Shown one piece after another: positions 1-64,000 of a DNA stretch of 64,000 nucleotides. The stretch is from Mycoplasmatota bacterium (lineage in GTDB: Bacteria > Bacillota_I > Bacilli_A > Haloplasmatales > Haloplasmataceae), in assembly GCA_018394295.1 (NCBI GenBank), contig CP074573.1, forward strand, positions 806,001 through 870,000. Reading direction: 5' to 3'. A program made the translations under genes and the position numbers. Below the pieces are notes generated by a model. It was not told the DNA's origin and made no database searches. It was given only the letters and a program-made list of their open reading frames with translations. Positions within the stretch are counted from its first letter, which is position 1. Each line of letters opens with the position of its first letter.

Positions 1-10
1 ATAATATATG

Positions 11-32
11 TATATACGCATATGAGTATATA
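11..32. promoter_or_regulatory. Candidate ArsR operator upstream of the arsR-permease operon
   Basis: A perfect 7-bp inverted repeat, TATATAC at 11-17 and GTATATA at 26-32, is separated by 8 bases. It ends at the Shine-Dalgarno AAGGAG (32-37) of the ArsR gene. ArsR-family repressors usually bind AT-rich dyads at their own promoter, so autoregulation is inferred. The promoter itself lies at or before the window edge. Confidence 0.45.
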
Positions 33-46
33 AGGAGTGATGAATA

Positions 47-391
47 ATGAATGAAATGATAAATTTCTTCAAAATATTATCAGATGAAACAAGGTTAAGA
101 ATATTAGTTTTGCTATATCATCAGAAACTGTGTGTTTGTCAATTAACAGGTATTATGAATGAATCACAACCAAAGATTTCTAAACATTTAGCAAAATTAA
201 GAGATTTAGGATTTGTTAAAGTTGAAAGACAAGAACAATTTATATTTTACGAATTGAATTTAAACAATGACCTATATCTAAATATATTGCAAGGGATTAT
301 AACATCGATTGATCAGTATACACTCTTGAAACAAGATATGAAAAATTGTGAAAATGCTGAAAACTATCTAACAAGATGTTTAAGTAAATAA
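47..391 (+). CDS. ArsR/SmtB-family metalloregulator
   Basis: This 114-residue protein is a winged-helix repressor. The N-terminal half reads ILSDETRLRILVLL, followed by KLCVCQL and the recognition region SQPKISKHLAKLRDLGFV. The CVC pair in the first helix of the HTH matches the arsenic/antimony-type metal site of ArsR proteins, and further cysteines lie near the C terminus (NC, RC). AAGGAG at 32-37 fits the ATG at 47. It leads an operon with a permease (13 bases downstream) and a small thioredoxin, so it probably derepresses them when it binds a thiophilic metalloid. The inducer is inferred, not shown. Confidence 0.85.
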   Translation: MNEMINFFKILSDETRLRILVLLYHQKLCVCQLTGIMNESQPKISKHLAKLRDLGFVKVERQEQFIFYELNLNNDLYLNILQGIITSIDQYTLLKQDMKNCENAENYLTRCLSK

Positions 392-404
392 CAGGAGGTA
401 AGTT

Positions 405-1418
405 ATGTCAGTATTTATTAATTCATGGTTCAATGATCAAATTCTAAAAATGGATTGGTTATCAGAACTTATAAAATTATTAGTTGAAAAAGTATTTAAA
501 TTATCTGTAGAAGATAAGGTAGGTGCTGGTGTTCATTTCTTTATTTACGATACAATTAAAATCATTATTTTGTTATCTATTATGATTTTTATGATCTCCT
601 ATATTAGAAGTTATTTTCCACCAGAAAAAACAAAGGTTATGTTAGAAAAAGTGAAAGGCATTCGAGGAAATATACTTGGTGCTTTACTTGGTGTTGTGAC
701 TCCATTCTGTTCTTGTTCAAGTGTTCCAATATTTATTGGTTTTGTCAGTTCAGGGGTAAATTTAGGTGCTACCTTTAGTTTTTTAATTGCCTCTCCTATT
801 ATAAATGAGGCAGCATTTATTTTGTTATTATCTAAATTTGGATGGAAAGTAACACTCATCTATGTAATCGCTGGTTTATTAATTGGGATTATTGGTGGGT
901 ATATAATTGATAAATTCCATCTTGAAAAGTATGTAGAAAGTTTTGTTTATGATATAGACGCTAAAGAGACTATTGTCCCAGATATGAGTCAAAAACAACG
1001 TTTTCATTTCGCATCAACTGAAACAAAAAGTATTTTCAAAAGAGTATACTTATGGATTTTAATTGGTATAGGAATCGGTGCATTTATGCATGGATGGTTA
1101 CCTGACGATTATCTAGTAAAGGTTGCAGGACCAGAAAATCCATTGGCTGTCATAATCGCTACAATTATGGCTGTACCGCTATATTCTAATGCACTGAGTA
1201 CCTTACCATTAGCTGAGGTTTTGGTAGATAAAGGAATGGCAATTGGGACGTCAATGTCATTTGTCATGGCAACAACTGCTCTATCTCTACCTGAGATGAT
1301 GTTGTTACGAAGAGTCATCAAATCAAAATTAATTTGGATATTCATTGTTATAACGACTATTGGAATTATATTTATGGGTTATCTATTTAATGTCTTAGAA
1401 TTATATAACTTAATCTAA
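405..1418 (+). CDS. ArsP/YraQ-family permease (DUF318)
   Basis: This 337-residue integral membrane protein of the PF03773 permease family has about eight hydrophobic segments. The diagnostic loop TPFCSCSSVPIF is at residues ~98-109, followed by FLIASPIINE. The equivalent cysteine-rich motif in ArsP takes part in export of trivalent organoarsenicals; other members have unknown substrates. A good ribosome site (AGGAGG, 392-397) precedes the ATG. Position between an ArsR repressor with a CVC metal site and a CxxC thioredoxin supports a thiol-reactive metalloid or redox substrate. The exact substrate cannot be read from sequence. Confidence 0.8.
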   Translation: MSVFINSWFNDQILKMDWLSELIKLLVEKVFKLSVEDKVGAGVHFFIYDTIKIIILLSIMIFMISYIRSYFPPEKTKVMLEKVKGIRGNILGALLGVVTPFCSCSSVPIFIGFVSSGVNLGATFSFLIASPIINEAAFILLLSKFGWKVTLIYVIAGLLIGIIGGYIIDKFHLEKYVESFVYDIDAKETIVPDMSQKQRFHFASTETKSIFKRVYLWILIGIGIGAFMHGWLPDDYLVKVAGPENPLAVIIATIMAVPLYSNALSTLPLAEVLVDKGMAIGTSMSFVMATTALSLPEMMLLRRVIKSKLIWIFIVITTIGIIFMGYLFNVLELYNLI

Positions 1419-1451
1419 GTAATATAAATTATATATAAGGAGGAATTTTAA

Positions 1452-1679
1452 ATGATTATTAAAATTTTAGGTTCAGGATGTGCTAATTGTAAAAAATTAG
1501 AGGAAAACGCTAAGAAAGCTGTGGCTGAATTAGGAATTGAGGCTAATTTTGAAAAAGTTACAGACTATAAAGACATTGTTTCTTATGGTGTAATGAGAAC
1601 GCCAGCACTTGTTGTTGATGAGGTACTAAAAGCATCAGGAAGTGTTTTATCAGTAGAAGATATTAAAAAATATTTGTAA
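1452..1679 (+). CDS. Small thioredoxin-like redox protein (MTH895 type)
   Basis: This 75-residue protein has a compact thioredoxin fold: MIIKILGSGCANCKKLE near the N terminus with the CxxC pair at residues ~10-13, then the cis-proline segment MRTPALVVD. Length and motif match the thioredoxin_3 / redox-active disulfide protein 2 family, which often accompanies ArsP/YraQ permeases. AAGGAGG at 1438-1444 fits the start. It is the last gene of the arsR-permease operon and is followed by a strong terminator. It may reduce the permease cysteines or the bound metalloid; that role is inferred. Confidence 0.8.
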   Translation: MIIKILGSGCANCKKLEENAKKAVAELGIEANFEKVTDYKDIVSYGVMRTPALVVDEVLKASGSVLSVEDIKKYL

Positions 1680-1686
1680 AAAAGAT

Positions 1687-1723
1687 ATATCACCCTTAAA
1701 TTAGTAAGGGTGATATTTTTTTT
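1687..1723 (+). terminator. Rho-independent terminator of the arsR operon
   Basis: A 12-bp perfect stem (ATATCACCCTTA / TAAGGGTGATAT) with a 6-base loop is followed by a run of T (1717-1723), eight bases after the thioredoxin stop. Confidence 0.93.
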
Positions 1724-1846
1724 ATTATATATATTTAATTATCATTAGAATGAATACATCTTAATAAGAAATATGTATGGAGTATTATGCAAGCAAATAT
1801 TATCTAATTATGATATATTATAAATAGAAGAAGTGTAGGTGATAAA

Positions 1847-2299
1847 ATGAATAATTTGAATATATTAAATCCTAAACGTTTAAAAGGTGGTGTATATAAT
1901 GAAATCAGAATTTTTGATCAATTATCTGTTTTAGAATACTTAAAGTGTCAATTGATAGAGATTTATCATGAAGCAACTTTTGAAGGAAAACTAGAATCAA
2001 ATAAGTTATTTATTTCTGGAATATCATCTTTTTATAAGCCGGTTATTGCCTTGGAAGTAATGATTTTAGGTTCAGCTTATTTTTATCAAGATATAAATAC
2101 AAATCAACTCATTGTAAAAAATGAAATTAAAGTGAGAAACGGTAAATTAAATGCTAATCAAATTGAATTAAAAGGAGTCGCAGATATTGATTTTTTAGAT
2201 ACTGCTCAATTAATAGTCGATGGCACCATCTATTCATCTGGTACAATTCGTTCTCAAACAATTGATTTTAAGGATAGTTCAAATGGAAAATTAAATTAA
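1847..2299 (+). CDS. Bactofilin-like (polymer-forming cytoskeletal) protein, N-terminal part
   Basis: This 150-residue product has short beta-strand repeats typical of bactofilin-like proteins, such as VLEYLKCQLIEI, LIVKNEIKVRNGKL, NANQIELKGVADI and QLIVDGTIYSSGTI. The start ATG is preceded by GTAGGTGA at 1834-1841. The frame is closed by TAA at 2297-2299 but stays open directly afterwards in the same frame for 54 more codons that look like the end of the same fold (next entry). The gene is therefore either a truncated allele or the first of two coupled short ORFs. Family assignment rests on repeat pattern only; function unknown. Confidence 0.55.
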   Translation: MNNLNILNPKRLKGGVYNEIRIFDQLSVLEYLKCQLIEIYHEATFEGKLESNKLFISGISSFYKPVIALEVMILGSAYFYQDINTNQLIVKNEIKVRNGKLNANQIELKGVADIDFLDTAQLIVDGTIYSSGTIRSQTIDFKDSSNGKLN

Positions 2300-2464
2300 G
2301 TGATAGGTTCTATGGTTAATATTAAGCCGAAAAATCATATTATACAAATTAATAGCGTATTAGCTTATGAGGTGCATTTAGACAATGCATTGATTAATTC
2401 TTTAAAAGCTAAAAACATTCATTTAGGTGAAAATTGTGTGGTTAAAAATATTGAATATTTATAA
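2300..2464 (+). pseudogene. In-frame continuation of the bactofilin-like gene after a stop codon
   Basis: GTG at 2300 directly follows the TAA of the upstream ORF in the same frame, and 54 sense codons run to TAA at 2462-2464. The C-terminal peptide includes NSLKAKNIHLGENCVVKNIEYL-like bactofilin repeats (AKNIHLGENC then a closing IEYL). There is no convincing ribosome site of its own, although ATG 2312 has a weak upstream AGG. The simplest reading is one 204-codon gene interrupted by a nonsense mutation. Translational coupling of two ORFs is the alternative. Confidence 0.5.
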
Positions 2465-2510
2465 AGATATTTAGAGATATTTGAAATTAGAAAAATCGTC
2501 ATTTTTATGG

Positions 2511-2685
2511 TATAATTAAGTATATGAAATAAAGGTGATGGTTATAATTAATTCATTACCTTAGGATTACTTAAATAATAATGATTAATTTATAAGAATA
2601 TCTTATAAACTTGCATACAATACAACCAACATTTACCACAATAATCATTATATTGTGGATTTTTATTATTATAAGAGGTGATTAA
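2511..2685 (+). promoter_or_regulatory. Structured 5' leader of the AmmeMemoRadiSam operon, candidate cis-regulatory RNA
   Basis: After a TATAAT at 2511-2516 the leader holds three consecutive hairpins: AAGGTGATG / CATTACCTT with one G-U pair (2532-2562), a perfect 8-bp stem TTTATAAG / CTTATAAA (2589-2609), and a perfect 8-bp stem CCACAATA / TATTGTGG (2636-2658) followed by ATTTTTATT. The last resembles an intrinsic terminator placed 28 bases before the start codon, as in attenuators and riboswitches. I do not recognise a known riboswitch class. An 8-codon ATG ORF at 2538 overlaps the first hairpin. Regulation is inferred. Confidence 0.4.
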
Positions 2686-4104
2686 ATGAACCATTGTTTA
2701 GGTTATTACTTACTGCCACATCCCCCAATAGCGATACCTGAGATTGGTAAAGGAGAAGAACAAGAAATTCATAACACGATTGATGCATGTAAGTTTATTG
2801 GAAAAGAAATTAGTCAATTAGCGCCAGAAACGATTATTATGATTACTCCCCATGGACCAGTTTTTAGTGACGCCATTGCTTTAAGTCATGAGAAATTAAT
2901 TGAAGGTAATTTATCACGATTTAATGCACCAAGTGTTAATATGAAGCTAGATATTGACTTAGTATTAACTGAAAAGATAATGAATTTAGCTAAATTGACT
3001 GATATTCAAACAGTAGGTACTACAGAGAAATTTTTAAATAATTATAATAGAAAATATGAACTAGACCATGGCAGTATTGTTCCGCTATATTATATTAACC
3101 AATTCTATAAAAATTATAAGATTGTTCATATTACTTATGGTATGCTTTCTTTTATTGAACTATATCATTTTGGGATGTTAATAAAAGAAGCCATCTCACA
3201 AACCAATCATAAAGCTGTTATCATCGCAAGTGGTGATTTATCCCATCGATTAAGTGATGAAGGACCTTATACATATTCAGCTAAAGGATCAATCTTCGAT
3301 GATAAAATTCTCAACTATTTAGAAACTGGTGATTCATTAGAAATATTTAATATGGATAAAATTGATATTGAAGAAGCAGGAGAATGTGGGTTCCGTTCTA
3401 TTTTAATGTTATTAGGAGCGATGGGTCAATTCAACGGGAAGAAGTTATCATATGAAGGACCTTTTGGTGTTGGATATGGTGTTATGTCTTTTCAAAAAAA
3501 TAATCAAGATGATAACTATAGTGTGAATTTATTAGCTAAATTAAAGAAAAATGAAAAAAATAAATTTATTTTTAAAATGCAAAATTCTGATATTTATGTA
3601 AGACTAGCACGACACAGTCTTGTCTACTACTTTGAAAATGAAAAAATTATGGATATTCCAGAAGATATTCCTGAGGAATTAATAAATAAGCATGCTGGTG
3701 TATTTGTTTCTCTTAAGAAATATGGAAGTTTAAGAGGTTGTATTGGTACTTTTTTACCAACTAAATCAACTTTAGCTGAAGAAATAATACATAATGCGAT
3801 TGAAGCAGCATTTGAAGATCCACGGTTTAGTCCACTTGAGGAGAAAGAATTAAAAGAGATTGATATATCGGTTGATGTATTAAGTGAACCAAAAAAAGCT
3901 AGTATAGAAGATCTTGACCCTAAGATTTATGGTGTTATAGTGAGTTTTGGAAGAAAAAGAGGACTATTGTTACCTAATTTAGAGGGTGTAAATACCGTTA
4001 GTGAACAATTAGAAATTGCTTGTCAAAAAGCAGGGATTGACCCTAATAATCATTTTGATATTGAGCGTTTTAAAGTAGTACGTCACATTGAAGGTGAAGT
4101 TTAA
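2686..4104 (+). CDS. AmmeMemoRadiSam system fusion protein (Memo + AMMECR1 domains)
   Basis: This 472-residue fusion has two domains. Residues ~1-265 are a Memo-like domain of the LigB/extradiol dioxygenase fold, starting LPHPPIAIPEIGKGEE, with ITPHGPVFSD, ASGDLSHRL and GECGFRSI at the expected metal-site regions. Residues ~295-472 are an AMMECR1 domain with YGSLRGCIGTF and EAAFEDPRFSPL. In many bacteria and archaea these two domains and a radical SAM enzyme are neighbours. The shared reaction is not something I can state; the joint fusion and the adjacent radical SAM gene make the system assignment firm. GAGGTG at 2674-2679 supports the ATG. Confidence 0.9.
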   Translation: MNHCLGYYLLPHPPIAIPEIGKGEEQEIHNTIDACKFIGKEISQLAPETIIMITPHGPVFSDAIALSHEKLIEGNLSRFNAPSVNMKLDIDLVLTEKIMNLAKLTDIQTVGTTEKFLNNYNRKYELDHGSIVPLYYINQFYKNYKIVHITYGMLSFIELYHFGMLIKEAISQTNHKAVIIASGDLSHRLSDEGPYTYSAKGSIFDDKILNYLETGDSLEIFNMDKIDIEEAGECGFRSILMLLGAMGQFNGKKLSYEGPFGVGYGVMSFQKNNQDDNYSVNLLAKLKKNEKNKFIFKMQNSDIYVRLARHSLVYYFENEKIMDIPEDIPEELINKHAGVFVSLKKYGSLRGCIGTFLPTKSTLAEEIIHNAIEAAFEDPRFSPLEEKELKEIDISVDVLSEPKKASIEDLDPKIYGVIVSFGRKRGLLLPNLEGVNTVSEQLEIACQKAGIDPNNHFDIERFKVVRHIEGEV

Positions 4105-5088
4105 TTGACTCGTAAAACCATGTTTTCGTCAGTAGAAAATAATAAAATTAGGTGTCAACTATGTCCACAGTTTTGTTTAATTAGTGAAGGACAGCTTGGA
4201 TTATGTCAAACAAGAAAAAATATTGATCAACAGTTGTTTGCGATTAATTATGGGGAAACAACTTCAATTGCATTAGACCCTATTGAAAAAAAACCACTAT
4301 ATCATTTCAAACCAGGTAGTAAAATATTATCGATTGGGACGTTTGGGTGTAATATGAAATGTAGTTTTTGTCAGAATTATCAAATATCTCAAATTAGGGC
4401 AAAATCTGATTATATTAAGTGTGACGAACTATTAAGATTAGTTGATACTGTAGAAAATAATATTGGTATCGCATTTACTTATAATGAACCATTTATGTGG
4501 TATGAATATATTTATGATATGGCTTTGAATATGAAAGCAAAAGAAAATGATAAGTCAATTGTGATGGTGACAAATGGTTATATAAATCCTAAACCATTGG
4601 AAAAATTATTACCATTTATTGATGCCTTAAATATTGATTTAAAAGCATTTGATTCTAGGTTTTATCGTGAAATATGTAAAGCAGATTTAGAACCAGTTTT
4701 AAAAACAATTGAAATTGCTCAAAAATATTGTCATGTTGAAGTGACTACTTTGATGGTAACAGAAAAAAATGATTCAATTGAAGAAATTGAAATGATTGCG
4801 AAATATATTGGAAAAATAAATAAAAACATACCTTTACACTTAACAAGATATTATCCAAATTATAAAATGAACCAACAACCAACGAAACTAACAAAAATGT
4901 TTGAAGCAAAAGAAATAGCACAAGAGTATTTGAATTATGTCTATTTAGGTAATATTCCTAATGAAGACCAAAATACTTATTGTCCAAATTGTCATAAGTT
5001 AGTCCTAGATAGAAGGCAATTAAAAAAATCTATATTAGATGGAAATAAATGTTTACATTGTGGTGAAATAATACCAATTGTACTTTAA
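4105..5088 (+). CDS. amrS: AmmeMemoRadiSam system radical SAM enzyme
   Basis: This 327-residue enzyme starts at TTG 4105, directly after the stop of the Memo-AMMECR1 fusion. An N-terminal cysteine cluster (CQLCPQFC...GLCQTR) precedes the radical SAM motif CNMKCSFC at about residues 84-91, then NYQIS. The GxIxGxxP-like region is AFTYNEP. The C terminus carries a zinc-ribbon-like pair, CPNC and CLHCGE. Domain order and length match the AmmeMemoRadiSam radical SAM family. The abutting stop and start suggest translational coupling and a shared complex or pathway. Substrate is unknown from sequence. Confidence 0.9.
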   Translation: MTRKTMFSSVENNKIRCQLCPQFCLISEGQLGLCQTRKNIDQQLFAINYGETTSIALDPIEKKPLYHFKPGSKILSIGTFGCNMKCSFCQNYQISQIRAKSDYIKCDELLRLVDTVENNIGIAFTYNEPFMWYEYIYDMALNMKAKENDKSIVMVTNGYINPKPLEKLLPFIDALNIDLKAFDSRFYREICKADLEPVLKTIEIAQKYCHVEVTTLMVTEKNDSIEEIEMIAKYIGKINKNIPLHLTRYYPNYKMNQQPTKLTKMFEAKEIAQEYLNYVYLGNIPNEDQNTYCPNCHKLVLDRRQLKKSILDGNKCLHCGEIIPIVL

Positions 5089-5184
5089 TTTCTAAAATAT
5101 TCAGTTGATTGGTATCAAATGATTTTACTCAATAAAAAACGTTTATTTTAAAAAAAGATATATGAGTATGGACTATATTTTTAT

Positions 5185-5670
5185 TTATAAATTTAACTGT
5201 TTATTTAATAGGTCTTCAATTCTTTTAAGTTGATTTTTTATATCTTCAATTTCTTTTTTTTCTTTTTCTTTTTGATTTTTAATTTGTTCTCTAATGAGGG
5301 CTTCTTTACATTGTTCTTCAATTAATTTTTGTTCTTCTTGTGCTGTTTCTATTAAGAACTTTTGTGAATCAAGTAAAAATATATTACTTGCTAATGTGGA
5401 TAAAAAAGAACCAATAACATCTTTTTCTTCATATGTAAAACAATTTGAAATAATTATTGCTAAAATAGTCGCAATTATAGTCAATTCCTCAGGTGTAAAA
5501 ATTAATAAAAAAGAACAGATGTTTCTTAAATCAAGGGGTTCGCATTCTTCATCTTCAATCAGTTCTTCTAAATCTGGTATATTATTTGCGATAAAGTCAT
5601 TTAAATTTCTTTTTTTATTATTAGTTTCTTTTTTATTCATTTGTTGTTTTTTTTTATTCTTGTAACTCAT
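5185..5670 (-). CDS. Hypothetical acidic protein with C-terminal coiled coil
   Basis: I do not recognise this 161-residue protein. Its N terminus is very basic and Lys/Asn-rich (KNKKKQQMNKKE). An acidic stretch (PDLEELIEDEECEPLD) follows, then a hydrophobic helical region (residues ~50-95, ICSFLLIFTPEELTIIATILAIII) and a long charged coiled coil to the end (EKEKKEIEDIKNQLKRIEDL). ATG 5670 is chosen over the GTG three bases upstream because GAGGTG motifs sit just before it. It faces away from iadA across a short region that holds a perfect 22-bp palindrome. The layout resembles spore-associated or membrane-peripheral small proteins, but no function is claimed. Confidence 0.6.
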   Translation of the reverse strand: MSYKNKKKQQMNKKETNNKKRNLNDFIANNIPDLEELIEDEECEPLDLRNICSFLLIFTPEELTIIATILAIIISNCFTYEEKDVIGSFLSTLASNIFLLDSQKFLIETAQEEQKLIEEQCKEALIREQIKNQKEKEKKEIEDIKNQLKRIEDLLNKQLNL

Positions 5671-5692
5671 CACCTCACCTCATTTATTACAC

Positions 5693-5714
5693 TAACTTAT
5701 CATATGATAAGTTA
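5693..5714. promoter_or_regulatory. Perfect 22-bp palindrome between divergent genes, candidate operator
   Basis: Half-site TAACTTATCAT is followed without spacer by ATGATAAGTTA, giving 11 paired positions with no mismatch. It lies 23 bases upstream of the minus-strand orphan gene and about 90 bases upstream of iadA. Perfect symmetry with no poly-T tail on either side favours a protein-binding dyad over a terminator. The binding protein is unknown. Confidence 0.5.
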
Positions 5715-5804
5715 AATTAAGTTGTGATTTGCATAAAATAAAACAGAAGGTAAAATTTAAACTTTTCAGATTTTAAAGAGAACTAGAAAGAGGGGATGTT
5801 CCTT

Positions 5805-6944
5805 ATGAAAAATACAATTTTTAAATTAATTAAGGATATTGAAGTTTATGATCCTATTTATCAAGGTGTACAAGATATTTTAATTTGTGGTGATAAAATT
5901 GTTAAAATAGAACCTAACATTAATTATGCAGATGCACTAGTTATCGATAAAAAGGGCTTTAAAGCCATTCCTGGTATAATTGATCAACATATTCATATTA
6001 CAGGGGGTGGTGGAGAAGGAGGTTTTCATACAAGAACACCTGAGGTTTCCTTTATTGATTTAATTAAAGGTGGTGTAACAACAGTCGTTGGCATGTTAGG
6101 AACGGATTCTTTAACACAAGGAATTGAAACATTAGTTGCTAAAACCAAGGCTTTAAAAACAGAAGGGGTTACAGCTTATTGCTTAACAGGTGCTTATCAT
6201 TTTCCCTCGCCAACCTTAACAGGAGACTTAAGGAAGGATATCGCCTTCATCGATGAAATAATTGGTGTAAAATTAGCTTTATCTGATCATAGAGAACCTT
6301 TGATTAATCAAGATGAATTGAAAAAATTAGCATCCATTGTGAGGGTTTCAAGCATGATTGCTTCTAAACCTGGAATCATTACTGTGCATATGGGAAATGA
6401 CAAAAAAGGTTTACAACCAATATTTGATATTCTTTCAGAAACTAGTCTCCCAATCAATCACTTTAGACCAACGCATGTAAACAGAAATGAAAGATTATTT
6501 TCAGATGCTTTAAAGTTTTTATCACTAGGTGGATACATTGACATTACAGTGGGTTCTTCATTTGAGAGATTAAAATCTGATTTGACTAAAATAGATGAAC
6601 AAGATCTTCATCATGTCACATTTAGTTCCGATGGAAATGGAAGTAGATCAAAATATGACGCATCAGGTAAATTAGTAAAAATTGGTGTTCAAGGTTGTGA
6701 TGGAATCCTAAAAACAATTAAATACCTTGTTAATAATGATGTATCGATTGAAAAAAGTATCAAATTTGCAACAAGTAATGTAAGTGATGCTTTGGATTTA
6801 ACAAATAAAGGATATCTTAAAGAAAACAAAGATGCTGATATACTAATTATAGATGATAATTTTGATTTAGACAGTGTTATATCATTAGGAAGAGTGATGA
6901 TGTTAGATAAAGAATTAAGGGTTAAAGGTATGTATGAAAGATGA
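5805..6944 (+). CDS. iadA: Beta-aspartyl (isoaspartyl) dipeptidase
   Basis: This amidohydrolase-superfamily zinc peptidase hydrolyses isoaspartyl dipeptides released from damaged proteins. The motif IDQHIHITGGGGEGG supplies the HxH metal ligands, followed by FHTRTPE, which is near-invariant in IadA. HMGND, NHFRPTHVNR and FSSDGNGS are the further metal and substrate regions. Length is about 379 residues (family ~390). ATG 5805 is preferred over ATG 5796: AGAGGGG (5789-5795) is 9 bases from the former and abuts the latter. It stands alone, with a palindrome upstream. TGA is its stop, which argues for the standard code. Confidence 0.93.
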   Translation: MKNTIFKLIKDIEVYDPIYQGVQDILICGDKIVKIEPNINYADALVIDKKGFKAIPGIIDQHIHITGGGGEGGFHTRTPEVSFIDLIKGGVTTVVGMLGTDSLTQGIETLVAKTKALKTEGVTAYCLTGAYHFPSPTLTGDLRKDIAFIDEIIGVKLALSDHREPLINQDELKKLASIVRVSSMIASKPGIITVHMGNDKKGLQPIFDILSETSLPINHFRPTHVNRNERLFSDALKFLSLGGYIDITVGSSFERLKSDLTKIDEQDLHHVTFSSDGNGSRSKYDASGKLVKIGVQGCDGILKTIKYLVNNDVSIEKSIKFATSNVSDALDLTNKGYLKENKDADILIIDDNFDLDSVISLGRVMMLDKELRVKGMYER

Positions 6945-6977
6945 TATCTTCAATTAATTTTCTATATATTATTTATT

Positions 6978-7010
6978 ATTATAATAATTATGTAGTATAA
7001 TTATTATAAT
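6978..7010. repeat. AT-only inverted repeat upstream of the 5'-nucleotidase gene
   Basis: Perfect 14-bp arms (ATTATAATAATTAT / ATAATTATTATAAT) flank a 5-base loop GTAGT. TATAAT occurs inside both arms, so the element overlaps the likely -10 box of the downstream gene. No T-tract follows on the plus strand, so an operator or RNA hairpin is likelier than a terminator. Confidence 0.4.
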
Positions 7011-7031
7011 CCAAAAAAATGGAGTGATAGT

Positions 7032-7994
7032 ATGGCTTATGAATTAACTAGTTATTTAGTTGTTGGCATTTCTTCAAGTGCATTATTTGATTTATCAGTT
7101 GAGAATAAGATTTTTGAAACAAAAGGGTTAGAAGAATATTTGAATTATCAAAGTGAACATGAAAAAGATATTTTAAAGCCTGGACCAGGTTTCCGCTTAG
7201 TTAAAAACTTATTACGACTTAATGAATTAATCCCAGATAAACGATTAGTTGAAGTCATTATAATGAGTAGAAATAGTGCAAACTCAAGCTTACGTTTTTT
7301 TAATTCAATAGAACATTATGGTTTAGATATTACTCGTGCAGCCTTAACATCTGGTATACCTATAAAACCATATGCTGAAGCCTTTAATGTCAATTTATTT
7401 TTATCAACAAATGTCGAAGATGTACAAGATGCGATAAATGGAAATATTGCCGCTGGTCTCATTTATAATTATGGGTATGAATATTCAGAAACAAATAATG
7501 ATATAAGAATTGCTTTCGATGGAGATGCAGTATTATTTTCTGATGAATCTGAGAGAATTTATCAAAAAGAGGGATTAGAAGCATTTGCCAAACATGAAAA
7601 AATGAATGCCTCTAAACCTTTACCAGAAGGTCCATTCGCAAAATTATTGAAATCAATCTCCCATATTCAAAAATTATTTCCTATAGATGAAAAACCAATT
7701 AGAACAGCACTTGTGACTGCGAGGTCATCTCCAGCACATGAAAGAGTAATCAGAACACTTAAAGTTTGGGATGTTAAAATAGATGAAATGTTCTTTTTAG
7801 GCGGTGTACGTAAAGCTGAAATTTTAAATGCCTTTGGTGCTGATATTTTTTTTGATGATCAAGATTCACACTTGAAATATTCAGCTAATGTTGTTCCCTC
7901 AGCAAGGGTACCTTATAAAAATTTATCAGAACAAATCAGTCTATTTGAAGAAAATGGTGAACACAAAAACAATAAGAAAAAGCCTTGTAAATAA
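7032..7994 (+). CDS. Cytosolic 5'-nucleotidase (NT5 family, PF06189-like)
   Basis: This 320-residue protein resembles the NT5C1-type cytosolic 5'-nucleotidases, which dephosphorylate nucleoside monophosphates. Diagnostic stretches are LVVGISSSALFDLS near the N terminus, MSRNSANSSLRFFNSIEHYGLDI in the middle, IAFDGDAVLFSD (phosphatase motif region) and VTARSSPAHERVIRTL. Family proteins are of similar length. GGAGTGA at 7021-7027 precedes the ATG. Its stop codon lies inside its own terminator hairpin. Substrate preference (AMP or IMP) cannot be told from sequence. Confidence 0.85.
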   Translation: MAYELTSYLVVGISSSALFDLSVENKIFETKGLEEYLNYQSEHEKDILKPGPGFRLVKNLLRLNELIPDKRLVEVIIMSRNSANSSLRFFNSIEHYGLDITRAALTSGIPIKPYAEAFNVNLFLSTNVEDVQDAINGNIAAGLIYNYGYEYSETNNDIRIAFDGDAVLFSDESERIYQKEGLEAFAKHEKMNASKPLPEGPFAKLLKSISHIQKLFPIDEKPIRTALVTARSSPAHERVIRTLKVWDVKIDEMFFLGGVRKAEILNAFGADIFFDDQDSHLKYSANVVPSARVPYKNLSEQISLFEENGEHKNNKKKPCK

Positions 7995-8004
7995 GGCTTT
8001 TTTT
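7977..8004. terminator. Terminator overlapping the 5'-nucleotidase stop codon
   Basis: Arms AAAAAGCCTT / AAGGCTTTTT enclose a 6-base loop that contains the start of the TAA stop. The T-run follows on the plus strand, and a run of A before the stem could serve the convergent GNAT gene on the minus strand. Confidence 0.88.
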
Positions 8005-8794
8005 ATTCTTTATCGATATAATGATCCCATATTACAACTTTTTTATGATTTGAGAACTCAAATCCCATCTTTTTAGCGAGTATATTAGATGCTTCATTAA
8101 AATCCCAACAAGACCACATAACTTGAAAGTTTCTTTTTAGGGACTCAGTAATCAAAGTCTGGCAAACAATACTTGCAAAACCTTGTTTTTGATAAGATTC
8201 AATTGTATCAATGCCAATTTCAATTAGGTTTTTGTGACGATAACAGGTTATGCACTTTGAAATAACTTGTTTTTCTTTAATGATACAATAACCTAATCCA
8301 TGGTTTAAAAAGAAATCTTCATTCATCCAAGGCTTTATTGAAATATCGAATTCATTGATTAAATCTTTTGTAATTTTTTTTAATTGAAGATTAGGTTCTA
8401 GATTTTTTACGTTCACTTTTTTAAATGAATTTTCATTTAATTGATATTCATTACGATTTAACATGATATATTTCTTTTTTCCTAATATCGAGGACAAATC
8501 ATTCATTAACTGTTCTGGGTAAATAAATAGTTCTAAAATATCAACCTTCCAATCTTCAAAAAATAATTGATTTAATGATTGGAAAAACGTAGTATGGTTT
8601 TCAGTTGAAAAAATATAATAAAAGCCATCCTTTGGATAAATTAAAGCTGATTTTGGTAAATTTATATCATCTACAAAAATAACACCTGGGCTCATTCCGT
8701 CTACCACAGCATTAACAACCACTTGATTATGACAAATATCTTTGGCTAAATGTTTAACTTTATGGTATTCTGTTTGATTTAATTGATAAAGCAT
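8003..8794 (-). CDS. GNAT-family N-acetyltransferase (PF12746-like)
   Basis: This 263-residue protein has a divergent N-terminal half and a C-terminal GNAT fold: LGYCIIKEKQVISKC, IEIGIDTIESYQKQGFASIVCQTLI (motif A, acetyl-CoA pyrophosphate loop QKQGFA) and WSCWDFNEASNILAKKMGF. This two-part layout matches the GNAT acetyltransferase family of PF12746, related to ZmaR-type proteins. AAAGGGGGGA just upstream of the ATG is an excellent ribosome site. It is a single gene converging on the 5'-nucleotidase. Substrate unknown. Confidence 0.8.
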   Translation of the reverse strand: MLYQLNQTEYHKVKHLAKDICHNQVVVNAVVDGMSPGVIFVDDINLPKSALIYPKDGFYYIFSTENHTTFFQSLNQLFFEDWKVDILELFIYPEQLMNDLSSILGKKKYIMLNRNEYQLNENSFKKVNVKNLEPNLQLKKITKDLINEFDISIKPWMNEDFFLNHGLGYCIIKEKQVISKCITCYRHKNLIEIGIDTIESYQKQGFASIVCQTLITESLKRNFQVMWSCWDFNEASNILAKKMGFEFSNHKKVVIWDHYIDKE

Positions 8795-8949
8795 ATTTCC
8801 CCCCTTTGTATGTAATAAAAAATATTTTGTAACATTATTTATAATTATAGTAGTTTTACATAATCTCCTCCCAAATAAATAATTATCTATATTTTATATA
8901 AGAACAAAGAAAATGTCAATATATGGTAGAATTTATGCCTGTTAATAGA

Positions 8950-8974
8950 AAAAGACACCTATTTAGTGTCTTTT
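8950..8974 (-). terminator. Terminator of the ABC-F gene
   Basis: A 9-bp perfect stem AAAAGACAC / GTGTCTTTT with a 7-base loop lies just past the ABC-F stop on the minus strand, where it is followed by TTTTTC. Confidence 0.85.
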
Positions 8975-8982
8975 AGCTATTT

Positions 8983-10863
8983 CTAGAGTTGATCAATTTC
9001 TTCTATTAATTCTGTCCATGAATGGATTTTATCATCTAATTGTTTTTGCTTATGCTCTATTGTATCATGGACATCTTGTGCTTTTTGATAGTCAGAATAA
9101 ACTTCTTCAGTTTGTTGATATATTTTTAGTTGATGTAATTCATCTTCTAGCTGAGCGATTTCTTCTTCTAAATTATCGATTTTTTTTTGTCGCTTTTTTT
9201 GTTCACTTTTTAATTTTTTTTGTTCCATGAAGTGATTAGCGTTTGTTTCTTTCTTCGTTTCTTCTATTAAATTTGCTTCTTTTTTCTTTTCTATATAATA
9301 ATTATAATCACCAATGTATTCTACTACTTCGTCAATTGTAATTTCAATAATTCTAGTTGCGACTTGATTAATGAAGAAACGGTCATGGGATACAAAAATA
9401 ATAGTTCCAGGAAAATTAATTAAAGCAGATTCTAACACTTCACGACTTAATATATCTAAATGGTTTGTAACCTCATCTAAAATAAGTAAATTCGCTTTAA
9501 CAAGTGTTAATTTAGATAGAGCTAAGCGAACTTTTTCTCCACCTGATAAATCATTTACACATTTAAAAACATCATCACCTGTAAATAAGAAGGAACCTAA
9601 CACCCCTCTAATATCTTTTTCAAGCATCATCCTATTTTCATCCCATAATTCATCAAGTACTGTGTTATTAGAATGTAACATTGCTAAATCTTGATCAAAA
9701 TAGGCAATATTTACACCTGCCCCATACTTAATATTCCCACCAAGTGGATTGATTGCTTTATTAAGTGTTTTTAATAAGGTTGATTTTCCAATACCATTTG
9801 GCCCTAGGATGGCTACTTTTTCTCCTTTTTTTATTAGAAAATCAATGTTATTTAAAAAGGGTTCTTCATAACCGATGGAAAGGTTTTGTACATCTAAAAC
9901 GATATTTCCTGTATTTCTTGAAAAGTCAAAATTGACTTTTATATTTTTATTATCAACATTTGGATTCTCTAGAACCTCTATTTTTTCTAATTTTTTTCTT
10001 CTTGATTTTGCTCGACTGGATGTCGTAGCCCTAACAATATTTTTATTAATAAATTCTTGTTCTTTTTGAATCATTTTTTGTTGTAAATCAAATTGTTTTT
10101 TCATATGTTCATAACGTTCATTTTTTTGAGTAAGATAGCTATCATAATTACCTTTATATAGAAAACCTTGATTAAACTCAATTTCATAAACTTGATTAAC
10201 TACTTGATTTAGAAAATAACGGTCATGAGAAATAATGATAATTGCATGCTTATAGGATTTTAAAAAGTTTTCTAAAAACTCTACTGTTTCAAGGTCTAAA
10301 TGATTTGTTGGCTCATCGAGGATTAATAAATCTGGTTCACTTAACAATAATTTTGCCAGTGCAAGTCTCGTACGTTGACCACCACTTAATTGATTTACTT
10401 GATGATGATAATAATCTTTAAAACCAAATTTATTTAGAATTGTTTCGATATGATACTCAAAGGTATATCCACCAATTTCTTCAAATGTTTGAAGCATATT
10501 CGTATATTTTGTGAGTGTTTCTTCATCAGAAGTAGTATTTAATTGGTTAGCAAGTTTGTCTAATTTTTTCTTTAAAGTAATTTGTTTATCAAAAACAAGA
10601 CTCATCTCGTCAATAACTTTTTCCTCAGAATTGATTAAACTATCTTGTGAAAAATAACCTAGTTTTAGATTGGATGAAAGATAGATATTACCACTATCAT
10701 AGGTCTCTAATCCACAGATGATTTTAACTAAAGTAGATTTTCCAGCTCCATTTCGACCTACAATTGCCATTTTACCATGACTATTTAAACTTAGATTTAT
10801 ATTATCTAATATAGATGTTACGCCAAATGATTTCTTTAAATGATTAACTGTAATTAAATTCAT
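8983..10863 (-). CDS. ABC-F family ATPase (ribosome-associated translation factor type)
   Basis: This 626-residue protein has two ABC domains and no transmembrane segment. Walker A motifs are GRNGAGKST (~39) and GPNGIGKST (~350). Signature motifs are LSGGQRTRLALAKLLL and LSGGEKVRLALSKLTL, each followed by a Walker B with LILDEPTNHLD or LILDEVTNHLD. An interdomain linker of the ABC-F type (KKQFDLQQKMIQKEQEFI) separates them, and a C-terminal coiled coil is rich in Lys/Glu. This is the Uup/YdiF-like ABC-F layout; such proteins act on the ribosomal E site. ATG 10863 is preferred over the upstream GTG because AAAGGTG ends 7 bases before it. Subfamily not assigned. Confidence 0.9.
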   Translation of the reverse strand: MNLITVNHLKKSFGVTSILDNINLSLNSHGKMAIVGRNGAGKSTLVKIICGLETYDSGNIYLSSNLKLGYFSQDSLINSEEKVIDEMSLVFDKQITLKKKLDKLANQLNTTSDEETLTKYTNMLQTFEEIGGYTFEYHIETILNKFGFKDYYHHQVNQLSGGQRTRLALAKLLLSEPDLLILDEPTNHLDLETVEFLENFLKSYKHAIIIISHDRYFLNQVVNQVYEIEFNQGFLYKGNYDSYLTQKNERYEHMKKQFDLQQKMIQKEQEFINKNIVRATTSSRAKSRRKKLEKIEVLENPNVDNKNIKVNFDFSRNTGNIVLDVQNLSIGYEEPFLNNIDFLIKKGEKVAILGPNGIGKSTLLKTLNKAINPLGGNIKYGAGVNIAYFDQDLAMLHSNNTVLDELWDENRMMLEKDIRGVLGSFLFTGDDVFKCVNDLSGGEKVRLALSKLTLVKANLLILDEVTNHLDILSREVLESALINFPGTIIFVSHDRFFINQVATRIIEITIDEVVEYIGDYNYYIEKKKEANLIEETKKETNANHFMEQKKLKSEQKKRQKKIDNLEEEIAQLEDELHQLKIYQQTEEVYSDYQKAQDVHDTIEHKQKQLDDKIHSWTELIEEIDQL

Positions 10864-11041
10864 ATATATCACCTTTAAAATTTCTCACTCTATTTTAGCA
10901 TACTTTCGTAAGTTTTAAAAACATTAATCATTTTTATTGGTAATAATAAGCAGAAAAAGTATCTTTTAATTTACTTTTAAAATAAATAGTGATATATTAT
11001 TACTAAAAGGTTGTGAAAAAAATAATAATGGTGGTGTTAAC

Positions 11042-11686
11042 ATGTATAAAATTTCAAAAGCAACTGTTAAGCGTCTCCCTTTTTATCGTCGCTGTTTTGA
11101 AAGCTTGCACGAGCAAGGTATAGAAAGAATATTGTCATCTCAACTTGGTGAAATGTTGAAGATTGATCCCGCGACAATACGTCGAGATTTTTCGTATATA
11201 GGAGAATTAGGAAGACAAGGGTATGGTTATGAAGTAGATGTAGTATTAAATGCATTAAATGATTTTTTAGATTTAAATAATGTTGAACAATGTGTCTTAA
11301 TTGGTGTAGGTAACTTAGGTAAAGCATTTTTACAGTATAATGTAATGAAATCACAGACAAAAAATAGTATTAATCCAATTAAGATAAGTCATGCTTTCGA
11401 TATCTCTCATGAAGTAATTGGAAAAAATTATAGTGGTGTCGAAGTTGTTCATATTGATAGACTAGAAGAAATAATTAAAGAGAATAAAATTAGAATCGCT
11501 ATTGTCTCAGTGCCTCCAAAAAATGCGAATGAGATAGCAGCAAGATTAGAATCAAGTGGTATTAGAGGTATTTTTAATTTTTCATCTATGAGTTTAAATG
11601 TGTCAAGAAACGTATATGTATATGATGTTGATTTGTTGAATGAATTACAATCATTTTTGTTTTTTGTTAAAAACAAATATCAATAA
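11042..11686 (+). CDS. rex: Redox-sensing transcriptional repressor Rex
   Basis: This 214-residue regulator senses the NADH/NAD+ ratio and represses fermentation and respiration genes. An N-terminal winged helix (SKATVKRLPFYRRC...ISSQLGEMLKIDPATIRRDFSYIGELGRQGYGY) is followed by a Rossmann fold with GVGNLGKAF and AFDIS, and a C-terminal dimer helix. Length matches the family (~210). It is monocistronic, about 200 bases upstream of groES. TTGTGA at 11011-11016 resembles one Rex half-site in its own leader; the second half is not evident. Confidence 0.95.
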   Translation: MYKISKATVKRLPFYRRCFESLHEQGIERILSSQLGEMLKIDPATIRRDFSYIGELGRQGYGYEVDVVLNALNDFLDLNNVEQCVLIGVGNLGKAFLQYNVMKSQTKNSINPIKISHAFDISHEVIGKNYSGVEVVHIDRLEEIIKENKIRIAIVSVPPKNANEIAARLESSGIRGIFNFSSMSLNVSRNVYVYDVDLLNELQSFLFFVKNKYQ

Positions 11687-11720
11687 ATAATAGGATAATT
11701 AATTAACGTTGATTATTGTT

Positions 11721-11761
11721 GTAAAAAGATTATTTTATAAATTATAAAATAATCTTTTTAC
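11721..11761. terminator. Long palindrome after rex, probable terminator
   Basis: Twenty-base arms starting GTAAAAAGATT and ending AATCTTTTTAC pair perfectly around a single central A. The 3' arm carries its own T5 run. It lies 34 bases after the rex stop and about 40 bases before the groES -35 box, so it likely insulates the two units. Confidence 0.7.
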
Positions 11762-11802
11762 AGTTTATGGAGAAAAAATAGAAAAAAATGTATAAAAAAA
11801 CC

Positions 11803-11830
11803 TTGCAAAAATATAATATATATGTATAAT
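11803..11830 (+). promoter_or_regulatory. Sigma-A-type promoter of groES-groEL
   Basis: TTGCAA (11803-11808), a 16-base spacer and TATAAT (11825-11830). The expected start point falls at about the first base of the CIRCE element. Confidence 0.8.
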
Positions 11831-11841
11831 TATATATGTGA

Positions 11842-11868
11842 TTAGCACTCGAATATCATGACTGCTAA
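11842..11868. promoter_or_regulatory. CIRCE operator (HrcA-binding) of groESL
   Basis: TTAGCACTC, nine bases, then GACTGCTAA. The canonical element is TTAGCACTC-N9-GAGTGCTAA, so there is one mismatch, in the right half. Position just after the promoter and 30 bases before groES is typical. It implies heat-shock control by HrcA encoded elsewhere. Confidence 0.93.
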
Positions 11869-11898
11869 CAAGACTTATTAAAGGAGGGTACTGTACGA

Positions 11899-12183
11899 AT
11901 GATTAAACCTTTAGGACAAAGAGTACTTTTAGAAAAATTAGAAGTTGAGAAGAAAACATTAAGTGGTATTATTTTACCAGACAATGTAAATGAAGAGAAA
12001 AATTTTGCTAAGGTAGTTGCAATAGGGACTGGCAAAAAATTAGAAAATGGAAAAAGAGAAGAATTTGATGTGAAGGTTGATGACAAAGTTATTTATTCTC
12101 AGTATGCAGCAACTGAAACAAAAATAGATGGAAAAAAATATTTGGTTGTTGATGAAAAAGACATTTTAGCTATTTTAAATTAA
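11899..12183 (+). CDS. groES: Co-chaperonin GroES (10 kDa)
   Basis: This 94-residue protein forms the heptameric lid of the GroEL folding chamber. IKPLGQRVLLEKLEVE begins the barrel, followed by the mobile loop region around KTLSGIILPDN, which docks on GroEL, and the conserved KVIYSQYAATE segment. AAGGAGGG at 11880-11887 precedes the ATG. It is first in the bicistronic groESL operon, 19 bases before groEL, under CIRCE control. Confidence 0.96.
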   Translation: MIKPLGQRVLLEKLEVEKKTLSGIILPDNVNEEKNFAKVVAIGTGKKLENGKREEFDVKVDDKVIYSQYAATETKIDGKKYLVVDEKDILAILN

Positions 12184-12202
12184 TTGAAAGGAGAGAATAT
12201 AA

Positions 12203-13822
<1,620 letters not shown>

Positions 13823-13829
13823 AAAAGAT

Positions 13830-13861
13830 AGGACCATACTTACGGTATGGTCCTCTTTTTT
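13830..13861 (+). terminator. Terminator of groESL
   Basis: A 10-bp perfect stem AGGACCATAC / GTATGGTCCT with a 5-base loop is followed by C then T6, eight bases after the groEL stop. Confidence 0.94.
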
Positions 13862-14501
13862 ACATATATCTTTTTAAATGAAGATGATATAAGTAATTCA
13901 TTAATATACTTTCTAATGCAATGATGATTAATAATAGAACTGCGGTATGCATGAAATACCTTTCAGGTAATAAATATATGATGGGATCTGTTACAGGATC
14001 AAATAACCAATGATTATTTCTAAAGGTCAATTGATGAAAAAAAGTAAAAATTTCATTAAAGTTAAATAATAGAGGGAAAATAAGGACAAATGGGATTCCA
14101 ATCAATAGAAATGAAGTGTACCTCAAAAATAAATAATCTTTATATCTATTTATATAAAAAATACCAATAAGTGATAATACAAGAGAAAAATACAAGATAT
14201 AATCTAATTTTTGAAGAAGAATTTTAACATCTTCAAAATGAATTTTACCACGTTCACTCATTGGTAAGGTAGGTAATTTTAACTCATCATGGTTAAAAGT
14301 CTTAAGATAATCAATGAGGGCATCGTAATTCCTAATGATTTCAGATCTAGGCATTTGTGCTGCTTTTGGAATATCTAAATAATTAATATCAAAATAATAT
14401 AGAGGTCTAAAATGTAACGTAAATTTAACAGCAATAATAATTAATACAAATGTGATGAATATACTAGTTAGAATAGTTACTATGTTTAATTTTTTATTCA
14501 T
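13860..14501 (-). CDS. lit: Lit-like lipoprotein intramolecular transacylase (DUF1461/TIGR01906)
   Basis: This 213-residue protein has about four transmembrane segments (residues ~8-28, 101-117, 124-146, 183-205) and a large extracytoplasmic loop. The family signature is SERGKIHFEDVKILL with His88, and FHQLTFRNNHWLFDP with His156. These histidines match in position the catalytic pair described for Lit enzymes of low-GC Gram-positives, which move an acyl chain to the lipoprotein N terminus to give lyso-form lipoproteins. Family membership is clear; the Lit activity is inferred from memory of the family. It converges on groEL. Confidence 0.72.
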   Translation of the reverse strand: MNKKLNIVTILTSIFITFVLIIIAVKFTLHFRPLYYFDINYLDIPKAAQMPRSEIIRNYDALIDYLKTFNHDELKLPTLPMSERGKIHFEDVKILLQKLDYILYFSLVLSLIGIFYINRYKDYLFLRYTSFLLIGIPFVLIFPLLFNFNEIFTFFHQLTFRNNHWLFDPVTDPIIYLLPERYFMHTAVLLLIIIALESILMNYLYHLHLKRYM

Positions 14502-14712
14502 TCGTGCTCTCCTTATAAGATTGTCTTATTATTTTAAAATAAAATCGAAGAATATACAAGATTTTTTATTAAAAAAAATGTTTTACACAATAATCATAAT
14601 ATAGAATCTCATTAATATTTATTGATATTTAGTGAAAGACAGTGAAACAAAATGTTATCTGTCTTTTTATATTTTATATAGATTTATCCTTTTATATTAT
14701 GGTAAATTTTGC

Positions 14713-14718
14713 TATAAT
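14713..14718 (+). promoter_or_regulatory. Probable -10 box of the membrane-protein pair
   Basis: GCTATAAT contains TATAAT at 14713-14718, 34 bases before the GTG start; no good -35 box is seen 16-18 bases upstream. The ribosome site AAGGGGG follows at 14738-14744. The rest of 14502-14712 shows nothing recognisable apart from AT-rich DNA. Confidence 0.45.
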
Positions 14719-14751
14719 AAATTTAATTAAATAAAGTAAGGGGGATTTCTT

Positions 14752-16500
14752 GTGGTTACTTTAGGATTAAATTTCGATATATTGTTTATTCTCATCATGA
14801 TAACATTTATTATGATAGGATATATAACAGGTGCTAATGTCGAATTAATTAAATTAATTAAGATATACATACCCTTTATTGTTGTTTTTTACCTAGGTGG
14901 TCCAATCTCAAGATGGATTTACAAATCTGGTCAATTTAAAAAATTAATTGAAAAAGTTAGCTTTATAAATGGCATGGCTTATTTTAATACATTTATTATG
15001 TTTTTATCTACTTTTATAGCCTTTTTTGGAACATATCTTATCATCGGATTAATTATAAAATTTGTTCAAAAAAGAATTCAATCTGAGATTGTTACCTATA
15101 AATTAGGAAAATTTAATAATAAACTAGGTGGATTAATTGCGATTATCAGATTTTATGTTATTATATCAATTTTGATACTCCCATTTTTTATCTTAGGATT
15201 TACATCTACGAATCAATTTTCTACGAATCTTGTTTTAAAGTATCCACCACCATACACACAGATAGGTCGTTTAGTAAATTCATCACAACCAGTATTAAAT
15301 GCTTCTAACTCACTATCTACTTTTATGGAGGTTGTTGATGTCAATAAATTAAAAGAATATTACAATGTTGTTACTGATTTAGAAACGACTTTAGATGGAT
15401 ATGAACAACAAGTTGATAATACTTGTGAATATACACCTGGAACTGGTCAGTATCCACTATTACATGCATATGTTAATGATCCATCACAATGTATGAGCGA
15501 AGAATTAAGTTCTATTCTTCCTTATAAGGGACTTATTATGTGGGTAAGTGAAGATGATGTCGATTTATCTAATTTAACAAATGATGAATTAATCGAAGCC
15601 TTTAATGATAAGTATGATTATATTTACAATCATACAGATGATATTAGTATGAAATCTACTTTAGAAAAAGCCCATAAATCATCAGAAATCTACTTAGTCG
15701 TTAATAAATGGCTAAAAGAAACTTTAGGTGGAAGTTATGATATCGCTAATTTATTAAATGATGATAATATGAAAACAATTATTGATCAATTAGTTATAGA
15801 TCATGCGAATGAAAATACAGAGGGTTTATTCTTTGAATTATATCAATTAGATAATGATGAGTTAGACCAAAAGTTAGTTTCAATTGGAAAATTCGTTAAA
15901 AACTACACAGAAATATATGAACCAATTATGAACACAATGCCAGAACAATTACCTTTTAAATATAAGTTAATTGCTTCAACCTTAAAGAATTTTAACTTTA
16001 TGCCTCCATTAGAACGTACACCTTTAATGGCAATGTATGTAATCGACACGTTTAAATTGTTAGATGAAGCTAATATGAAACTCATGGATGATGAACCTAT
16101 CTATCGAACACTTGTTAAAATTGTTATACCATTATATCTTTTAAAACCAGATGAAAATGGTATTATGCAAACTTATACTGCAGAAGATATGCAAGATCTT
16201 TTAACAAAGCATTGTGATAAAAATGTATGTAGTATAGATGATGCATTTAATAAAGTCATTATCACAGAAGATTTCTTTATTGAATTGATGTATGCTTTAA
16301 CTGATGATGAGGATGGAGACATTCAATCTTATCTTGAATATTTAATAACTGATCAACCCGATACAAATCGTCCACTCATGGAAAAAGAAGTAGTGGATGT
16401 CTTAGAAGACTATTTTAATGAGATGTTTAAAAATAGTGATGATGAAAGAGTTCAGGCAATTAAGGATTCATTGAGCGAAGTAGGTGATGTTAATGGGTAA
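14752..16500 (+). CDS. CvpA-like membrane protein with large C-terminal domain
   Basis: This 582-residue protein starts at GTG. Its first ~150 residues hold four transmembrane segments (about 8-28, 37-50, 78-104, 127-150), with FDILFILIMITFIMIGYITG resembling the opening of the CvpA family. The remaining ~430 residues are acidic and helical with no further membrane segment, and carry two close cysteine pairs (TCEYTP...SQCMSEE and KHCDKNVCS) that could form disulfides outside the cell. I do not know the C-terminal domain. The next gene overlaps its end, so both products probably work together at the membrane. Confidence 0.6.
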   Translation: MVTLGLNFDILFILIMITFIMIGYITGANVELIKLIKIYIPFIVVFYLGGPISRWIYKSGQFKKLIEKVSFINGMAYFNTFIMFLSTFIAFFGTYLIIGLIIKFVQKRIQSEIVTYKLGKFNNKLGGLIAIIRFYVIISILILPFFILGFTSTNQFSTNLVLKYPPPYTQIGRLVNSSQPVLNASNSLSTFMEVVDVNKLKEYYNVVTDLETTLDGYEQQVDNTCEYTPGTGQYPLLHAYVNDPSQCMSEELSSILPYKGLIMWVSEDDVDLSNLTNDELIEAFNDKYDYIYNHTDDISMKSTLEKAHKSSEIYLVVNKWLKETLGGSYDIANLLNDDNMKTIIDQLVIDHANENTEGLFFELYQLDNDELDQKLVSIGKFVKNYTEIYEPIMNTMPEQLPFKYKLIASTLKNFNFMPPLERTPLMAMYVIDTFKLLDEANMKLMDDEPIYRTLVKIVIPLYLLKPDENGIMQTYTAEDMQDLLTKHCDKNVCSIDDAFNKVIITEDFFIELMYALTDDEDGDIQSYLEYLITDQPDTNRPLMEKEVVDVLEDYFNEMFKNSDDERVQAIKDSLSEVGDVNG

Positions 16501-17383
16501 AATTAAAGTTAACCCAAATGATACTTTAGCACAAGAAGCAATGAAAAGAAAATTAAAAGTTTATACCCCTTTTAATCCTTACTTTTCTAAAGATACACAA
16601 GTAGAGATTACAACTTTAGAACAAGTTTACTTTTATCATAAAAAATTAGTTAACTCTAGAGTATTAGGTGAAGTTGTTAAAGACAAAAAGATTCGCAAAG
16701 GTAAAAGAAGAAGAATTGTGAAAGATTTAGTTAAGTATTGGGATAAAGATTTTAAAGAAAACATTGAATTTCAAAAGAAAATGATGTTAGAAAAAACTAC
16801 TGAAATAAAGAGTAAAAAAATTAAAAAAATACGCTTTATGTTTGTTTACTTGTTTTCACTTATTTGCATTATTTCTATATTCTTAAGTAAAAGAGTTAGT
16901 TATTTGAAAAAAACTCCTTTTATTAAAGATTATATTACTAATTTTTATATTATGATTGAAACCCCCTTATATTTTAATCTCTTGATTATTTTAATTTATT
17001 TATCGTTGATTACTGTATTGTATATTATATTATTAAGGACGTATTTCGATATATTAAGAAAAGTAGGGAGTAATGCTGAAGTATTTATAAATGATGAATT
17101 TAAAAAGATTTTCGATGGCTTCGTAACTCAACATAAAAAAGTGAAACGTCATTTATTAAAAACGACTAATGCACATAATAAAAAAAGTTTTAAAATTAAA
17201 AAAATATTTGATCCTAATGTTGTACTTAAGAAATTGACAGGTTATTCTCAACATGTTGAAAAGAAAATCATTGATTTTAGAAAAAAATATCATTGGTTGC
17301 TTTTCTTTCAGTTTTTACTTAAAGCAGGTACGCTAGGATTAACGATTTATTTAGGTTATATCTATTATAATAATTTCTATTAA
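16493..17383 (+). CDS. Hypothetical lysine-rich membrane protein, partner of the CvpA-like protein
   Basis: This 296-residue protein is unrecognised. A basic cytoplasmic N-terminal region (~110 residues, many KK/KR runs) is followed by three hydrophobic segments at about 112-132, 151-186 and 270-292, with a basic region between the last two. ATG 16493 overlaps the upstream stop by 8 bases and has AGGTG six bases before it, so translational coupling is likely. A strong terminator follows. Its lysine-rich charge complements the acidic partner encoded just upstream. No function claimed. Confidence 0.6.
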   Translation: MGKIKVNPNDTLAQEAMKRKLKVYTPFNPYFSKDTQVEITTLEQVYFYHKKLVNSRVLGEVVKDKKIRKGKRRRIVKDLVKYWDKDFKENIEFQKKMMLEKTTEIKSKKIKKIRFMFVYLFSLICIISIFLSKRVSYLKKTPFIKDYITNFYIMIETPLYFNLLIILIYLSLITVLYIILLRTYFDILRKVGSNAEVFINDEFKKIFDGFVTQHKKVKRHLLKTTNAHNKKSFKIKKIFDPNVVLKKLTGYSQHVEKKIIDFRKKYHWLLFFQFLLKAGTLGLTIYLGYIYYNNFY

Positions 17384-17390
17384 TCAATAT

Positions 17391-17436
17391 AAAAATAGGA
17401 TATATCCAATAGTCATTATTGAATATCCTATTTTTT
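17391..17436 (+). terminator. Terminator after the membrane-protein pair
   Basis: A perfect 13-bp stem AAAAATAGGATAT / ATATCCTATTTTT encloses a second 5-bp stem CAATA / TATTG (17407-17421). A T6 run ends the 3' arm. Confidence 0.88.
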
Positions 17437-17501
17437 ATTCATTATTGAATAGGTTATAAAATAACTTTATCATTATGAGATAAAATAATAAAGGTGATAC
17501 A

Positions 17502-18155
17502 ATGAAGAAAATTAATATAGCTGAAGAATTGAAACATACCGTTAAAGAATTTAAAGTAGGAGTAATTTCTTTTACCTGTTCTGTAGAAAAAACGAGTTTT
17601 TTAAATGAAATCATTTTTGCTTTACAAGAGGAAATAAAAACAAACTATTCATTAAGTGATGTTTTAAAAATTACTAATATTGAAGCTGCACGTAAAGGAT
17701 ATAAACTTCTAGGAAAAGACCCTAGTCGATATCGTTTAGCAGTTGAATCTTTATTTAGACGTATAGTTAAAGGAAATGAGTTATATCGTATCAATGATGT
17801 CGTAGATTTAGGAAATATCTTATCCTTAAAAACCATGCGTTCTGTTGCTGTCTTAGATGAGGATAAAATTGAAGGAGATATTTTGATACGAATTGGTCAA
17901 AATGAAGCTTATGAAGGTATTGGTCGTGGTAATATAAATATTGAAAATATTCCGGTCTATTGTGATCAAATTGGACCATTTGGGACGCCTACAAGCGATA
18001 CCATGAGAACGATGATTACAAATGAAACCAAAAAAGTTTTGATTTTTATTATATCTTTTAATGGTGAAAAAGGTTTAATTGAAGATATTAAATTGTGCAT
18101 GGATTTGTATCAAAAATATGCAAGTGGCACAGAATTCATCTATAAAATTATTTAG
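17502..18155 (+). CDS. B3/B4 tRNA-binding domain protein (PheRS beta-like editing domain)
   Basis: This 217-residue stand-alone B3/4 domain is related to the editing module of phenylalanyl-tRNA synthetase beta. Family-typical stretches are AARKGYKLLGKDPSRYRLAVESLFRRI, NDVVDLGNILSLKT, IGRGNINIENIPVY and DQIGPFGTPTSDT. Such free-standing proteins are thought to hydrolyse mischarged tRNA or act on tRNA, but their substrates are mostly untested. AAAGGTGATACA precedes the ATG. It lies just upstream of glnS, which may be only chance proximity. Confidence 0.85.
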   Translation: MKKINIAEELKHTVKEFKVGVISFTCSVEKTSFLNEIIFALQEEIKTNYSLSDVLKITNIEAARKGYKLLGKDPSRYRLAVESLFRRIVKGNELYRINDVVDLGNILSLKTMRSVAVLDEDKIEGDILIRIGQNEAYEGIGRGNINIENIPVYCDQIGPFGTPTSDTMRTMITNETKKVLIFIISFNGEKGLIEDIKLCMDLYQKYASGTEFIYKII

Positions 18156-18168
18156 AAATAGTTATAGT

Positions 18169-18202
18169 CATTTAATAATTATCATGTTATAATAATTAAA
18201 TG
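18169..18202. repeat. Inverted repeat between the B3/4 gene and glnS
   Basis: Arms CATTTAAT-A-ATTAT and ATAAT-A-ATTAAATG pair at 13 of 14 positions around a 6-base loop. TATAAT at 18188-18193 inside it is a good -10 box for glnS, with a partial -35 (TAGTCA) 17 bases upstream. It may be an operator or a weak terminator of the upstream gene. Confidence 0.4.
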
Positions 18203-18222
18203 AATATTCTGGAGGCGATACA

Positions 18223-19875
18223 ATGGAGAAAACATTTGAATCGAATTTTATATCAACAATAATAGGAGAAGATCTTGAAACAGGTAAATACAATGAAGTT
18301 ATCACGCGTTTTCCACCTGAACCAAATGGATGCTTGCATATTGGTCATTTGAGAGGTATAGCACTTCATTTTGAAACAGCAAAGATGTTTAGAGGTAAGA
18401 CTAATTTACGTTTTGATGATACCAATCCAGTAAAAGAAGATCTAAAATTTGTTAATGCGATAAAAGAGGATATTGAGTGGTTAGGTTATAGATGGGAAAA
18501 TTTATTCTGGGCCTCAAATTATTTTGATGAACTGTATAAAAGAGCGATACTACTAATAAAAAAGGGTTTAGCATATGTTGATGATCAAACCCCTGAAGAA
18601 ATTAGGGAAACCAGGGGGACACTAACTGAACCTGGTATAAATTCTCCTTATAGAAATCGTTTGATTGAAGAGAACTTAGATTTGTTTGAACGAATGAAAA
18701 ATAAAGAATTTACAGAAGGATCTAAGGTTTTACGGGCTAAAATAGATATGGCTAGTCCGAATATTAATTTAAGAGATCCGATTATATATCGAATCACCTA
18801 TAGTAAACATCATAATACAGGTGATAAATGGTGTATTTATCCAATGTATGATTTTGCTCATCCTTTATCTGATGCAATTGAAGGAATATCTCATTCTATG
18901 TGTTCTTTAGAATTTGAAGATCATAGACCATTATATGATTGGTTTGTTAGAGAATGTGAAATGGAACATGTTCCAACACAAATTGAGTATTCAAAATTAT
19001 ACCTTTCTAATACGATTTTATCAAAAAGAAATCTTAGAAAACTTGTTCAAGATAAATTAGTTGATGGATGGGATGATCCTCGTTTAGCAACCATTAGAGG
19101 GTTGCGTAGAAGAGGTTATACCAAAGACGCGCTTAAGAACTTTGTGTTTGATATAGGGATATCAAAATCAAATGGTATTGTTGATTATCAACAACTAGAA
19201 CATTACATCCGTGAAGATTTAAAATTACAAGCACCAAGAACAATGGCTGTTTTAAAACCATTAAAAGTTGTGATTACCAATTATCCTGAAGGTGAAGTTG
19301 AATATTTAGAGGAACCAATTAATAAAGAAGTAGAAAATATGGGAACTAGAAAAATTCCTTTCTCAAGAGAAATATATATTGAACAAGAGGATTTTATGGA
19401 AGTTCCAATTCCAAAATATCGTCGTCTTTATCCAGGGAATGAAGTTAGATTAGCACATGCCTATTTTATTAAATGTACGGATGTCATTAAAGATGAAAAT
19501 GGAAATATTAAAGAAATACATGCTACTTATGATCCTGAAACTAAATCAGGAACAGGTTTTACTGGCAGAAAAGTAAAAGGTACCATTCATTGGGTTGATG
19601 CTAATCATAATATACCATGTGAGATTAGATTATATGACCACTTAACAATTGAAAATGATGAATCAAAAGGCTTACCTTTTATTGAGAAATTAAATCCAAA
19701 TAGCTTAGAAGTATTAAATGGATTTATTGAATCAGAATTAAAAGATGTAAAACCTTATGATAGATTCCAATTTACTCGTAATGGTTACTTTGTGGTTGAC
19801 CCAAAAGACACATTGGATAATAAAATTGTCTTCAATCGTATTGTTTCATTAAAAAGTTCGTTTAAAATAAAATAG
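18223..19875 (+). CDS. glnS: Glutaminyl-tRNA synthetase
   Basis: This 550-residue class I aminoacyl-tRNA synthetase attaches glutamine directly to tRNA-Gln. It has the HIGH motif in [14 protein letters not shown] (~33-47), RFDDTNP, the GlnRS-type [18 protein letters not shown] segment, the KMSKS-equivalent LSKRNLRKL and a C-terminal beta-barrel anticodon domain. Length matches bacterial GlnRS (~550). Most Bacillota make Gln-tRNA by the GatCAB route, so a GlnRS gene here is notable. GGAGGCGATACA precedes the ATG. Confidence 0.95.
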
Positions 19876-19885
19876 AATGTTATTA

Positions 19886-19925
19886 AAGACGACTTGTAAG
19901 GATTTCCTTTGAGTCGTCTTTTCTT
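19886..19925. terminator. Terminator of glnS
   Basis: A 9-bp stem AAGACGACT / AGTCGTCTT with an inner AAGGA / TCCTT pairing is followed by TTCTTG. It lies between glnS and the convergent MscS gene. Confidence 0.85.
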
Positions 19926-19929
19926 GTAT

Positions 19930-20790
19930 TTATATATTTTTATCTATTTTTTCACCTTTGATTTTTATTTGATTAACTCCAATATTAATTTGTTCTTTTT
20001 TAAATGCTTTTAAAAGTTCTTCACGGATATAACGTTGGACTCCCCAATGAGTTTCTCTAACGGTTTGACACATAATCCTTACTTCAAAACCTAATTTTTG
20101 AAGTTGATTAACACCTAATATGAGAGGGATTGACAAGATGTTTGTATTAGCTTCCTTAATTTGAAGTAGAGATTTTTTAATGACTTCCATTGTTTTATTT
20201 AGATCTGACTCATAATCAATAAGAATATCTACAAGTGCTTTACCATCATCAAGTGAATAATTTATAATATGACCGATTTTAGAATTAGGAATAATATGAA
20301 CTTCACCTGTAAAACTTTTTATTTTAAGAGTCCTTAAACCAATGTCAATTATGTTTCCTTCGACATTGTCTATTACGACATAATCATCGACTGAAATATT
20401 ATCTTCAAAGACATTAAAAAATCCTTCTAAGAAATCTTTCATTAAATTTTGACTTCCAACAGCGACAACAACACCTAATATACCAGCACCTGCTAGTATG
20501 GTTTGTATATTAACTCCTATGGTTGATAAGATAATTAAAAAAGTGACAAAATAGACAAAATAACGCCATAAACTTAAGACAATTTTCTCTAATGTTTTTT
20601 GACGCCTACGAATGAGTTCTGTACGGTTAAAACGAATTGTTTTTAAAGATAAGGAAAAAATTCTTCTAATGATTATACCAATTAAGTAATAGCTTATCAT
20701 TGTAGCAATTAGAATCAGTATAACCTGTAAGATTTTAATAAGTATGTTATTATAATTAATGTTTAGTTTTAAAATTTGACTAATATCCAT
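19930..20790 (-). CDS. Small-conductance mechanosensitive channel (MscS family)
   Basis: This 286-residue inner-membrane channel relieves osmotic downshock. Three transmembrane segments lie at about 17-38, 68-90 and 92-112. The pore-lining TM3 region reads TILAGAGILGVVVAVGSQNLMKDFLEGFF, the typical glycine/alanine-rich MscS helix. The beta domain follows (VDDYVVIDNVEGNIIDIGLRTLKIKSFTGEVHIIPNSKIG). Length matches E. coli MscS (286). AAGGAAGAAACC precedes the ATG. Confidence 0.92.
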   Translation of the reverse strand: MDISQILKLNINYNNILIKILQVILILIATMISYYLIGIIIRRIFSLSLKTIRFNRTELIRRRQKTLEKIVLSLWRYFVYFVTFLIILSTIGVNIQTILAGAGILGVVVAVGSQNLMKDFLEGFFNVFEDNISVDDYVVIDNVEGNIIDIGLRTLKIKSFTGEVHIIPNSKIGHIINYSLDDGKALVDILIDYESDLNKTMEVIKKSLLQIKEANTNILSIPLILGVNQLQKLGFEVRIMCQTVRETHWGVQRYIREELLKAFKKEQINIGVNQIKIKGEKIDKNI

Positions 20791-20951
20791 TGGTTTCTTC
20801 CTTTTTTTATTTCATCATTTATTATTATAAGGAATTTTGTTATAATTATAAGGTCGTCTAAAAGAGATGAAATCAAAAAAATATTATAAAATGATAGTAA
20901 TGCAAACGGATGTTTGATATAATTAAGAAAACGTTAAGAAAAGGTGATATC

Positions 20952-23165
20952 ATGAATCAAATATTAGAAAATTTAAATCCACAACAACTTGAAGCCGTTA
21001 ACCATTATGAAGGTCCGATGCTTGTGATGGCAGGTGCTGGAAGTGGGAAGACAAAAGTATTAACTCATCGTATTGCTAATTTAATTGAAGAAAAAAAGAT
21101 TAGCGAAACGAGTATATTAGCGATTACCTTTACGAATAAAGCAGCTAAGGAAATGAAAGAACGGGTTATTTCTTTGGTTGGGAAAAAAGCAAAAAATATG
21201 CATATATCAACATTTCATGCTTTATGTGTCTATATCTTACGTCAAGATATTGATGTTTTAGGTTATCGTCATAATTTTGTAATTTATGATAGTAATGATA
21301 CAAATAGTGCCATTAAAAAAGTGTTAAGTGATTTAAATATTGATTCAAAACATTATCCACCAAAACGCATTGCAAATACGATTTCTAACGCGAAAAATGA
21401 GTGTGTTTTTCCTGAGCAATTTAAAAAATATGTTAAAGATGATTATACTGAGATCGTCAATAGAGTTTATAAAAAGTATCAAGAAGCATTAATGCAAGCT
21501 AATGCGTTAGATTTTGATGATTTAATCATGTTAACCTTGCGTTTGTTTGAAAGAGATAAAGAAATTTTAAATTTTTACCAACATAAATTTCAATTTATAT
21601 TAGTTGATGAATATCAAGATACCAATTTATCCCAATTTAAAATTGTTAAATTACTTGCGCAAAGACATCATAATATTTTTGCGGTTGGTGATTCTGACCA
21701 ATCAATTTATAGTTGGCGTGGTGCTGATATTAGAAATATTTTAGAGTTTGAAAAAGATTTTAATAATAGTAATGTACAAGTCAAAACCATTTATTTAGAA
21801 CAAAATTATCGTTCTTATCAAAACATATTAGATTGTGCAAATTGTGTTATTAAAAATAATTATTCTAGTGGAAAGTTTGTCAAAAAATTATGGAGTAATA
21901 AACAAGATCTTAACAAGCAGGTTGTTTATTATCGTGCGGTTAGTAGTGATGTTGAAACTGAGTATATTGCACAAAAGATTACGGAAAAATTAAAACAAGA
22001 TCATTACCAATTAAATGATATTGCGATTTTATATCGAACAAACGCGATGAGTTTAGCGTTAGAAAAAGTTCTTAATCGTTATAAAATTGATTATGAAATT
22101 ATTGGAAATGTGTCTTTCTTTGACCGTAAAGAAATTAAAAATTTAGGCGCTTATTTAAGACTAATTGTAAATACAAATGATGATATTTCTTTTTTACGTG
22201 TTGTTAATGAACCTAGAAGAGGAATTGGAAATTCTACATTAGAATCTTTAAAACGTTATTCATTTGAAGAAGGTATTTCATTATTTGATGCTGCTAAAGA
22301 AATAAATACCTTATCTAATCGAGCAAAAACAAGTTTATTAGGTTTTGTTGAAATGATTGAATTTCTACAAAGTCAATTAGTTGATATAGATATTAATGAT
22401 TTTATTGACCTTGTTTTAGACAAATCCAATTACTTACATACGTTAAAGCTAGAAAATACAGAAGAAGCCAATAGTCGTATTGAGAACTTAGAAGAATTTA
22501 AAACCTTAACCCTAGATGTTGAGGAAGATTTAAATGAACAAGGTTTATTTCTCAATCAAACCTTGACTGCCTATGATAAATTATGTTTAATATTAAATAA
22601 TATTGCCTTATCCTCAGGTAAAAAACAAAAGAAAGAAAACGCAGTAAAAATGATGACAATCCATGCGGCTAAGGGATTAGAATTTCCATTAGTATTTATT
22701 TACGGAGTAGAGGATAATATTTTCCCGCTTGGTGGTTATGATGTATCAAAAGAAGAATTAGAAGAAGAGAGACGTTTAATGTATGTTGCCATTACACGAG
22801 CTAAAGATGAATTATTTATTACTAATTCAGAAATGAGAAAGATGTATGGTAATTATAAAGTGAATCCTGAATCAAGATTTATTAGGGAAATTGATAATGA
22901 CTTATTGAGTTATCAAGGGGTTAAAAAAATAAAAGTTATGGATAGAAAAAAACCAAGTTTCTCAATTAAGCATCAAGAAAAAAGTTTTGAAAAGAAAAAA
23001 GAGAATGTAAAAGAAGCTAAATGTGGATCAAAAATAATTCACTCAAGATTTGGTGAAGGTGTTATTGTGAATGTAAATAAAGATATTTGTACTATTGCTT
23101 TTTCAGCTAGTCACGGGATTAAAAAATTGGATATTAATCATCCTGCTATTACGATTATCAAATAA
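20952..23165 (+). CDS. pcrA: ATP-dependent DNA helicase PcrA/UvrD
   Basis: This 737-residue SF1A helicase acts in repair and in clearing replication conflicts. Motifs in order: LNPQQLEAVNHYEGPM (Q motif), AGAGSGKTKVL (I), ITFTNKAAKEM (Ia), FQFILVDEYQDTN (II), GDSDQSIYSWRGAD (III), LEQNYRS (IV), MTIHAAKGLEFPLVF (V) and YVAITRAKDEL (VI). The Tudor-like tail reads KIIHSRFGEGVIVNV. ATG 20952 is chosen because AAAAGGTG ends six bases before it. An in-frame ATG at 20910 lacks a ribosome site. ligA, its usual neighbour, is not downstream. Confidence 0.95.
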   Translation: MNQILENLNPQQLEAVNHYEGPMLVMAGAGSGKTKVLTHRIANLIEEKKISETSILAITFTNKAAKEMKERVISLVGKKAKNMHISTFHALCVYILRQDIDVLGYRHNFVIYDSNDTNSAIKKVLSDLNIDSKHYPPKRIANTISNAKNECVFPEQFKKYVKDDYTEIVNRVYKKYQEALMQANALDFDDLIMLTLRLFERDKEILNFYQHKFQFILVDEYQDTNLSQFKIVKLLAQRHHNIFAVGDSDQSIYSWRGADIRNILEFEKDFNNSNVQVKTIYLEQNYRSYQNILDCANCVIKNNYSSGKFVKKLWSNKQDLNKQVVYYRAVSSDVETEYIAQKITEKLKQDHYQLNDIAILYRTNAMSLALEKVLNRYKIDYEIIGNVSFFDRKEIKNLGAYLRLIVNTNDDISFLRVVNEPRRGIGNSTLESLKRYSFEEGISLFDAAKEINTLSNRAKTSLLGFVEMIEFLQSQLVDIDINDFIDLVLDKSNYLHTLKLENTEEANSRIENLEEFKTLTLDVEEDLNEQGLFLNQTLTAYDKLCLILNNIALSSGKKQKKENAVKMMTIHAAKGLEFPLVFIYGVEDNIFPLGGYDVSKEELEEERRLMYVAITRAKDELFITNSEMRKMYGNYKVNPESRFIREIDNDLLSYQGVKKIKVMDRKKPSFSIKHQEKSFEKKKENVKEAKCGSKIIHSRFGEGVIVNVNKDICTIAFSASHGIKKLDINHPAITIIK

Positions 23166-23178
23166 GTAATTATATTGG

Positions 23179-23207
23179 TTTACATTATTTAGATTTATGT
23201 GTATAAT
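23179..23207 (+). promoter_or_regulatory. Promoter of the TPP-riboswitch transcript
   Basis: TTTACA (23179-23184), 17-base spacer, TATAAT (23202-23207). Transcription would begin about ten bases upstream of the riboswitch aptamer. Confidence 0.8.
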
Positions 23208-23224
23208 AGATACGTACAATTTAA

Positions 23225-23313
23225 TATTCTGGGGAGCTATAAAGCTGAGAGGTTATTGAGTTAACGACCCGTTGAACCTGTCTAGATAATGCTAGCGTAG
23301 GGAATACATGTGT
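23225..23313 (+). ncRNA. TPP riboswitch (THI element)
   Basis: The aptamer hallmarks occur in order: GGGGAGC (23231-23237), GCTGAGAG (23244-23251), GACCC then GAACCTG (23266-23280), and AATGCTAGCGTAGGGA ending in the P1 3' strand. It precedes a terminator hairpin and thiT, so thiamine pyrophosphate binding should shut off thiamine import. Confidence 0.96.
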
Positions 23314-23322
23314 GACTTTTTT

Positions 23323-23350
23323 AAATCTCTTGTATTTCAAGAGATTTTTT
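23323..23350 (+). terminator. Riboswitch expression-platform terminator
   Basis: A perfect 10-bp stem AAATCTCTTG / CAAGAGATTT with a 5-base loop merges into a T6 run, 48 bases before the thiT start. Confidence 0.9.
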
Positions 23351-23374
23351 ATTTAGTCAAGGGTAAAAATAGCT

Positions 23375-23390
23375 TCCTTAAATTTAAGGA
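23375..23390 (+). promoter_or_regulatory. Palindrome overlapping the thiT ribosome-binding site
   Basis: TCCTTAAATTTAAGGA is a perfect 16-base palindrome. Its right half overlaps AAGGAGG (23386-23392), the thiT Shine-Dalgarno. If folded it would hide the ribosome site. Confidence 0.45.
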
Positions 23391-23397
23391 GGAACAA

Positions 23398-24000
23398 ATG
23401 AATAAAAATCGTACTGTTTTAATTATTACTGAAATTTCAATTTTAGCAGCGTTTGCTTTAGTGCTAGATTACTTAGCAAATTTTACATCTTTACCTAATG
23501 GAGGTTCATTAAGTATCGCAATGGTACCCATTATGGTTATTTCTTTTAGAAGAGGGGTTATTCCTGGACTTGCTACTGGTTTAATTGTTGGTGTAATCCA
23601 AGTTATTTGGAGTGGACATGCTTTCCAATTTTTCCAATTCATATTAGATTATCCAGTACCTTATATGCTAGTTGGATTAGCAAGTATTTTTACTTATTTG
23701 AATAAAAGAAAGATCAATTATGTATCCTTAATTGTTGGGGCTTTATTCGCAGGTTTTGCTAGATATTGTTCACATGTTTTAGCAGGGGTTGTATTTTGGG
23801 GTGCGTATGCTTCTGATCATATTGAAATTGGAGGAAAAACAATTTTCGGATTAAATGTTTTTACCTATTCACTTTTGTACAATGGTATATATATGGTTCC
23901 AACCATTATTGTAACTGTTGTTGTTTTAGTTGTCTTATATAAATATGCAAAAAATATATTTGTTTCTGAGGATAATACAGAATCAACACTAGAAGTATAA
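23398..24000 (+). CDS. thiT: ECF thiamine transporter substrate-binding subunit ThiT
   Basis: This 200-residue S component binds thiamine in the membrane and works with the shared ECF module. About six hydrophobic segments are visible, with family motifs ALVLDYLANF, GGSLSIAMVPIM, VIQVIWSG, HAFQFFQFILDYPVPY and FARYCSHVLAGVVFWG; the conserved aromatic residues form the thiamine pocket. ATG 23398 follows AAGGAGG; longer in-frame starts would run through the riboswitch terminator. TPP-riboswitch control supports the substrate. Confidence 0.95.
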   Translation: MNKNRTVLIITEISILAAFALVLDYLANFTSLPNGGSLSIAMVPIMVISFRRGVIPGLATGLIVGVIQVIWSGHAFQFFQFILDYPVPYMLVGLASIFTYLNKRKINYVSLIVGALFAGFARYCSHVLAGVVFWGAYASDHIEIGGKTIFGLNVFTYSLLYNGIYMVPTIIVTVVVLVVLYKYAKNIFVSEDNTESTLEV

Positions 24001-24005
24001 TTAAC

Positions 24006-24030
24006 AGACCCGATTTCGGGTCTTTTTTTT
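24006..24030 (+). terminator. Terminator of thiT
   Basis: Stem AGACCCG / CGGGTCT with loop ATTT, then T7. Confidence 0.93.
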
Positions 24031-24036
24031 CTTTTA

Positions 24037-24065
24037 TTGACATATTTAAATAATATTAATATAAT
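24037..24065 (+). promoter_or_regulatory. Consensus sigma-A promoter for the methyltransferase-rsmI unit
   Basis: TTGACA (24037-24042), a 17-base spacer and TATAAT (24060-24065): a perfect match to both hexamers and spacing, the best in this window. Confidence 0.88.
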
Positions 24066-24115
24066 GAAAATGTAGGTTATAAATGAGGGTTAAATTTATA
24101 CATAAAGGGGATATT

Positions 24116-24742
24116 ATGAATATTGAATGGGTTAAAAAAGGATTTTATTATGCGAAATTTTATGATTATTGTTTGAAAATAATAATGAATTATGAAGATC
24201 TTAAAGATAAAATTTTGGAGCATATTAATGTGAGTGATAAAAGGATTTTGGATGTTCACTGTAAAACAGGAATTATGACATTTAAAATCGCAAGAGAAAG
24301 ACCATTTGCGCATGTAGTCGGGATGGAAAATAATCATCAGTTTTTGCGTTTACTTAAAAGAAAAAAGAGAGAAAATTATGTAAAAAACATTGAATTCATG
24401 AATTTATCTAATATGGATTCATATGAAGAAAAATTTGATGTTATTACCCTTGTTTTTGTTTTAAATGGTTTACCGATTGATGAAATGATCGGTATACTAA
24501 AAAAGATTAAATCAATTCTTAAGGTTAATAAAAAATTAATTATTGTTGATTGTACCAAAGCGAAAAATATTGTTTCTCAGTTTCTTATTAATGTTTATCA
24601 AAAGATTTTTATAAATAAGAAATTTAAAACATTTATGACATATGATGTAGGTGATTGTTTGAAAGATATTGGATTTAGGTCAATCACGACTGAGGAATAT
24701 AATGGGATAAAAATGATTAGTTCCATTAATAATGTGGTTTGA
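24116..24742 (+). CDS. Class I SAM-dependent methyltransferase-like protein
   Basis: This 208-residue protein has a Rossmann methyltransferase layout: motif I region RILDVHCKTGIMTFKIA, acidic motif II VVGMENN, motif IV FDVITLVFVLNGLP and post-IV ILKVNKKLIIVDC. Motif I is unusual, with H-C-K in place of the usual G-x-G glycines, so SAM binding may be altered. Start ATG 24116 follows AAAGGGG (24104-24110). An in-frame ATG at 24083 lacks this site. It is 50 bases upstream of rsmI and shares its promoter. Substrate unknown. TGA is the stop. Confidence 0.7.
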   Translation: MNIEWVKKGFYYAKFYDYCLKIIMNYEDLKDKILEHINVSDKRILDVHCKTGIMTFKIARERPFAHVVGMENNHQFLRLLKRKKRENYVKNIEFMNLSNMDSYEEKFDVITLVFVLNGLPIDEMIGILKKIKSILKVNKKLIIVDCTKAKNIVSQFLINVYQKIFINKKFKTFMTYDVGDCLKDIGFRSITTEEYNGIKMISSINNVV

Positions 24743-24792
24743 AATGGTTAATTAAAGAAATACTAAAAAGAAATACTTGATAGGTGATGAAT

Positions 24793-25650
24793 ATGAATAT
24801 TCAAAAAAGTTTTGAAAAAGATAATGCAAAATTATATTTGGTGGCTACACCAATCGGTAACTTAGGTGATATTACTTTTAGAGCACTTGATACATTAAAG
24901 AAGGTAGATTATATTGCTTGTGAAGACACACGGGTTACTATTAAACTCTTAAACTATTACGAAATAAAAAAACCAATGATTAGTTATCATGAACATAATA
25001 AGTATGAAGCAGGTATAAACCTCATTAATAAAATTATTGAAGGAAATAATATTGCTTTAGTTAGTGATGCAGGAACACCTTGTATTTCTGACCCTGGATA
25101 TGAAATGGTTCGTCTAGCGATTGAAAATAATATCGATGTTGTTCCTATTCCTGGGGCGAGCGCAGTGATTAGTGCGCTTATTAGTTCAGGTTTAGCACCA
25201 CAACCCTTTACTTTCTTTGGGTTTTTAGAACATAAAAAACAATCAAAGAGAAATCAATTAAAAGAGTTAAAATTTCATCCTTATACGATGGTGTTTTATG
25301 AGTCACCTCATCGTTTTAAGGAGACCATCGCTTTAATGAGTGAAATATTTGAGGAAAGAAGTTGTGCGATAGTACGTGAAATCTCGAAACGCTATGAGGA
25401 AGTGTATCGGGGTTTGATTAATGATGTTAGCTCATATTATGATGAGATTAGGGGAGAAATCGTTATCATTGTTGAGGCTAATACTCATCCACAACATCCA
25501 GATAATTCATTATTAGAGATGGGGGTCATTGAACATGTGAATTATTATATGGAAACTGGATTATCAAAAAATGATGCGATTAAAAAGGTTGCTGTTGAAA
25601 GAAAAGTAGCTAAAAGGGATGTCTATAACGTATATCATCAACAGAATTAA
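24793..25650 (+). CDS. rsmI: 16S rRNA (cytidine1402-2'-O)-methyltransferase RsmI
   Basis: This 285-residue tetrapyrrole-methylase-fold enzyme modifies the ribosomal P-site nucleotide C1402. Diagnostic motifs: LYLVATPIGNLGDIT, ACEDTRVT, ISYHEHN, ALVSDAGTPCISDPGY and PIPGASAVISAL. A C-terminal helical domain ends in KRDVYNVYHQQ. ATG 24793 is preferred because AGGTG lies six bases upstream; earlier in-frame GTG/ATG codons abut it. The stop codon lies in its terminator stem. Confidence 0.95.
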   Translation: MNIQKSFEKDNAKLYLVATPIGNLGDITFRALDTLKKVDYIACEDTRVTIKLLNYYEIKKPMISYHEHNKYEAGINLINKIIEGNNIALVSDAGTPCISDPGYEMVRLAIENNIDVVPIPGASAVISALISSGLAPQPFTFFGFLEHKKQSKRNQLKELKFHPYTMVFYESPHRFKETIALMSEIFEERSCAIVREISKRYEEVYRGLINDVSSYYDEIRGEIVIIVEANTHPQHPDNSLLEMGVIEHVNYYMETGLSKNDAIKKVAVERKVAKRDVYNVYHQQN

Positions 25651-25672
25651 TGCCTTTGGCATTTTTTCTTTT
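25649..25672 (+). terminator. Short terminator overlapping the rsmI stop
   Basis: Stem AATGCC / GGCATT with loop TTT, then TTTTCTTTTT. Its first bases are the TAA stop of rsmI. Confidence 0.8.
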
Positions 25673-25705
25673 TAAATAAAAATATAGAGTTTGAGGGGAT
25701 AAAAA

Positions 25706-26764
25706 ATGAATCAATATTGTGATACTTATATTAAAGTTAGTCGTGATGCATTAACTCACAACGCACAGTTTTTTAAACAAATCAGTCAAAAAAAATTGAT
25801 CGCTGTTATTAAAAGTAATGCATATGGGCATGGATTACTTGAAGTCGCTAATGTTTTAGAAAAAGAAGCGGATCTCTTTGCGGTAGCTTCTTTAGATAGT
25901 GCAGTAACTTTGAGGCAAGCTGGTATAAAAATACCGATTCTTGTTTTAAATCCATTAAACCCTGAATATGTTCATCAGGCAGTTAAGAATGACCTAATGG
26001 TAACTGTGAGTAATATTCAGGATGTGATGAACGTTCATGATAAACTAAAAGACACTGACAAAATCGTTAAAGTTCATCTTAAAATTGATTCAGGTATGAA
26101 TCGAATGGGATTAAAAACGAAAGATGCCTATCAAGAAGTACTATCATTTATCAGTAAAAGCGATCATATTAAAGCAATTGGAGTCTATACACATTTTCAT
26201 ACACCTGGTAATAAAGACTATAGTCAAAAACAACAAGATGTGTTTAAGGATATTTTTCATTCAATGCCATATTCTTTTGAATATGTTCATTTATGTAGTA
26301 CTAACGCTACTTTAAATAGTTGGGACCTAGAAGAATCAACACATGTTCGGATTGGATTAGGATTATATGGTTTATGTGAAAGTAGTGGGGTAATTCCTGC
26401 TTTATCGATGTATTCTACTATTATGATTAAGAAAGAAGTACTACCTAATGAAATAGTTGGTTATAATGCTAATTTTGAGGCTGATAAAAATACATGGATA
26501 GGGGTATTACCTTGTGGATATAGTGATGGAATTATTAGAAGTAATGTTGGTAGAAAGGTTTATGTTGATGGTCATTATTGTGAAGTTATTGGTTCTGTTT
26601 GTATGAATTCAATGATGGTTAAACTTCCACATAATAGCCTCAATCATGAAGTTCAACTTATTGGTCCTCATGTTAATGCGATTGATATTGCGAAATATTT
26701 AGATACAATTTCTTATGAAGTAACCACAATTCTACCACCACATATAAAAAGAATCGTAATATAA
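25706..26764 (+). CDS. alr: Alanine racemase
   Basis: This 352-residue PLP enzyme makes D-alanine for peptidoglycan. The Schiff-base lysine lies in AVIKSNAYGHGL (~residue 38). The KIDSGMNRMG strand and THFHTPG loop are conserved, and the second catalytic tyrosine region is VGYNANFEADKNTWIGVLPCGYSDG. It is slightly shorter than the usual 370-390 residues but has all catalytic regions. GAGGGGATAAAAA precedes the ATG. It supports a walled organism. Confidence 0.94.
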   Translation: MNQYCDTYIKVSRDALTHNAQFFKQISQKKLIAVIKSNAYGHGLLEVANVLEKEADLFAVASLDSAVTLRQAGIKIPILVLNPLNPEYVHQAVKNDLMVTVSNIQDVMNVHDKLKDTDKIVKVHLKIDSGMNRMGLKTKDAYQEVLSFISKSDHIKAIGVYTHFHTPGNKDYSQKQQDVFKDIFHSMPYSFEYVHLCSTNATLNSWDLEESTHVRIGLGLYGLCESSGVIPALSMYSTIMIKKEVLPNEIVGYNANFEADKNTWIGVLPCGYSDGIIRSNVGRKVYVDGHYCEVIGSVCMNSMMVKLPHNSLNHEVQLIGPHVNAIDIAKYLDTISYEVTTILPPHIKRIVI

Positions 26765-26783
26765 ATTAAAATATAGAACAAAA

Positions 26784-26817
26784 AAAAGAGGCTATCTTAT
26801 CTAGGATATCCTCTTTT
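26784..26817. terminator. Bidirectional terminator between alr and mnmM
   Basis: Arms AAAAGAGG-C-TATC and GATA-T-CCTCTTTT pair with one mismatch. The run of A before the stem gives a T-tract on the minus strand; TTTT ends the stem on the plus strand. Confidence 0.8.
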
Positions 26818-26834
26818 CATTTCTTACTATTGAA

Positions 26835-27416
26835 CTATGATAATTCTTTAATTTTTTCTATCGCAATAATAAATGGTGCATCATTTATTTGATTGATAAA
26901 ACGATACATTAAAACTTGATATTGTTTTTGATTTAAGGTTTTAACATAATTAAGTAGTGTCTCTTTTTCTTCTTTACCTTCAGGATGACCAGAATAAATA
27001 ACTAATATGATAATGCCATTTAGTTTTAATAGCAATAAAAGTTCTTGAATGGCTATTATGGTTGTTTCTTTTTTTGTTGTGATGGATTTATCACCATGAG
27101 GAAGATATCCTAAATTAAAAATAGCACTTGCTATTTGTCCATGATATTTTAAGGGAATTGTTTTTTTAAGCTGTTCATGACCGATTTGGAAAAGAGAAAC
27201 ATTTTGACAGTTATTTTCACCCAGTAATTTTTTTGTTTGATTGATGGCTTGTTCTTGGATATCAAAACCAAATACATGGCCATTCTCTTTTACTAATTGT
27301 GATAAAAATAATGTATCATTCCCATTTCCTACTGTTGCATCGATTACTAGGTCGCCTTCACCTGTACAAGATTTTATGAGTGTTTTAGAATATCTTAATA
27401 TCCTTTCAAGATTCAT
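26835..27416 (-). CDS. mnmM: SAM-dependent methyltransferase of the YtqB/MnmM family
   Basis: This 193-residue rRNA_methylase-type (PF06962) protein has motif I VIDATVGNGNDTLFLSQLV, acidic FGFDIQ, and the family signature NLGYLPHGDKSITT. YtqB-family enzymes are reported to methylate 5-aminomethyl-2-thiouridine at the tRNA wobble position (renamed MnmM). Its start overlaps the stop of the upstream radical SAM gene by 11 bases, the same pairing as ytqA-ytqB in Bacillus, supporting a joint tRNA-modification role. Confidence 0.85.
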   Translation of the reverse strand: MNLERILRYSKTLIKSCTGEGDLVIDATVGNGNDTLFLSQLVKENGHVFGFDIQEQAINQTKKLLGENNCQNVSLFQIGHEQLKKTIPLKYHGQIASAIFNLGYLPHGDKSITTKKETTIIAIQELLLLLKLNGIIILVIYSGHPEGKEEKETLLNYVKTLNQKQYQVLMYRFINQINDAPFIIAIEKIKELS

Positions 27417-28341
27417 GATAACACCGTCCTTGATATGTCTTTCTTACTTTAAGTTCATGATCAATTGCGTTGAGTACTTCCCATTTTTTTAGACTCCACA
27501 TAGGTCCTATTAAATCCTCTCTGACAGCATCCCCTGTTAAACGGTGAATGACAACATGTGGTGGGATTAATTCTAGTTGTTTGACAACTGTATCAACATA
27601 GGCTTCCTTGGTCATAAGTGGAAATGGATTGATTAAATAATCTTTTCCCATTTTGGTATTTTTAATTACATGAAGTAAATGTATTTTAATCCCTTGTATA
27701 TCTAATTTAACGAGTTCTTTTACAGTTTCTAACATTTCATCTTGGGTTTCATAGGGGAGTCCATTTATGATATGGACGATTACTTCAATATTATGTTTCC
27801 GTAATTTTTTTACTCCTTCTACAAATGTATGGTAATCATGGCCTCTGTTTATTAATTTGGAAGTTTTGTCGTGAATGGTTTGTAAGCCTAATTCGACAAA
27901 TAACTTCGTTTTTTGATTTAACTCAGCTAAATAGTCTACAATATCGTCCTCTAAACAATCAGGACGAGTTGAAATAGCTAAACCAACAATGTCAGGATGG
28001 TAGTTTAGGACAAGTTCAAACTTCTTTCTTAACTCAGAAACAGGTGCATAAGTATTGGTGTTTGCTTGAAAATAAGCAATATATTTGGCTTCAGGCCATT
28101 TTTTATGCATCATCTCTTTAATTATGTCAAATTGAGATAAGAGATTATCATGCTTATCTCCTGCATAATCACCACTTCCTAAAGGAGAACAATAGGTACA
28201 TCCTCCATATCCAGATTTACCTGTTTTATTTGGACAGGTAAAATTCGCATTTAATGAAACTTTAAATACTTTTTGTTGAAATCTATTTTTATAATATTCA
28301 CTTAAACTGTAATATCTTTTTTGTTTATAGATTAAATTCAT
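27406..28341 (-). CDS. Radical SAM protein of the YtqA (TIGR01212) family
   Basis: This 311-residue radical SAM enzyme has the family's spaced cysteine motif: FTCPNKTGKSGYGGCTYC, then SPLGSGDYAG. Later motifs are STRPDCLEDDIV, ELGLQTIHD and IHLLHVIKNTKMG. YtqA is paired with the wobble-uridine methyltransferase MnmM in Bacillota, and I recall it being proposed as the preceding step (named MnmL), so a role in 5-aminomethyluridine formation is inferred. The gene is immediately upstream of and overlaps mnmM. Confidence 0.85.
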   Translation of the reverse strand: MNLIYKQKRYYSLSEYYKNRFQQKVFKVSLNANFTCPNKTGKSGYGGCTYCSPLGSGDYAGDKHDNLLSQFDIIKEMMHKKWPEAKYIAYFQANTNTYAPVSELRKKFELVLNYHPDIVGLAISTRPDCLEDDIVDYLAELNQKTKLFVELGLQTIHDKTSKLINRGHDYHTFVEGVKKLRKHNIEVIVHIINGLPYETQDEMLETVKELVKLDIQGIKIHLLHVIKNTKMGKDYLINPFPLMTKEAYVDTVVKQLELIPPHVVIHRLTGDAVREDLIGPMWSLKKWEVLNAIDHELKVRKTYQGRCYHES

Positions 28342-28461
28342 ATTATCACCTTTATCTATTCTATCATAAAAGTAAAAATTTTGTTTATTTTTGTAGATAA
28401 TGTTTAAAAAAATATAAAAAAGCGTTAAAATAGTAATAGTAATCTTAGAGGTGGTACATTT

Positions 28462-29292
28462 ATGACAGAAAAATTAAATAAAATATTATTTCACCCATCA
28501 ACATTAAATCAATTTAAACACACCCATCTTTTAAAAGTTCTCCTATATTTATTAATATTATCGTTATTTTCTATTATTGTACCGATTATCGATAGGATAA
28601 AAAGTCCTGAATTAACAATAGCGGATAAATCACAAGTAGAAATTCTATATGGTTTTAATTTTGATAACGCAAAGGATTTACCTGATTGTTCATTGAATAA
28701 TGGGACATATACTTGTGAAGATGAGGCATCAGAGACCAAAGAAATTGGGGTTGTTTTGAATTTGTTTAATATCGTCTCAGATGTAGATGATACGATGGGT
28801 CATTCAAATTATTATTATACGGTAAAATTAACTGAAAAAAACATAAAAATCAAAGATAGATTTGGTACAGAAGTCATTATTAATTATAAAGACACACCAA
28901 GTAAGTGGCAAAGTTTCGATTTTAAAGAAATTAAAGCATCTAATAATCCAAGTGATAGTTTATTCCTTTTATTTATCCGTGGGTTTAATCAAATACTAGT
29001 TAAATTAACACCAATTATTTTAGCAATTAATATAACATTTTCATTTATAATAAAATCACTTGAAATTTTATTATATAGTTTATTATTTTATTTGTTTTAT
29101 AAACGTTTTCAATTTAAATTTATAGAATTATTTAAGATAACTATCTTTGCACATACCTTACCAGTAACTATTGGAGTTATATTAGATTTACTTCAATTTA
29201 ATGTCGTTAATACTTTTATGATACCAACATTAACCTTTATTTATGTTTATATCGCTATCTATTCATCTCTACCAAAAAACAAAGAATTTTAA
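28462..29292 (+). CDS. DUF1189-family membrane protein
   Basis: This 276-residue protein has one N-terminal transmembrane segment (~25-44), an extracytoplasmic domain with two cysteines (DLPDCSLNNGTYTCED), then three to four C-terminal segments (~183-265). The layout of a first helix after HPSTLNQFKHTHLLKVL and a hydrophobic C-terminal half matches DUF1189, whose function is unknown. TTAGAGGTGGTACATTT precedes the ATG. It is single and divergent from the mnmL-like gene. Confidence 0.6.
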   Translation: MTEKLNKILFHPSTLNQFKHTHLLKVLLYLLILSLFSIIVPIIDRIKSPELTIADKSQVEILYGFNFDNAKDLPDCSLNNGTYTCEDEASETKEIGVVLNLFNIVSDVDDTMGHSNYYYTVKLTEKNIKIKDRFGTEVIINYKDTPSKWQSFDFKEIKASNNPSDSLFLLFIRGFNQILVKLTPIILAINITFSFIIKSLEILLYSLLFYLFYKRFQFKFIELFKITIFAHTLPVTIGVILDLLQFNVVNTFMIPTLTFIYVYIAIYSSLPKNKEF

Positions 29293-29316
29293 ATATTTAC
29301 TTTTTGTAAAAAAATA

Positions 29317-29345
29317 TTGCATAAACTTAGTAATAATTATATAAT
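29317..29345 (+). promoter_or_regulatory. Promoter of the leuS T-box transcript
   Basis: TTGCAT (29317-29322), 17-base spacer, TATAAT (29340-29345). Confidence 0.82.
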
Positions 29346-29354
29346 ATAATATAT

Positions 29355-29592
29355 GTAATGAAAGACGATGAATTGGAGTAGTAACAATTACTTTTCAACT
29401 AGAGACTGACTGGTTGGTGGAAAGTCAGGGAAAGAATTGCGAACTAGCCATGGAGTTATATATGCCAACGATTAAGTTCTAGTAGTGTATATCGTTTTAC
29501 TTGCGTTAAAAGTAATCGAGTGGTGAGATTTTCTCACAACTAGGGTGGTACCACGTTTATAAGCGTCCTTAGAATATAAGGGCGTTTTTTTA
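29355..29592 (+). ncRNA. T-box leader of leuS
   Basis: The 14-base T-box AGGGTGGTACCACG lies at 29542-29555, followed by a terminator stem CGTCCTTA / TAAGGGCG (one G-U pair) and T7 (29564-29591). The long stem I region begins near 29357. GAACTAGCC at 29441-29449 may hold the specifier CTA (Leu) at 29444-29446; that codon call is tentative. Uncharged tRNA-Leu should stabilise the antiterminator and allow leuS expression. Confidence 0.94.
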
Positions 29593-29617
29593 TATTAAAA
29601 TTTAGGAGGTATAAAAA

Positions 29618-32056
29618 ATGACTTATCATCATAAAAAAGTCGAGAAGAAATGGCAAGATTATTGGATTAATAACAAAACATTCAAAACCAGAGATGATGC
29701 AGAAAAAGAAAAATTTTATTGCTTAGATATGTTTCCATATCCATCAGGAGCAGGGCTACATGTAGGCCATCCTGAAGGATATACAGCAACTGATATTGTG
29801 TCACGCATGAAAAGAATGCAAGGATATAATGTTTTACATCCTATGGGGTGGGATGCATTTGGCTTACCAGCTGAACAATATGCGATAAAGACAGGAAATG
29901 ATCCAAGAGAATTTACGACGCAAAATACTGACAATTTTCGTCGTCAAATTCAATCATTAGGATTAAGTTATGATTGGGATAAAGAGTTAAATACGACGGA
30001 TCCTCAATTTTTTAAAACAACACAGTATATTTTCACTTTACTTTTTAAAAAAGGATTAGCAGAAATTAGAGAAGAGAATGTCAATTGGTGTGAAGAATTA
30101 GGAACCGTATTAGCTAATGAAGAAGTATTAAATGATAATGGCATTATGGTATCTGAAGTTGGTGGATTCCCTGTTGTGAAACGTCCAATGAAACAATGGG
30201 TGTTAAAAATAACTAAATATGCTGATCGTTTGCTAGAAGATTTAGATACATTAGATTGGCCTAATGGACTTAAAGAAATGCAGCGTAATTGGATTGGAAA
30301 AAGCGTTGGAGCTAAAATCCTCTTTAAGGTAAATAATTATGATTTAGATATCGAAGTTTTTACAACAAGAGCAGATACTCTATTTGGGGCATCTTATGTT
30401 GTCTTATCGCCAGAACATCCATTTGTAAAAGAGATTACAACAGATGAAAATAAGTTAGCTGTAGAAGAATATATTGCTACTTCAAAAGCAAAAACTGAGT
30501 TAGAAAGAACCGAATTGAATAAAGAAAAAACGGGTGTATTCACTGGTGGTTATGCAATTCATCCCGTTACGAAAGAATTACTTCCAATATGGATTGGTGA
30601 TTATGTGCTTATTAGTTATGGAACAGGTGCAGTTATGGCAGTACCTGGACATGATGAAAGAGATTATGAATTTGCTAAAAAATACGATTTACCAATTATT
30701 CAAGTCGTAAAAGGTGATATATCAAAAAAAGCATACACAGGTGATGATGAACACATTAATTCTTCATTCCTTAATGGTTTACATAATGAAGAAGCAATCG
30801 CTAAAATGATTGAGTATTTAGAAGAACATAACTTAGGTGCAAAAAAGATCAATTATAAATTAAGAGATTGGTTGTTTAGTCGTCAACGTTATTGGGGAGA
30901 ACCATTCCCAGTGATTCATTGGGAAGATGGAACCATAACCGTGTTAGATGAAAGTGAATTACCACTTGCTTTACCTGAAGTAAGTAACTTTAAACCTTCA
31001 AATACAGGTGAGAGTCCACTTGCTAAAGCAACTGATTGGTTAGATGTCGTAAGAGAAGATGGCGTTAAAGGCCGACGAGAAACCAATACAATGCCACAGT
31101 GGGCAGGAAGTTGTTGGTATTATATAGGATATATTTTAAATCAAGGGGATGGAAGTTTCCTTCCATTAGCTAGTGAAGAAGCGAAAAAACGCCTAGAAAA
31201 ATGGTTGCCAGTTGATCTATATGTAGGTGGAGCTGAGCATGCTGTTGGTCATTTGCTTTATGCAAGATTTTGGCATAAAGTGTTATATGATTGTGGACTT
31301 CTTCATAATAAAGAACCATTCCAAAAGCTATTTAATCAAGGGATGATTTTAGGTGAAAACAATGAGAAGATGAGCAAATCAAGAGGAAATGTGATTAACC
31401 CTGATGATATCGTTCTATCTCATGGAGCAGATAGTTTACGCATTTACGAAATGTTTATGGGTCCACTCGATGCTAGTAAACCATGGAGTACAACAGGTCT
31501 TGATGGAGCAAGACGTTTCTTAGAAAGAGTATGGCGTTTATTTGTGACAGAAGAAAATACTCAATCAAGTCATATCATTGATAAAGAAAATGATAAGTTA
31601 ACGCGAATTTACCATCAAACCGTAAAAAAAGTTACTGAAGATTATGAAACTCTAAACTTTAATACAGCAATATCTCAAATGATGATTTTTGTGAATGAGG
31701 CGTATAAAGCTGAATATATGCCACGTGAATATGCTTTAGGATTTATAAAACTATTGAATCCAATTGCACCACATATTACAGAAGAAATTTGGTCAATATT
31801 AGGTAATCATGACACAATCAGTTATGAAGCATGGCCAACTTATGATGAAACAAAATTGGTTGCAGAAACGATTGAAATCGCGGTTCAAATTAATGGAAAA
31901 TTAAGAGATAGAATTCATGTAACACCTGATACTATAGAAGAAGAGGTAAAAGCCTTAGCTTTAAGTCAAGAAAATGTGATAAGACATACAGAAAATAAAC
32001 AAATTCGTAAAGTCATTTATGTTAAAAATAAAATCGTCAATATTGTAGTAAGTTAG
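29618..32056 (+). CDS. leuS: Leucyl-tRNA synthetase
   Basis: This 812-residue class Ia synthetase has the HIGH-equivalent [12 protein letters not shown] (~46-57), [13 protein letters not shown], the CP1 editing insertion ([34 protein letters not shown]), WAGSCWYY, and the KMSKS loop [20 protein letters not shown]-terminal anticodon and tail domain closes the protein. AGGAGG (29604-29609) precedes the ATG. It is a single gene controlled by the upstream T-box. Confidence 0.97.
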
Positions 32057-32070
32057 TTATATCAAAAAAA

Positions 32071-32094
32071 AGCACACTTTTTAGTGTGTTTTTT
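32071..32094 (+). terminator. Terminator of leuS
   Basis: Stem GCACACT / AGTGTGT (one G-T pair) with loop TTTT, then T5. Confidence 0.87.
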
Positions 32095-32103
32095 AATTAA
32101 TTT

Positions 32104-33591
32104 CTACATATTGGCAATACTATAAATGTATTGTTCCTGATATTTATCTTGAAGATAATTTTCGACAATATCAATATCATTATGTTCAATAATATAACCA
32201 TTAAAAATTTCATATTTTTCATTTCCTTTTCCAGTGATAACAACAATATCATCGTGTGTGGCCATTTCTAACGCTTTTATGATTGCTTTTTTACGATTAG
32301 GAATAACACTAACTTTAAACACATTCTTAATTCCTTTAGTTATATCGGAAATGATGTCAAGTGTATCTTCGCTTTTTGGATCTTCACTTGTCAAAATAAT
32401 ATTTGAAGCATAAGCATCAACGACTTTACCCATTAATGGGCGTTTTGATTGATCTCGTTCACCTGCACTTCCAAAAACTACCGTTAAGTTTTTACCCTTT
32501 ACTTGACTAATATTAGACAGCAAACTGTTTAAAGCATTTGGTGTATGTGCAAAATCAATTATGACAGGAAATGGTTGTCCACAATTGACAATATGCATTC
32601 TACCATCAATTTCTTGAAGCGACTGAAGTTTTGGTATCATATTATCAAGAGAAAATCCTAAGGCATGGCAGGTTGCTAAAGCAGCGGTTACATTATATAC
32701 ATTATAATCACCAAAAAGGTTTAAACGTATATTTTTGTAAATTTCATCCTTTAGGATTAAATCAAATGTTGTTTCTTTAAAAGTTGTTTTGGTATGACTA
32801 ATACGAAAGTCACTATCAACATGTTTACCATAAGTAAGGACCTTTGCTTTTGTTTCAGTCATAATTTTAGAGGCATATGGCTCACTATCTAAATTAACCA
32901 CAGCATAACTTTCTTCACTAAGCATTTGAAATAATTTTAATTTTGATAGAAAATAATTTTCAATGGTTTTATGATAGTCAAGATGTTCGTGTGTTAAGTT
33001 GGTAAAAACCGCAACTTTAAATTTAAGGTAATCAACACGATGTAGATCTAAACCCTGACTTGAAACTTCAAGAGTTGCATAAGGTATTTTTTTCTTAAGG
33101 ACTTCAGATAAAAATTGTTGAAGTATATTTGGTTTAGGAGTCGTTAATGAATTTTTTAATTGGATTTGTTGAAACATAAATCCATTTGTGCCAATATAAG
33201 CGCAAGATTTAAAGTTATCAATTAATTGTTTAATAATAAGCGCGGTCGTTGTTTTTCCATCTGTCCCAGTTATTCCTATTAAATCTAAGTGATGGGTTGG
33301 ATTTTCAAAAAAATTAGCACAAATTAAAGGTAATACGCTTAAAGTATCAGAAACAATCACATAAGGAATATCAGTTTTAATCTGTTTATTCGCTATTATT
33401 AATATAGGTTTGATAGTAAATGTATGTAGGAGTTCATGACTATCAAACTTATTCCCTTTTATGCAAATAAAGCAAGAATGTTCTTTTACATCAAATGTAT
33501 TTTCTGTTAAGTATTCTATGTTTATAAAATCATGGTAATTATCACTTCGATATAATATTTCTACATTTCTTAATACATCCTTACTAAGCAC
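32104..33591 (-). CDS. murE: UDP-MurNAc-tripeptide synthetase (MurE)
   Basis: This 495-residue Mur ligase adds the third stem-peptide residue in peptidoglycan synthesis. LIGITGTDGKTTTALIIK is the ATP loop, TPKPNILQQF and EVSSQGLDLHRVDYLKF are the UDP-sugar and Mg2+ regions, FTNLTHEHLDYHKTIENYF follows, and VFGSAGERDQSKRPLMG starts the C-terminal domain. The selectivity motif that is DNPR in meso-DAP enzymes reads EDPK (LTSEDPKSED), so the amino acid added is uncertain. GTG 33591 is chosen because GGAGGGAG sits just upstream; an in-frame ATG at 33624 precedes that site. Confidence 0.9.
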   Translation of the reverse strand: MLSKDVLRNVEILYRSDNYHDFINIEYLTENTFDVKEHSCFICIKGNKFDSHELLHTFTIKPILIIANKQIKTDIPYVIVSDTLSVLPLICANFFENPTHHLDLIGITGTDGKTTTALIIKQLIDNFKSCAYIGTNGFMFQQIQLKNSLTTPKPNILQQFLSEVLKKKIPYATLEVSSQGLDLHRVDYLKFKVAVFTNLTHEHLDYHKTIENYFLSKLKLFQMLSEESYAVVNLDSEPYASKIMTETKAKVLTYGKHVDSDFRISHTKTTFKETTFDLILKDEIYKNIRLNLFGDYNVYNVTAALATCHALGFSLDNMIPKLQSLQEIDGRMHIVNCGQPFPVIIDFAHTPNALNSLLSNISQVKGKNLTVVFGSAGERDQSKRPLMGKVVDAYASNIILTSEDPKSEDTLDIISDITKGIKNVFKVSVIPNRKKAIIKALEMATHDDIVVITGKGNEKYEIFNGYIIEHNDIDIVENYLQDKYQEQYIYSIANM

Positions 33592-33703
33592 TTTTCTCCC
33601 TCCATTACATTTTAAGTCATTCATTATTTATTATGTTGACTTCGTTTAAAATTAAAAGTAAGATGGAGAAAAATTAATTGTTAAATATTTTATATTTTGG
33701 AAA

Positions 33704-33753
33704 CAAAAAAAATAATGAGATATTACTATATAATTTAGTAATTACTCATTATT
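33704..33753 (-). terminator. Terminator between rqcH and murE (minus strand)
   Basis: Arms AATAATGAG (33711-33719) and CTCATTATT (33745-33753), with inner ATTACT / AGTAAT pairing, are followed on the minus strand by T8. It separates rqcH from murE. Confidence 0.85.
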
Positions 33754-33770
33754 ACAATTGGTAATTTTTT

Positions 33771-35468
33771 CTATTTTAATTTATTCTTTAATGCATGTAT
33801 CATATCTTCATCAGGATCAATAAAAATAGTTTTTTGATTATCATAAGTCACGAGACCTAGTTTAGATCCAGGAATCTTTTTCACATTTTTTACTAGAGTA
33901 TAGTCTACTGGTACACTTGATGATAACTTCCCTTTTGAGTAATAAGCAGCAAGAGACGCTGCTGTTCGAATGACTTTTTCAGATAAGTCTTGTACAGGTC
34001 GAATAATCACATGTGCTCCTGGCATATCTTTTACATGCATAAAATAGTCATTTTTATGCGCTAATTTATGGGTGATATATTCATTTTGTAAATTATTTTT
34101 TCCAACAAATATTTGCGCGTCATCAACCATGTAAGTCTCATATTGTGGTTTCTTACTTTTCTTTTGTTTAGAAGCATAGCGTTTTAAGTATCGACCTTCT
34201 ACTAATTCTTGTCTGATTTCTATCGCATCGTTTAATGAAGCAACTTTTATTTGTTCAAGTAAGGTATCAAAATAATTTATCTCTTGTTTGGTTAAATCCA
34301 TTTGTTCATGTAGATGGCTAAATGCCTTTTTGGATTTTTGATACTTTGTAAAGTATTTTTGAGAATTTTCAATAGGTGTTAATAATGGATCAAGTTCAAT
34401 GGTGACTTCCTTGTTCGTTTCATAATTAAAAGCAGTAAATGATGTCATTCCCTTTGTTAATTGATATGAATTAGAGATAATTAACTCACCAAAGACCTTA
34501 TATTTTATCGCCTCTTTAGCCATTAATAAGTCCGTTTCTAAGTTATTTAATTTATTTTTATTTTTTTCAAGTTCATTTTTAATGAATTTTTCTAAATCTT
34601 GTGTTTGTTGTTTGATACGCTCATGATTTTCTTTATTAAAGTAGAAACGATCAAGCATTTTACCTATAGATGTAAAAGATTTAATCTCACCTTCCATTTG
34701 TTTTAATGGCAAGAGATAAAAATAAGCTTTTTTAGGGGTATAAAGGATAGATGGATTTAAATTTTGTTTTAATTCATTGATAAAGGATAAGTAAGAAAGA
34801 TATAAACCTTCTTCATTAAAAAAAGAAGTTCTATGTAATAATTCCTTTGCACATAAGGGACTAAGTCCTTCAAAATATTGAACGAGTTGTTTATTTAAAT
34901 TTGTGTCTAAATAATTAAATTGCGAAAAGTTTTCTTTCTCTGCTTCAAAAAAATTGACTTTATCATGTCCAGGAGGGTAGATATAAGCTGCCCCTGGTTG
35001 CAAGGTTCTGAAACTATTAAGAAATGGTGAAATATGTTTAATAGAATCTAGGATGATGTTTGTTTTCTCCTTGACTAAAACAATATTTGAATGTTTACCC
35101 ATTACTTCAACAATTAAAAGTTTAACATCTTTGTCGCCTATCTCATTCATATGTTCTATATGAAATACGACAACACGATCATTGTCTTTTTGATAGATGT
35201 CATTAATTATTCCACCTTCTAAATGTTTACGTAAAAGCATACAAAACATAGGCGGTTCTTGTGGATAAGGATAATCTGATTCTGTAATATGTAAACGGGC
35301 ATAATTGGGATGAATTGATATTAATAATTTTTGTGTTTTTTGATTCGCTCGTATGACTACGATAAGTTCATAGTTAGATACTTGATAAATTTTATTAATT
35401 CGTCCTTTTAATAGATTGGTTTTTAATTCTCTTACCATATAATGTGTAAATATACCATCAAAGGCCAT
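33771..35468 (-). CDS. rqcH: Ribosome quality-control protein RqcH (NFACT/FbpA family)
   Basis: This 565-residue protein binds stalled 50S-peptidyl-tRNA complexes and directs C-terminal alanine tailing. The NFACT-N domain (MAFDGIFTHYMVRELKTNLLKGRINKIYQ, LLRKHLEGG) is followed by helical hairpin and coiled-coil regions (~270-400) and the NFACT-R domain with KNDYFMHVKDMPGAHVIIRP. Length matches the family (~570). In B. subtilis the homologue yloA lies at the start of the same cluster that continues here on the other strand with gmk. Confidence 0.93.
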   Translation of the reverse strand: MAFDGIFTHYMVRELKTNLLKGRINKIYQVSNYELIVVIRANQKTQKLLISIHPNYARLHITESDYPYPQEPPMFCMLLRKHLEGGIINDIYQKDNDRVVVFHIEHMNEIGDKDVKLLIVEVMGKHSNIVLVKEKTNIILDSIKHISPFLNSFRTLQPGAAYIYPPGHDKVNFFEAEKENFSQFNYLDTNLNKQLVQYFEGLSPLCAKELLHRTSFFNEEGLYLSYLSFINELKQNLNPSILYTPKKAYFYLLPLKQMEGEIKSFTSIGKMLDRFYFNKENHERIKQQTQDLEKFIKNELEKNKNKLNNLETDLLMAKEAIKYKVFGELIISNSYQLTKGMTSFTAFNYETNKEVTIELDPLLTPIENSQKYFTKYQKSKKAFSHLHEQMDLTKQEINYFDTLLEQIKVASLNDAIEIRQELVEGRYLKRYASKQKKSKKPQYETYMVDDAQIFVGKNNLQNEYITHKLAHKNDYFMHVKDMPGAHVIIRPVQDLSEKVIRTAASLAAYYSKGKLSSSVPVDYTLVKNVKKIPGSKLGLVTYDNQKTIFIDPDEDMIHALKNKLK

Positions 35469-35580
35469 TTTGCATCACTCTTTCATTATTTAAAACTATA
35501 ATATATTATTTTAACATGTTTTTTAACGAAATATCAGTGTAATAGTCGACAAAATTAAAATAATTAATAAAAATAACTTA

Positions 35581-35604
35581 AAGTACTTAAAAAAGTACTT
35601 AAAA
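35581..35604. repeat. Tandem 12-bp repeats upstream of gmk, candidate operator
   Basis: AAGTACTTAAAA occurs twice in direct tandem (35581-35592, 35593-35604). Each contains the 8-bp palindrome AAGTACTT. The second copy lies where the -35 box of the TATAAT at 35618-35623 would be. Confidence 0.45.
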
Positions 35605-35657
35605 AGTGTTATTATTATATAATAAAAATAAATACGATGTGCAATCTGAAGGGATGA

Positions 35658-36284
35658 ATGGCTATGAAGCTTAATGAAAGAGGACTTTTAATTGTGATTT
35701 CTGGTCCATCGGGCGTAGGAAAAGGCACTGTTAGAAAAGCACTTTTTGAGAGAGAAAAACATAACCTCGAGTATTCAGTGTCAATGACGACAAGAGTTCC
35801 ACGTCATGGTGAAACTGGTGGAATAGATTACTTTTTTGTAACAAAAGAACAATTTGAACATAAGATCCAAGCTGGAGGACTTTTAGAATATGCTGAATTT
35901 GTAGGCAATTATTATGGGACACCAATGGACTATGTTGAAAACCGATTGGACCAAGGAAAAGAAGTGGTACTTGAAATAGAGGTACAAGGTGCAATGCAGG
36001 TACGTGAAAGAATGCCTGATGCGGTATTTATATTTATTGCACCACCGTCAAGACAAGCCTTAAGAGATCGGATTACAAAACGAGCAACAGAACCAGAAGC
36101 AATCATTAATAAGCGAATGGCCAAGGCAGAACGAGAGTTTGGTATGGCACATAAATATGATTATATAGTGGTAAATGATACAGTGGAAAACGCTGCTGAT
36201 AGAATTATGGCAATTATTCGTGCTGAACATGCCAAAACAGAAAGAACCATTCATAAATACATGAAAATATTGGAGGTGGAATAA
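35658..36284 (+). CDS. gmk: Guanylate kinase
   Basis: This 208-residue enzyme phosphorylates GMP to GDP. The P-loop reads [19 protein letters not shown]-binding residues lie in [22 protein letters not shown] and [14 protein letters not shown], and [14 protein letters not shown] and IFIAPPS are typical. Both ATG 35658 and ATG 35664 are possible: GAAGGG (35648-35653) is 4 and 10 bases away respectively. rpoZ follows after one base, as in Bacillus. Confidence 0.96.
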
Positions 36285-36285
36285 A

Positions 36286-36477
36286 ATGAGATATCCTTCG
36301 ATTGATAAATTATTAAAAATTGTGGACTCAAAATATAAATTAGTCCTTTTATCATCTAAGAGAGCAAAATCTATTGAACAAGGCTCACCAGAACAAATTG
36401 AAGACCTTAAATGTTATAAACCAGTGGGAATTGCTTTAGAGGAAATCCTTGAAGATAAATTAAACATAAAATATTAA
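36286..36477 (+). CDS. rpoZ: RNA polymerase omega subunit
   Basis: This 63-residue protein aids assembly of the RNA polymerase beta-prime subunit. MRYPSIDKLLKIVDSKYKLVLLSSKRAKSIE is the typical omega opening (conserved K-RA motif), and KPVGIALEEILEDKL closes it. TTGGAGGTGG overlaps the gmk end. Gene order gmk-rpoZ-priA matches Bacillus with coaBC lost. Confidence 0.94.
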   Translation: MRYPSIDKLLKIVDSKYKLVLLSSKRAKSIEQGSPEQIEDLKCYKPVGIALEEILEDKLNIKY

Positions 36478-36479
36478 AT

Positions 36480-36518
36480 CCTTGAAAGTTTTTAAAAAAA
36501 CCATTCAAGGTTTTTTTT
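36480..36518 (+). terminator. Terminator after rpoZ
   Basis: Stem CCTTGAA / TTCAAGG with a 17-base loop, then T8. It lies only 11 bases upstream of the priA ribosome-site region. Confidence 0.82.
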
Positions 36519-36549
36519 AAGATTTTTTATGATAAGGGGAGCGATTAAT

Positions 36550-38907
36550 TTGATTGCTGAAGTTATTGTAGATGTAAAAGTAAAAAATTTGAATAGACCT
36601 TTTAGTTATAGTGTCCCCTCTTATTTTGAAGAGGTTATTGAAATAGGGATGCGTGTTAAAGTTCCCTTTGGATCAAGAGAAATATTAGGATTTGTGGTTG
36701 ATTTAAAGGATGAAAGTCATTATACTGAACAATTGAAACCAATAATTGATATATTAGATATTACGCCTTCTTTAACGGATGAATTGTTAGTATTAGCCAA
36801 ACAGATGAGTCAAGAAACTTCTAGTTTTTTAATTAACTGTATTCAAGCAATGTTACCCACTGCGATTAAGGCTAAATATATGAAGAAGGTAGTGAAACTT
36901 AAAGAAGAGATAAACCCGAAATTAAATCACTACTTTAGCATTAAAAATGAAATAGTTTTTGATAAGATTATTAAAAATGATTATCATTTAATTAAGAAAG
37001 CAATCATGAACCATGAATTAGATATCATATATGAAGTGAAAGATAAACTAAATATTAAATATGAAGCTTATCTTACTTTAATTGATGAGAAGAAAGTCAC
37101 CGGGAAAAAACAACAAGAAGTGATTGATTATTTAAAATCACAAAAAGAAAAAGTGAAAAAAAGTTTTTTGATGAAGCAATTAAAGGTTACTTCTTCTACA
37201 ATTAAATCATTAATTAATAAGAAAATAATTAAAGAAACAAGTGAAGAAATATATCGTAATCCCTATGAAGTTGATGAGTTCGATACATTGGTTAAACATA
37301 CTTTAAATAAGGAGCAACAAGAAGCCTTTAGTTCTATTATAGAAAGTGTTAATAATCAAAGTGAAGATATCTTTTTACTTCATGGGGTAACAGGTTCTGG
37401 AAAAACAGAAGTCTATTTAAATGCGATTGAAGAAGTGATTGCTTTAGGGAAAGAAGCGATTATGTTAGTTCCTGAAATTTCTTTAACCCCTCAAATCGTC
37501 CGTCTATTTAAGTTACGGTTTGGACAGCATGTAGCTGTTTTACATAGTGGATTATCAATCGGTGAAAAATATGATGAATGGAGAAGAATTCGTAAACAAG
37601 AAGTAAAAGTAGTTGTTGGGGCTAGGTCCGCAGTTTTTGCACCATTTACTAATTTAGGGATTATTATCATTGATGAAGAACATGAATCTACTTATAAGCA
37701 AAGTGAAATTCCTAAATATCATGCGATTGAGATTGCGAAACTACGAGCAAAAAAATATCAGGCTACACTAGTTCTAGGTAGTGCAACCCCTTCATTAGAA
37801 TCCTATGCAAGAGCAATAAAAAAAGTTTATAGATTACTTGAATTAACAAAACGTGCTACTTTAATGGAAATGCCTAAAACGACTATAGTCAATATGTCAG
37901 ATGAGTTTAAATCAGGAAACTTAAGTATTATCTCTAAGACATTAGAAGAAGCAATTCTAGATCGAATCGCTAAAAATGAACAGATTATTTTATTACTAAA
38001 TAGAAGAGGTTATGATAATTTCTTAATGTGTCGTAGTTGCGGTTATACAGTCACTTGCCAAAATTGTGACATTTCCTTAACCTATCATAAATTTAATAAT
38101 CGACTGAAATGTCATTATTGTGGGTATGAACAAAAAATCCCTACAGAATGTCCACAATGTAGGAGTTCTCATTTAAAAGGATTTGGTTATGGAACACAGA
38201 AAGTTGAAGAAATTATTTTAAAGCAATTTCCGATGATTCGATTAATTCGCATGGATAATGATACTACTTCAAATAAAGGTGATCACGAACGTTTATTAAC
38301 TGCGTTTAAAAATAAAGAAGCAGATATTTTATTAGGAACACAAATGATTGCGAAAGGGTTAGATTTTGAAGACGTGACATTAGTTGGCGTTTTATCAGCC
38401 GATACTGTTTTAAAATTACCAGATTATAAGGCTAGTGAAAAAACGTTTCAACTGTTAACACAAGTATCCGGTCGAGCAGGTCGTCATAAAGAAAATAGTG
38501 ATGTTATTATACAAACCTATAATCCAAATCATTATGCGATTATTTTAGCTGCAGGTAACCATTATAAAGCATTTTTTAATCAAGAAATGAAAATAAGAAA
38601 AATGGGGAAGTATATACCCTATTACTTTATGGCACAAATTGTAGTAACAGATGAAGTATTTCAAGAGACTTTAAAAGAAGCAAATAAGATTGTGAATTAT
38701 TTGAAAAATCATTTGTCAAGTGAATGCCTATTACTAGGTCCAGTCATTCCGCAAATCAAACGGTTAAATAACCTTTATTCATCACAAATTATTGTAAAAT
38801 ATAAAAAAGAACCACAAATAGAAGCAGTATTAGAAAGCTTAATTGTGTCTTATCAAGATAAATCAGTCAACGTGATCGTTGACCGTTACCCAAACTTTTT
38901 ATTATAG
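36550..38907 (+). CDS. priA: Primosomal protein N' (replication restart helicase PriA)
   Basis: This 785-residue SF2 helicase reloads the replisome at stalled forks. The N-terminal DNA-binding domain starts AEVIVDVKVKNLNRPFSYSVP. Helicase motifs are GVTGSGKTEVYL (I), DEEH (II), VVGARSAVFAPF, and LLLNRRGY. Two zinc sites are CRSC...CQNC and CHYC...CPQC, and GRAGRH is motif VI. TTG 36550 is chosen because AAGGGGAG (36534-36541) is 8 bases upstream and the product then aligns with PriA openings. Neither def nor coaBC flanks it, unlike in B. subtilis. Confidence 0.95.
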   Translation: MIAEVIVDVKVKNLNRPFSYSVPSYFEEVIEIGMRVKVPFGSREILGFVVDLKDESHYTEQLKPIIDILDITPSLTDELLVLAKQMSQETSSFLINCIQAMLPTAIKAKYMKKVVKLKEEINPKLNHYFSIKNEIVFDKIIKNDYHLIKKAIMNHELDIIYEVKDKLNIKYEAYLTLIDEKKVTGKKQQEVIDYLKSQKEKVKKSFLMKQLKVTSSTIKSLINKKIIKETSEEIYRNPYEVDEFDTLVKHTLNKEQQEAFSSIIESVNNQSEDIFLLHGVTGSGKTEVYLNAIEEVIALGKEAIMLVPEISLTPQIVRLFKLRFGQHVAVLHSGLSIGEKYDEWRRIRKQEVKVVVGARSAVFAPFTNLGIIIIDEEHESTYKQSEIPKYHAIEIAKLRAKKYQATLVLGSATPSLESYARAIKKVYRLLELTKRATLMEMPKTTIVNMSDEFKSGNLSIISKTLEEAILDRIAKNEQIILLLNRRGYDNFLMCRSCGYTVTCQNCDISLTYHKFNNRLKCHYCGYEQKIPTECPQCRSSHLKGFGYGTQKVEEIILKQFPMIRLIRMDNDTTSNKGDHERLLTAFKNKEADILLGTQMIAKGLDFEDVTLVGVLSADTVLKLPDYKASEKTFQLLTQVSGRAGRHKENSDVIIQTYNPNHYAIILAAGNHYKAFFNQEMKIRKMGKYIPYYFMAQIVVTDEVFQETLKEANKIVNYLKNHLSSECLLLGPVIPQIKRLNNLYSSQIIVKYKKEPQIEAVLESLIVSYQDKSVNVIVDRYPNFLL

Positions 38908-38918
38908 GAGGATTTTAC

Positions 38919-39854
38919 ATGAAAATTGTTTTTATGGGAACACCAGAATTTTCTATAAATGTCTTACAAGCTTTAATTGATAGTGAGCATGATGTAGTAG
39001 GGGTTGTCACACAACCTGATCGTTTCGTGGGGAGAAAAAAAATATTAACCCCACCTCCGATTAAAGCATTAGCACTTAACTATCAGATTCCAGTGTTTCA
39101 ACCTGAAAAAATAAAAGAAGATTATCAACAAATTATTTTATGGAAGCCAGATCTTATTATAACTTGTGCTTATGGTCAAATTATTCCTAAAGCATTATTA
39201 GATTTCCCACCATATAAGGCAATCAATGTACATGCCTCTTTATTACCTAAATATCGTGGGGGAGCCCCAATTCATCAAGCAATCATTGATGGTTGTCAGA
39301 AAACAGGGGTAACCATAATGTATATGGATGTAAAAATGGATGAGGGGGATATCATAAGCCAAGAAGAAGTTGTGATTGAAAAAAACGATAATGTTGGGAC
39401 GATGCATCAGAAATTAAGTGTTGTGGGAGCGAAATTATTGATGGAGTCACTACCAAGTATTTTTAGCGGGACTAATCAAAGATTAAAACAAAATCCACAT
39501 GAAGCCACCTACGCTTCGAATATTAAACCTCAAGATGAACTAATTGATTGGAATAACGATGGTGAAGCCATTTATAATCAAGTTAGAGGACTTAATCCAT
39601 GGCCAGGGGCTTATACAATGCTAGACCATAAACGGGTTAAAATTTATGATTGCGAAGTAGTCCAAGGTAAACAGCATCAATCTTCAGGTGAAATTATTCA
39701 AATAAATAAAAACACGATTATAATCACAACTGGTAATGAAACTTGTATTAAGGTGAATGAAGTTCAATTAGCAGGTAAAAAGCGTCAGTTAATGAAAGAT
39801 GTTTTAAATGGGCATCATCCATTTGAAATTGGAAAGATTTTTACCTTAGTTTAG
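38919..39854 (+). CDS. fmt: Methionyl-tRNA formyltransferase
   Basis: This 311-residue enzyme formylates initiator Met-tRNA. MKIVFMGTPEFSINVLQALI opens the Rossmann domain. VTQPDRFVGRKKILTPPPIK, NVHASLLPKYRGGAPIHQAI (catalytic Asn/His region and SLLP motif) and GVTIMYMDVKMDEGDI are diagnostic. The C-terminal barrel holds NPWPGAYT. It lies 11 bases after priA. Peptide deformylase (def), usually between the two, is absent here. Confidence 0.96.
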   Translation: MKIVFMGTPEFSINVLQALIDSEHDVVGVVTQPDRFVGRKKILTPPPIKALALNYQIPVFQPEKIKEDYQQIILWKPDLIITCAYGQIIPKALLDFPPYKAINVHASLLPKYRGGAPIHQAIIDGCQKTGVTIMYMDVKMDEGDIISQEEVVIEKNDNVGTMHQKLSVVGAKLLMESLPSIFSGTNQRLKQNPHEATYASNIKPQDELIDWNNDGEAIYNQVRGLNPWPGAYTMLDHKRVKIYDCEVVQGKQHQSSGEIIQINKNTIIITTGNETCIKVNEVQLAGKKRQLMKDVLNGHHPFEIGKIFTLV

Positions 39855-39872
39855 TATTTTAATAAAAAAAGG

Positions 39873-39902
39873 TTGAATTACCTATGGAAATTTTATTATA
39901 AT
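39873..39902 (+). promoter_or_regulatory. Probable promoter of the cyclophilin gene
   Basis: TTGAAT (39873-39878), 18-base spacer, TATAAT (39897-39902). Confidence 0.65.
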
Positions 39903-39939
39903 AGGAATGTAAGTTAAAAAATAAATGAAGGTGATAATA

Positions 39940-40458
39940 ATGAATAACCCAATTGTGACAATTGAAATGGAGTCTCAAGAAACAATCAAAATAGAGTTAT
40001 ATCCTGATATAGCGCCTAACACAGTCAATAATTTTATTAGTTTAATTCAAAAAGAGTTTTATAATGGTCTTATTTTCCATCGTGTTATTGAAGGTTTTAT
40101 GATTCAAGGTGGATGTCCACTTAAAAATGGAACAGGAGGACCTGGGTATCAGATTAAAGGTGAATTTAAATCTAATGGAGTTAATAATGAGTTAAAACAT
40201 ACACCTGGTGTAATATCTATGGCAAGAGCATATCATCCTGATTCTGCAGGAAGTCAGTTTTTTATTATGCATAAAAATTCTCCTCATTTAGATGGTCAAT
40301 ATGCTGCATTTGGAAAAGTTATTGAAGGTATGGATGTTGTTGAGAAAATCGCAACAACAAAAACAGATGGAAGTGATCGTCCATTAACTCAACAAGTCAT
40401 GAAACAAGTAAGCGTTGATACCTTTGGAGTAGACTACCAAGAACCGGCTACTTTATAG
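39940..40458 (+). CDS. Cyclophilin-type peptidyl-prolyl cis-trans isomerase
   Basis: This 172-residue protein catalyses proline isomerisation. Cyclophilin motifs: NFISLIQKEFYNGLIFHRVIEGFMIQGGCP, the active-site arginine in FHRV, MARAYHPDSAGSQFFIMH and FGKVIEGMDVVEKI. There is no signal peptide, so it is cytosolic (PpiB-like). ATG 39940 is chosen because GAAGGTG (39928-39934) precedes it. The insertion of this unit between fmt and rsmB is not in the Bacillus order. Confidence 0.93.
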   Translation: MNNPIVTIEMESQETIKIELYPDIAPNTVNNFISLIQKEFYNGLIFHRVIEGFMIQGGCPLKNGTGGPGYQIKGEFKSNGVNNELKHTPGVISMARAYHPDSAGSQFFIMHKNSPHLDGQYAAFGKVIEGMDVVEKIATTKTDGSDRPLTQQVMKQVSVDTFGVDYQEPATL

Positions 40459-40474
40459 TGACATAGGAGAAGAT

Positions 40475-41287
40475 ATGAAAAAAGACATATTAATCAAAAT
40501 AGGAGTTGCTGTTTCCTTAGTTCTTGTTTTTCTTATTATTATTTTTTCTGTAATAGAATCTAATAAAAAAGAAGAAAAAAATGAATTATCTGATTTTAGT
40601 GAAGCAAGAACAGTAAAGAAAACACAAGCCTATAGTAAGTATTATAATGGGGAAATCATTCTTGAAAAAGAAAATGAGTATCATGAAAATGATGCAATAT
40701 ATATCTTAACAGCAACGACGATATATGCTAAATATATTTTAAATGAAGAAGATGTTAAAATTTTAAAAACTGATGATCTTCATTTAAATTTATCATTAGA
40801 TTCAAATTTACGATACTTTAATTATCAATTTAACTATTATTATGTTAAAGTAGCTGATATAAAACGTTTTGAAGAATTATTTAATACGAAAGATGCAGAA
40901 GGACTTGATTGGGATATAATTGTTAATCCAGTTATTTTCAAGACATTTTTTACATCATCCATTGAGAATAATTTTTTAAATAAAAATGAATATGATAATA
41001 ATAATGAATTAATGTTTGTTGGACTTATGCAAAGTCTAGATTACAATAAAGATTATCATTTAACACTAATCGATATGGATAGTAATCAGGAACTATTAAA
41101 TCAACCACTAACTGATGAACAAATCAGTCAATTAAGAAGAGATAATATTCGTGTTGAAATAGATATGGCAAATATTGTTAATCTTTATGAAAATAAACCA
41201 TATAAACATCAATTTAAAATTGTTTTATTAGAAAATGATGAAGAGATATTCTCTAAACCATTTAATTTATATGTAACTAGTTATTAA
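40475..41287 (+). CDS. Hypothetical membrane-anchored protein
   Basis: This 270-residue protein has a single N-terminal hydrophobic helix (residues ~6-26, IGVAVSLVLVFLIIIFSVIE) without a lipobox cysteine, so it is probably a signal anchor with the rest outside. The ectodomain is acidic and rich in Asp, Asn and Tyr, and ends KPFNLYVTSY. I do not recognise the family. It is 16 bases behind the cyclophilin gene with AGGAGA before the ATG, so they are co-transcribed. Confidence 0.6.
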   Translation: MKKDILIKIGVAVSLVLVFLIIIFSVIESNKKEEKNELSDFSEARTVKKTQAYSKYYNGEIILEKENEYHENDAIYILTATTIYAKYILNEEDVKILKTDDLHLNLSLDSNLRYFNYQFNYYYVKVADIKRFEELFNTKDAEGLDWDIIVNPVIFKTFFTSSIENNFLNKNEYDNNNELMFVGLMQSLDYNKDYHLTLIDMDSNQELLNQPLTDEQISQLRRDNIRVEIDMANIVNLYENKPYKHQFKIVLLENDEEIFSKPFNLYVTSY

Positions 41288-41309
41288 AGAGACAAATGTC
41301 TCTTTTTTT
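41288..41309 (+). terminator. Terminator after the membrane-anchored protein gene
   Basis: Stem AGAGACA / TGTCTCT with a 2-base centre (effective loop larger), then T6. Confidence 0.82.
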
Positions 41310-41584
41310 CTATATATAATTTGTTTATATCATCAAATTTAGTAATTAATTTTTAGTAATGATTTTAGGCAATATTTATCGTAAATTGCTTTTAATATTT
41401 GTTTTTAATTTAGAAAAAAAATGTTATAATGAAAATACTAAAAATGGTAATAAGTATCCGCGAACAATGAGTATAGTGCTGGATCATTTTGGATGTGATG
41501 TTGTTTTAATTAAAGGAAGTTAATAAAAAATTTAATTAATTGGGTATACTATAATAAGTTTATTATGCATCTAGAGGTGGTAAA
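41310..41584 (+). other. Non-coding interval upstream of the yitT-family gene
   Basis: Two TATAAT boxes are visible, at 41425-41430 and 41550-41555; the second is suitably placed for the YitT gene. A 54-codon open frame (41359-41523) ending in the peptide MSIVLDHFGCDVVLIKGS runs through the first box but has no ribosome site, so I do not call it. No known riboswitch was recognised. Confidence 0.4.
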
Positions 41585-42499
41585 ATGAAAAATTTCATTA
41601 ACAGAATTTTTAAGTACAAGGACAATAAAAAAATACTGAATATATTTATTTGCATTTTGGGGTCTGTTTTATATACTATTGGGATAAAATGGTTTATTAT
41701 TCCTGCACATCTAAAAACAGGTGGTTTTACAGGAATGGCTCAAATTATCTATGGCTTTATAAGTGATGCATTTGATGGAGTAGTTCCTAATGATGTTGGG
41801 GTCAGTATTCTTTGGTTTATTTTAAATATTCCTGTATTTTTCTTAGGTTTTAAAACATTAGGAAGACGGTTTGCTTTATTAAGTTTTCTTTCTGTAATCT
41901 GTGGGATGTTAACATTAGCATTACTTCCTGTACCTGAAGAATTAATTAAAGAGAAATTTTTTGATGAGTTAATGTTAAGTGCGATTATCGGTGGTGTTAT
42001 TACTGGTCTAGGAGTTGGGATAACCTTAAAGGTAGGATCTTCAACGGGTGGAATGGATATTATTAGTCAATATTTATCTTTTAAACGTGACCGTTCTTTT
42101 GGTCAATATTCATTCTACTTAAATGCGATTATTATCACAATTGTAGGTATAACAGATTCTTGGGTTCTTGCTTTATACACGATTATTAATCTATTTATTT
42201 CAATTATAGTGATTGATAAAATTCATACACGTCATAATAAATTAACATTAATGATTGTAACAGACTATAAAGATGAGATGATTGCAGCCATCCACAAACG
42301 GATTTATCGTGGGATTACTGTTATTCCAGCGATGGGTGCTTATCATCGGAAAGATAAATCTGTTTTATTTATGGTTGTATCTAGTTATGAATTATATAAT
42401 GTTGTTGCAACCATAAAAGATGTTGATGAAAAAGCATTTACTAATGTGATAAAGAGCCAGATGGTATTTGGTAATTTTGTAAAACAAAAAATTGGTTAA
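41585..42499 (+). CDS. YitT-family membrane protein (DUF2179 C-terminal domain)
   Basis: This 304-residue protein has five to six transmembrane segments in residues ~15-210, with family motifs KWFIIPAHLKTGGFTGMAQIIY and GITLKVGSSTGGMDIISQYLS. The soluble C-terminal DUF2179-type domain (KLTLMIVTDYKDEMIAAIHKRIYRGITVIPAMGAYHRK) closes the protein. The family is large in Bacillota and of unknown transport function. GAGGTGG precedes the ATG; the next gene follows after 12 bases. Confidence 0.9.
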   Translation: MKNFINRIFKYKDNKKILNIFICILGSVLYTIGIKWFIIPAHLKTGGFTGMAQIIYGFISDAFDGVVPNDVGVSILWFILNIPVFFLGFKTLGRRFALLSFLSVICGMLTLALLPVPEELIKEKFFDELMLSAIIGGVITGLGVGITLKVGSSTGGMDIISQYLSFKRDRSFGQYSFYLNAIIITIVGITDSWVLALYTIINLFISIIVIDKIHTRHNKLTLMIVTDYKDEMIAAIHKRIYRGITVIPAMGAYHRKDKSVLFMVVSSYELYNVVATIKDVDEKAFTNVIKSQMVFGNFVKQKIG

Positions 42500-42511
42500 G
42501 GGGGAGATTCT

Positions 42512-42718
42512 ATGGGTGTTCGGGTTAAGATCTTCGATGAAGAACATGAGGAAGACCTTGAAACAAAAATTAATGATTTTTTGGAAGATTTAGATGAACA
42601 ACAATTAGTAGATATTAAATATCAACTCAGTACTTTTTATGATTATAAAGATCAAATTTATTGTTATTCAGCCATGATTATATATAAAGAAAGAAAAGAA
42701 GAAGAGGATGATGAATAA
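42512..42718 (+). CDS. Small acidic protein resembling sporulation protein Cse60
   Basis: This 68-residue protein begins GVRVKIFDEEHEEDLETKINDFL and contains VDIKYQLS and IYCYSAMIIYK. These stretches match what I remember of Cse60, a small SigE-controlled protein of B. subtilis, with an acidic tail EEEDDE added. GGGGGAGATTCT precedes the ATG. It sits between yitT and a NIF3-like gene. Together with spoVM downstream it points to a sporulation history. Assignment is from memory of the family. Confidence 0.6.
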   Translation: MGVRVKIFDEEHEEDLETKINDFLEDLDEQQLVDIKYQLSTFYDYKDQIYCYSAMIIYKERKEEEDDE

Positions 42719-43474
42719 GTGAATACAAAAACATTTGAAACTACTGCCTTATCATTTTTTCCTAAGGAGACATTAGCGTTTTTTGATGATGGAACGCAAT
42801 ATGGATTTAATCAATTTAGGAATAAAGAAATTAAAAAAATAGGGTATAGTGTTAATGTAACAAAAGATATTATTAAACAAGCAATTAACCAAAAGGTTGA
42901 TTTGTTATTAACCCATCATAATATTTGGGAAGACCATTATGAATTAAGAGATGATTGTTTAAAATTATTAGAGGAAAATAATTTAATTCATTTTTTTAAC
43001 CATTTACCACTTGATAGTATGCCATTTGGGCCAACTGGCGTACTTGCTAATGATTTAGACTTAAAGGTAATTGAGAAAATATCACAATTTGAAACATTCT
43101 ATTTTGGTGTTGTTGGAGAAGTTGAAAAACCATTGACTTTACAAGAATTAACCCATAAAGTTGAAAAAATAATGAATCATAAAGTAAGAGTTTGGCAAAA
43201 TAATGATCGATTGATTAAAAGAATAGGGATTGTTGCTGGTAGTGGTAGTGACTTAGAATCTTTACATGATGCAGTACACTATCAATGTGATGCATTTATT
43301 ACAGGTGAAAAAAAATTAAAAACCTTGTTGTATGCAAAACATAATGAGTTGAATTTTATTTTAGGAAGTCATACATTCTCAGAATTAGGTGGTATTAGAG
43401 TTTATGCGCATTTAATTAAAGATAAAATGGGAGATATTGAATTAGTTGAATTACAAGATGAATGGATTGAATAA
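42719..43474 (+). CDS. NIF3-like metal-binding protein (DUF34)
   Basis: This 251-residue NIF3/DUF34 protein has a metal-site motif LLLTHHNIWED near residue 65, HFFNHLPLDSMPFGPTGVLA, VAGSGSDL and the C-terminal GSHTFSELGG. Such proteins carry two metal ions; a GTP cyclohydrolase-like role has been proposed but is unproven. It starts with GTG directly after the Cse60-like stop, so it is translationally coupled. In Bacillus the homologue lies elsewhere. Confidence 0.85.
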   Translation: MNTKTFETTALSFFPKETLAFFDDGTQYGFNQFRNKEIKKIGYSVNVTKDIIKQAINQKVDLLLTHHNIWEDHYELRDDCLKLLEENNLIHFFNHLPLDSMPFGPTGVLANDLDLKVIEKISQFETFYFGVVGEVEKPLTLQELTHKVEKIMNHKVRVWQNNDRLIKRIGIVAGSGSDLESLHDAVHYQCDAFITGEKKLKTLLYAKHNELNFILGSHTFSELGGIRVYAHLIKDKMGDIELVELQDEWIE

Positions 43475-43475
43475 C

Positions 43476-44789
43476 ATGAAAAACGTAAGAGAAGTAGCAT
43501 TAAACATTATTAATAAAGTATTAAATGAAGGGGCTTATAGTAATTTAATATTAAATGAAACCATTCAGACAATCCGATTAAATGAAAAAGATGTTGGATT
43601 GTTAACTGAATTAGTTTATGGTACGATTCAGTATAAAACCACATTAGATTATTTTTTAGCCCATTTTATTGGTGAGAAGAAAATTAAAAATGAAGTTCGA
43701 AACATCTTAAGAATGGCTGTTTATCAAATGGTATATTTAGATAAAATACCAAATCATGCCATCATTAATGAAGCTGTTAATCTAACAAAGAGAAAGTATG
43801 AAGGAAAGTCAGGTTTTGTTAATGCTGTGTTGCGAAACATTACTAGACAAGGTGTCCCAAGTTTAGATGAAATTAAAGATGAGAAAGAGAGACTAAGTGT
43901 TGAAACCTCTCACCCTTTATGGCTTGTTAAGATGTGGAGTAAACAGTATGATTTAAGTACAGCAAAAAAGGTTTGTGAACTTAATAATATAAAACCTTAT
44001 CAGTATGCACGTCTTAATTTATATAAAGATAAAAAAGAAAATATCTTAAATCGATTAGATAAATTAAATATTGATTATGAATTGACTCAAATTGATGAAG
44101 GAATCTATTTGAAAAATGAAAATATCGCTAATACTAGTTTATTTAAATCAGGGTATGTAAATATTCAAGATTTAAGTTCAATGCTTGTTGCGAAAGTTTT
44201 ATCACCTAAACAAGGTGATAAAGTGATTGATGTTTGTAGTGCGCCAGGTGGAAAAAGTACGCATATTGCTGAATTGATGAAAGATTCTGGTGAAGTCATT
44301 GCTTGTGATATCTATGAGCATAAAATTAAATTAATCGAATATAATAAAAGACGTTTAGGATTAAAAAGTGTCCAACCAACGCTTATTGATGCAACACAAT
44401 TAACTAAAGTATTTGATGAAGGTAGTTTTGATCGTGTTTTAGTCGATGTGCCTTGTTCTGGGTTAGGGGTTATACGAAGAAAACCAGAAATTAAATATAA
44501 TAAAAAACCTACCGACTTAGATGAAATCATTAAACTTCAAAAAGAAATTGTTGATGAATCAATAAAACTGGTTAAAAAAGATGGAACACTTGTATATAGT
44601 ACTTGTACAATCAATAAAAAAGAAAATGAAAAGATGGTTGAGTATATATTGGAAAATTATCCTGAATTTGAATTAAATTCTGCTCCTTTTGAGAAGTTAA
44701 ATTTAGGTAATAAAGGTTATGTCCAATTAATTAATCAAATAAAAGGAGCTGATATCTTTTTTATTGCTTGCTTTATAAAAAAATCATAA
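43476..44789 (+). CDS. rsmB: 16S rRNA (cytosine967-C5)-methyltransferase RsmB
   Basis: This 437-residue enzyme has an N-terminal NusB-like RNA-binding domain (VREVALNIINKVLNEGAYSNLIL, RNILRMAVYQMVYLDKIPNHAIINEAV) and a C-terminal methyltransferase with VIDVCSAPGGKSTHIAEL, the PCSG motif in DVPCSGLGVIRRKPE and STCTINKKENE, which provide the two catalytic cysteines. ATG 43476 begins one base after the previous stop. In-frame upstream ATG/TTG codons overlap that gene. In Bacillus rsmB is followed directly by rlmN; here 4.6 kb intervenes. Confidence 0.95.
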   Translation: MKNVREVALNIINKVLNEGAYSNLILNETIQTIRLNEKDVGLLTELVYGTIQYKTTLDYFLAHFIGEKKIKNEVRNILRMAVYQMVYLDKIPNHAIINEAVNLTKRKYEGKSGFVNAVLRNITRQGVPSLDEIKDEKERLSVETSHPLWLVKMWSKQYDLSTAKKVCELNNIKPYQYARLNLYKDKKENILNRLDKLNIDYELTQIDEGIYLKNENIANTSLFKSGYVNIQDLSSMLVAKVLSPKQGDKVIDVCSAPGGKSTHIAELMKDSGEVIACDIYEHKIKLIEYNKRRLGLKSVQPTLIDATQLTKVFDEGSFDRVLVDVPCSGLGVIRRKPEIKYNKKPTDLDEIIKLQKEIVDESIKLVKKDGTLVYSTCTINKKENEKMVEYILENYPEFELNSAPFEKLNLGNKGYVQLINQIKGADIFFIACFIKKS

Positions 44790-44860
44790 AAAAATAACAT
44801 AATTCATAAATAAATTTACTAGTATATAGTATAAACTATAATTGAAAGGTAGGTTTATTT

Positions 44861-45229
44861 ATGGGTTTATTTAATAATACGGATGCCAATGAAGAAAAAA
44901 TTGAAAAAATATATGAAAAAATGTTAGCAGAAGGAGAAGATGTCATAATCGCATATAAGTTAGTAAGAGATTTAATTATTTTAACAAACATGCGATTAAT
45001 CACAATTGATAAACAAGGTTTAACAGGTAAAAAGAAATTAATTGTCAGTTATCCATTATTTAAATTGTGTCGTTATCAAATTGAGAATTCACCTTATTTT
45101 GATATTGATAGTGAAGTAGCCATTTGGTTTGATGGGGTAAATGAACCAGTAAAATTTAAATTATCGAAGGGGACTAATGTATTTGAATTTTCTAAACATT
45201 TAAGTACTTATGGTTTAAGCGTACACTAG
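44861..45229 (+). CDS. Bacterial PH-domain protein
   Basis: This 122-residue protein matches the bacterial PH domain family (PF08000/DUF1696): EDVIIAYKLVRDLIILTNMRLITIDKQGLTGKKKLIVSYPLFKL, then VAIWFDGVNEPVKFKLSKGTNVFEFSKHL and a C-terminal helix. Function of these single-domain proteins is unknown. AAAGGTAGG precedes the ATG. It begins the accessory block between rsmB and rlmN. Confidence 0.85.
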   Translation: MGLFNNTDANEEKIEKIYEKMLAEGEDVIIAYKLVRDLIILTNMRLITIDKQGLTGKKKLIVSYPLFKLCRYQIENSPYFDIDSEVAIWFDGVNEPVKFKLSKGTNVFEFSKHLSTYGLSVH

Positions 45230-45245
45230 ACAAAGGAGTATTCAA

Positions 45246-45602
45246 ATGAGAAAATCACACCTTCATATTTTATTATTCATTTCAGCATTAATCGGTGCTT
45301 TATTCAATTTTATATTTTTAATTAATCGTCCACTTAATACAAATGAATTAACAGCTATTGAAATATTTGCTTCACCCATTAATCATATTTTATTTTTTAT
45401 CGCTTTGTTTTTAATGTTTTATACCTTCTTTATACAAAGGAAGTTGATTCATATACTGGGAATGTTGTTAATTCTTTTGGGATTATTATATCTAGTACTG
45501 ATGTTTTCTTTTGTGAATGTAAGTTTCTATTATTTAATCCCATTAGGTTTATATTTATTAACTGGATTTTCTATGTTAGGTTATCAAAAAAAATATCAGT
45601 AG
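45246..45602 (+). CDS. Hypothetical four-helix membrane protein
   Basis: This 118-residue protein has four hydrophobic segments (about 6-26, 42-60, 68-90, 92-112) and almost no soluble part. I do not recognise a family. AAAGGAG precedes the ATG. It is 16 bases after the PH-domain gene, so both are probably one transcript, ended by the terminator into which the group II intron has inserted. Confidence 0.6.
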   Translation: MRKSHLHILLFISALIGALFNFIFLINRPLNTNELTAIEIFASPINHILFFIALFLMFYTFFIQRKLIHILGMLLILLGLLYLVLMFSFVNVSFYYLIPLGLYLLTGFSMLGYQKKYQ

Positions 45603-45609
45603 AAATGAA

Positions 45610-45642
45610 AACAATGACTTTATATTTAGTCATTGTTTTTTT
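45610..45642 (+). terminator. Terminator that served as the group IIC intron target
   Basis: A 10-bp perfect stem AACAATGACT / AGTCATTGTT with an 8-base loop is followed by T-tract to 45642. The intron 5' end begins four bases after it. Confidence 0.92.
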
Positions 45643-45645
45643 GAA

Positions 45646-47509
45646 GTGTGCCAGGCATGTCTATTAACTAGGTGGTGAAAGTCCACTACACGGGAAGATG
45701 ACTAAAGTGTTAGCCAAGTACAAGGGCGCCTATTGCGAAGTAGGGTCTGAAGGAAGTAGGAGGCAAAATTTTGGCTCGAGGAACACGAATCACATCAGGC
45801 GGGTATTATGGATGAGTTTGCTTAACAAAACAAAGTCCGTAGTCATCAAAGCAATAATACACGTAAATGTGGCGAGTATATGAAATGAAAGTGAATAGAC
45901 TTACCCTGGGAGATCTCATGAACACGTCACGAGCGTGGTTGAAAAAGATTTATCGTGAGAAGTCAGCAGAGCCATAGTAGGGTCCAAACCGAAGGGCGAA
46001 ACAGTATGTTTAATTGTAAATGTAAATTATAAGACTATATGAACAGTAGAAAATCAGGATTACCTACCTAACTTCGATGGTATCGTAAGGAACCTAGGAG
46101 CCTTTAGGACAAACAGTATGGTCTTAACAATGAAAGGAGCAATTACTAATGGAAAATCTTCTAGAATTAATCTTAAGTAACTACAATTTAAATGAAGCCA
46201 TCGCTAGAGTAGTGAAGAATAAAGGTGCTGCTGGAATTGATGGGATGAATGTTGAACAAGGAAGATTACATTTTATGAAACATGGTGATGAAATTAAAAG
46301 AGCCATAAGAAATAGAAAGTATAAACCTAACCCCGTTAGGAGAGTAGAAATACCAAAACCTGATGGTGGGGTAAGACTACTAGGAATACCAACGGTTATA
46401 GATAGAATCATTCAACAAGCCATTAATCAAGTGCTATCACCAATATTTGAGAAACAATTTAGTGACTCTAGTTTTGGATTTAGACCAAATCGAGGTTGTC
46501 ATATGGCAATTGAGAGAAGTTTAATGTATTTAAATGATGGTTACAAAGTAATAGTTGATACGGATTTAGAGAAATTCTTTGATAAGGTTAACCATGATAA
46601 ACTCATGCAAATATTATCTTTAACAATTAAAGATAGTGATTTAATGAGTTTGATAAGGAAATATCTAGTTAGTGGTATCATGATAAATGGAGTCGTAATA
46701 GATAGTGAGGAAGGAACACCACAAGGAGGACCATTAAGTCCATTATTATCAAATATCATGCTTAATGAACTAGATAAAGAGTTAACTAAAAGAGGATTAA
46801 GATTTGTACGATATGCCGATGACTGTAATATATATGTAAAAAGTATACGTGCAGGACAAAGAGTAATGGAGAGTATAACTAACTTTATTGAAAAGAAGTT
46901 AAAACTCAAAGTTAATCAGAGTAAAAGCAAAGTAGATTACTATAATAAAGGAATCAAATTTTTAGGCTTTGGCTTTTACTACAATCCCAGGCACAGACAA
47001 GTTAGAATCAAAGTACATCCAAAATCAATTAAAAGAATAAAAGAAAAGATTAAGAAATTAACATCTAGAAGATGGAGTATCAGTTTAGATTATCGGTTAC
47101 TCAAAATAAAACAACTTATAACAGGTTGGGTTAATTATTATAAAGTAGCCGATATGAAATGGTTATTGATGAAATTAGATGAACAAATAAGATTTCGTGT
47201 AAGAATGTGTATTTGGAAAGCATGGAAAAAGATTGGGAAACGATTTAAATCCCTAAGGAAACTAGGCGCAAGTCGTCAAAAGGCTTGGGAATACGCAAAC
47301 AGTAGAAAAAGCTATGCGCGAATCGCACATAGCTTTATCTTAACAACTACGATTACAAATAAAAGATTAGAACATCGTGGTCTAATATCAATGACCGAAT
47401 ATTATTTATCTGTTAGATAACATATTGAACCGCCGTATACCGAACGGTACGTACGGTGGTGTGAGAGGTCTGAAATGAATAGAAAACTATTTATTTCTTC
47501 CTACTCGAT
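45646..47509 (+). mobile_element. Group IIC (bacterial class C) intron
   Basis: The 5' end is GTGTG at 45646, matching the group II GUGYG consensus. About 500 bases of ribozyme (domains I-IV) precede the RT ORF. Domain V is the GAACCGCCGTATACC... hairpin at about 47430-47470, with the class-typical GTACGTACGG strand. Domain VI follows, ending CTACTCGAT at 47509. Insertion directly after a terminator hairpin is the hallmark of class C introns. All parts look intact, so it may be active. Exact boundaries are read by eye. Confidence 0.92.
46149..47420 (+). CDS. ltrA: Group II intron reverse transcriptase/maturase
   Basis: This 423-residue intron-encoded protein has RT motifs KNKGAAGIDGMNV, RRVEIPKPDGGVRLLGIPTV, FGFRPNRGCHMAI, GTPQGGPLSPLLSNIMLNELD and the catalytic RYADD in FVRYADDCNIYV. 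A maturase domain (GWVNYYKVADMKWLL) follows. There is no HNH endonuclease at the C terminus, as expected for class C, which integrates at terminators using replication-fork primers. AAAGGAGCAATTACTA precedes the ATG. The frame is intact. Confidence 0.96.
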   Translation: MENLLELILSNYNLNEAIARVVKNKGAAGIDGMNVEQGRLHFMKHGDEIKRAIRNRKYKPNPVRRVEIPKPDGGVRLLGIPTVIDRIIQQAINQVLSPIFEKQFSDSSFGFRPNRGCHMAIERSLMYLNDGYKVIVDTDLEKFFDKVNHDKLMQILSLTIKDSDLMSLIRKYLVSGIMINGVVIDSEEGTPQGGPLSPLLSNIMLNELDKELTKRGLRFVRYADDCNIYVKSIRAGQRVMESITNFIEKKLKLKVNQSKSKVDYYNKGIKFLGFGFYYNPRHRQVRIKVHPKSIKRIKEKIKKLTSRRWSISLDYRLLKIKQLITGWVNYYKVADMKWLLMKLDEQIRFRVRMCIWKAWKKIGKRFKSLRKLGASRQKAWEYANSRKSYARIAHSFILTTTITNKRLEHRGLISMTEYYLSVR

Positions 47510-47524
47510 TCAATATTATAGTCA

Positions 47525-47974
47525 TTAATTGATATTAGTTTTTTCATTTGATAAATCATCTTTTAACTTATCTTCTTTTTTAGTACCTAAGAATCGATTT
47601 AAAAATATAAAGAGTAAATTGATTGATACTAATATAATAAAGACTATGAAGTAATGTTGAATGGGATTGTTTTTAATATTCACCATTAGAAAAATAAGCA
47701 GACCTAGAAATAATGTATTTCCAAATAAATTAAAAACCCATTCATTAATATTCTTCTTTTCTACAAGATAGGATTTCTTTTTATGAATCTTCTTATATAA
47801 TTTGTAAATAAACATTATAGAAAACACACTAAATATTGTTCCGATAATATATGAAACTACTTTATAATTAGATTCAGACTCTATACTCGCAATATAAAAA
47901 TATAGAGTTGCAAATCCTATTAATTTTAAACCATTAAGTAATTCATAAGTAAATGAATATACCTTTTTAAGCAT
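47525..47974 (-). CDS. Orphan membrane protein, paralogue 1
   Basis: This 149-residue protein has four hydrophobic segments (about 14-30, 38-55, 85-102, 108-126). It begins MLKKVYSFTYELLNGLKLIG, has a central YKKIHKKKSYLVEKK motif and ends with NRFLGTKKEDK. These three blocks recur in the two neighbours upstream on this strand, so the genes form a tandem family. AAAGGAGATAAAAA precedes the ATG. I do not recognise the family. It lies 15 bases beyond the intron 3' end. Confidence 0.6.
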   Translation of the reverse strand: MLKKVYSFTYELLNGLKLIGFATLYFYIASIESESNYKVVSYIIGTIFSVFSIMFIYKLYKKIHKKKSYLVEKKNINEWVFNLFGNTLFLGLLIFLMVNIKNNPIQHYFIVFIILVSINLLFIFLNRFLGTKKEDKLKDDLSNEKTNIN

Positions 47975-48094
47975 TTTTTATCTCCTTTATTAAAAGTTCT
48001 TTCATTAAGTATAACTAAAATCATAATATTTAATAACAAATATTACGTTAAATAAATTCTAATGAAACTAGTTATTTCTTTCAATAGGCTTCTC

Positions 48095-48493
48095 TTATTT
48101 TTCAGAACCTAGGAATCTATTTAATAAAAATAAAAGTAATTTTACAGTTACCATTATAATTAAAATTTTATAGACTGGTTGAGATTGATAATTATCTATA
48201 ATCTCCTGCTTATTAAAAATAAAAATCACAAGCCACGGAAAAAAAGACAAGAAATGTACAAAACATTCAGAACTATCATATTTTTCAATGAGAAATGATT
48301 TTTTTTCACAAAACTTTTTATAAAATCTGTAAATCACCATAATTAAAAAGATGCCAAATATAGTTCCAATCAGATATAACTCTGTTCTTAAACTTGTGTC
48401 AATACTCCCTGTATAAAAACAATAAGTTGATCACCCTATAGATAATGAAACATAAAATAATACGTAAATTAATGAATATATTTTTTTAAACAT
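48095..48493 (-). pseudogene. Orphan membrane protein, paralogue 2, broken by a nonsense codon
   Basis: Reading from ATG 48493 (AAGGAGAG upstream) gives MFKKIYSLIYVLFYVSLSIG, then TGA at codon 21, then an uninterrupted frame through GTIFGIFLIMVIYRFYKKFCEKKSFLIEKY to NRFLGSEK. Alignment with paralogues 1 and 3 is collinear without gaps around the stop, so a single base change disabled it. ATG 48340 could only give an 81-residue fragment lacking the first two membrane segments. Since TGA ends normal genes here, readthrough as Trp is unlikely. Confidence 0.75.
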
Positions 48494-48597
48494 AGCAAAC
48501 TCTCCTTAAACCTTAATCTAATTATCTTTTATAACTAATTCTTTTATTAAGTTAATTATTAAATAATTTATGAATCCTTTAAATGTTAAGAATGAAG

Positions 48598-49020
48598 TTA
48601 GTTTTCTATTTTTGTTAAATCATTTAATGACTTATTCTCTTTTTTCGTGCCTAAGAATCTATTTGAAAATAATAAAAGTAAATTAATAGTTAGTAATATA
48701 GCGAATATCTTGTAGAATAGATGAAACGGATCAGTATTTTTAACATGTAGCAAAGCAATTAGGTATAATATATTAACTAATAACCTTATTATCCAGTCTT
48801 TAACATCTTCCTTGTATATGATATATGATTGTTTTGTATGAACTTTCTTATAAAATTCGTAATTGCTTGCTATAGCGAACATACCAAAAAAAGCTGCAAT
48901 TATAAATAATTCTTTATTACTTGGTTCTTTACTCCAAATGTTAAAAAAGAGAATTGTTATCCAAATCAAAAGTAAACCCTTAAAACATTCATAAGTAAAT
49001 GAATATATTTTTTTTAACAT
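48598..49020 (-). CDS. Orphan membrane protein, paralogue 3
   Basis: This 140-residue product begins MLKKIYSFTYECFKGLLLIW, has YKKVHTKQSYIIYKEDVKDW in the middle and ends NRFLGTKKENK, like paralogue 1. Four hydrophobic segments are visible. ATG 49020 is chosen because GGAGAGAAG lies just upstream; a longer frame to 49092 lacks a ribosome site. Neither a partner toxin nor an enzyme is visible beside the family. Confidence 0.6.
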   Translation of the reverse strand: MLKKIYSFTYECFKGLLLIWITILFFNIWSKEPSNKELFIIAAFFGMFAIASNYEFYKKVHTKQSYIIYKEDVKDWIIRLLVNILYLIALLHVKNTDPFHLFYKIFAILLTINLLLLFSNRFLGTKKENKSLNDLTKIEN

Positions 49021-49100
49021 GCTACTTCTCTCCCCAAACCCTAATCTAATCTTAATTTCTATTATATTCTTTTTTGATAAGTATTCAAGCATTTTTTTGT

Positions 49101-49123
49101 TTGTTACAGTTATTTTGTAACAA
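49101..49123. promoter_or_regulatory. Perfect inverted repeat in the promoter of the 78-residue protein gene
   Basis: TTGTTACA (49101-49108) and TGTAACAA (49116-49123) are perfect complements separated by 7 bases. A TATAAT -10 box follows at 49131-49136. Position over the -35 region suggests a repressor site. Confidence 0.5.
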
Positions 49124-49166
49124 AAAGATTTATAATGATATTAGAATGAATGCCAGGAGGAAAATT

Positions 49167-49403
49167 ATGAAATTAGAAGTGATTATAGGAAAAAAAGAAA
49201 GTGGTAGAGGGAGAGTATTTAATAATATTAATCAAGCATCTTTTTATATGACGTATCAAGAAAAACAAGCGTTAATCAATTTACAAGAAAAGTTAGGTTC
49301 TAAAATTGAAACAAGACCTAAATATAAGAATGAAATTAAGCGTATTGTTTATAGAAATGATTCTGGTGATAAACATTATTACATACTTAAAGTAACAAAT
49401 TAA
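49167..49403 (+). CDS. Hypothetical small basic protein
   Basis: This 78-residue protein begins MKLEVIIGKKESGRGRVF and contains YMTYQEKQALINLQEKLG and a basic C-terminal half (RPKYKNEIKRIVYRNDSGDKHYYILKV). I do not recognise it. ATG 49167 follows a strong AGGAGG (49155-49160). The longer open frame upstream runs through the promoter. It is preceded by its own TATAAT and an inverted repeat, and lies 58 bases upstream of rlmN. Confidence 0.6.
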   Translation: MKLEVIIGKKESGRGRVFNNINQASFYMTYQEKQALINLQEKLGSKIETRPKYKNEIKRIVYRNDSGDKHYYILKVTN

Positions 49404-49461
49404 TGTAAATAATTCTAAAATGTGGTAAACTAGTAGTAGTTATTTTTAGTATGGTGATGAA

Positions 49462-50520
49462 ATGAAAGACAATATTTATGCTTATACATTAGAAGAATTA
49501 GAAACTTATTTTTCAAGTATTAAAGAGAAGAAGTTTCGTGCATCACAGGTTTTTAATTGGTTATATCACAAACGGGTTAATTCTTTTAATGAAATGAAAA
49601 ATTTACCTAAAAATTTAATAGAACATCTAGAAGAAACATTTGATATTGAAGTTTTAGAATTAGATATGAAACAGGAATCAAGTGATGGTACTGTTAAATT
49701 TTTATTTAGAGTTCGAGATGAACATTATATAGAATCTGTTTTAATGAGACATAATTATGGATATTCTGTTTGCGTTTCAACCCAAATAGGGTGTAAAATG
49801 GGATGCACCTTTTGTGCTTCCACAATTGGAGGGGTAGAAAGGAATTTAGATGCAGGTGAAATCACGTGTCAAGTACTTGAAATACAAAAGTATTTGGATG
49901 ATAAAGATGGCCGTGTAAGCTCTATTGTCATTATGGGCTCAGGTGAGCCTTTTGATAATTTTGATTACACAATGAAATTTATAGAGATTATTAAGCATGA
50001 AAAGACGCTTAATATAGGGGCCCGTCATATTACCTTATCTACTAGTGGAATTGTCCCGAGAATTTATCAGTTTGCTGATTTGAATTCACAAGTTACATTA
50101 GCGATTTCTTTACACGCTACAACTAATGCCGTAAGAAGTATGATTATGCCAATAAATAAGGCTTATCCACTTGAAAAGTTAATTGAAGCAATTATGTATT
50201 ATAATCGTGTGACGAATCGTCGAGTGAGTTTAGAATTTGGATTATTAAATGGCGTAAATGACACAATCGAAGAAGCAAAACGACTTGCGAATTTAGTTAG
50301 ACCATTATTATGTCATGTTAATGTCATTCCAATAAATTATGTCATTGAAACAAATTATGAAAAACCAACACAACACAGCATCAAACGTTTTGTAAAAGCA
50401 TTAGAAGAAGAAGGAATTAATGCGACGGTAAGACGGGAAAAAGGATCAGATATCGATGCTGCTTGTGGCCAATTAAGGGCAAAAAAAGCAAAAAAGGAGA
50501 TTGTATGCCAAAAGGATTAA
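49462..50520 (+). CDS. rlmN: Dual-specificity 23S rRNA/tRNA adenine-C2 methyltransferase RlmN
   Basis: This 352-residue radical SAM methyltransferase acts on A2503 of 23S rRNA and A37 of some tRNAs. FRASQVFNWLYHKRV is the N-terminal RNA-binding part, CKMGCTFCAS the [4Fe-4S] motif, and IVIMGSGEPFDNFD and SLHATTNAVRSMIMPIN are typical. The C-terminal catalytic cysteine lies in IDAACGQLR. The final 16 bases overlap rsgA. In B. subtilis prpC and prkC lie between these two; they are absent here. Confidence 0.96.
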   Translation: MKDNIYAYTLEELETYFSSIKEKKFRASQVFNWLYHKRVNSFNEMKNLPKNLIEHLEETFDIEVLELDMKQESSDGTVKFLFRVRDEHYIESVLMRHNYGYSVCVSTQIGCKMGCTFCASTIGGVERNLDAGEITCQVLEIQKYLDDKDGRVSSIVIMGSGEPFDNFDYTMKFIEIIKHEKTLNIGARHITLSTSGIVPRIYQFADLNSQVTLAISLHATTNAVRSMIMPINKAYPLEKLIEAIMYYNRVTNRRVSLEFGLLNGVNDTIEEAKRLANLVRPLLCHVNVIPINYVIETNYEKPTQHSIKRFVKALEEEGINATVRREKGSDIDAACGQLRAKKAKKEIVCQKD

Positions 50521-51401
50521 TTATTAAAGCATTAAGTGGATTTTATTATGTTGAAGAAGCATTGTCAAAAAAAGTGTATGAATGTAGAGGACGCGGTGTA
50601 TTTCGCAATAAAAATATCACGCCTCTAGTTGGTGATAATGTTAATTTTCAAATTGAGGCTAATAATCAAGGTTATGTTAATGAAATTGAAGAGAGAAAAA
50701 ATTTTTTAGTTAGACCGGCTATTACCAATGTAGATCAGGTTCTGCTAGTGTTCTCTGTTAAATCTCCCGAATTTAATCAACCCTTATTAGATCGGTTTTT
50801 AGCGGTTATTGAAAGTAGTTTTATAAAGCCAGTGATTATTCTTTCCAAAATGGATTTAATCACTGAGTCTGAAATTGATCCATTTATAAATTATTACGAA
50901 TCAATTGGATATACAATTGTTAAAACTTCTAAATATGACAAAGAATCAATAGAAAAAGTATGTAATTTATTAGAAAATAAAATCAGTGTTTTAGCAGGTC
51001 AATCCGGTGTAGGGAAATCTTCTTTGCTTAATGCTATAAATCCCCAGTTTAAGCTAAATACAGATGAAATATCGAAGGCATTAGGTAGAGGTAAACATAC
51101 AACAAGACATGTTGAATTATTTAAAGTAGGGAATGGACTTGTTGCTGATACACCTGGATTTAGTAGTTTAGATTTTAGAGATTTAGAGATTGATGCAGAA
51201 TTATTAGCGCAATCATTTGTAGATTTTTTTGAATTGAGTTCAGATTGTAAATTTAGGGGTTGTTTACACATTCATGAACCTAAATGTGCAGTTAAAGCAA
51301 AATTAGAAGAAAATAGTGTTTATGACAACCGTTATCTTAACTATAAAAATTTTCATGAAGAAATTAAAAATCAAAGAGTCATCTATCAAAAAAAACAATA
51401 G
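50505..51401 (+). CDS. rsgA: Ribosome small subunit-dependent GTPase RsgA
   Basis: This 298-residue circularly permuted GTPase acts in 30S maturation. An N-terminal OB fold is followed by G4 LSKMDL, G1 GQSGVGKSSLLNAI, G3 DTPGFSSL, and a C-terminal zinc site CKFRGCLHIHEPKCAVK. ATG 50505 follows AAAAAGGAGATTGT and overlaps the rlmN end, so the two are coupled. Confidence 0.96.
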   Translation: MPKGLIIKALSGFYYVEEALSKKVYECRGRGVFRNKNITPLVGDNVNFQIEANNQGYVNEIEERKNFLVRPAITNVDQVLLVFSVKSPEFNQPLLDRFLAVIESSFIKPVIILSKMDLITESEIDPFINYYESIGYTIVKTSKYDKESIEKVCNLLENKISVLAGQSGVGKSSLLNAINPQFKLNTDEISKALGRGKHTTRHVELFKVGNGLVADTPGFSSLDFRDLEIDAELLAQSFVDFFELSSDCKFRGCLHIHEPKCAVKAKLEENSVYDNRYLNYKNFHEEIKNQRVIYQKKQ

Positions 51402-51411
51402 GAGGAACGAT

Positions 51412-52050
51412 ATGAAAGTAGCACCATCAATTTTAGCGTCAGATTTTAGTAGATTGAAAGAAGAAATTATTGATATTACTAAAAATGGGGCTGATTATAT
51501 CCATCTTGATATTATGGATGGACATTTTGTACCCAATATTACCTTTGGACCAGGTGTTGTAAAGGCTATTAGACCTTATTCAACTCTTCCTTTCGATGTT
51601 CATTTAATGATTGAAAACCCTGACCTTTATATTCCTGAATTTGTAAAAGCAGGAGCAGATTTAATTACGGTTCATGTAGAAGCTTGTCCTCATTTACATA
51701 GGACATTACAACTAATTAAAAGTTATAATATTAAAGCTGGGGTTGTAATCAATCCTCATACTTCTGTTGAAAGTATTACATCTATTCTATCAATTTGTGA
51801 CATTATATTAGTCATGTCTGTAAACCCAGGTTTTGGTGGACAAAGTTTCATTGAAAATAGTTTAGACAAAATTAAAAAATTAAAAGAATTAAGAGATAAA
51901 GAAAATTATTCTTACCTAATTGAAGTAGATGGTGGAATAAATGATCAAACAGCAAAATTATGCAAACGAAGTGGCGCTGATATTTTAGTGGCAGGGTCAT
52001 ATGTATTTAATCATGAGAATAAGATGGAAGCGATAGATTCTCTTAAATAA
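51412..52050 (+). CDS. rpe: Ribulose-phosphate 3-epimerase
   Basis: This 212-residue TIM-barrel enzyme of the pentose phosphate pathway has the metal-site and loop motifs SILASDFSRLKEEI, YIHLDIMDGHFVPNITFGP, FDVHLMIENP, VMSVNPGFGGQSFI and EVDGGINDQTA. ATG 51412 follows AGGAGGAACGAT. Order rsgA-rpe-thiN matches B. subtilis. Confidence 0.96.
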   Translation: MKVAPSILASDFSRLKEEIIDITKNGADYIHLDIMDGHFVPNITFGPGVVKAIRPYSTLPFDVHLMIENPDLYIPEFVKAGADLITVHVEACPHLHRTLQLIKSYNIKAGVVINPHTSVESITSILSICDIILVMSVNPGFGGQSFIENSLDKIKKLKELRDKENYSYLIEVDGGINDQTAKLCKRSGADILVAGSYVFNHENKMEAIDSLK

Positions 52051-52063
52051 GGGGATGATTTAA

Positions 52064-52693
52064 TTGATAATAAATATTGTTGCAGGAGGTCCATTAGATA
52101 TTGATTTAGTTAAAGCTCATCCAGCTGACCTTACAATCGGTGTTGACTATGGAGCTTATCAACTGATAAATAATAATATGACATTAGATGTTGCTTTTGG
52201 TGATTTTGATTCAATTAATACCTATCAATTAGTTGAATTATTAAATACTTGTTCAAAAGTCAATAAATACAAGAAAGATAAAGATAATACAGATACAGAA
52301 TTAGCGTTTAGTTATGCATTAGAGTTAAAACCAGATGTAATTCAGCTGTTTGGTGTAACTGGTAAAAGAATTGATCATTTTTTAAGTGTACTTTATTTAT
52401 TTAAGAAAGTTTTAAGCTGTAATGTGAAACTTATTATTATTGATGAATATAATAAAATATATATTAAGAAACCAGGCGTTCATCACATTAAAAAATCAGA
52501 ATATCACTATTTATCTTTCTTTGCTTATCAAGATGAAGTAGTAAATCTAACGCTAACAAATTTTAAATATAAATTAGATAATTACTTATTAAAAAATCAG
52601 GATTCACTATGTATAAGCAATGAATTAATTAGTGATGTGGGAATTGTATCTTTTGATAAGGGAATTTTATTAATTGTCGAAAGTCGTGATTAA
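52064..52693 (+). CDS. thiN: Thiamine pyrophosphokinase
   Basis: This 209-residue enzyme makes TPP from thiamine and ATP. Motifs: VAGGPLDIDLVK, TIGVDYGAYQLI, VAFGDFDSIN, KDKDNTDTELAFSYAL (Mg2+ acidic cluster) and IQLFGVTGKRIDHFL, plus a C-terminal thiamine-binding beta domain. TTG 52064 is the start; AAGGGG lies upstream and an ATG three codons earlier is closed by a stop. It works with thiT (23398) in thiamine salvage. Confidence 0.93.
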   Translation: MIINIVAGGPLDIDLVKAHPADLTIGVDYGAYQLINNNMTLDVAFGDFDSINTYQLVELLNTCSKVNKYKKDKDNTDTELAFSYALELKPDVIQLFGVTGKRIDHFLSVLYLFKKVLSCNVKLIIIDEYNKIYIKKPGVHHIKKSEYHYLSFFAYQDEVVNLTLTNFKYKLDNYLLKNQDSLCISNELISDVGIVSFDKGILLIVESRD

Positions 52694-52759
52694 ATTATCA
52701 TAACTTTGTGGTATTTATCATAAGATATACTACAGAGTTTATCTAAGGGGGTAATGATT

Positions 52760-52843
52760 TTGAAGTTTTATATCATTAAATTACCAAAATTTTTATCTGT
52801 AATCGTGACTAGTATTTTACGTTTATTTAAACGTGATAAATAA
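52760..52843 (+). CDS. spoVM: Stage V sporulation protein M (SpoVM)
   Basis: This 27-residue amphipathic peptide begins MKFYIIKLPKFLSVIV and ends in the basic LFKRDK. It matches B. subtilis SpoVM (26 residues, MKFYTIKLPKF...), including Pro9, which is needed for sensing the convex forespore membrane and anchoring SpoIVA during coat assembly. AAGGGGG (52745-52751) is 8 bases from TTG 52760; the in-frame ATG at 52754 is too close to it. Its place between thiN and rpmB is exactly the Bacillus position. A terminator follows at once. Confidence 0.9.
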   Translation: MKFYIIKLPKFLSVIVTSILRLFKRDK

Positions 52844-52850
52844 AAAAATC

Positions 52851-52878
52851 GCTCCAATCAAAAAATTGGAGCATTTTT
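52851..52878 (+). terminator. Terminator after spoVM
   Basis: Stem GCTCCAAT / ATTGGAGC with loop CAAAAA, then T7, seven bases after the spoVM stop. Confidence 0.92.
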
Positions 52879-52954
52879 TTATTAAAAGAAGTATTAGGGT
52901 ATATCCTTCTGTTTAAGTAAAACTGATATATATAAAAGCAATAGATTAGATTAC

Positions 52955-52984
52955 TTGACATATTCATTATTATAAGCCTAAAAT
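52955..52984 (+). promoter_or_regulatory. Probable promoter upstream of the alpha/beta hydrolase gene
   Basis: TTGACA (52955-52960), 18-base spacer, TAAAAT (52979-52984). The start codon is about 115 bases downstream; the intervening leader shows no obvious structure, although a TATAAT also occurs at 53042-53047. Confidence 0.5.
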
Positions 52985-53100
52985 GTACATACTCTTATTT
53001 TTATTATAGGATTATTTGTTTATTGAACAAGAAAATTATTTTATAATGAAAAAATTAAATATTTTCTAAACTTTTAACCGATATTAATAGTGGTGATACT

Positions 53101-53772
53101 ATGAAAATATGTTATAAAAATATCGGGATTATCCTCATTCATGGTTTAGGTGGTGGTCTTAGTGATGTTGAACCTTTATCTAAGAAATTAAAGATGTTAG
53201 GTTATACAGTAGAAACACCACTTCTAAGAGGGCACACAGGTATAAAAGAGGATATGAAAAAAGTAACTTATCAAGATTGGATTAATGATGTTGAAAATGC
53301 TTATTTATCGCTTAAAGATAAATGTCAAGAAATCGTTTTAATCGGATATTCAATGGGAGGCTTATTATCTTTACAGGTTGCGAATAAGTTTAGAGTAAAA
53401 GGTCTTATTACGTTAAATACATCAATGTTTTTAGGGAATTTCTTTAATTTTTCTAAAAGATTTATTAAAGACTTAATTCAATTTAATATTTATCATATCA
53501 AGATGTTATACACTTCAATCAGAAAATTATCACTAAAAGCGCATCTTAATCTTAAACGATTATCAAAGGAGACAAAGAAAATAATACCAAATATAAATTG
53601 TGAAATTTTAGTAAGTCAATCAGTTAGTGATGAAGTGCTACAATATAAAAGCGTTAATTATTTACATAAGAATGTACCATGTAAAATAAAAAAAATACTG
53701 TTTTATAATAAAAATGAAGTGATTGAAGATGTAATTGTTGATACAGTAAAGTACATCGAAATTTGTTCATAA
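53101..53772 (+). CDS. Alpha/beta hydrolase-fold protein (Est-like), catalytic His not evident
   Basis: This 223-residue protein resembles small carboxylesterases: oxyanion region ILIHGLGGGLSDVEPL, PLLRGHTG and nucleophile elbow GYSMGGLLS with Ser near residue 84. A probable Asp lies in SQSVSDEVL. The segment where relatives carry the catalytic histidine (SGHVI-like, near the C terminus) reads YNKNEVIED, with no His. The enzyme may be inactive or use a different residue. TAGTGGTGATACT precedes the ATG. It converges on rpmB and interrupts the spoVM-rpmB adjacency of Bacillus. Confidence 0.75.
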   Translation: MKICYKNIGIILIHGLGGGLSDVEPLSKKLKMLGYTVETPLLRGHTGIKEDMKKVTYQDWINDVENAYLSLKDKCQEIVLIGYSMGGLLSLQVANKFRVKGLITLNTSMFLGNFFNFSKRFIKDLIQFNIYHIKMLYTSIRKLSLKAHLNLKRLSKETKKIIPNINCEILVSQSVSDEVLQYKSVNYLHKNVPCKIKKILFYNKNEVIEDVIVDTVKYIEICS

Positions 53773-53795
53773 GCTTTTAGGTAATAATAAATAAA

Positions 53796-53822
53796 AAAAA
53801 GGTTCACTTTCTGAACCTTTTT
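53796..53822. terminator. Bidirectional terminator between the hydrolase gene and rpmB
   Basis: Perfect 11-bp stem AAAAAGGTTCA / TGAACCTTTTT, loop CTTTC. A-run and T-run flank it on both strands. Confidence 0.92.
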
Positions 53823-53823
53823 G

Positions 53824-54012
53824 CTATACTCGTTCTACTTTACCTGATTTTAAAGCACGAGCCGACACATATACTTTTTTTGGTTTTCCATCTACTAAGA
53901 TTCGAACTTTATGTAAATTAGCTTTCCATGTTCTTTTTGTAGAGTTTAAAGCGTGAGAACGTTTATTTCCACTAGTGGTACGACGTCCTGTAACGAAACA
54001 TACACGAGCCAT
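53824..54012 (-). CDS. rpmB: 50S ribosomal protein L28
   Basis: This 62-residue ribosomal protein starts [29 protein letters not shown] and ends [13 protein letters not shown], a full-length L28. ATG 54012 follows AGGAGGTTGTTCT on the minus strand; a longer frame to 54066 lacks support. It is divergent from yloU, as in B. subtilis. A single cysteine (CF) rather than the zinc-type CxxC pair is present. Confidence 0.96.
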
Positions 54013-54145
54013 AGAACAACCTCCTTCATAGGTATTATATCTCATTTGACTATATAAATTTATCATAATTCTAACATTTTTTCAAGTTTTTTTAACATAA
54101 TATAAAAGAAAAGTGATAAAATGATAAAAGGATTGAATAAAATTG

Positions 54146-54174
54146 TTGTATTAATAGTCGTTTTATAGTAAAAT
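54146..54174 (+). promoter_or_regulatory. Promoter of yloU-fakA
   Basis: TTGTAT (54146-54151), 17-base spacer, TAAAAT (54169-54174). Confidence 0.65.
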
Positions 54175-54231
54175 TTAATAGTAAATGAGGTAGTAAAGTT
54201 TGTTATTATACATTGTTAGGAGGCTTTTAGT

Positions 54232-54597
54232 ATGAGTATACATATTGAAAGTGAATTTGGAAGAATTGATGTATCTACTGATGCAATTTCTCAAATCGCA
54301 GGCACAGCAGCTACACAGTGTTATGGAGTTGTTGGAATGGCGTCAAACAATCAGCTAAAAGATGGTTTGGCTGTTATTTTGCGTCGTGAAAATTTTGGAA
54401 AAGGTGTCGCTATTCGTAGCGAGAATGATTTAATAGACATTGATTTATTTGTAGTTTTAGGCTACGGTATTAAAATATCAGAGGTCTCTTTAGAAATTCA
54501 AAAGAAAGTTAGATATGATGTTGAACAATATTTTGGTAAAAAAGTTAGAAGTGTGAATGTTTTCGTACAGGGAGTACGCGTCATTGATGAAAAATAG
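54232..54597 (+). CDS. yloU: Asp23/YloU-family protein
   Basis: This 121-residue Asp23 (DUF322) protein reads GRIDVSTDAISQIAGTAATQCYGVVGMAS near the N terminus, IDIDLFVVLGYGIKISEVSLEIQKKVRYDVE in the middle and VNVFVQGVRVID at the end. Asp23-family proteins are linked to envelope stress and lipid metabolism but have no defined activity. It precedes fakA by 12 bases, a pairing kept across Bacillota. TTAGGAGG precedes the ATG. Confidence 0.93.
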   Translation: MSIHIESEFGRIDVSTDAISQIAGTAATQCYGVVGMASNNQLKDGLAVILRRENFGKGVAIRSENDLIDIDLFVVLGYGIKISEVSLEIQKKVRYDVEQYFGKKVRSVNVFVQGVRVIDEK

Positions 54598-54609
54598 GAG
54601 GTAGTTAAG

Positions 54610-56262
54610 ATGTCAACTTTTAAAATTGACGGCTCTCTATTCAAACAAATGATTATCAATGGAGCTGTTAATCTTGATAATAATTCTGATTATATAGATG
54701 AATTAAATGTTTTCCCTGTACCTGACGGGGATACTGGAACAAATATGAAACTTACATTAAATGCGGGCGCAAAAGAGATTGTCAATTTAAATTCAAATTC
54801 AATTGCAGAAGTTGCTAAAAAATTATCGCGTGGTTTATTAATGGGAGCACGTGGTAATTCTGGTGTTATTTTATCACAATTATTTAGAGGGTTTGCAAAT
54901 GGCGTAGAAGGTCATGATATTGCAGATACTGTTATATTCGCAAAAGCATTAAAAAAAGGCGTTGAGACTGCCTATAAAGCAGTCATGAAACCTGTTGAAG
55001 GAACCATTTTAACAGTTTCAAGAGAATCAGCAGATGAAGTTAATAGAATGGCTACTCCAGAAATGTCGTTTGAAGAACTTTTATCGAGATTAGTAAATGA
55101 AGCTAAACGTTCTTTAAAACGTACACCTGATTTATTACCAGTATTAAAAGAAGTTGGTGTTGTAGATTCAGGAGGAGCAGGTCTTTTGGTTATTTATGAA
55201 GGTTTTAAAAAAGCAATTAATGGAGAAATCCTAAAATTAGATGAAAATAAAGACAATAAAAATACCCAAAGTGCACAAGCACAATTTAATGTTGAAGATA
55301 TCACTTTTAGTTATTGTACAGAATTTATTGTACAATTAGATCAAGAAAAAACTAAAACAAATCCATTTACTGAACAAAGATTATCAAATTTCTTATTAAC
55401 TATAGGAGATTCTTTAGTTGTTGTTCAAGATGAGGATATTGTTAAAGTGCATGTTCATACAAATGAACCAGGGGTAGCTTTAAACTTTGCTCAAAAATAT
55501 GGTGAATTCTTAAAATTAAAAATAGAAAATATGAAAGAACAACATAGTACAATTGTATCTGAAGTAAATGATACAATGGAAGTTAAAAAAGAAGTTGAAA
55601 AAAAGGAATATGGTATTATAGCTGTATGTTCTGGAGAAGGGCTAGCTAATATCTTTAAAGAAATGGGATGTGACATCATTATATCTGGTGGACAAACCAT
55701 GAATCCTTCAACTGAAGACTTCTTAAAGGCAATTAAAGAAGTCAATGCAAAAAATGTGATTATCTTACCAAATAACAGTAATATTATTATGGCAGCAAAT
55801 CAAGCAGCAGATGTTACTGATGATGTTGATGTTAAAGTTATACCAACAAAAACAATTCCGCAAGGATATTCATCATTACTTATTTTTAATCCAACGGCAG
55901 ATTTAGAATCTAATTACGAAGTGATGGTTGAACAGATGAATGAAGTAAAATCTGGACAAGTAACCTATGCAGTTCGTGATACTCAGTATAATGGGATAGA
56001 AATACTTAAAGATGATTATATGGGAATTTTTGAAAAAAATATTGTTGTAAGTAGTCATGATCGATTAGATGTGACGCTTTCACTACTGAATCAAATGGTA
56101 GATGAAGATACTGAAATTGTAACTGTCTTCTACGGTGATGATGTAAGTGAAGATGAAGTAGAAAATATTAGTGAATTTATTGAGTCAAACTATAAAGATG
56201 TTGAATTAGAAATTTTAGAAGGTAATCAACCAGTTTACTCTTATATTATCGCTATTGAATAA
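54610..56262 (+). CDS. fakA: Fatty acid kinase FakA (DAK2 + DegV-like domains; YloV)
   Basis: This 550-residue kinase phosphorylates fatty acids presented by FakB (DegV-family) proteins, feeding exogenous acyl chains to phospholipid synthesis. The N-terminal DAK2 domain (~1-205) has the nucleotide motif NVFPVPDGDTGTNM and GLLMGARGNSGVILSQLFRGF. A middle domain (YCTEFIVQL, VVVQDEDIVKVHVHTNEPG) and a C-terminal DegV-like domain (IIPTKTIPQGYSSL) follow. A FakB gene lies 320 bases downstream. Confidence 0.94.
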   Translation: MSTFKIDGSLFKQMIINGAVNLDNNSDYIDELNVFPVPDGDTGTNMKLTLNAGAKEIVNLNSNSIAEVAKKLSRGLLMGARGNSGVILSQLFRGFANGVEGHDIADTVIFAKALKKGVETAYKAVMKPVEGTILTVSRESADEVNRMATPEMSFEELLSRLVNEAKRSLKRTPDLLPVLKEVGVVDSGGAGLLVIYEGFKKAINGEILKLDENKDNKNTQSAQAQFNVEDITFSYCTEFIVQLDQEKTKTNPFTEQRLSNFLLTIGDSLVVVQDEDIVKVHVHTNEPGVALNFAQKYGEFLKLKIENMKEQHSTIVSEVNDTMEVKKEVEKKEYGIIAVCSGEGLANIFKEMGCDIIISGGQTMNPSTEDFLKAIKEVNAKNVIILPNNSNIIMAANQAADVTDDVDVKVIPTKTIPQGYSSLLIFNPTADLESNYEVMVEQMNEVKSGQVTYAVRDTQYNGIEILKDDYMGIFEKNIVVSSHDRLDVTLSLLNQMVDEDTEIVTVFYGDDVSEDEVENISEFIESNYKDVELEILEGNQPVYSYIIAIE

Positions 56263-56269
56263 ATAGAAT

Positions 56270-56300
56270 AAAGGGATGCTAAAGCATCCCTTTATTTATT
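56270..56300 (+). terminator. Terminator of yloU-fakA
   Basis: Stem AAAGGGATG / CATCCCTTT, extended to 11 bp around a short loop, then TTTATTTATT. Confidence 0.85.
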
Positions 56301-56504
56301 ATAAAGATATTGTATAGTGATATACTAAGACATACTAACCTATAAATATAAATACCAAGTTTTTCTAATTTAAACGTAATTTCATAGTCTAAATTCCCAT
56401 TTTATTGCTGTAAAATAACGGTTACAAAATTTCTGGTTATTTTTAAAAAATATTGCTATAATTTTAAAAAAATGACAAAAAATATAAAAAAAAGAAAAAA
56501 TAAA

Positions 56505-56532
56505 TTGACAAATATTTATTATATGTTAAAAT
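56505..56532 (+). promoter_or_regulatory. Promoter of fakB-acpP
   Basis: TTGACA (56505-56510), 16-base spacer, TAAAAT (56527-56532). The preceding stretch 56301-56504 is AT-rich with nothing else I can name. Confidence 0.8.
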
Positions 56533-56535
56533 TAG

Positions 56536-56557
56536 TTTGTACTTCAAAATATTTGAA
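56536..56557. promoter_or_regulatory. FabT-like operator at the fakB transcription start
   Basis: TTTGTACTTCAAA (56536-56548) has the TTTG-N5-CAAA frame of FabT sites. It overlaps a second dyad, TTCAAA-ATA-TTTGAA (56543-56557). Both lie at the predicted start of transcription. A closely similar box is upstream of accB. Binding by the FabT encoded at 61234 is inferred. Confidence 0.55.
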
Positions 56558-56584
56558 AGTCTAACTAATTAAGGAGTAAAAATA

Positions 56585-57439
56585 ATGTCTAAAATCGCAA
56601 TTTTAACAGATAGTTCATCATCTATTTATAATGTAGAACATAGTTATGATAACTTATTTAGTTTAGATATCCCTTGTTTTATTGGAGATGAAATATATAA
56701 AGACTTTGAAACAAAGGGTGACAATGTATTTTATGAAGCATTAAAACAAACAGATAGAGTTCCGAAAACAAGTCAACCTTCAGTTGGTGAAACTCTAACA
56801 ATGTATGAAAAAATAAAATCATTGGGATATACACATATTATCTATTTACCAATATCTAAGGAACTAAGTGGGACTTATCAAAATGGATTTTTAGCAAAAG
56901 ATATGATTGAAGGAATTGAAATTGATATTGTGGACACAAGAACAACAGTTTCAATCTTAGGTAGTATGGTTTTTGAAGCTTGTAGATTATCACGTTTAGA
57001 TTTTGATAGTCAGACCATCATAAATAAAGTATTAAAACTTCGTGAAGGAACAGGTTATTATGTCACACTTAATGATCTAACCTCACTTGTTAAAAATGGA
57101 AGATTATCAAATGCGAAAAGTATGTTAGCTAACTTATTAAAATTAAAACCAGTTATCGCTTTGACAAAAGAGGGGAAATTGGTAAATGAAAAAGCCGTTA
57201 GAACCTATAAAGCGGCCATTAGAGAAGTAATAGAAAAAGTAGCTTTAGAAGTAGATCAACATAAAGGTGTTGTCCATCTTGCTTATACAGAAAATACGAG
57301 TGATAAAGATTATGCTTTAAAAGTAATCAAGGATAGACTACCTCATATGAAAATTGAAATATTTACATTACCAGCAACAGTTGTTGCTCATGTAGGTTTA
57401 CAAACATTAGCCGTAGGCTATGTTAATTATTTAATTTAA
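56585..57439 (+). CDS. fakB: DegV-family fatty acid-binding protein (FakB)
   Basis: This 284-residue DegV protein holds a fatty acid for phosphorylation by FakA. AILTDSSSS opens the first domain. TSQPSVGE and LPISKELSGTYQN are the carboxylate-binding loops, and LVKNGRLSNAKSMLANLLKLKPVIALTKEGKL is the family core. GGAG precedes the ATG. Unusually, it is directly in front of acpP in one transcript and carries a FabT-like site, tying fatty acid uptake to synthesis control. Confidence 0.9.
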   Translation: MSKIAILTDSSSSIYNVEHSYDNLFSLDIPCFIGDEIYKDFETKGDNVFYEALKQTDRVPKTSQPSVGETLTMYEKIKSLGYTHIIYLPISKELSGTYQNGFLAKDMIEGIEIDIVDTRTTVSILGSMVFEACRLSRLDFDSQTIINKVLKLREGTGYYVTLNDLTSLVKNGRLSNAKSMLANLLKLKPVIALTKEGKLVNEKAVRTYKAAIREVIEKVALEVDQHKGVVHLAYTENTSDKDYALKVIKDRLPHMKIEIFTLPATVVAHVGLQTLAVGYVNYLI

Positions 57440-57455
57440 AATGGAGGAATTAAAA

Positions 57456-57683
57456 ATGATATTTGAAAAAGTAAGTGAAATTGTTTCTACAGAATTGAGT
57501 GTTTCTAAAGATGAGATTACATTAGAGACACATTTACAAAATGATTTAGGTGCAGATAGTTTAGATGCTGTTGAATTAGTAATGACAATTGAAGAAGAGT
57601 TTAATGTATCTATACCAGATGATGCTGCACAAAATTTAAAAACAGTTGGCGATATAGTTCGTTATTTAGAAAATAATAAGTAG
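57456..57683 (+). CDS. acpP: Acyl carrier protein
   Basis: This 75-residue acidic protein carries the growing acyl chain on phosphopantetheine attached to Ser in GADSLDAVELVM (~residue 36). Helix I is VSEIVSTELSV and the last helix NLKTVGDIVRYLENN. ATG 57456 is chosen because ATGGAGG (57441-57447) is its ribosome site. It is co-transcribed with fakB, 16 bases after its stop. Confidence 0.96.
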   Translation: MIFEKVSEIVSTELSVSKDEITLETHLQNDLGADSLDAVELVMTIEEEFNVSIPDDAAQNLKTVGDIVRYLENNK

Positions 57684-57691
57684 AAATTTTT

Positions 57692-57716
57692 AGCGATATT
57701 TTATATCGCTATAATT
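57692..57716 (+). terminator. Hairpin after acpP overlapping the accB promoter
   Basis: Perfect 8-bp stem AGCGATAT / ATATCGCT, loop TTT, followed by ATAATTTTTA. The T-run is interrupted, so termination may be partial. The TATAAT at 57710-57715, at the hairpin's 3' edge, is a candidate -10 box for accB. Confidence 0.6.
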
Positions 57717-57728
57717 TTTAATATATAC

Positions 57729-57741
57729 TTTGAAGTTCAAA
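57729..57741. promoter_or_regulatory. FabT-like operator upstream of accB
   Basis: TTTGAA-G-TTCAAA is a perfect 13-bp dyad, 14 bases after TATAAT (57710-57715) and 21 bases before the accB start. It fits the TTTGAnnnTCAAA type of FabT site known from streptococci and enterococci (from memory). The fabT gene lies in this operon, which suggests autoregulation. Confidence 0.65.
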
Positions 57742-57762
57742 ACATTTTTATTGGAGGTTCTT

Positions 57763-58191
57763 ATGGATTTCAGACAAATACAGAATATAATAAAAGACTT
57801 TGAGAGTTCAAATATTACTAATCTTGAAATAGAGATGGATAATTTTAAAATAAAATTGAATAAAAATAATCTTCAAGAAGTAGAAGTTTCACCAATTCAA
57901 GTGGTTAAGAGTAACAATCATCAAGAGAAAAAAGTTGAAATTACTGATGAAACAGAAATATATCAAGTTAAATCACCACTTGTGGGAACGTTCTATGGTG
58001 CTAATTCACCTAAAGATGAACCCTTTGTTAAAATTGGGCAAAAAGTGAATAAAGGAGATACTTTATGTATCATTGAAGCAATGAAAATCATGAATGAGAT
58101 ATCAGCACCGACTTCTGGTGTTATTGAATCAATCAATATTAAAAATGGTGAACCTGTTGGCTTTGATGAAGTCATCATGACTATTCGGTAG
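57763..58191 (+). CDS. accB: Biotin carboxyl carrier protein of acetyl-CoA carboxylase
   Basis: This 142-residue protein has an N-terminal helical segment (MDFRQIQNIIKDFESSNITNLEIEMDNF), a linker, and a C-terminal biotinyl domain with the biotinylated lysine in IEAMKIMNEI (~residue 108). ATG 57763 follows TTGGAGGTTCTT; an earlier in-frame ATG/TTG lies over the operator. It opens the acc-fab operon. Confidence 0.95.
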   Translation: MDFRQIQNIIKDFESSNITNLEIEMDNFKIKLNKNNLQEVEVSPIQVVKSNNHQEKKVEITDETEIYQVKSPLVGTFYGANSPKDEPFVKIGQKVNKGDTLCIIEAMKIMNEISAPTSGVIESINIKNGEPVGFDEVIMTIR

Positions 58192-58199
58192 GTGTGATT

Positions 58200-59555
58200 A
58201 TGAAAAATAAAGTGTTAATCGCAAATAGAGGCGAAATCGCTGTAAGAATAATTAGAGCTTGTAAAGAGTTAGGTATTAGTTGTGTTGCAGTTTATTCTAC
58301 TGCTGACAAAGATAGCTTACATGTTAAATTTGCTGATGAAGCCATCTGTATTGGTAAGTCAAGAAGTACAGATAGTTATTTGAATATAAATAGTATCATT
58401 AGTGCTGCGATAGCTACAGGTTGTAATGCGATTCATCCTGGTTATGGGTTTTTATCAGAGAATGAAAAGTTTGCAGAAATTGTAAAGGAATGTGAAATTA
58501 AGTTTATTGGTCCTAGTCATGAAGTTATCGCAAAATGTGGAAATAAATCAATGGCTAAAAAAATTGCTCAAGATAGTAATGTTCCTGTAGTGAGTGGTTC
58601 TTTAGGTATTGTTCTTGATGCTAAAGAAGGCGTTAAAATCGCTAATCAAATTGGCTACCCAGTTTTGATTAAAGCAGTGAATGGTGGCGGTGGAAAAGGG
58701 ATTAGTATCGTAAGAGAAGAGGATGAATTTACTAAAATTTTTGAAAAGACTGTAATGGAAGCAGAGGCAAATTTTGGGGATAAATCCGTCTATATTGAAA
58801 AGTATATTGAAAATCCTCGTCACATTGAAGTACAAATATTAGCAGATAGTTATGGTAATGTTGTTCATTTAGGTGAACGAGATTGTTCTGTTCAGCGTCG
58901 TAATCAAAAAATGATTGAAGAGGCACCAAGTCCATTTATTCTAGATGAATTACGAGAAGAAATCGGAAATGCTGCGATTAGAATTGCCAAACAAGTTGGT
59001 TATGAAAATGCAGGAACCGTTGAATTTATTGTTGATAAAGAAGGAAATTACTATTTTATTGAAATGAATACACGTGTTCAAGTAGAACATCCAGTTACTG
59101 AACTAGTGACTGGAATTGATATTGTCAAAGAACAAATTAAGATTGCTTACAAACAAGAACTATCTTTTCGACAAGAAGATATAAAAATCAAAGGTCACGC
59201 GATAGAGTGTCGTATCAACGCAGAAGATCCTACCAATGATTTTCGACCTAGTCCGGGATTAATTAAGGATTTAGTATTACCTGGAGGTAATGGCGTAAGG
59301 TTAGATACCCATCTATACAGTAATTATCAAGTGCCTCCTTATTATGATTCGATGTTAGCTAAAGTGATTGTACATGGTCACTCTAGAAAAGAGGCCATTA
59401 GAAAAATGCGCTGTGCCTTAGAAGAATTTATTATTGATGGAATTAAAAGTAATATTGAATTTCAATATTTAATTATGCATAATCCTGATTTTGTTAGAGG
59501 TATTTATGATACGAGTTTTATCAAACAGTTTATAAAATTAGGTAAGGGTGATTAG
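58200..59555 (+). CDS. accC: Biotin carboxylase subunit of acetyl-CoA carboxylase
   Basis: This 451-residue ATP-grasp enzyme carboxylates biotin on AccB. KVLIANRGEIAVRIIRAC begins the N-terminal domain. NAIHPGYGFLSEN, KAVNGGGGKGISIV (ATP loop), RDCSVQRRNQKMIEEAPSP, FIEMNTRVQVEHPVTE and IECRINAEDP are all present. ATG 58200 follows TAGGTG, which includes the accB stop. It overlaps no gene but is tightly spaced. Confidence 0.96.
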   Translation: MKNKVLIANRGEIAVRIIRACKELGISCVAVYSTADKDSLHVKFADEAICIGKSRSTDSYLNINSIISAAIATGCNAIHPGYGFLSENEKFAEIVKECEIKFIGPSHEVIAKCGNKSMAKKIAQDSNVPVVSGSLGIVLDAKEGVKIANQIGYPVLIKAVNGGGGKGISIVREEDEFTKIFEKTVMEAEANFGDKSVYIEKYIENPRHIEVQILADSYGNVVHLGERDCSVQRRNQKMIEEAPSPFILDELREEIGNAAIRIAKQVGYENAGTVEFIVDKEGNYYFIEMNTRVQVEHPVTELVTGIDIVKEQIKIAYKQELSFRQEDIKIKGHAIECRINAEDPTNDFRPSPGLIKDLVLPGGNGVRLDTHLYSNYQVPPYYDSMLAKVIVHGHSRKEAIRKMRCALEEFIIDGIKSNIEFQYLIMHNPDFVRGIYDTSFIKQFIKLGKGD

Positions 59556-59556
59556 G

Positions 59557-60429
59557 ATGGAAAATTTCTTAGAAGATAGAAAATCCAAATTAGATATTTT
59601 TAAGAAAAAAATACGAAAAAAAACTTCGAAATTGTCTAAAGTTGATATTCCTGATGGTTTATTTACTAAATGTAGCGAATGTGATGAACTGATTTATATA
59701 AATGATTTATTAAAAAATAATCATGTGTGTCCCAAATGTCAATATCATTTTCGTATGAATGCTCGTGATAGACTTAAACTTGTTTGTGATAAACACAGTT
59801 TTAAAGAGCTTTTTACAAATATTTACACTGTAAATGTTTTAGATTTTCCTGATTATTTAGAAAAGATAGAAAATTATCAAGCAAAATCAAACGAAACGGA
59901 TGCCTTTATCTGTGGTGAAGCGAAAATTAACCATATAAAAGTAGCTATTGGGGTATTAGATAGCTATTTTATGATGGGGAGCATGGGGAATGTTGTTGGC
60001 GAAAAAGTTACAAGACTCATTGAATATGCTACTTTGAATGAATTACCTTTGATTATTTTTTCAGCATCAGGTGGTGCGAGAATGCAAGAAGGAATTTTTT
60101 CATTAATGCAAATGGCTAAAACCAGTGCTGCTTTAAAATACCATCATAATGCAGGTTTATTATATCTTAGTGTCTTGACAAACCCTACAACTGGTGGAGT
60201 AGCAGCTAGTTTTGCTTCACTAGGTGATATCATTATTAGTGAGGCAAATGCACTAATTGGTTTTGCTGGACAACGTGTCATTAAACAAACCATAAGACAA
60301 GATTTACCAGAAGGATTTCAAACTGCTGAATTTCAACTTAATAAGGGCTTTGTGGACATAGTATGTGAACGAAAATCCTTAAAGAAAACAATACAGAAAA
60401 TCCTTTCGTTACACAAGAAGGTGGAATAA
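59557..60429 (+). CDS. accD: Acetyl-CoA carboxylase carboxyltransferase beta subunit
   Basis: This 290-residue subunit has an N-terminal zinc finger (CSECDELIYINDLLKNNHVCPKC, residues ~40-62) and a crotonase-like fold with ASGGARMQEGIFSLMQMAKT and PTTGGVAASFA. ATG 59557 lies one base after the accC stop, with AAGGGTG six bases upstream. It pairs with accA. Confidence 0.96.
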   Translation: MENFLEDRKSKLDIFKKKIRKKTSKLSKVDIPDGLFTKCSECDELIYINDLLKNNHVCPKCQYHFRMNARDRLKLVCDKHSFKELFTNIYTVNVLDFPDYLEKIENYQAKSNETDAFICGEAKINHIKVAIGVLDSYFMMGSMGNVVGEKVTRLIEYATLNELPLIIFSASGGARMQEGIFSLMQMAKTSAALKYHHNAGLLYLSVLTNPTTGGVAASFASLGDIIISEANALIGFAGQRVIKQTIRQDLPEGFQTAEFQLNKGFVDIVCERKSLKKTIQKILSLHKKVE

Positions 60430-60431
60430 AT

Positions 60432-61247
60432 ATGGAAAGATTAACAGAAGAACAAGTTTGGAATAAAGTGATGCTTGCTCGTCATCCCAAAAGACCGACT
60501 GCTAAAACATTAATCGATCTTTTAATTAAAAATTTTATTGAATTACATGGCGATCGATTGTATCGTGATGATTCAAGTATAATAGGTGGAATTGGTTATT
60601 TAGGGAAAATGCCTGTAACCATAATCGCACAGGAAAAAGGGGTCACAACAAATGAGAAAATTGAACATAATTTTGGTATGCCCCATCCTGAAGGGTATCG
60701 TAAAGCATTACGGTTAATGAAGCAAGCAGAAAAGTTTAATCGCCCCATTATATTTATTATTGATACACCTGGAGCTTATCCTGGAATAGGAGCAGAAGAA
60801 CGAGGTCAAGCAAGTGCTATCGCCAATAATTTGATGGATATGATTGATTTAAAAGTACCATTAATTTCACTTGTTTTAAGTGAAGGTGGAAGTGGTGGCG
60901 CACTAGCTATTGGCGTAAGCGATGAAGTGTGGATGTTTGAAAATGCCATTTATTCAGTTTTATCTCCAGAAGGATTCGCTTCTATTTTGTATAAAGATGC
61001 ATCACTTGCCAAAAAAGCTGCATTAAAGATGAAGTTAACGAGTGAAGATCTATATCATTATCAAATTATCGATAACATCATACCTGAAGTGAATGAAGGA
61101 TTACATGAGAATGTAAAATATTCTGTTGAGATATTAAGAAAACAATTAATAAGTAAGATTAAAGATTTACAATCAATTGATAGAGAACAATTATTAGCAT
61201 CACGTTATCAAAAATACCGTCAAATGAGTGTTTATGAGGAAAAGTGA
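60432..61247 (+). CDS. accA: Acetyl-CoA carboxylase carboxyltransferase alpha subunit
   Basis: This 271-residue subunit shows VMLARHPKRPTAKTLIDLL, FIELHGDRLYRDD, GMPHPEGYRKALRLMKQAEKF, FIDTPGAYPGIGAEERGQ and SEGGSGGALAIGVSD. It lacks the long N-terminal helical extension of E. coli AccA (319 residues), as is usual in lactic-type Bacillota. It starts two bases after accD and overlaps fabT by 14 bases. Confidence 0.95.
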   Translation: MERLTEEQVWNKVMLARHPKRPTAKTLIDLLIKNFIELHGDRLYRDDSSIIGGIGYLGKMPVTIIAQEKGVTTNEKIEHNFGMPHPEGYRKALRLMKQAEKFNRPIIFIIDTPGAYPGIGAEERGQASAIANNLMDMIDLKVPLISLVLSEGGSGGALAIGVSDEVWMFENAIYSVLSPEGFASILYKDASLAKKAALKMKLTSEDLYHYQIIDNIIPEVNEGLHENVKYSVEILRKQLISKIKDLQSIDREQLLASRYQKYRQMSVYEEK

Positions 61248-61719
61248 TTTTACGATTAACAGTATTGGTGATTTATTTTTTGAGTTACAATCAAAACTAC
61301 AATTTTTTGAAAGAAAATTTTTAAAGGAATATGGTATTGTTGATGTGACGCCTAATGAAGTAAAAGTTTTATATATCATTGGGATATCAAATATAAAATC
61401 AATGAGTGAAATAGCTGATAAATTGAAGATAACCCATGGGACACTATCGATTACGGTTAATAGTCTCGTTAAAAAAGGGTATGTTATTCGTACAAGAAAC
61501 AAACAGGATAGAAGAATTATTATTCTATATCTAACTAAAAAAAGTTTAAGTGTAATTAAACATTATGGTATATTTTATTATGAATTGATTAATAAATTAA
61601 TTCAAACTATCGATAAAGATAAAGCGATGGTATTAAATGAGATTTTAGTAAAACTTAATAATATTATCGAAACAAACTTTTATGAAGGAATTGAGAAATA
61701 TGAAGAAGATAATGAATAA
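61234..61719 (+). CDS. fabT: MarR-family fatty acid synthesis repressor FabT
   Basis: This 161-residue winged-helix protein has VTPNEVKVLYIIG, MSEIADKLKITHGTLSITVNSLVKKGYVIRTRNKQDRRIIILYLTKK (HTH plus wing) and C-terminal dimer helices. Position directly before fabH matches fabT in streptococci and enterococci, where acyl-ACP enhances its DNA binding. ATG 61234 overlaps the accA end; its ribosome site is weak (GAGTG). Likely targets are the dyads at 56536 and 57729. Confidence 0.87.
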   Translation: MRKSDFTINSIGDLFFELQSKLQFFERKFLKEYGIVDVTPNEVKVLYIIGISNIKSMSEIADKLKITHGTLSITVNSLVKKGYVIRTRNKQDRRIIILYLTKKSLSVIKHYGIFYYELINKLIQTIDKDKAMVLNEILVKLNNIIETNFYEGIEKYEEDNE

Positions 61720-62641
61720 TGTCAAAGTTATTTCAACAGGGAGTTATGCTCCTAGTAAAATAATGTCTAATAAAGATTTTGAAAAAATAGTAGATACAAA
61801 TGATGAATGGATTGTTCAACGGACAGGAATAAAAAATCGTCATTTTTCTACTGGTGAAAACACTTCTGATTTAGCTTATCAAGCAGCTTTAAATGCGATA
61901 CAAAAAGTAGATTATGATACAAAAAAGATTGATTTAATTATTGTAGCTACTTTTACACCGGATTATTTAAGTCCAGGTGTTGCTAATTTAGTTCAAGCTA
62001 AATTAGGTTTAAGTGAACAAGACATTACTTGTTTTGATTTAAATTCAGGTTGTACAGGGTTAATTTATGCATTGAATGTTGCTGGATCTATGTTAAATAG
62101 TGGAAAGTATCAAAGTGCTTTAATTATTGGGGCAGAAGTGATTACTAAAGTAATTGATTTTAATGATCGAAATACTTGTGTCTTATTTGGTGATGGCGCA
62201 GGATGTTTAATTTTAGAAAATACAGTAGAAGATAAGTTAGCTTATTTCTATTCAACTAGTCAAGGTGAGTTAAACAAAACTTTATATGTTGATGAATTTA
62301 TTCATATGGATGGTAAAAGAGTTTATCAATTTGCTGTTGGTGCTGTAGAAAAAGCAATTAATAAAGTTTTAGATGATAGTGGTATATCATTGGATGAGGT
62401 AACAAGAATTATCCCACATCAAGCAAACATACGAATTATTCAGAGTGTTGCAAAAAGTTTAAAAATTGACATGGATAAGTTCTTCCTTAATATTGATCAA
62501 TATGGAAACACATCTGCAGCTTCTATTGCGATTGCTTTAGATGAATATATAAATAGTAAAAAAAGTGTAGAAAATGAAAAATTATTACTCGTAGGTTTTG
62601 GCTCAGGCTTTACCTATGGAGCAGCTTTAATAACATTATAG
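61700..62641 (+). CDS. fabH: Beta-ketoacyl-ACP synthase III
   Basis: This 313-residue enzyme starts fatty acid chains from acyl-CoA and malonyl-ACP. The catalytic triad lies in NSGCTGLIYAL (Cys), IIPHQANIRII (His) and QYGNTSAASI (Asn). NDEWIVQRTGIKNRH opens the family signature. ATG 61700 (AAGGA at 61685-61689) overlaps fabT by 20 bases; MNN at 61712 is an alternative start. Confidence 0.95.
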   Translation: MKKIMNNVKVISTGSYAPSKIMSNKDFEKIVDTNDEWIVQRTGIKNRHFSTGENTSDLAYQAALNAIQKVDYDTKKIDLIIVATFTPDYLSPGVANLVQAKLGLSEQDITCFDLNSGCTGLIYALNVAGSMLNSGKYQSALIIGAEVITKVIDFNDRNTCVLFGDGAGCLILENTVEDKLAYFYSTSQGELNKTLYVDEFIHMDGKRVYQFAVGAVEKAINKVLDDSGISLDEVTRIIPHQANIRIIQSVAKSLKIDMDKFFLNIDQYGNTSAASIAIALDEYINSKKSVENEKLLLVGFGSGFTYGAALITL

Positions 62642-62650
62642 GAGGAGTTT

Positions 62651-63583
62651 ATGAAAAATATTTGTGAGTTACTAAACATTAAGTATCCAATCATTCAAGG
62701 AGGAATGGCTAATATTGCAACTCATGTTTTAGCATCAGCAGTATCAAATGCTGGGGGATTAGGATTGATTGGGGCTGGTGGAAATGATGCAGAAACAGTA
62801 CGCCAAGAAATCATTAAATGTAAACAACTAACTGATAAACCATTTGGTGTAAATATTATGTTAATGTCACCTCATGCGAAAGACATTGCCCAAATGGTAA
62901 TTGAAGAAGGGGTTCAAGTTGTTACAACTGGTGCAGGAAACCCTGGACCTTATATGGAAAATTGGAAACAGGCTGGAATCGTTGTTATTCCTGTTGTACC
63001 AAGTGTAGCGTTAGCGAAGCGAATGGAAAGAGCAGGAGCTGATGCGGTAATTGCTGAGGGTACAGAATCAGGAGGACATGTAGGAGAATTAACAACGATG
63101 GCTCTTGTACCTCAAGTAGTAGATGCTATTTCTATACCAGTTATTGCAGCTGGAGGAATTGCTGATCAAAGACAAGTTCTAGCAGCATTTGCATTAGGTG
63201 CTAAAGGTATACAAGTAGGAACAATCCTTCTAGCAAGTAATGAATGTCCTATTCATGACAATTATAAAATGAAAGTAATAGATGCAAATGATACGAGTAC
63301 AGTTGTAACAGGTCGCAAGGCAGGGGCTCCTGTACGTGTTTTAAAAAATAGAATGGCAAGAGAATATTTGCGCATGACCGATAAAGGGGCTACCTTAGAA
63401 GATTTAGAAAAATTGACATTAGGGTCATTAAGACGAGCTGTTTTTGATGGTGATGTTGATAAAGGATCATTCATGGCAGGACAAGTGGCAGGGATGATTA
63501 AAGAAGTGAAATCAATTAAACAAATTATTGAAGATTTATTTTTAGAGGTAGATAATTATAAAAATAAATTAGAAATCTTATAG
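62651..63583 (+). CDS. fabK: Enoyl-ACP reductase II (FMN-dependent FabK)
   Basis: This 310-residue flavin TIM-barrel reductase completes each elongation cycle. Motifs: YPIIQGGMANIATH, GGLGLIGAGG, PFGVNIMLMSP, VTTGAGNPGPY, EGTESGGHVGE and IPVIAAGGIAD. FabK replaces FabI in many Bacillota and is insensitive to triclosan. AGGAGGAGTTT precedes the ATG. Confidence 0.95.
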   Translation: MKNICELLNIKYPIIQGGMANIATHVLASAVSNAGGLGLIGAGGNDAETVRQEIIKCKQLTDKPFGVNIMLMSPHAKDIAQMVIEEGVQVVTTGAGNPGPYMENWKQAGIVVIPVVPSVALAKRMERAGADAVIAEGTESGGHVGELTTMALVPQVVDAISIPVIAAGGIADQRQVLAAFALGAKGIQVGTILLASNECPIHDNYKMKVIDANDTSTVVTGRKAGAPVRVLKNRMAREYLRMTDKGATLEDLEKLTLGSLRRAVFDGDVDKGSFMAGQVAGMIKEVKSIKQIIEDLFLEVDNYKNKLEIL

Positions 63584-63591
63584 GTGAAGAT

Positions 63592-64000
63592 ATGAAAACG
63601 TTAGCGATTTTGTTTTCTGGTCAAGGATCTCAATATATTGGTATGGGACAAGACTTTTATGAAAAATACGATGAAGTAAAAGATTTATATAAAAAAGCTA
63701 ATCAAGTTTTAGGTTATGATTTAACCAAAATTTGTTTTGAAGAAAATAAGTTAATAAACCAAACACAATATACTCAACCAAGTGTATTAGTAACATCACT
63801 TGGAATTTATACTGCCATATTAAAAGAGATGAAGATAAATCCCAAGGTTTTAGCAGGATTTAGTTTAGGAGAATATAGTGCCTTATATGCATCAGGAATT
63901 TTTGATTTTGAGAAGATTGTGTATCTCGTAAAACAAAGAGCGAATTACATGGAAAAATGTGCAACCGCATATCCAGGTAAAATGGCAGCGATTATTGGTA
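63592..64000 (+). CDS. fabD: Malonyl-CoA:ACP transacylase FabD, 5' part (runs off the window)
   Basis: The first 136 codons are present. LFSGQGSQYIGMGQDFYEKY and the nucleophile region AGFSLGEYSALYASG are typical of FabD; the residue before the catalytic serine is Phe where His (GHSLGE) is usual. The conserved arginine lies in VKQRANYMEKC. AGGTGAAGAT precedes the ATG, nine bases after fabK. The gene is cut by the window end, not truncated biologically. Confidence 0.94.
   Translation, partial: MKTLAILFSGQGSQYIGMGQDFYEKYDEVKDLYKKANQVLGYDLTKICFEENKLINQTQYTQPSVLVTSLGIYTAILKEMKINPKVLAGFSLGEYSALYASGIFDFEKIVYLVKQRANYMEKCATAYPGKMAAIIG

Follow-up and report, generated by a model that had tools for sequence, protein, structure and literature searches.

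A spoVM gene with a TTG start at a conserved locus in a Haloplasmataceae genome that carries most sporulation genes

Organization of the spoVM locus

The region analyzed, hereafter the window, is a stretch of 64,000 nucleotides of contig CP074573.1 (assembly GCA_018394295.1, positions 806,001 to 870,000, forward strand). The original prediction had placed a 27-codon spoVM gene with a TTG start at 52760-52843, and these coordinates proved exact, with curated SpoVM cut-offs passed by the product. The 84 bases open with TTG-AAG-TTT-TAT and close with TAA; translated with TTG as Met, they yield the product MKFYIIKLPKFLSVIVTSILRLFKRDK. The features of the locus are the following:

52064-52693, plus strand: thiN, thiamine diphosphokinase, the upstream neighbour (TIGR01378, 170 bits)
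52698-52726, plus strand: putative SigE-like promoter, TCATAAC-N14-CATAAGAT, proposed from its conservation in the family
52745-52752, plus strand: Shine-Dalgarno sequence AAGGGGGT, read directly, with a G-rich site in all relatives
52760-52843, plus strand: spoVM, 27 codons plus TAA, TTG start, with profile matches and counterparts throughout the Haloplasmataceae genomes (8/8)
52851-52872, plus strand: intrinsic terminator, a stem after the stop codon (GCTCCAAT-loop-ATTGGAGC) followed by a T run
53101-53772, plus strand: alpha/beta hydrolase gene separating spoVM from rpmB, with homologues in part of the family
53824-54066, minus strand: rpmB, ribosomal protein L28 (TIGR00009, 73.8 bits)
54232-54597, plus strand: yloU (Asp23-type), assigned by synteny and homology with two Bacillaceae loci
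54610-56262, plus strand: yloV, DAK2-domain protein (TIGR03599, 698 bits)

The name yloU is the one established for this locus. The order rsgA-rpe-thiN-spoVM-rpmB-yloU is common to the window and to the two Bacillaceae loci, those of Weizmannia acidilactici (L019) and Heyndrickxia ginsengihumi (L020), in which thiN is likewise the upstream neighbour. The expected ancestral place of the gene, between thiN and the rpmB-yloU block, thus holds as far as gene order is concerned, but the alpha/beta hydrolase intervenes before rpmB. A homologue of this hydrolase was clear at the same place in four relatives (G001, G003, G004, and G005) and weak in G007, while none was found between spoVM and rpmB in G006 or G002.

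Elsewhere in the window, a group II intron occupies positions 45698-47509 (plus strand); it contains a reverse transcriptase ORF (46149-47420), and matching RNA domains lie at either end. A T-box leader (29359-29573, plus strand) lies directly 5' of a leucyl-tRNA-synthetase-like ORF (29618-32056), and a TPP riboswitch is located at 23220-23320 (plus strand).

Family membership and conserved residues of the peptide

The window peptide scored 36.7 bits against the NCBIfam model SpoVM_broad (NF033436; cut-off 31) and 28.9 bits against the Pfam family SpoV (PF08183; cut-off 20.6), passing both, and fell below the cut-off of the narrower model NF011327 (36 bits versus 55). With only about 26 residues in the SpoVM family, and 27 in the window product, a short ORF might match a short profile by chance. 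We consider this reading refuted on the score contrast and on synteny: an HMM built from 13 relatives, with the window sequence left out, gave 50.8 bits (E 1.3e-14), against 8.1 bits for the second-best of 2,244 six-frame window segments and a maximum of 13.1 bits in ten random order-1 windows with the same base-step statistics, and the gene order agrees with that of Bacillaceae. The probability left to a chance match is negligible. Judged by its sequence, the window gene is an ordinary, genuine SpoVM and a member of the known family.

Comparison with B. subtilis SpoVM was made through the literature. There, curvature sensing depends on Pro9 and SpoIVA binding on Ile6, Lys2 and Ile15 are needed to form the cortex, and replacement of any of these four residues is damaging (PMC5607322); the P9A variant is also treated in PMC4307972. 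The window peptide keeps K2, I6, P9, and I15, and the start MKFYIIKLPKF with Pro9 is present as anticipated. In an eight-member alignment that includes Bacillaceae, M1, F3, Y4, I6, L8, P9, F11, and F23 are invariant. Residues 9-24 form a predicted amphipathic helix with a moment of 0.58 (p 0.01 against shuffles). The SpoVM peptides of W. acidilactici and H. ginsengihumi share 16 of 26 residues (62%) with the window peptide, as well as the N-terminus MKFYxIKLPKFL, Pro9, and the neighbourhood. The window gene differs from theirs in its TTG start, in the substitutions T5 to I and R17 to T (position 17 being Arg in both Bacillaceae copies), in a more basic C-terminus (LFKRDK), and in the one added gene before rpmB.

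Start codon and expression signals

The G run of AAGGGGGT stops 8 nt before the TTG, as had been described for the ribosome site. An additional in-frame ATG is present at 52754-52756, two codons upstream of the TTG and 2 nt from the G run, and initiation there would produce a true SpoVM as a 29-residue peptide beginning MILKFYIIKLPKF. That ATG is a stronger start codon than TTG and recurs in G003, yet only 2 nt separate it from the G run, and the site reads ATC in G001 (same genus) and ATA in G004, both of which retain the TTG downstream. The codon aligned with the window TTG is a start codon in all seven relatives, namely TTG in three (G001, G003, and G004) and ATG in four (G002, G005, G006, and G007). 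Because a start codon is aligned at this position throughout and the upstream ATG is replaced in G001 and G004, TTG 52760 is likely the start, and initiation at 52754 appears very improbable.

Upstream of the gene, the pattern TCATA-N16-CATA is shared, with equal spacing, by 8/8 family genomes, although the sequence between its two halves has diverged; the core SigE-like pattern has six occurrences in 128 kb (the window, both strands). Measured against the whole B. subtilis SigE consensus, the window box matches at 11 of 15 positions, a common score that is not rare by itself. A SigE-type promoter had been named as something to look for upstream, and a conserved SigE-like box is present; since its consensus score does not stand out, it is from conservation that we infer a putative SigE control of spoVM. 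A terminator belonging to the gene itself had also been proposed, and the stem with its T run was found; comparable stems lie past the spoVM stop in G001, G003, G004, and G005.

Conservation in the Haloplasmataceae

SpoVM is usually missed by annotation, being so small. The view that the window gene is too short for gene callers finds support in a Pfam six-frame genome search, which recovered SpoVM in 7/7 family relatives and missed the window copy; for this reason, conservation was assessed by direct reading of the loci. So read, spoVM is present in all seven relatives sampled and therefore in each of the eight family genomes (G000-G007), and it is under purifying selection (pN 0.08-0.21 versus pS 0.26-0.80 against the seven relatives), which answers the question of whether the ORF is kept in close relatives. 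SpoVM peptides from Haloplasmataceae metagenome-assembled genomes (MAGs; L015, L016, and L017) and from G006 are 70-89% identical to that of the window, with the same promoter block and position; the start codon varies among the relatives between TTG and ATG.

The suggestion of a Mollicutes-related host agrees with the source genome, which belongs to the Haloplasmataceae, a family placed by the NCBI taxonomy in the phylum Mycoplasmatota and in its class Mollicutes, a wall-less and non-sporing group. The YloV protein of the window is 89% identical to that of MAG B5_bin.1 (labelled Haloplasma contractile; the contig of G001) and 79-81% identical to those of other Haloplasmataceae-type MAGs. G006, probably Haloplasma contractile, and the window genome represent different genera of one family.

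Sporulation genes and the missing spoIIIA functions

The SpoIVA partner is encoded at full length (681.9 bits, cut-off 459.9), with an alignment that reaches the last profile position (492), and its C-terminus, GSGGLIAIIL, keeps a Gly where B. subtilis has Gly486, as counted back from the profile end; the gene adjoins hup and gpsA. The genome also encodes Spo0A, a SpoIIGA-SigE-SigG group, and SpoIIAA-SpoIIAB-SigF followed by spoVAC/AD/AE, together with YabQ, SpoVA (including SpoVAD), SpoIIR, and four small acid-soluble proteins (SASPs). SigE, SigG, and SigK score above their curated cut-offs. The SigF homologue of the spoIIA operon (L159:11082-11831, minus strand) is divergent, and at 156 bits versus a cut-off of 321 it was assigned by operon context. 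SpoIIGA is also divergent and under its curated cut-off, as is SpoIIE, which nevertheless aligned across its length. Each of the genes singled out for a search (spoIVA, sigE, sigF, spoIIE, and spo0A) was accordingly found, SigF and SpoIIE in divergent, sub-cut-off form; a lack of spoIVA or of sporulation sigma factors, and an unconserved ORF, had been named as grounds against the original prediction, and the genes and the conservation are both there. At the family level, 8/8 genomes encode SpoVM, SASPs, SpoVA, Spo0A, and a SpoIIE homologue, with four or more SASPs per genome, and SASP, SpoVA, and SpoIIR are retained across the Haloplasmataceae with a gap in one MAG. Field et al. 2024 (PMC10868615), in their gene trees, already treat the Haloplasmatales as bearers of sporulation genes, and no paper naming SpoVM together with Haloplasma was found in the literature searched.

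In most spore formers, the spoIIIA genes count as part of the core set. SpoIIIAA, SpoIIIAC/AD, and SpoIIIAE were found in none of the eight Haloplasmataceae genomes, with a positive B. subtilis control, in searches that covered these components of the channel. In a related contrast family (f11, suspected Turicibacteraceae; G017 and G028), SpoIIIAE is kept in both members searched for it, SpoIIIAC/AD matches were obtained in 4/5 members searched, some just under the cut-off, and no convincing SpoIIIAA match was obtained in the members searched. The Erysipelotrichia resemble the Haloplasmataceae in having sporulation genes and no spoIIIA operon found, and several of their members sporulate (PMC3749518), so the absence of spoIIIA alone does not exclude sporulation. 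The two groups differ in that the Erysipelotrichia are reported to have essentially no SASPs (Field et al., PMC10868615), against at least four per genome in the Haloplasmataceae.

Regarding cell-wall genes, two MurE homologues are found per genome, one at window positions 32104-33624 (minus strand) and one beside murD (L165). G006 likewise has two (L172 and L174), unlike the statement that murEF are absent in H. contractile (PMC7301438). Four MurF-like proteins (L167, L168, L169, and L170) are encoded in the window's genome, three of them close together; all are under the curated MurF cut-off, with E below 1e-43.

Proposed function and the question of sporulation

The best explanation of the locus, which we hold with high confidence, is a SpoVM orthologue vertically inherited in its ancestral place. 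The sequence, the start, the conservation, and the gene order are observed in these genomes, as are the SpoIVA partner and most of the sporulation cascade; the points that weigh against this explanation are the spoIIIA genes not found, the divergence of SigF, SpoIIGA, and SpoIIE, the 11/15 SigE box, and Thr17. The mechanism is most likely the known one, in which SpoVM would act as a curvature-sensing membrane anchor for SpoIVA. During sporulation, SigE would transcribe spoVM in the mother cell, the terminator limiting the transcript to spoVM alone, and the amphipathic helix of the 27-residue product would enter the positively curved outer forespore membrane by virtue of its Pro9 kink. Ile6 would then dock SpoIVA, whose polymer would form the basement layer of the coat and license cortex synthesis.

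Because most of the spore-making program is encoded in the genome, the lineage likely makes, or recently made, spores. This part of the original prediction is supported as a well-founded inference. A true SpoVM could also persist in a lineage that no longer sporulates, as a relic within a gene set that is decaying or has been reused. The failure to find spoIIIAA, spoIIIAC/AD, and spoIIIAE in the eight family genomes would fit such a loss, as would the divergent SigF and SpoIIGA and the description of Haloplasma as wall-less in the literature (PMC7301438). Against it, spoVM is under purifying selection, with promoter and start conserved over eight genomes; the remaining sporulation genes read as intact, without stops; SASP, SpoVA, and SpoIIR are kept family-wide, apart from the one MAG gap; MurE, MurD, and MurF homologues are present; and the Erysipelotrichia sporulate without spoIIIA (PMC3749518). 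On this balance, we regard a relic SpoVM as unlikely. A fuller proposal, that the Haloplasmataceae are endospore formers with a SpoVM/SpoIVA coat and cortex, no SpoIIIA channel, and peptidoglycan genes serving mainly the spore, is put forward as a speculation of rather low probability.

Since annotation tends to overlook a protein of this size, each firm case of SpoVM is a useful marker. As a SpoVM orthologue in its ancestral place, the window gene shows that a family classed within the Mollicutes carries an intact, selected coat-assembly module in addition to a spore program. A prediction that can be tested is that relatives of Haloplasma form spores, and the Haloplasmataceae are a group with a nearly full spore program and no detectable spoIIIA among the genes searched.
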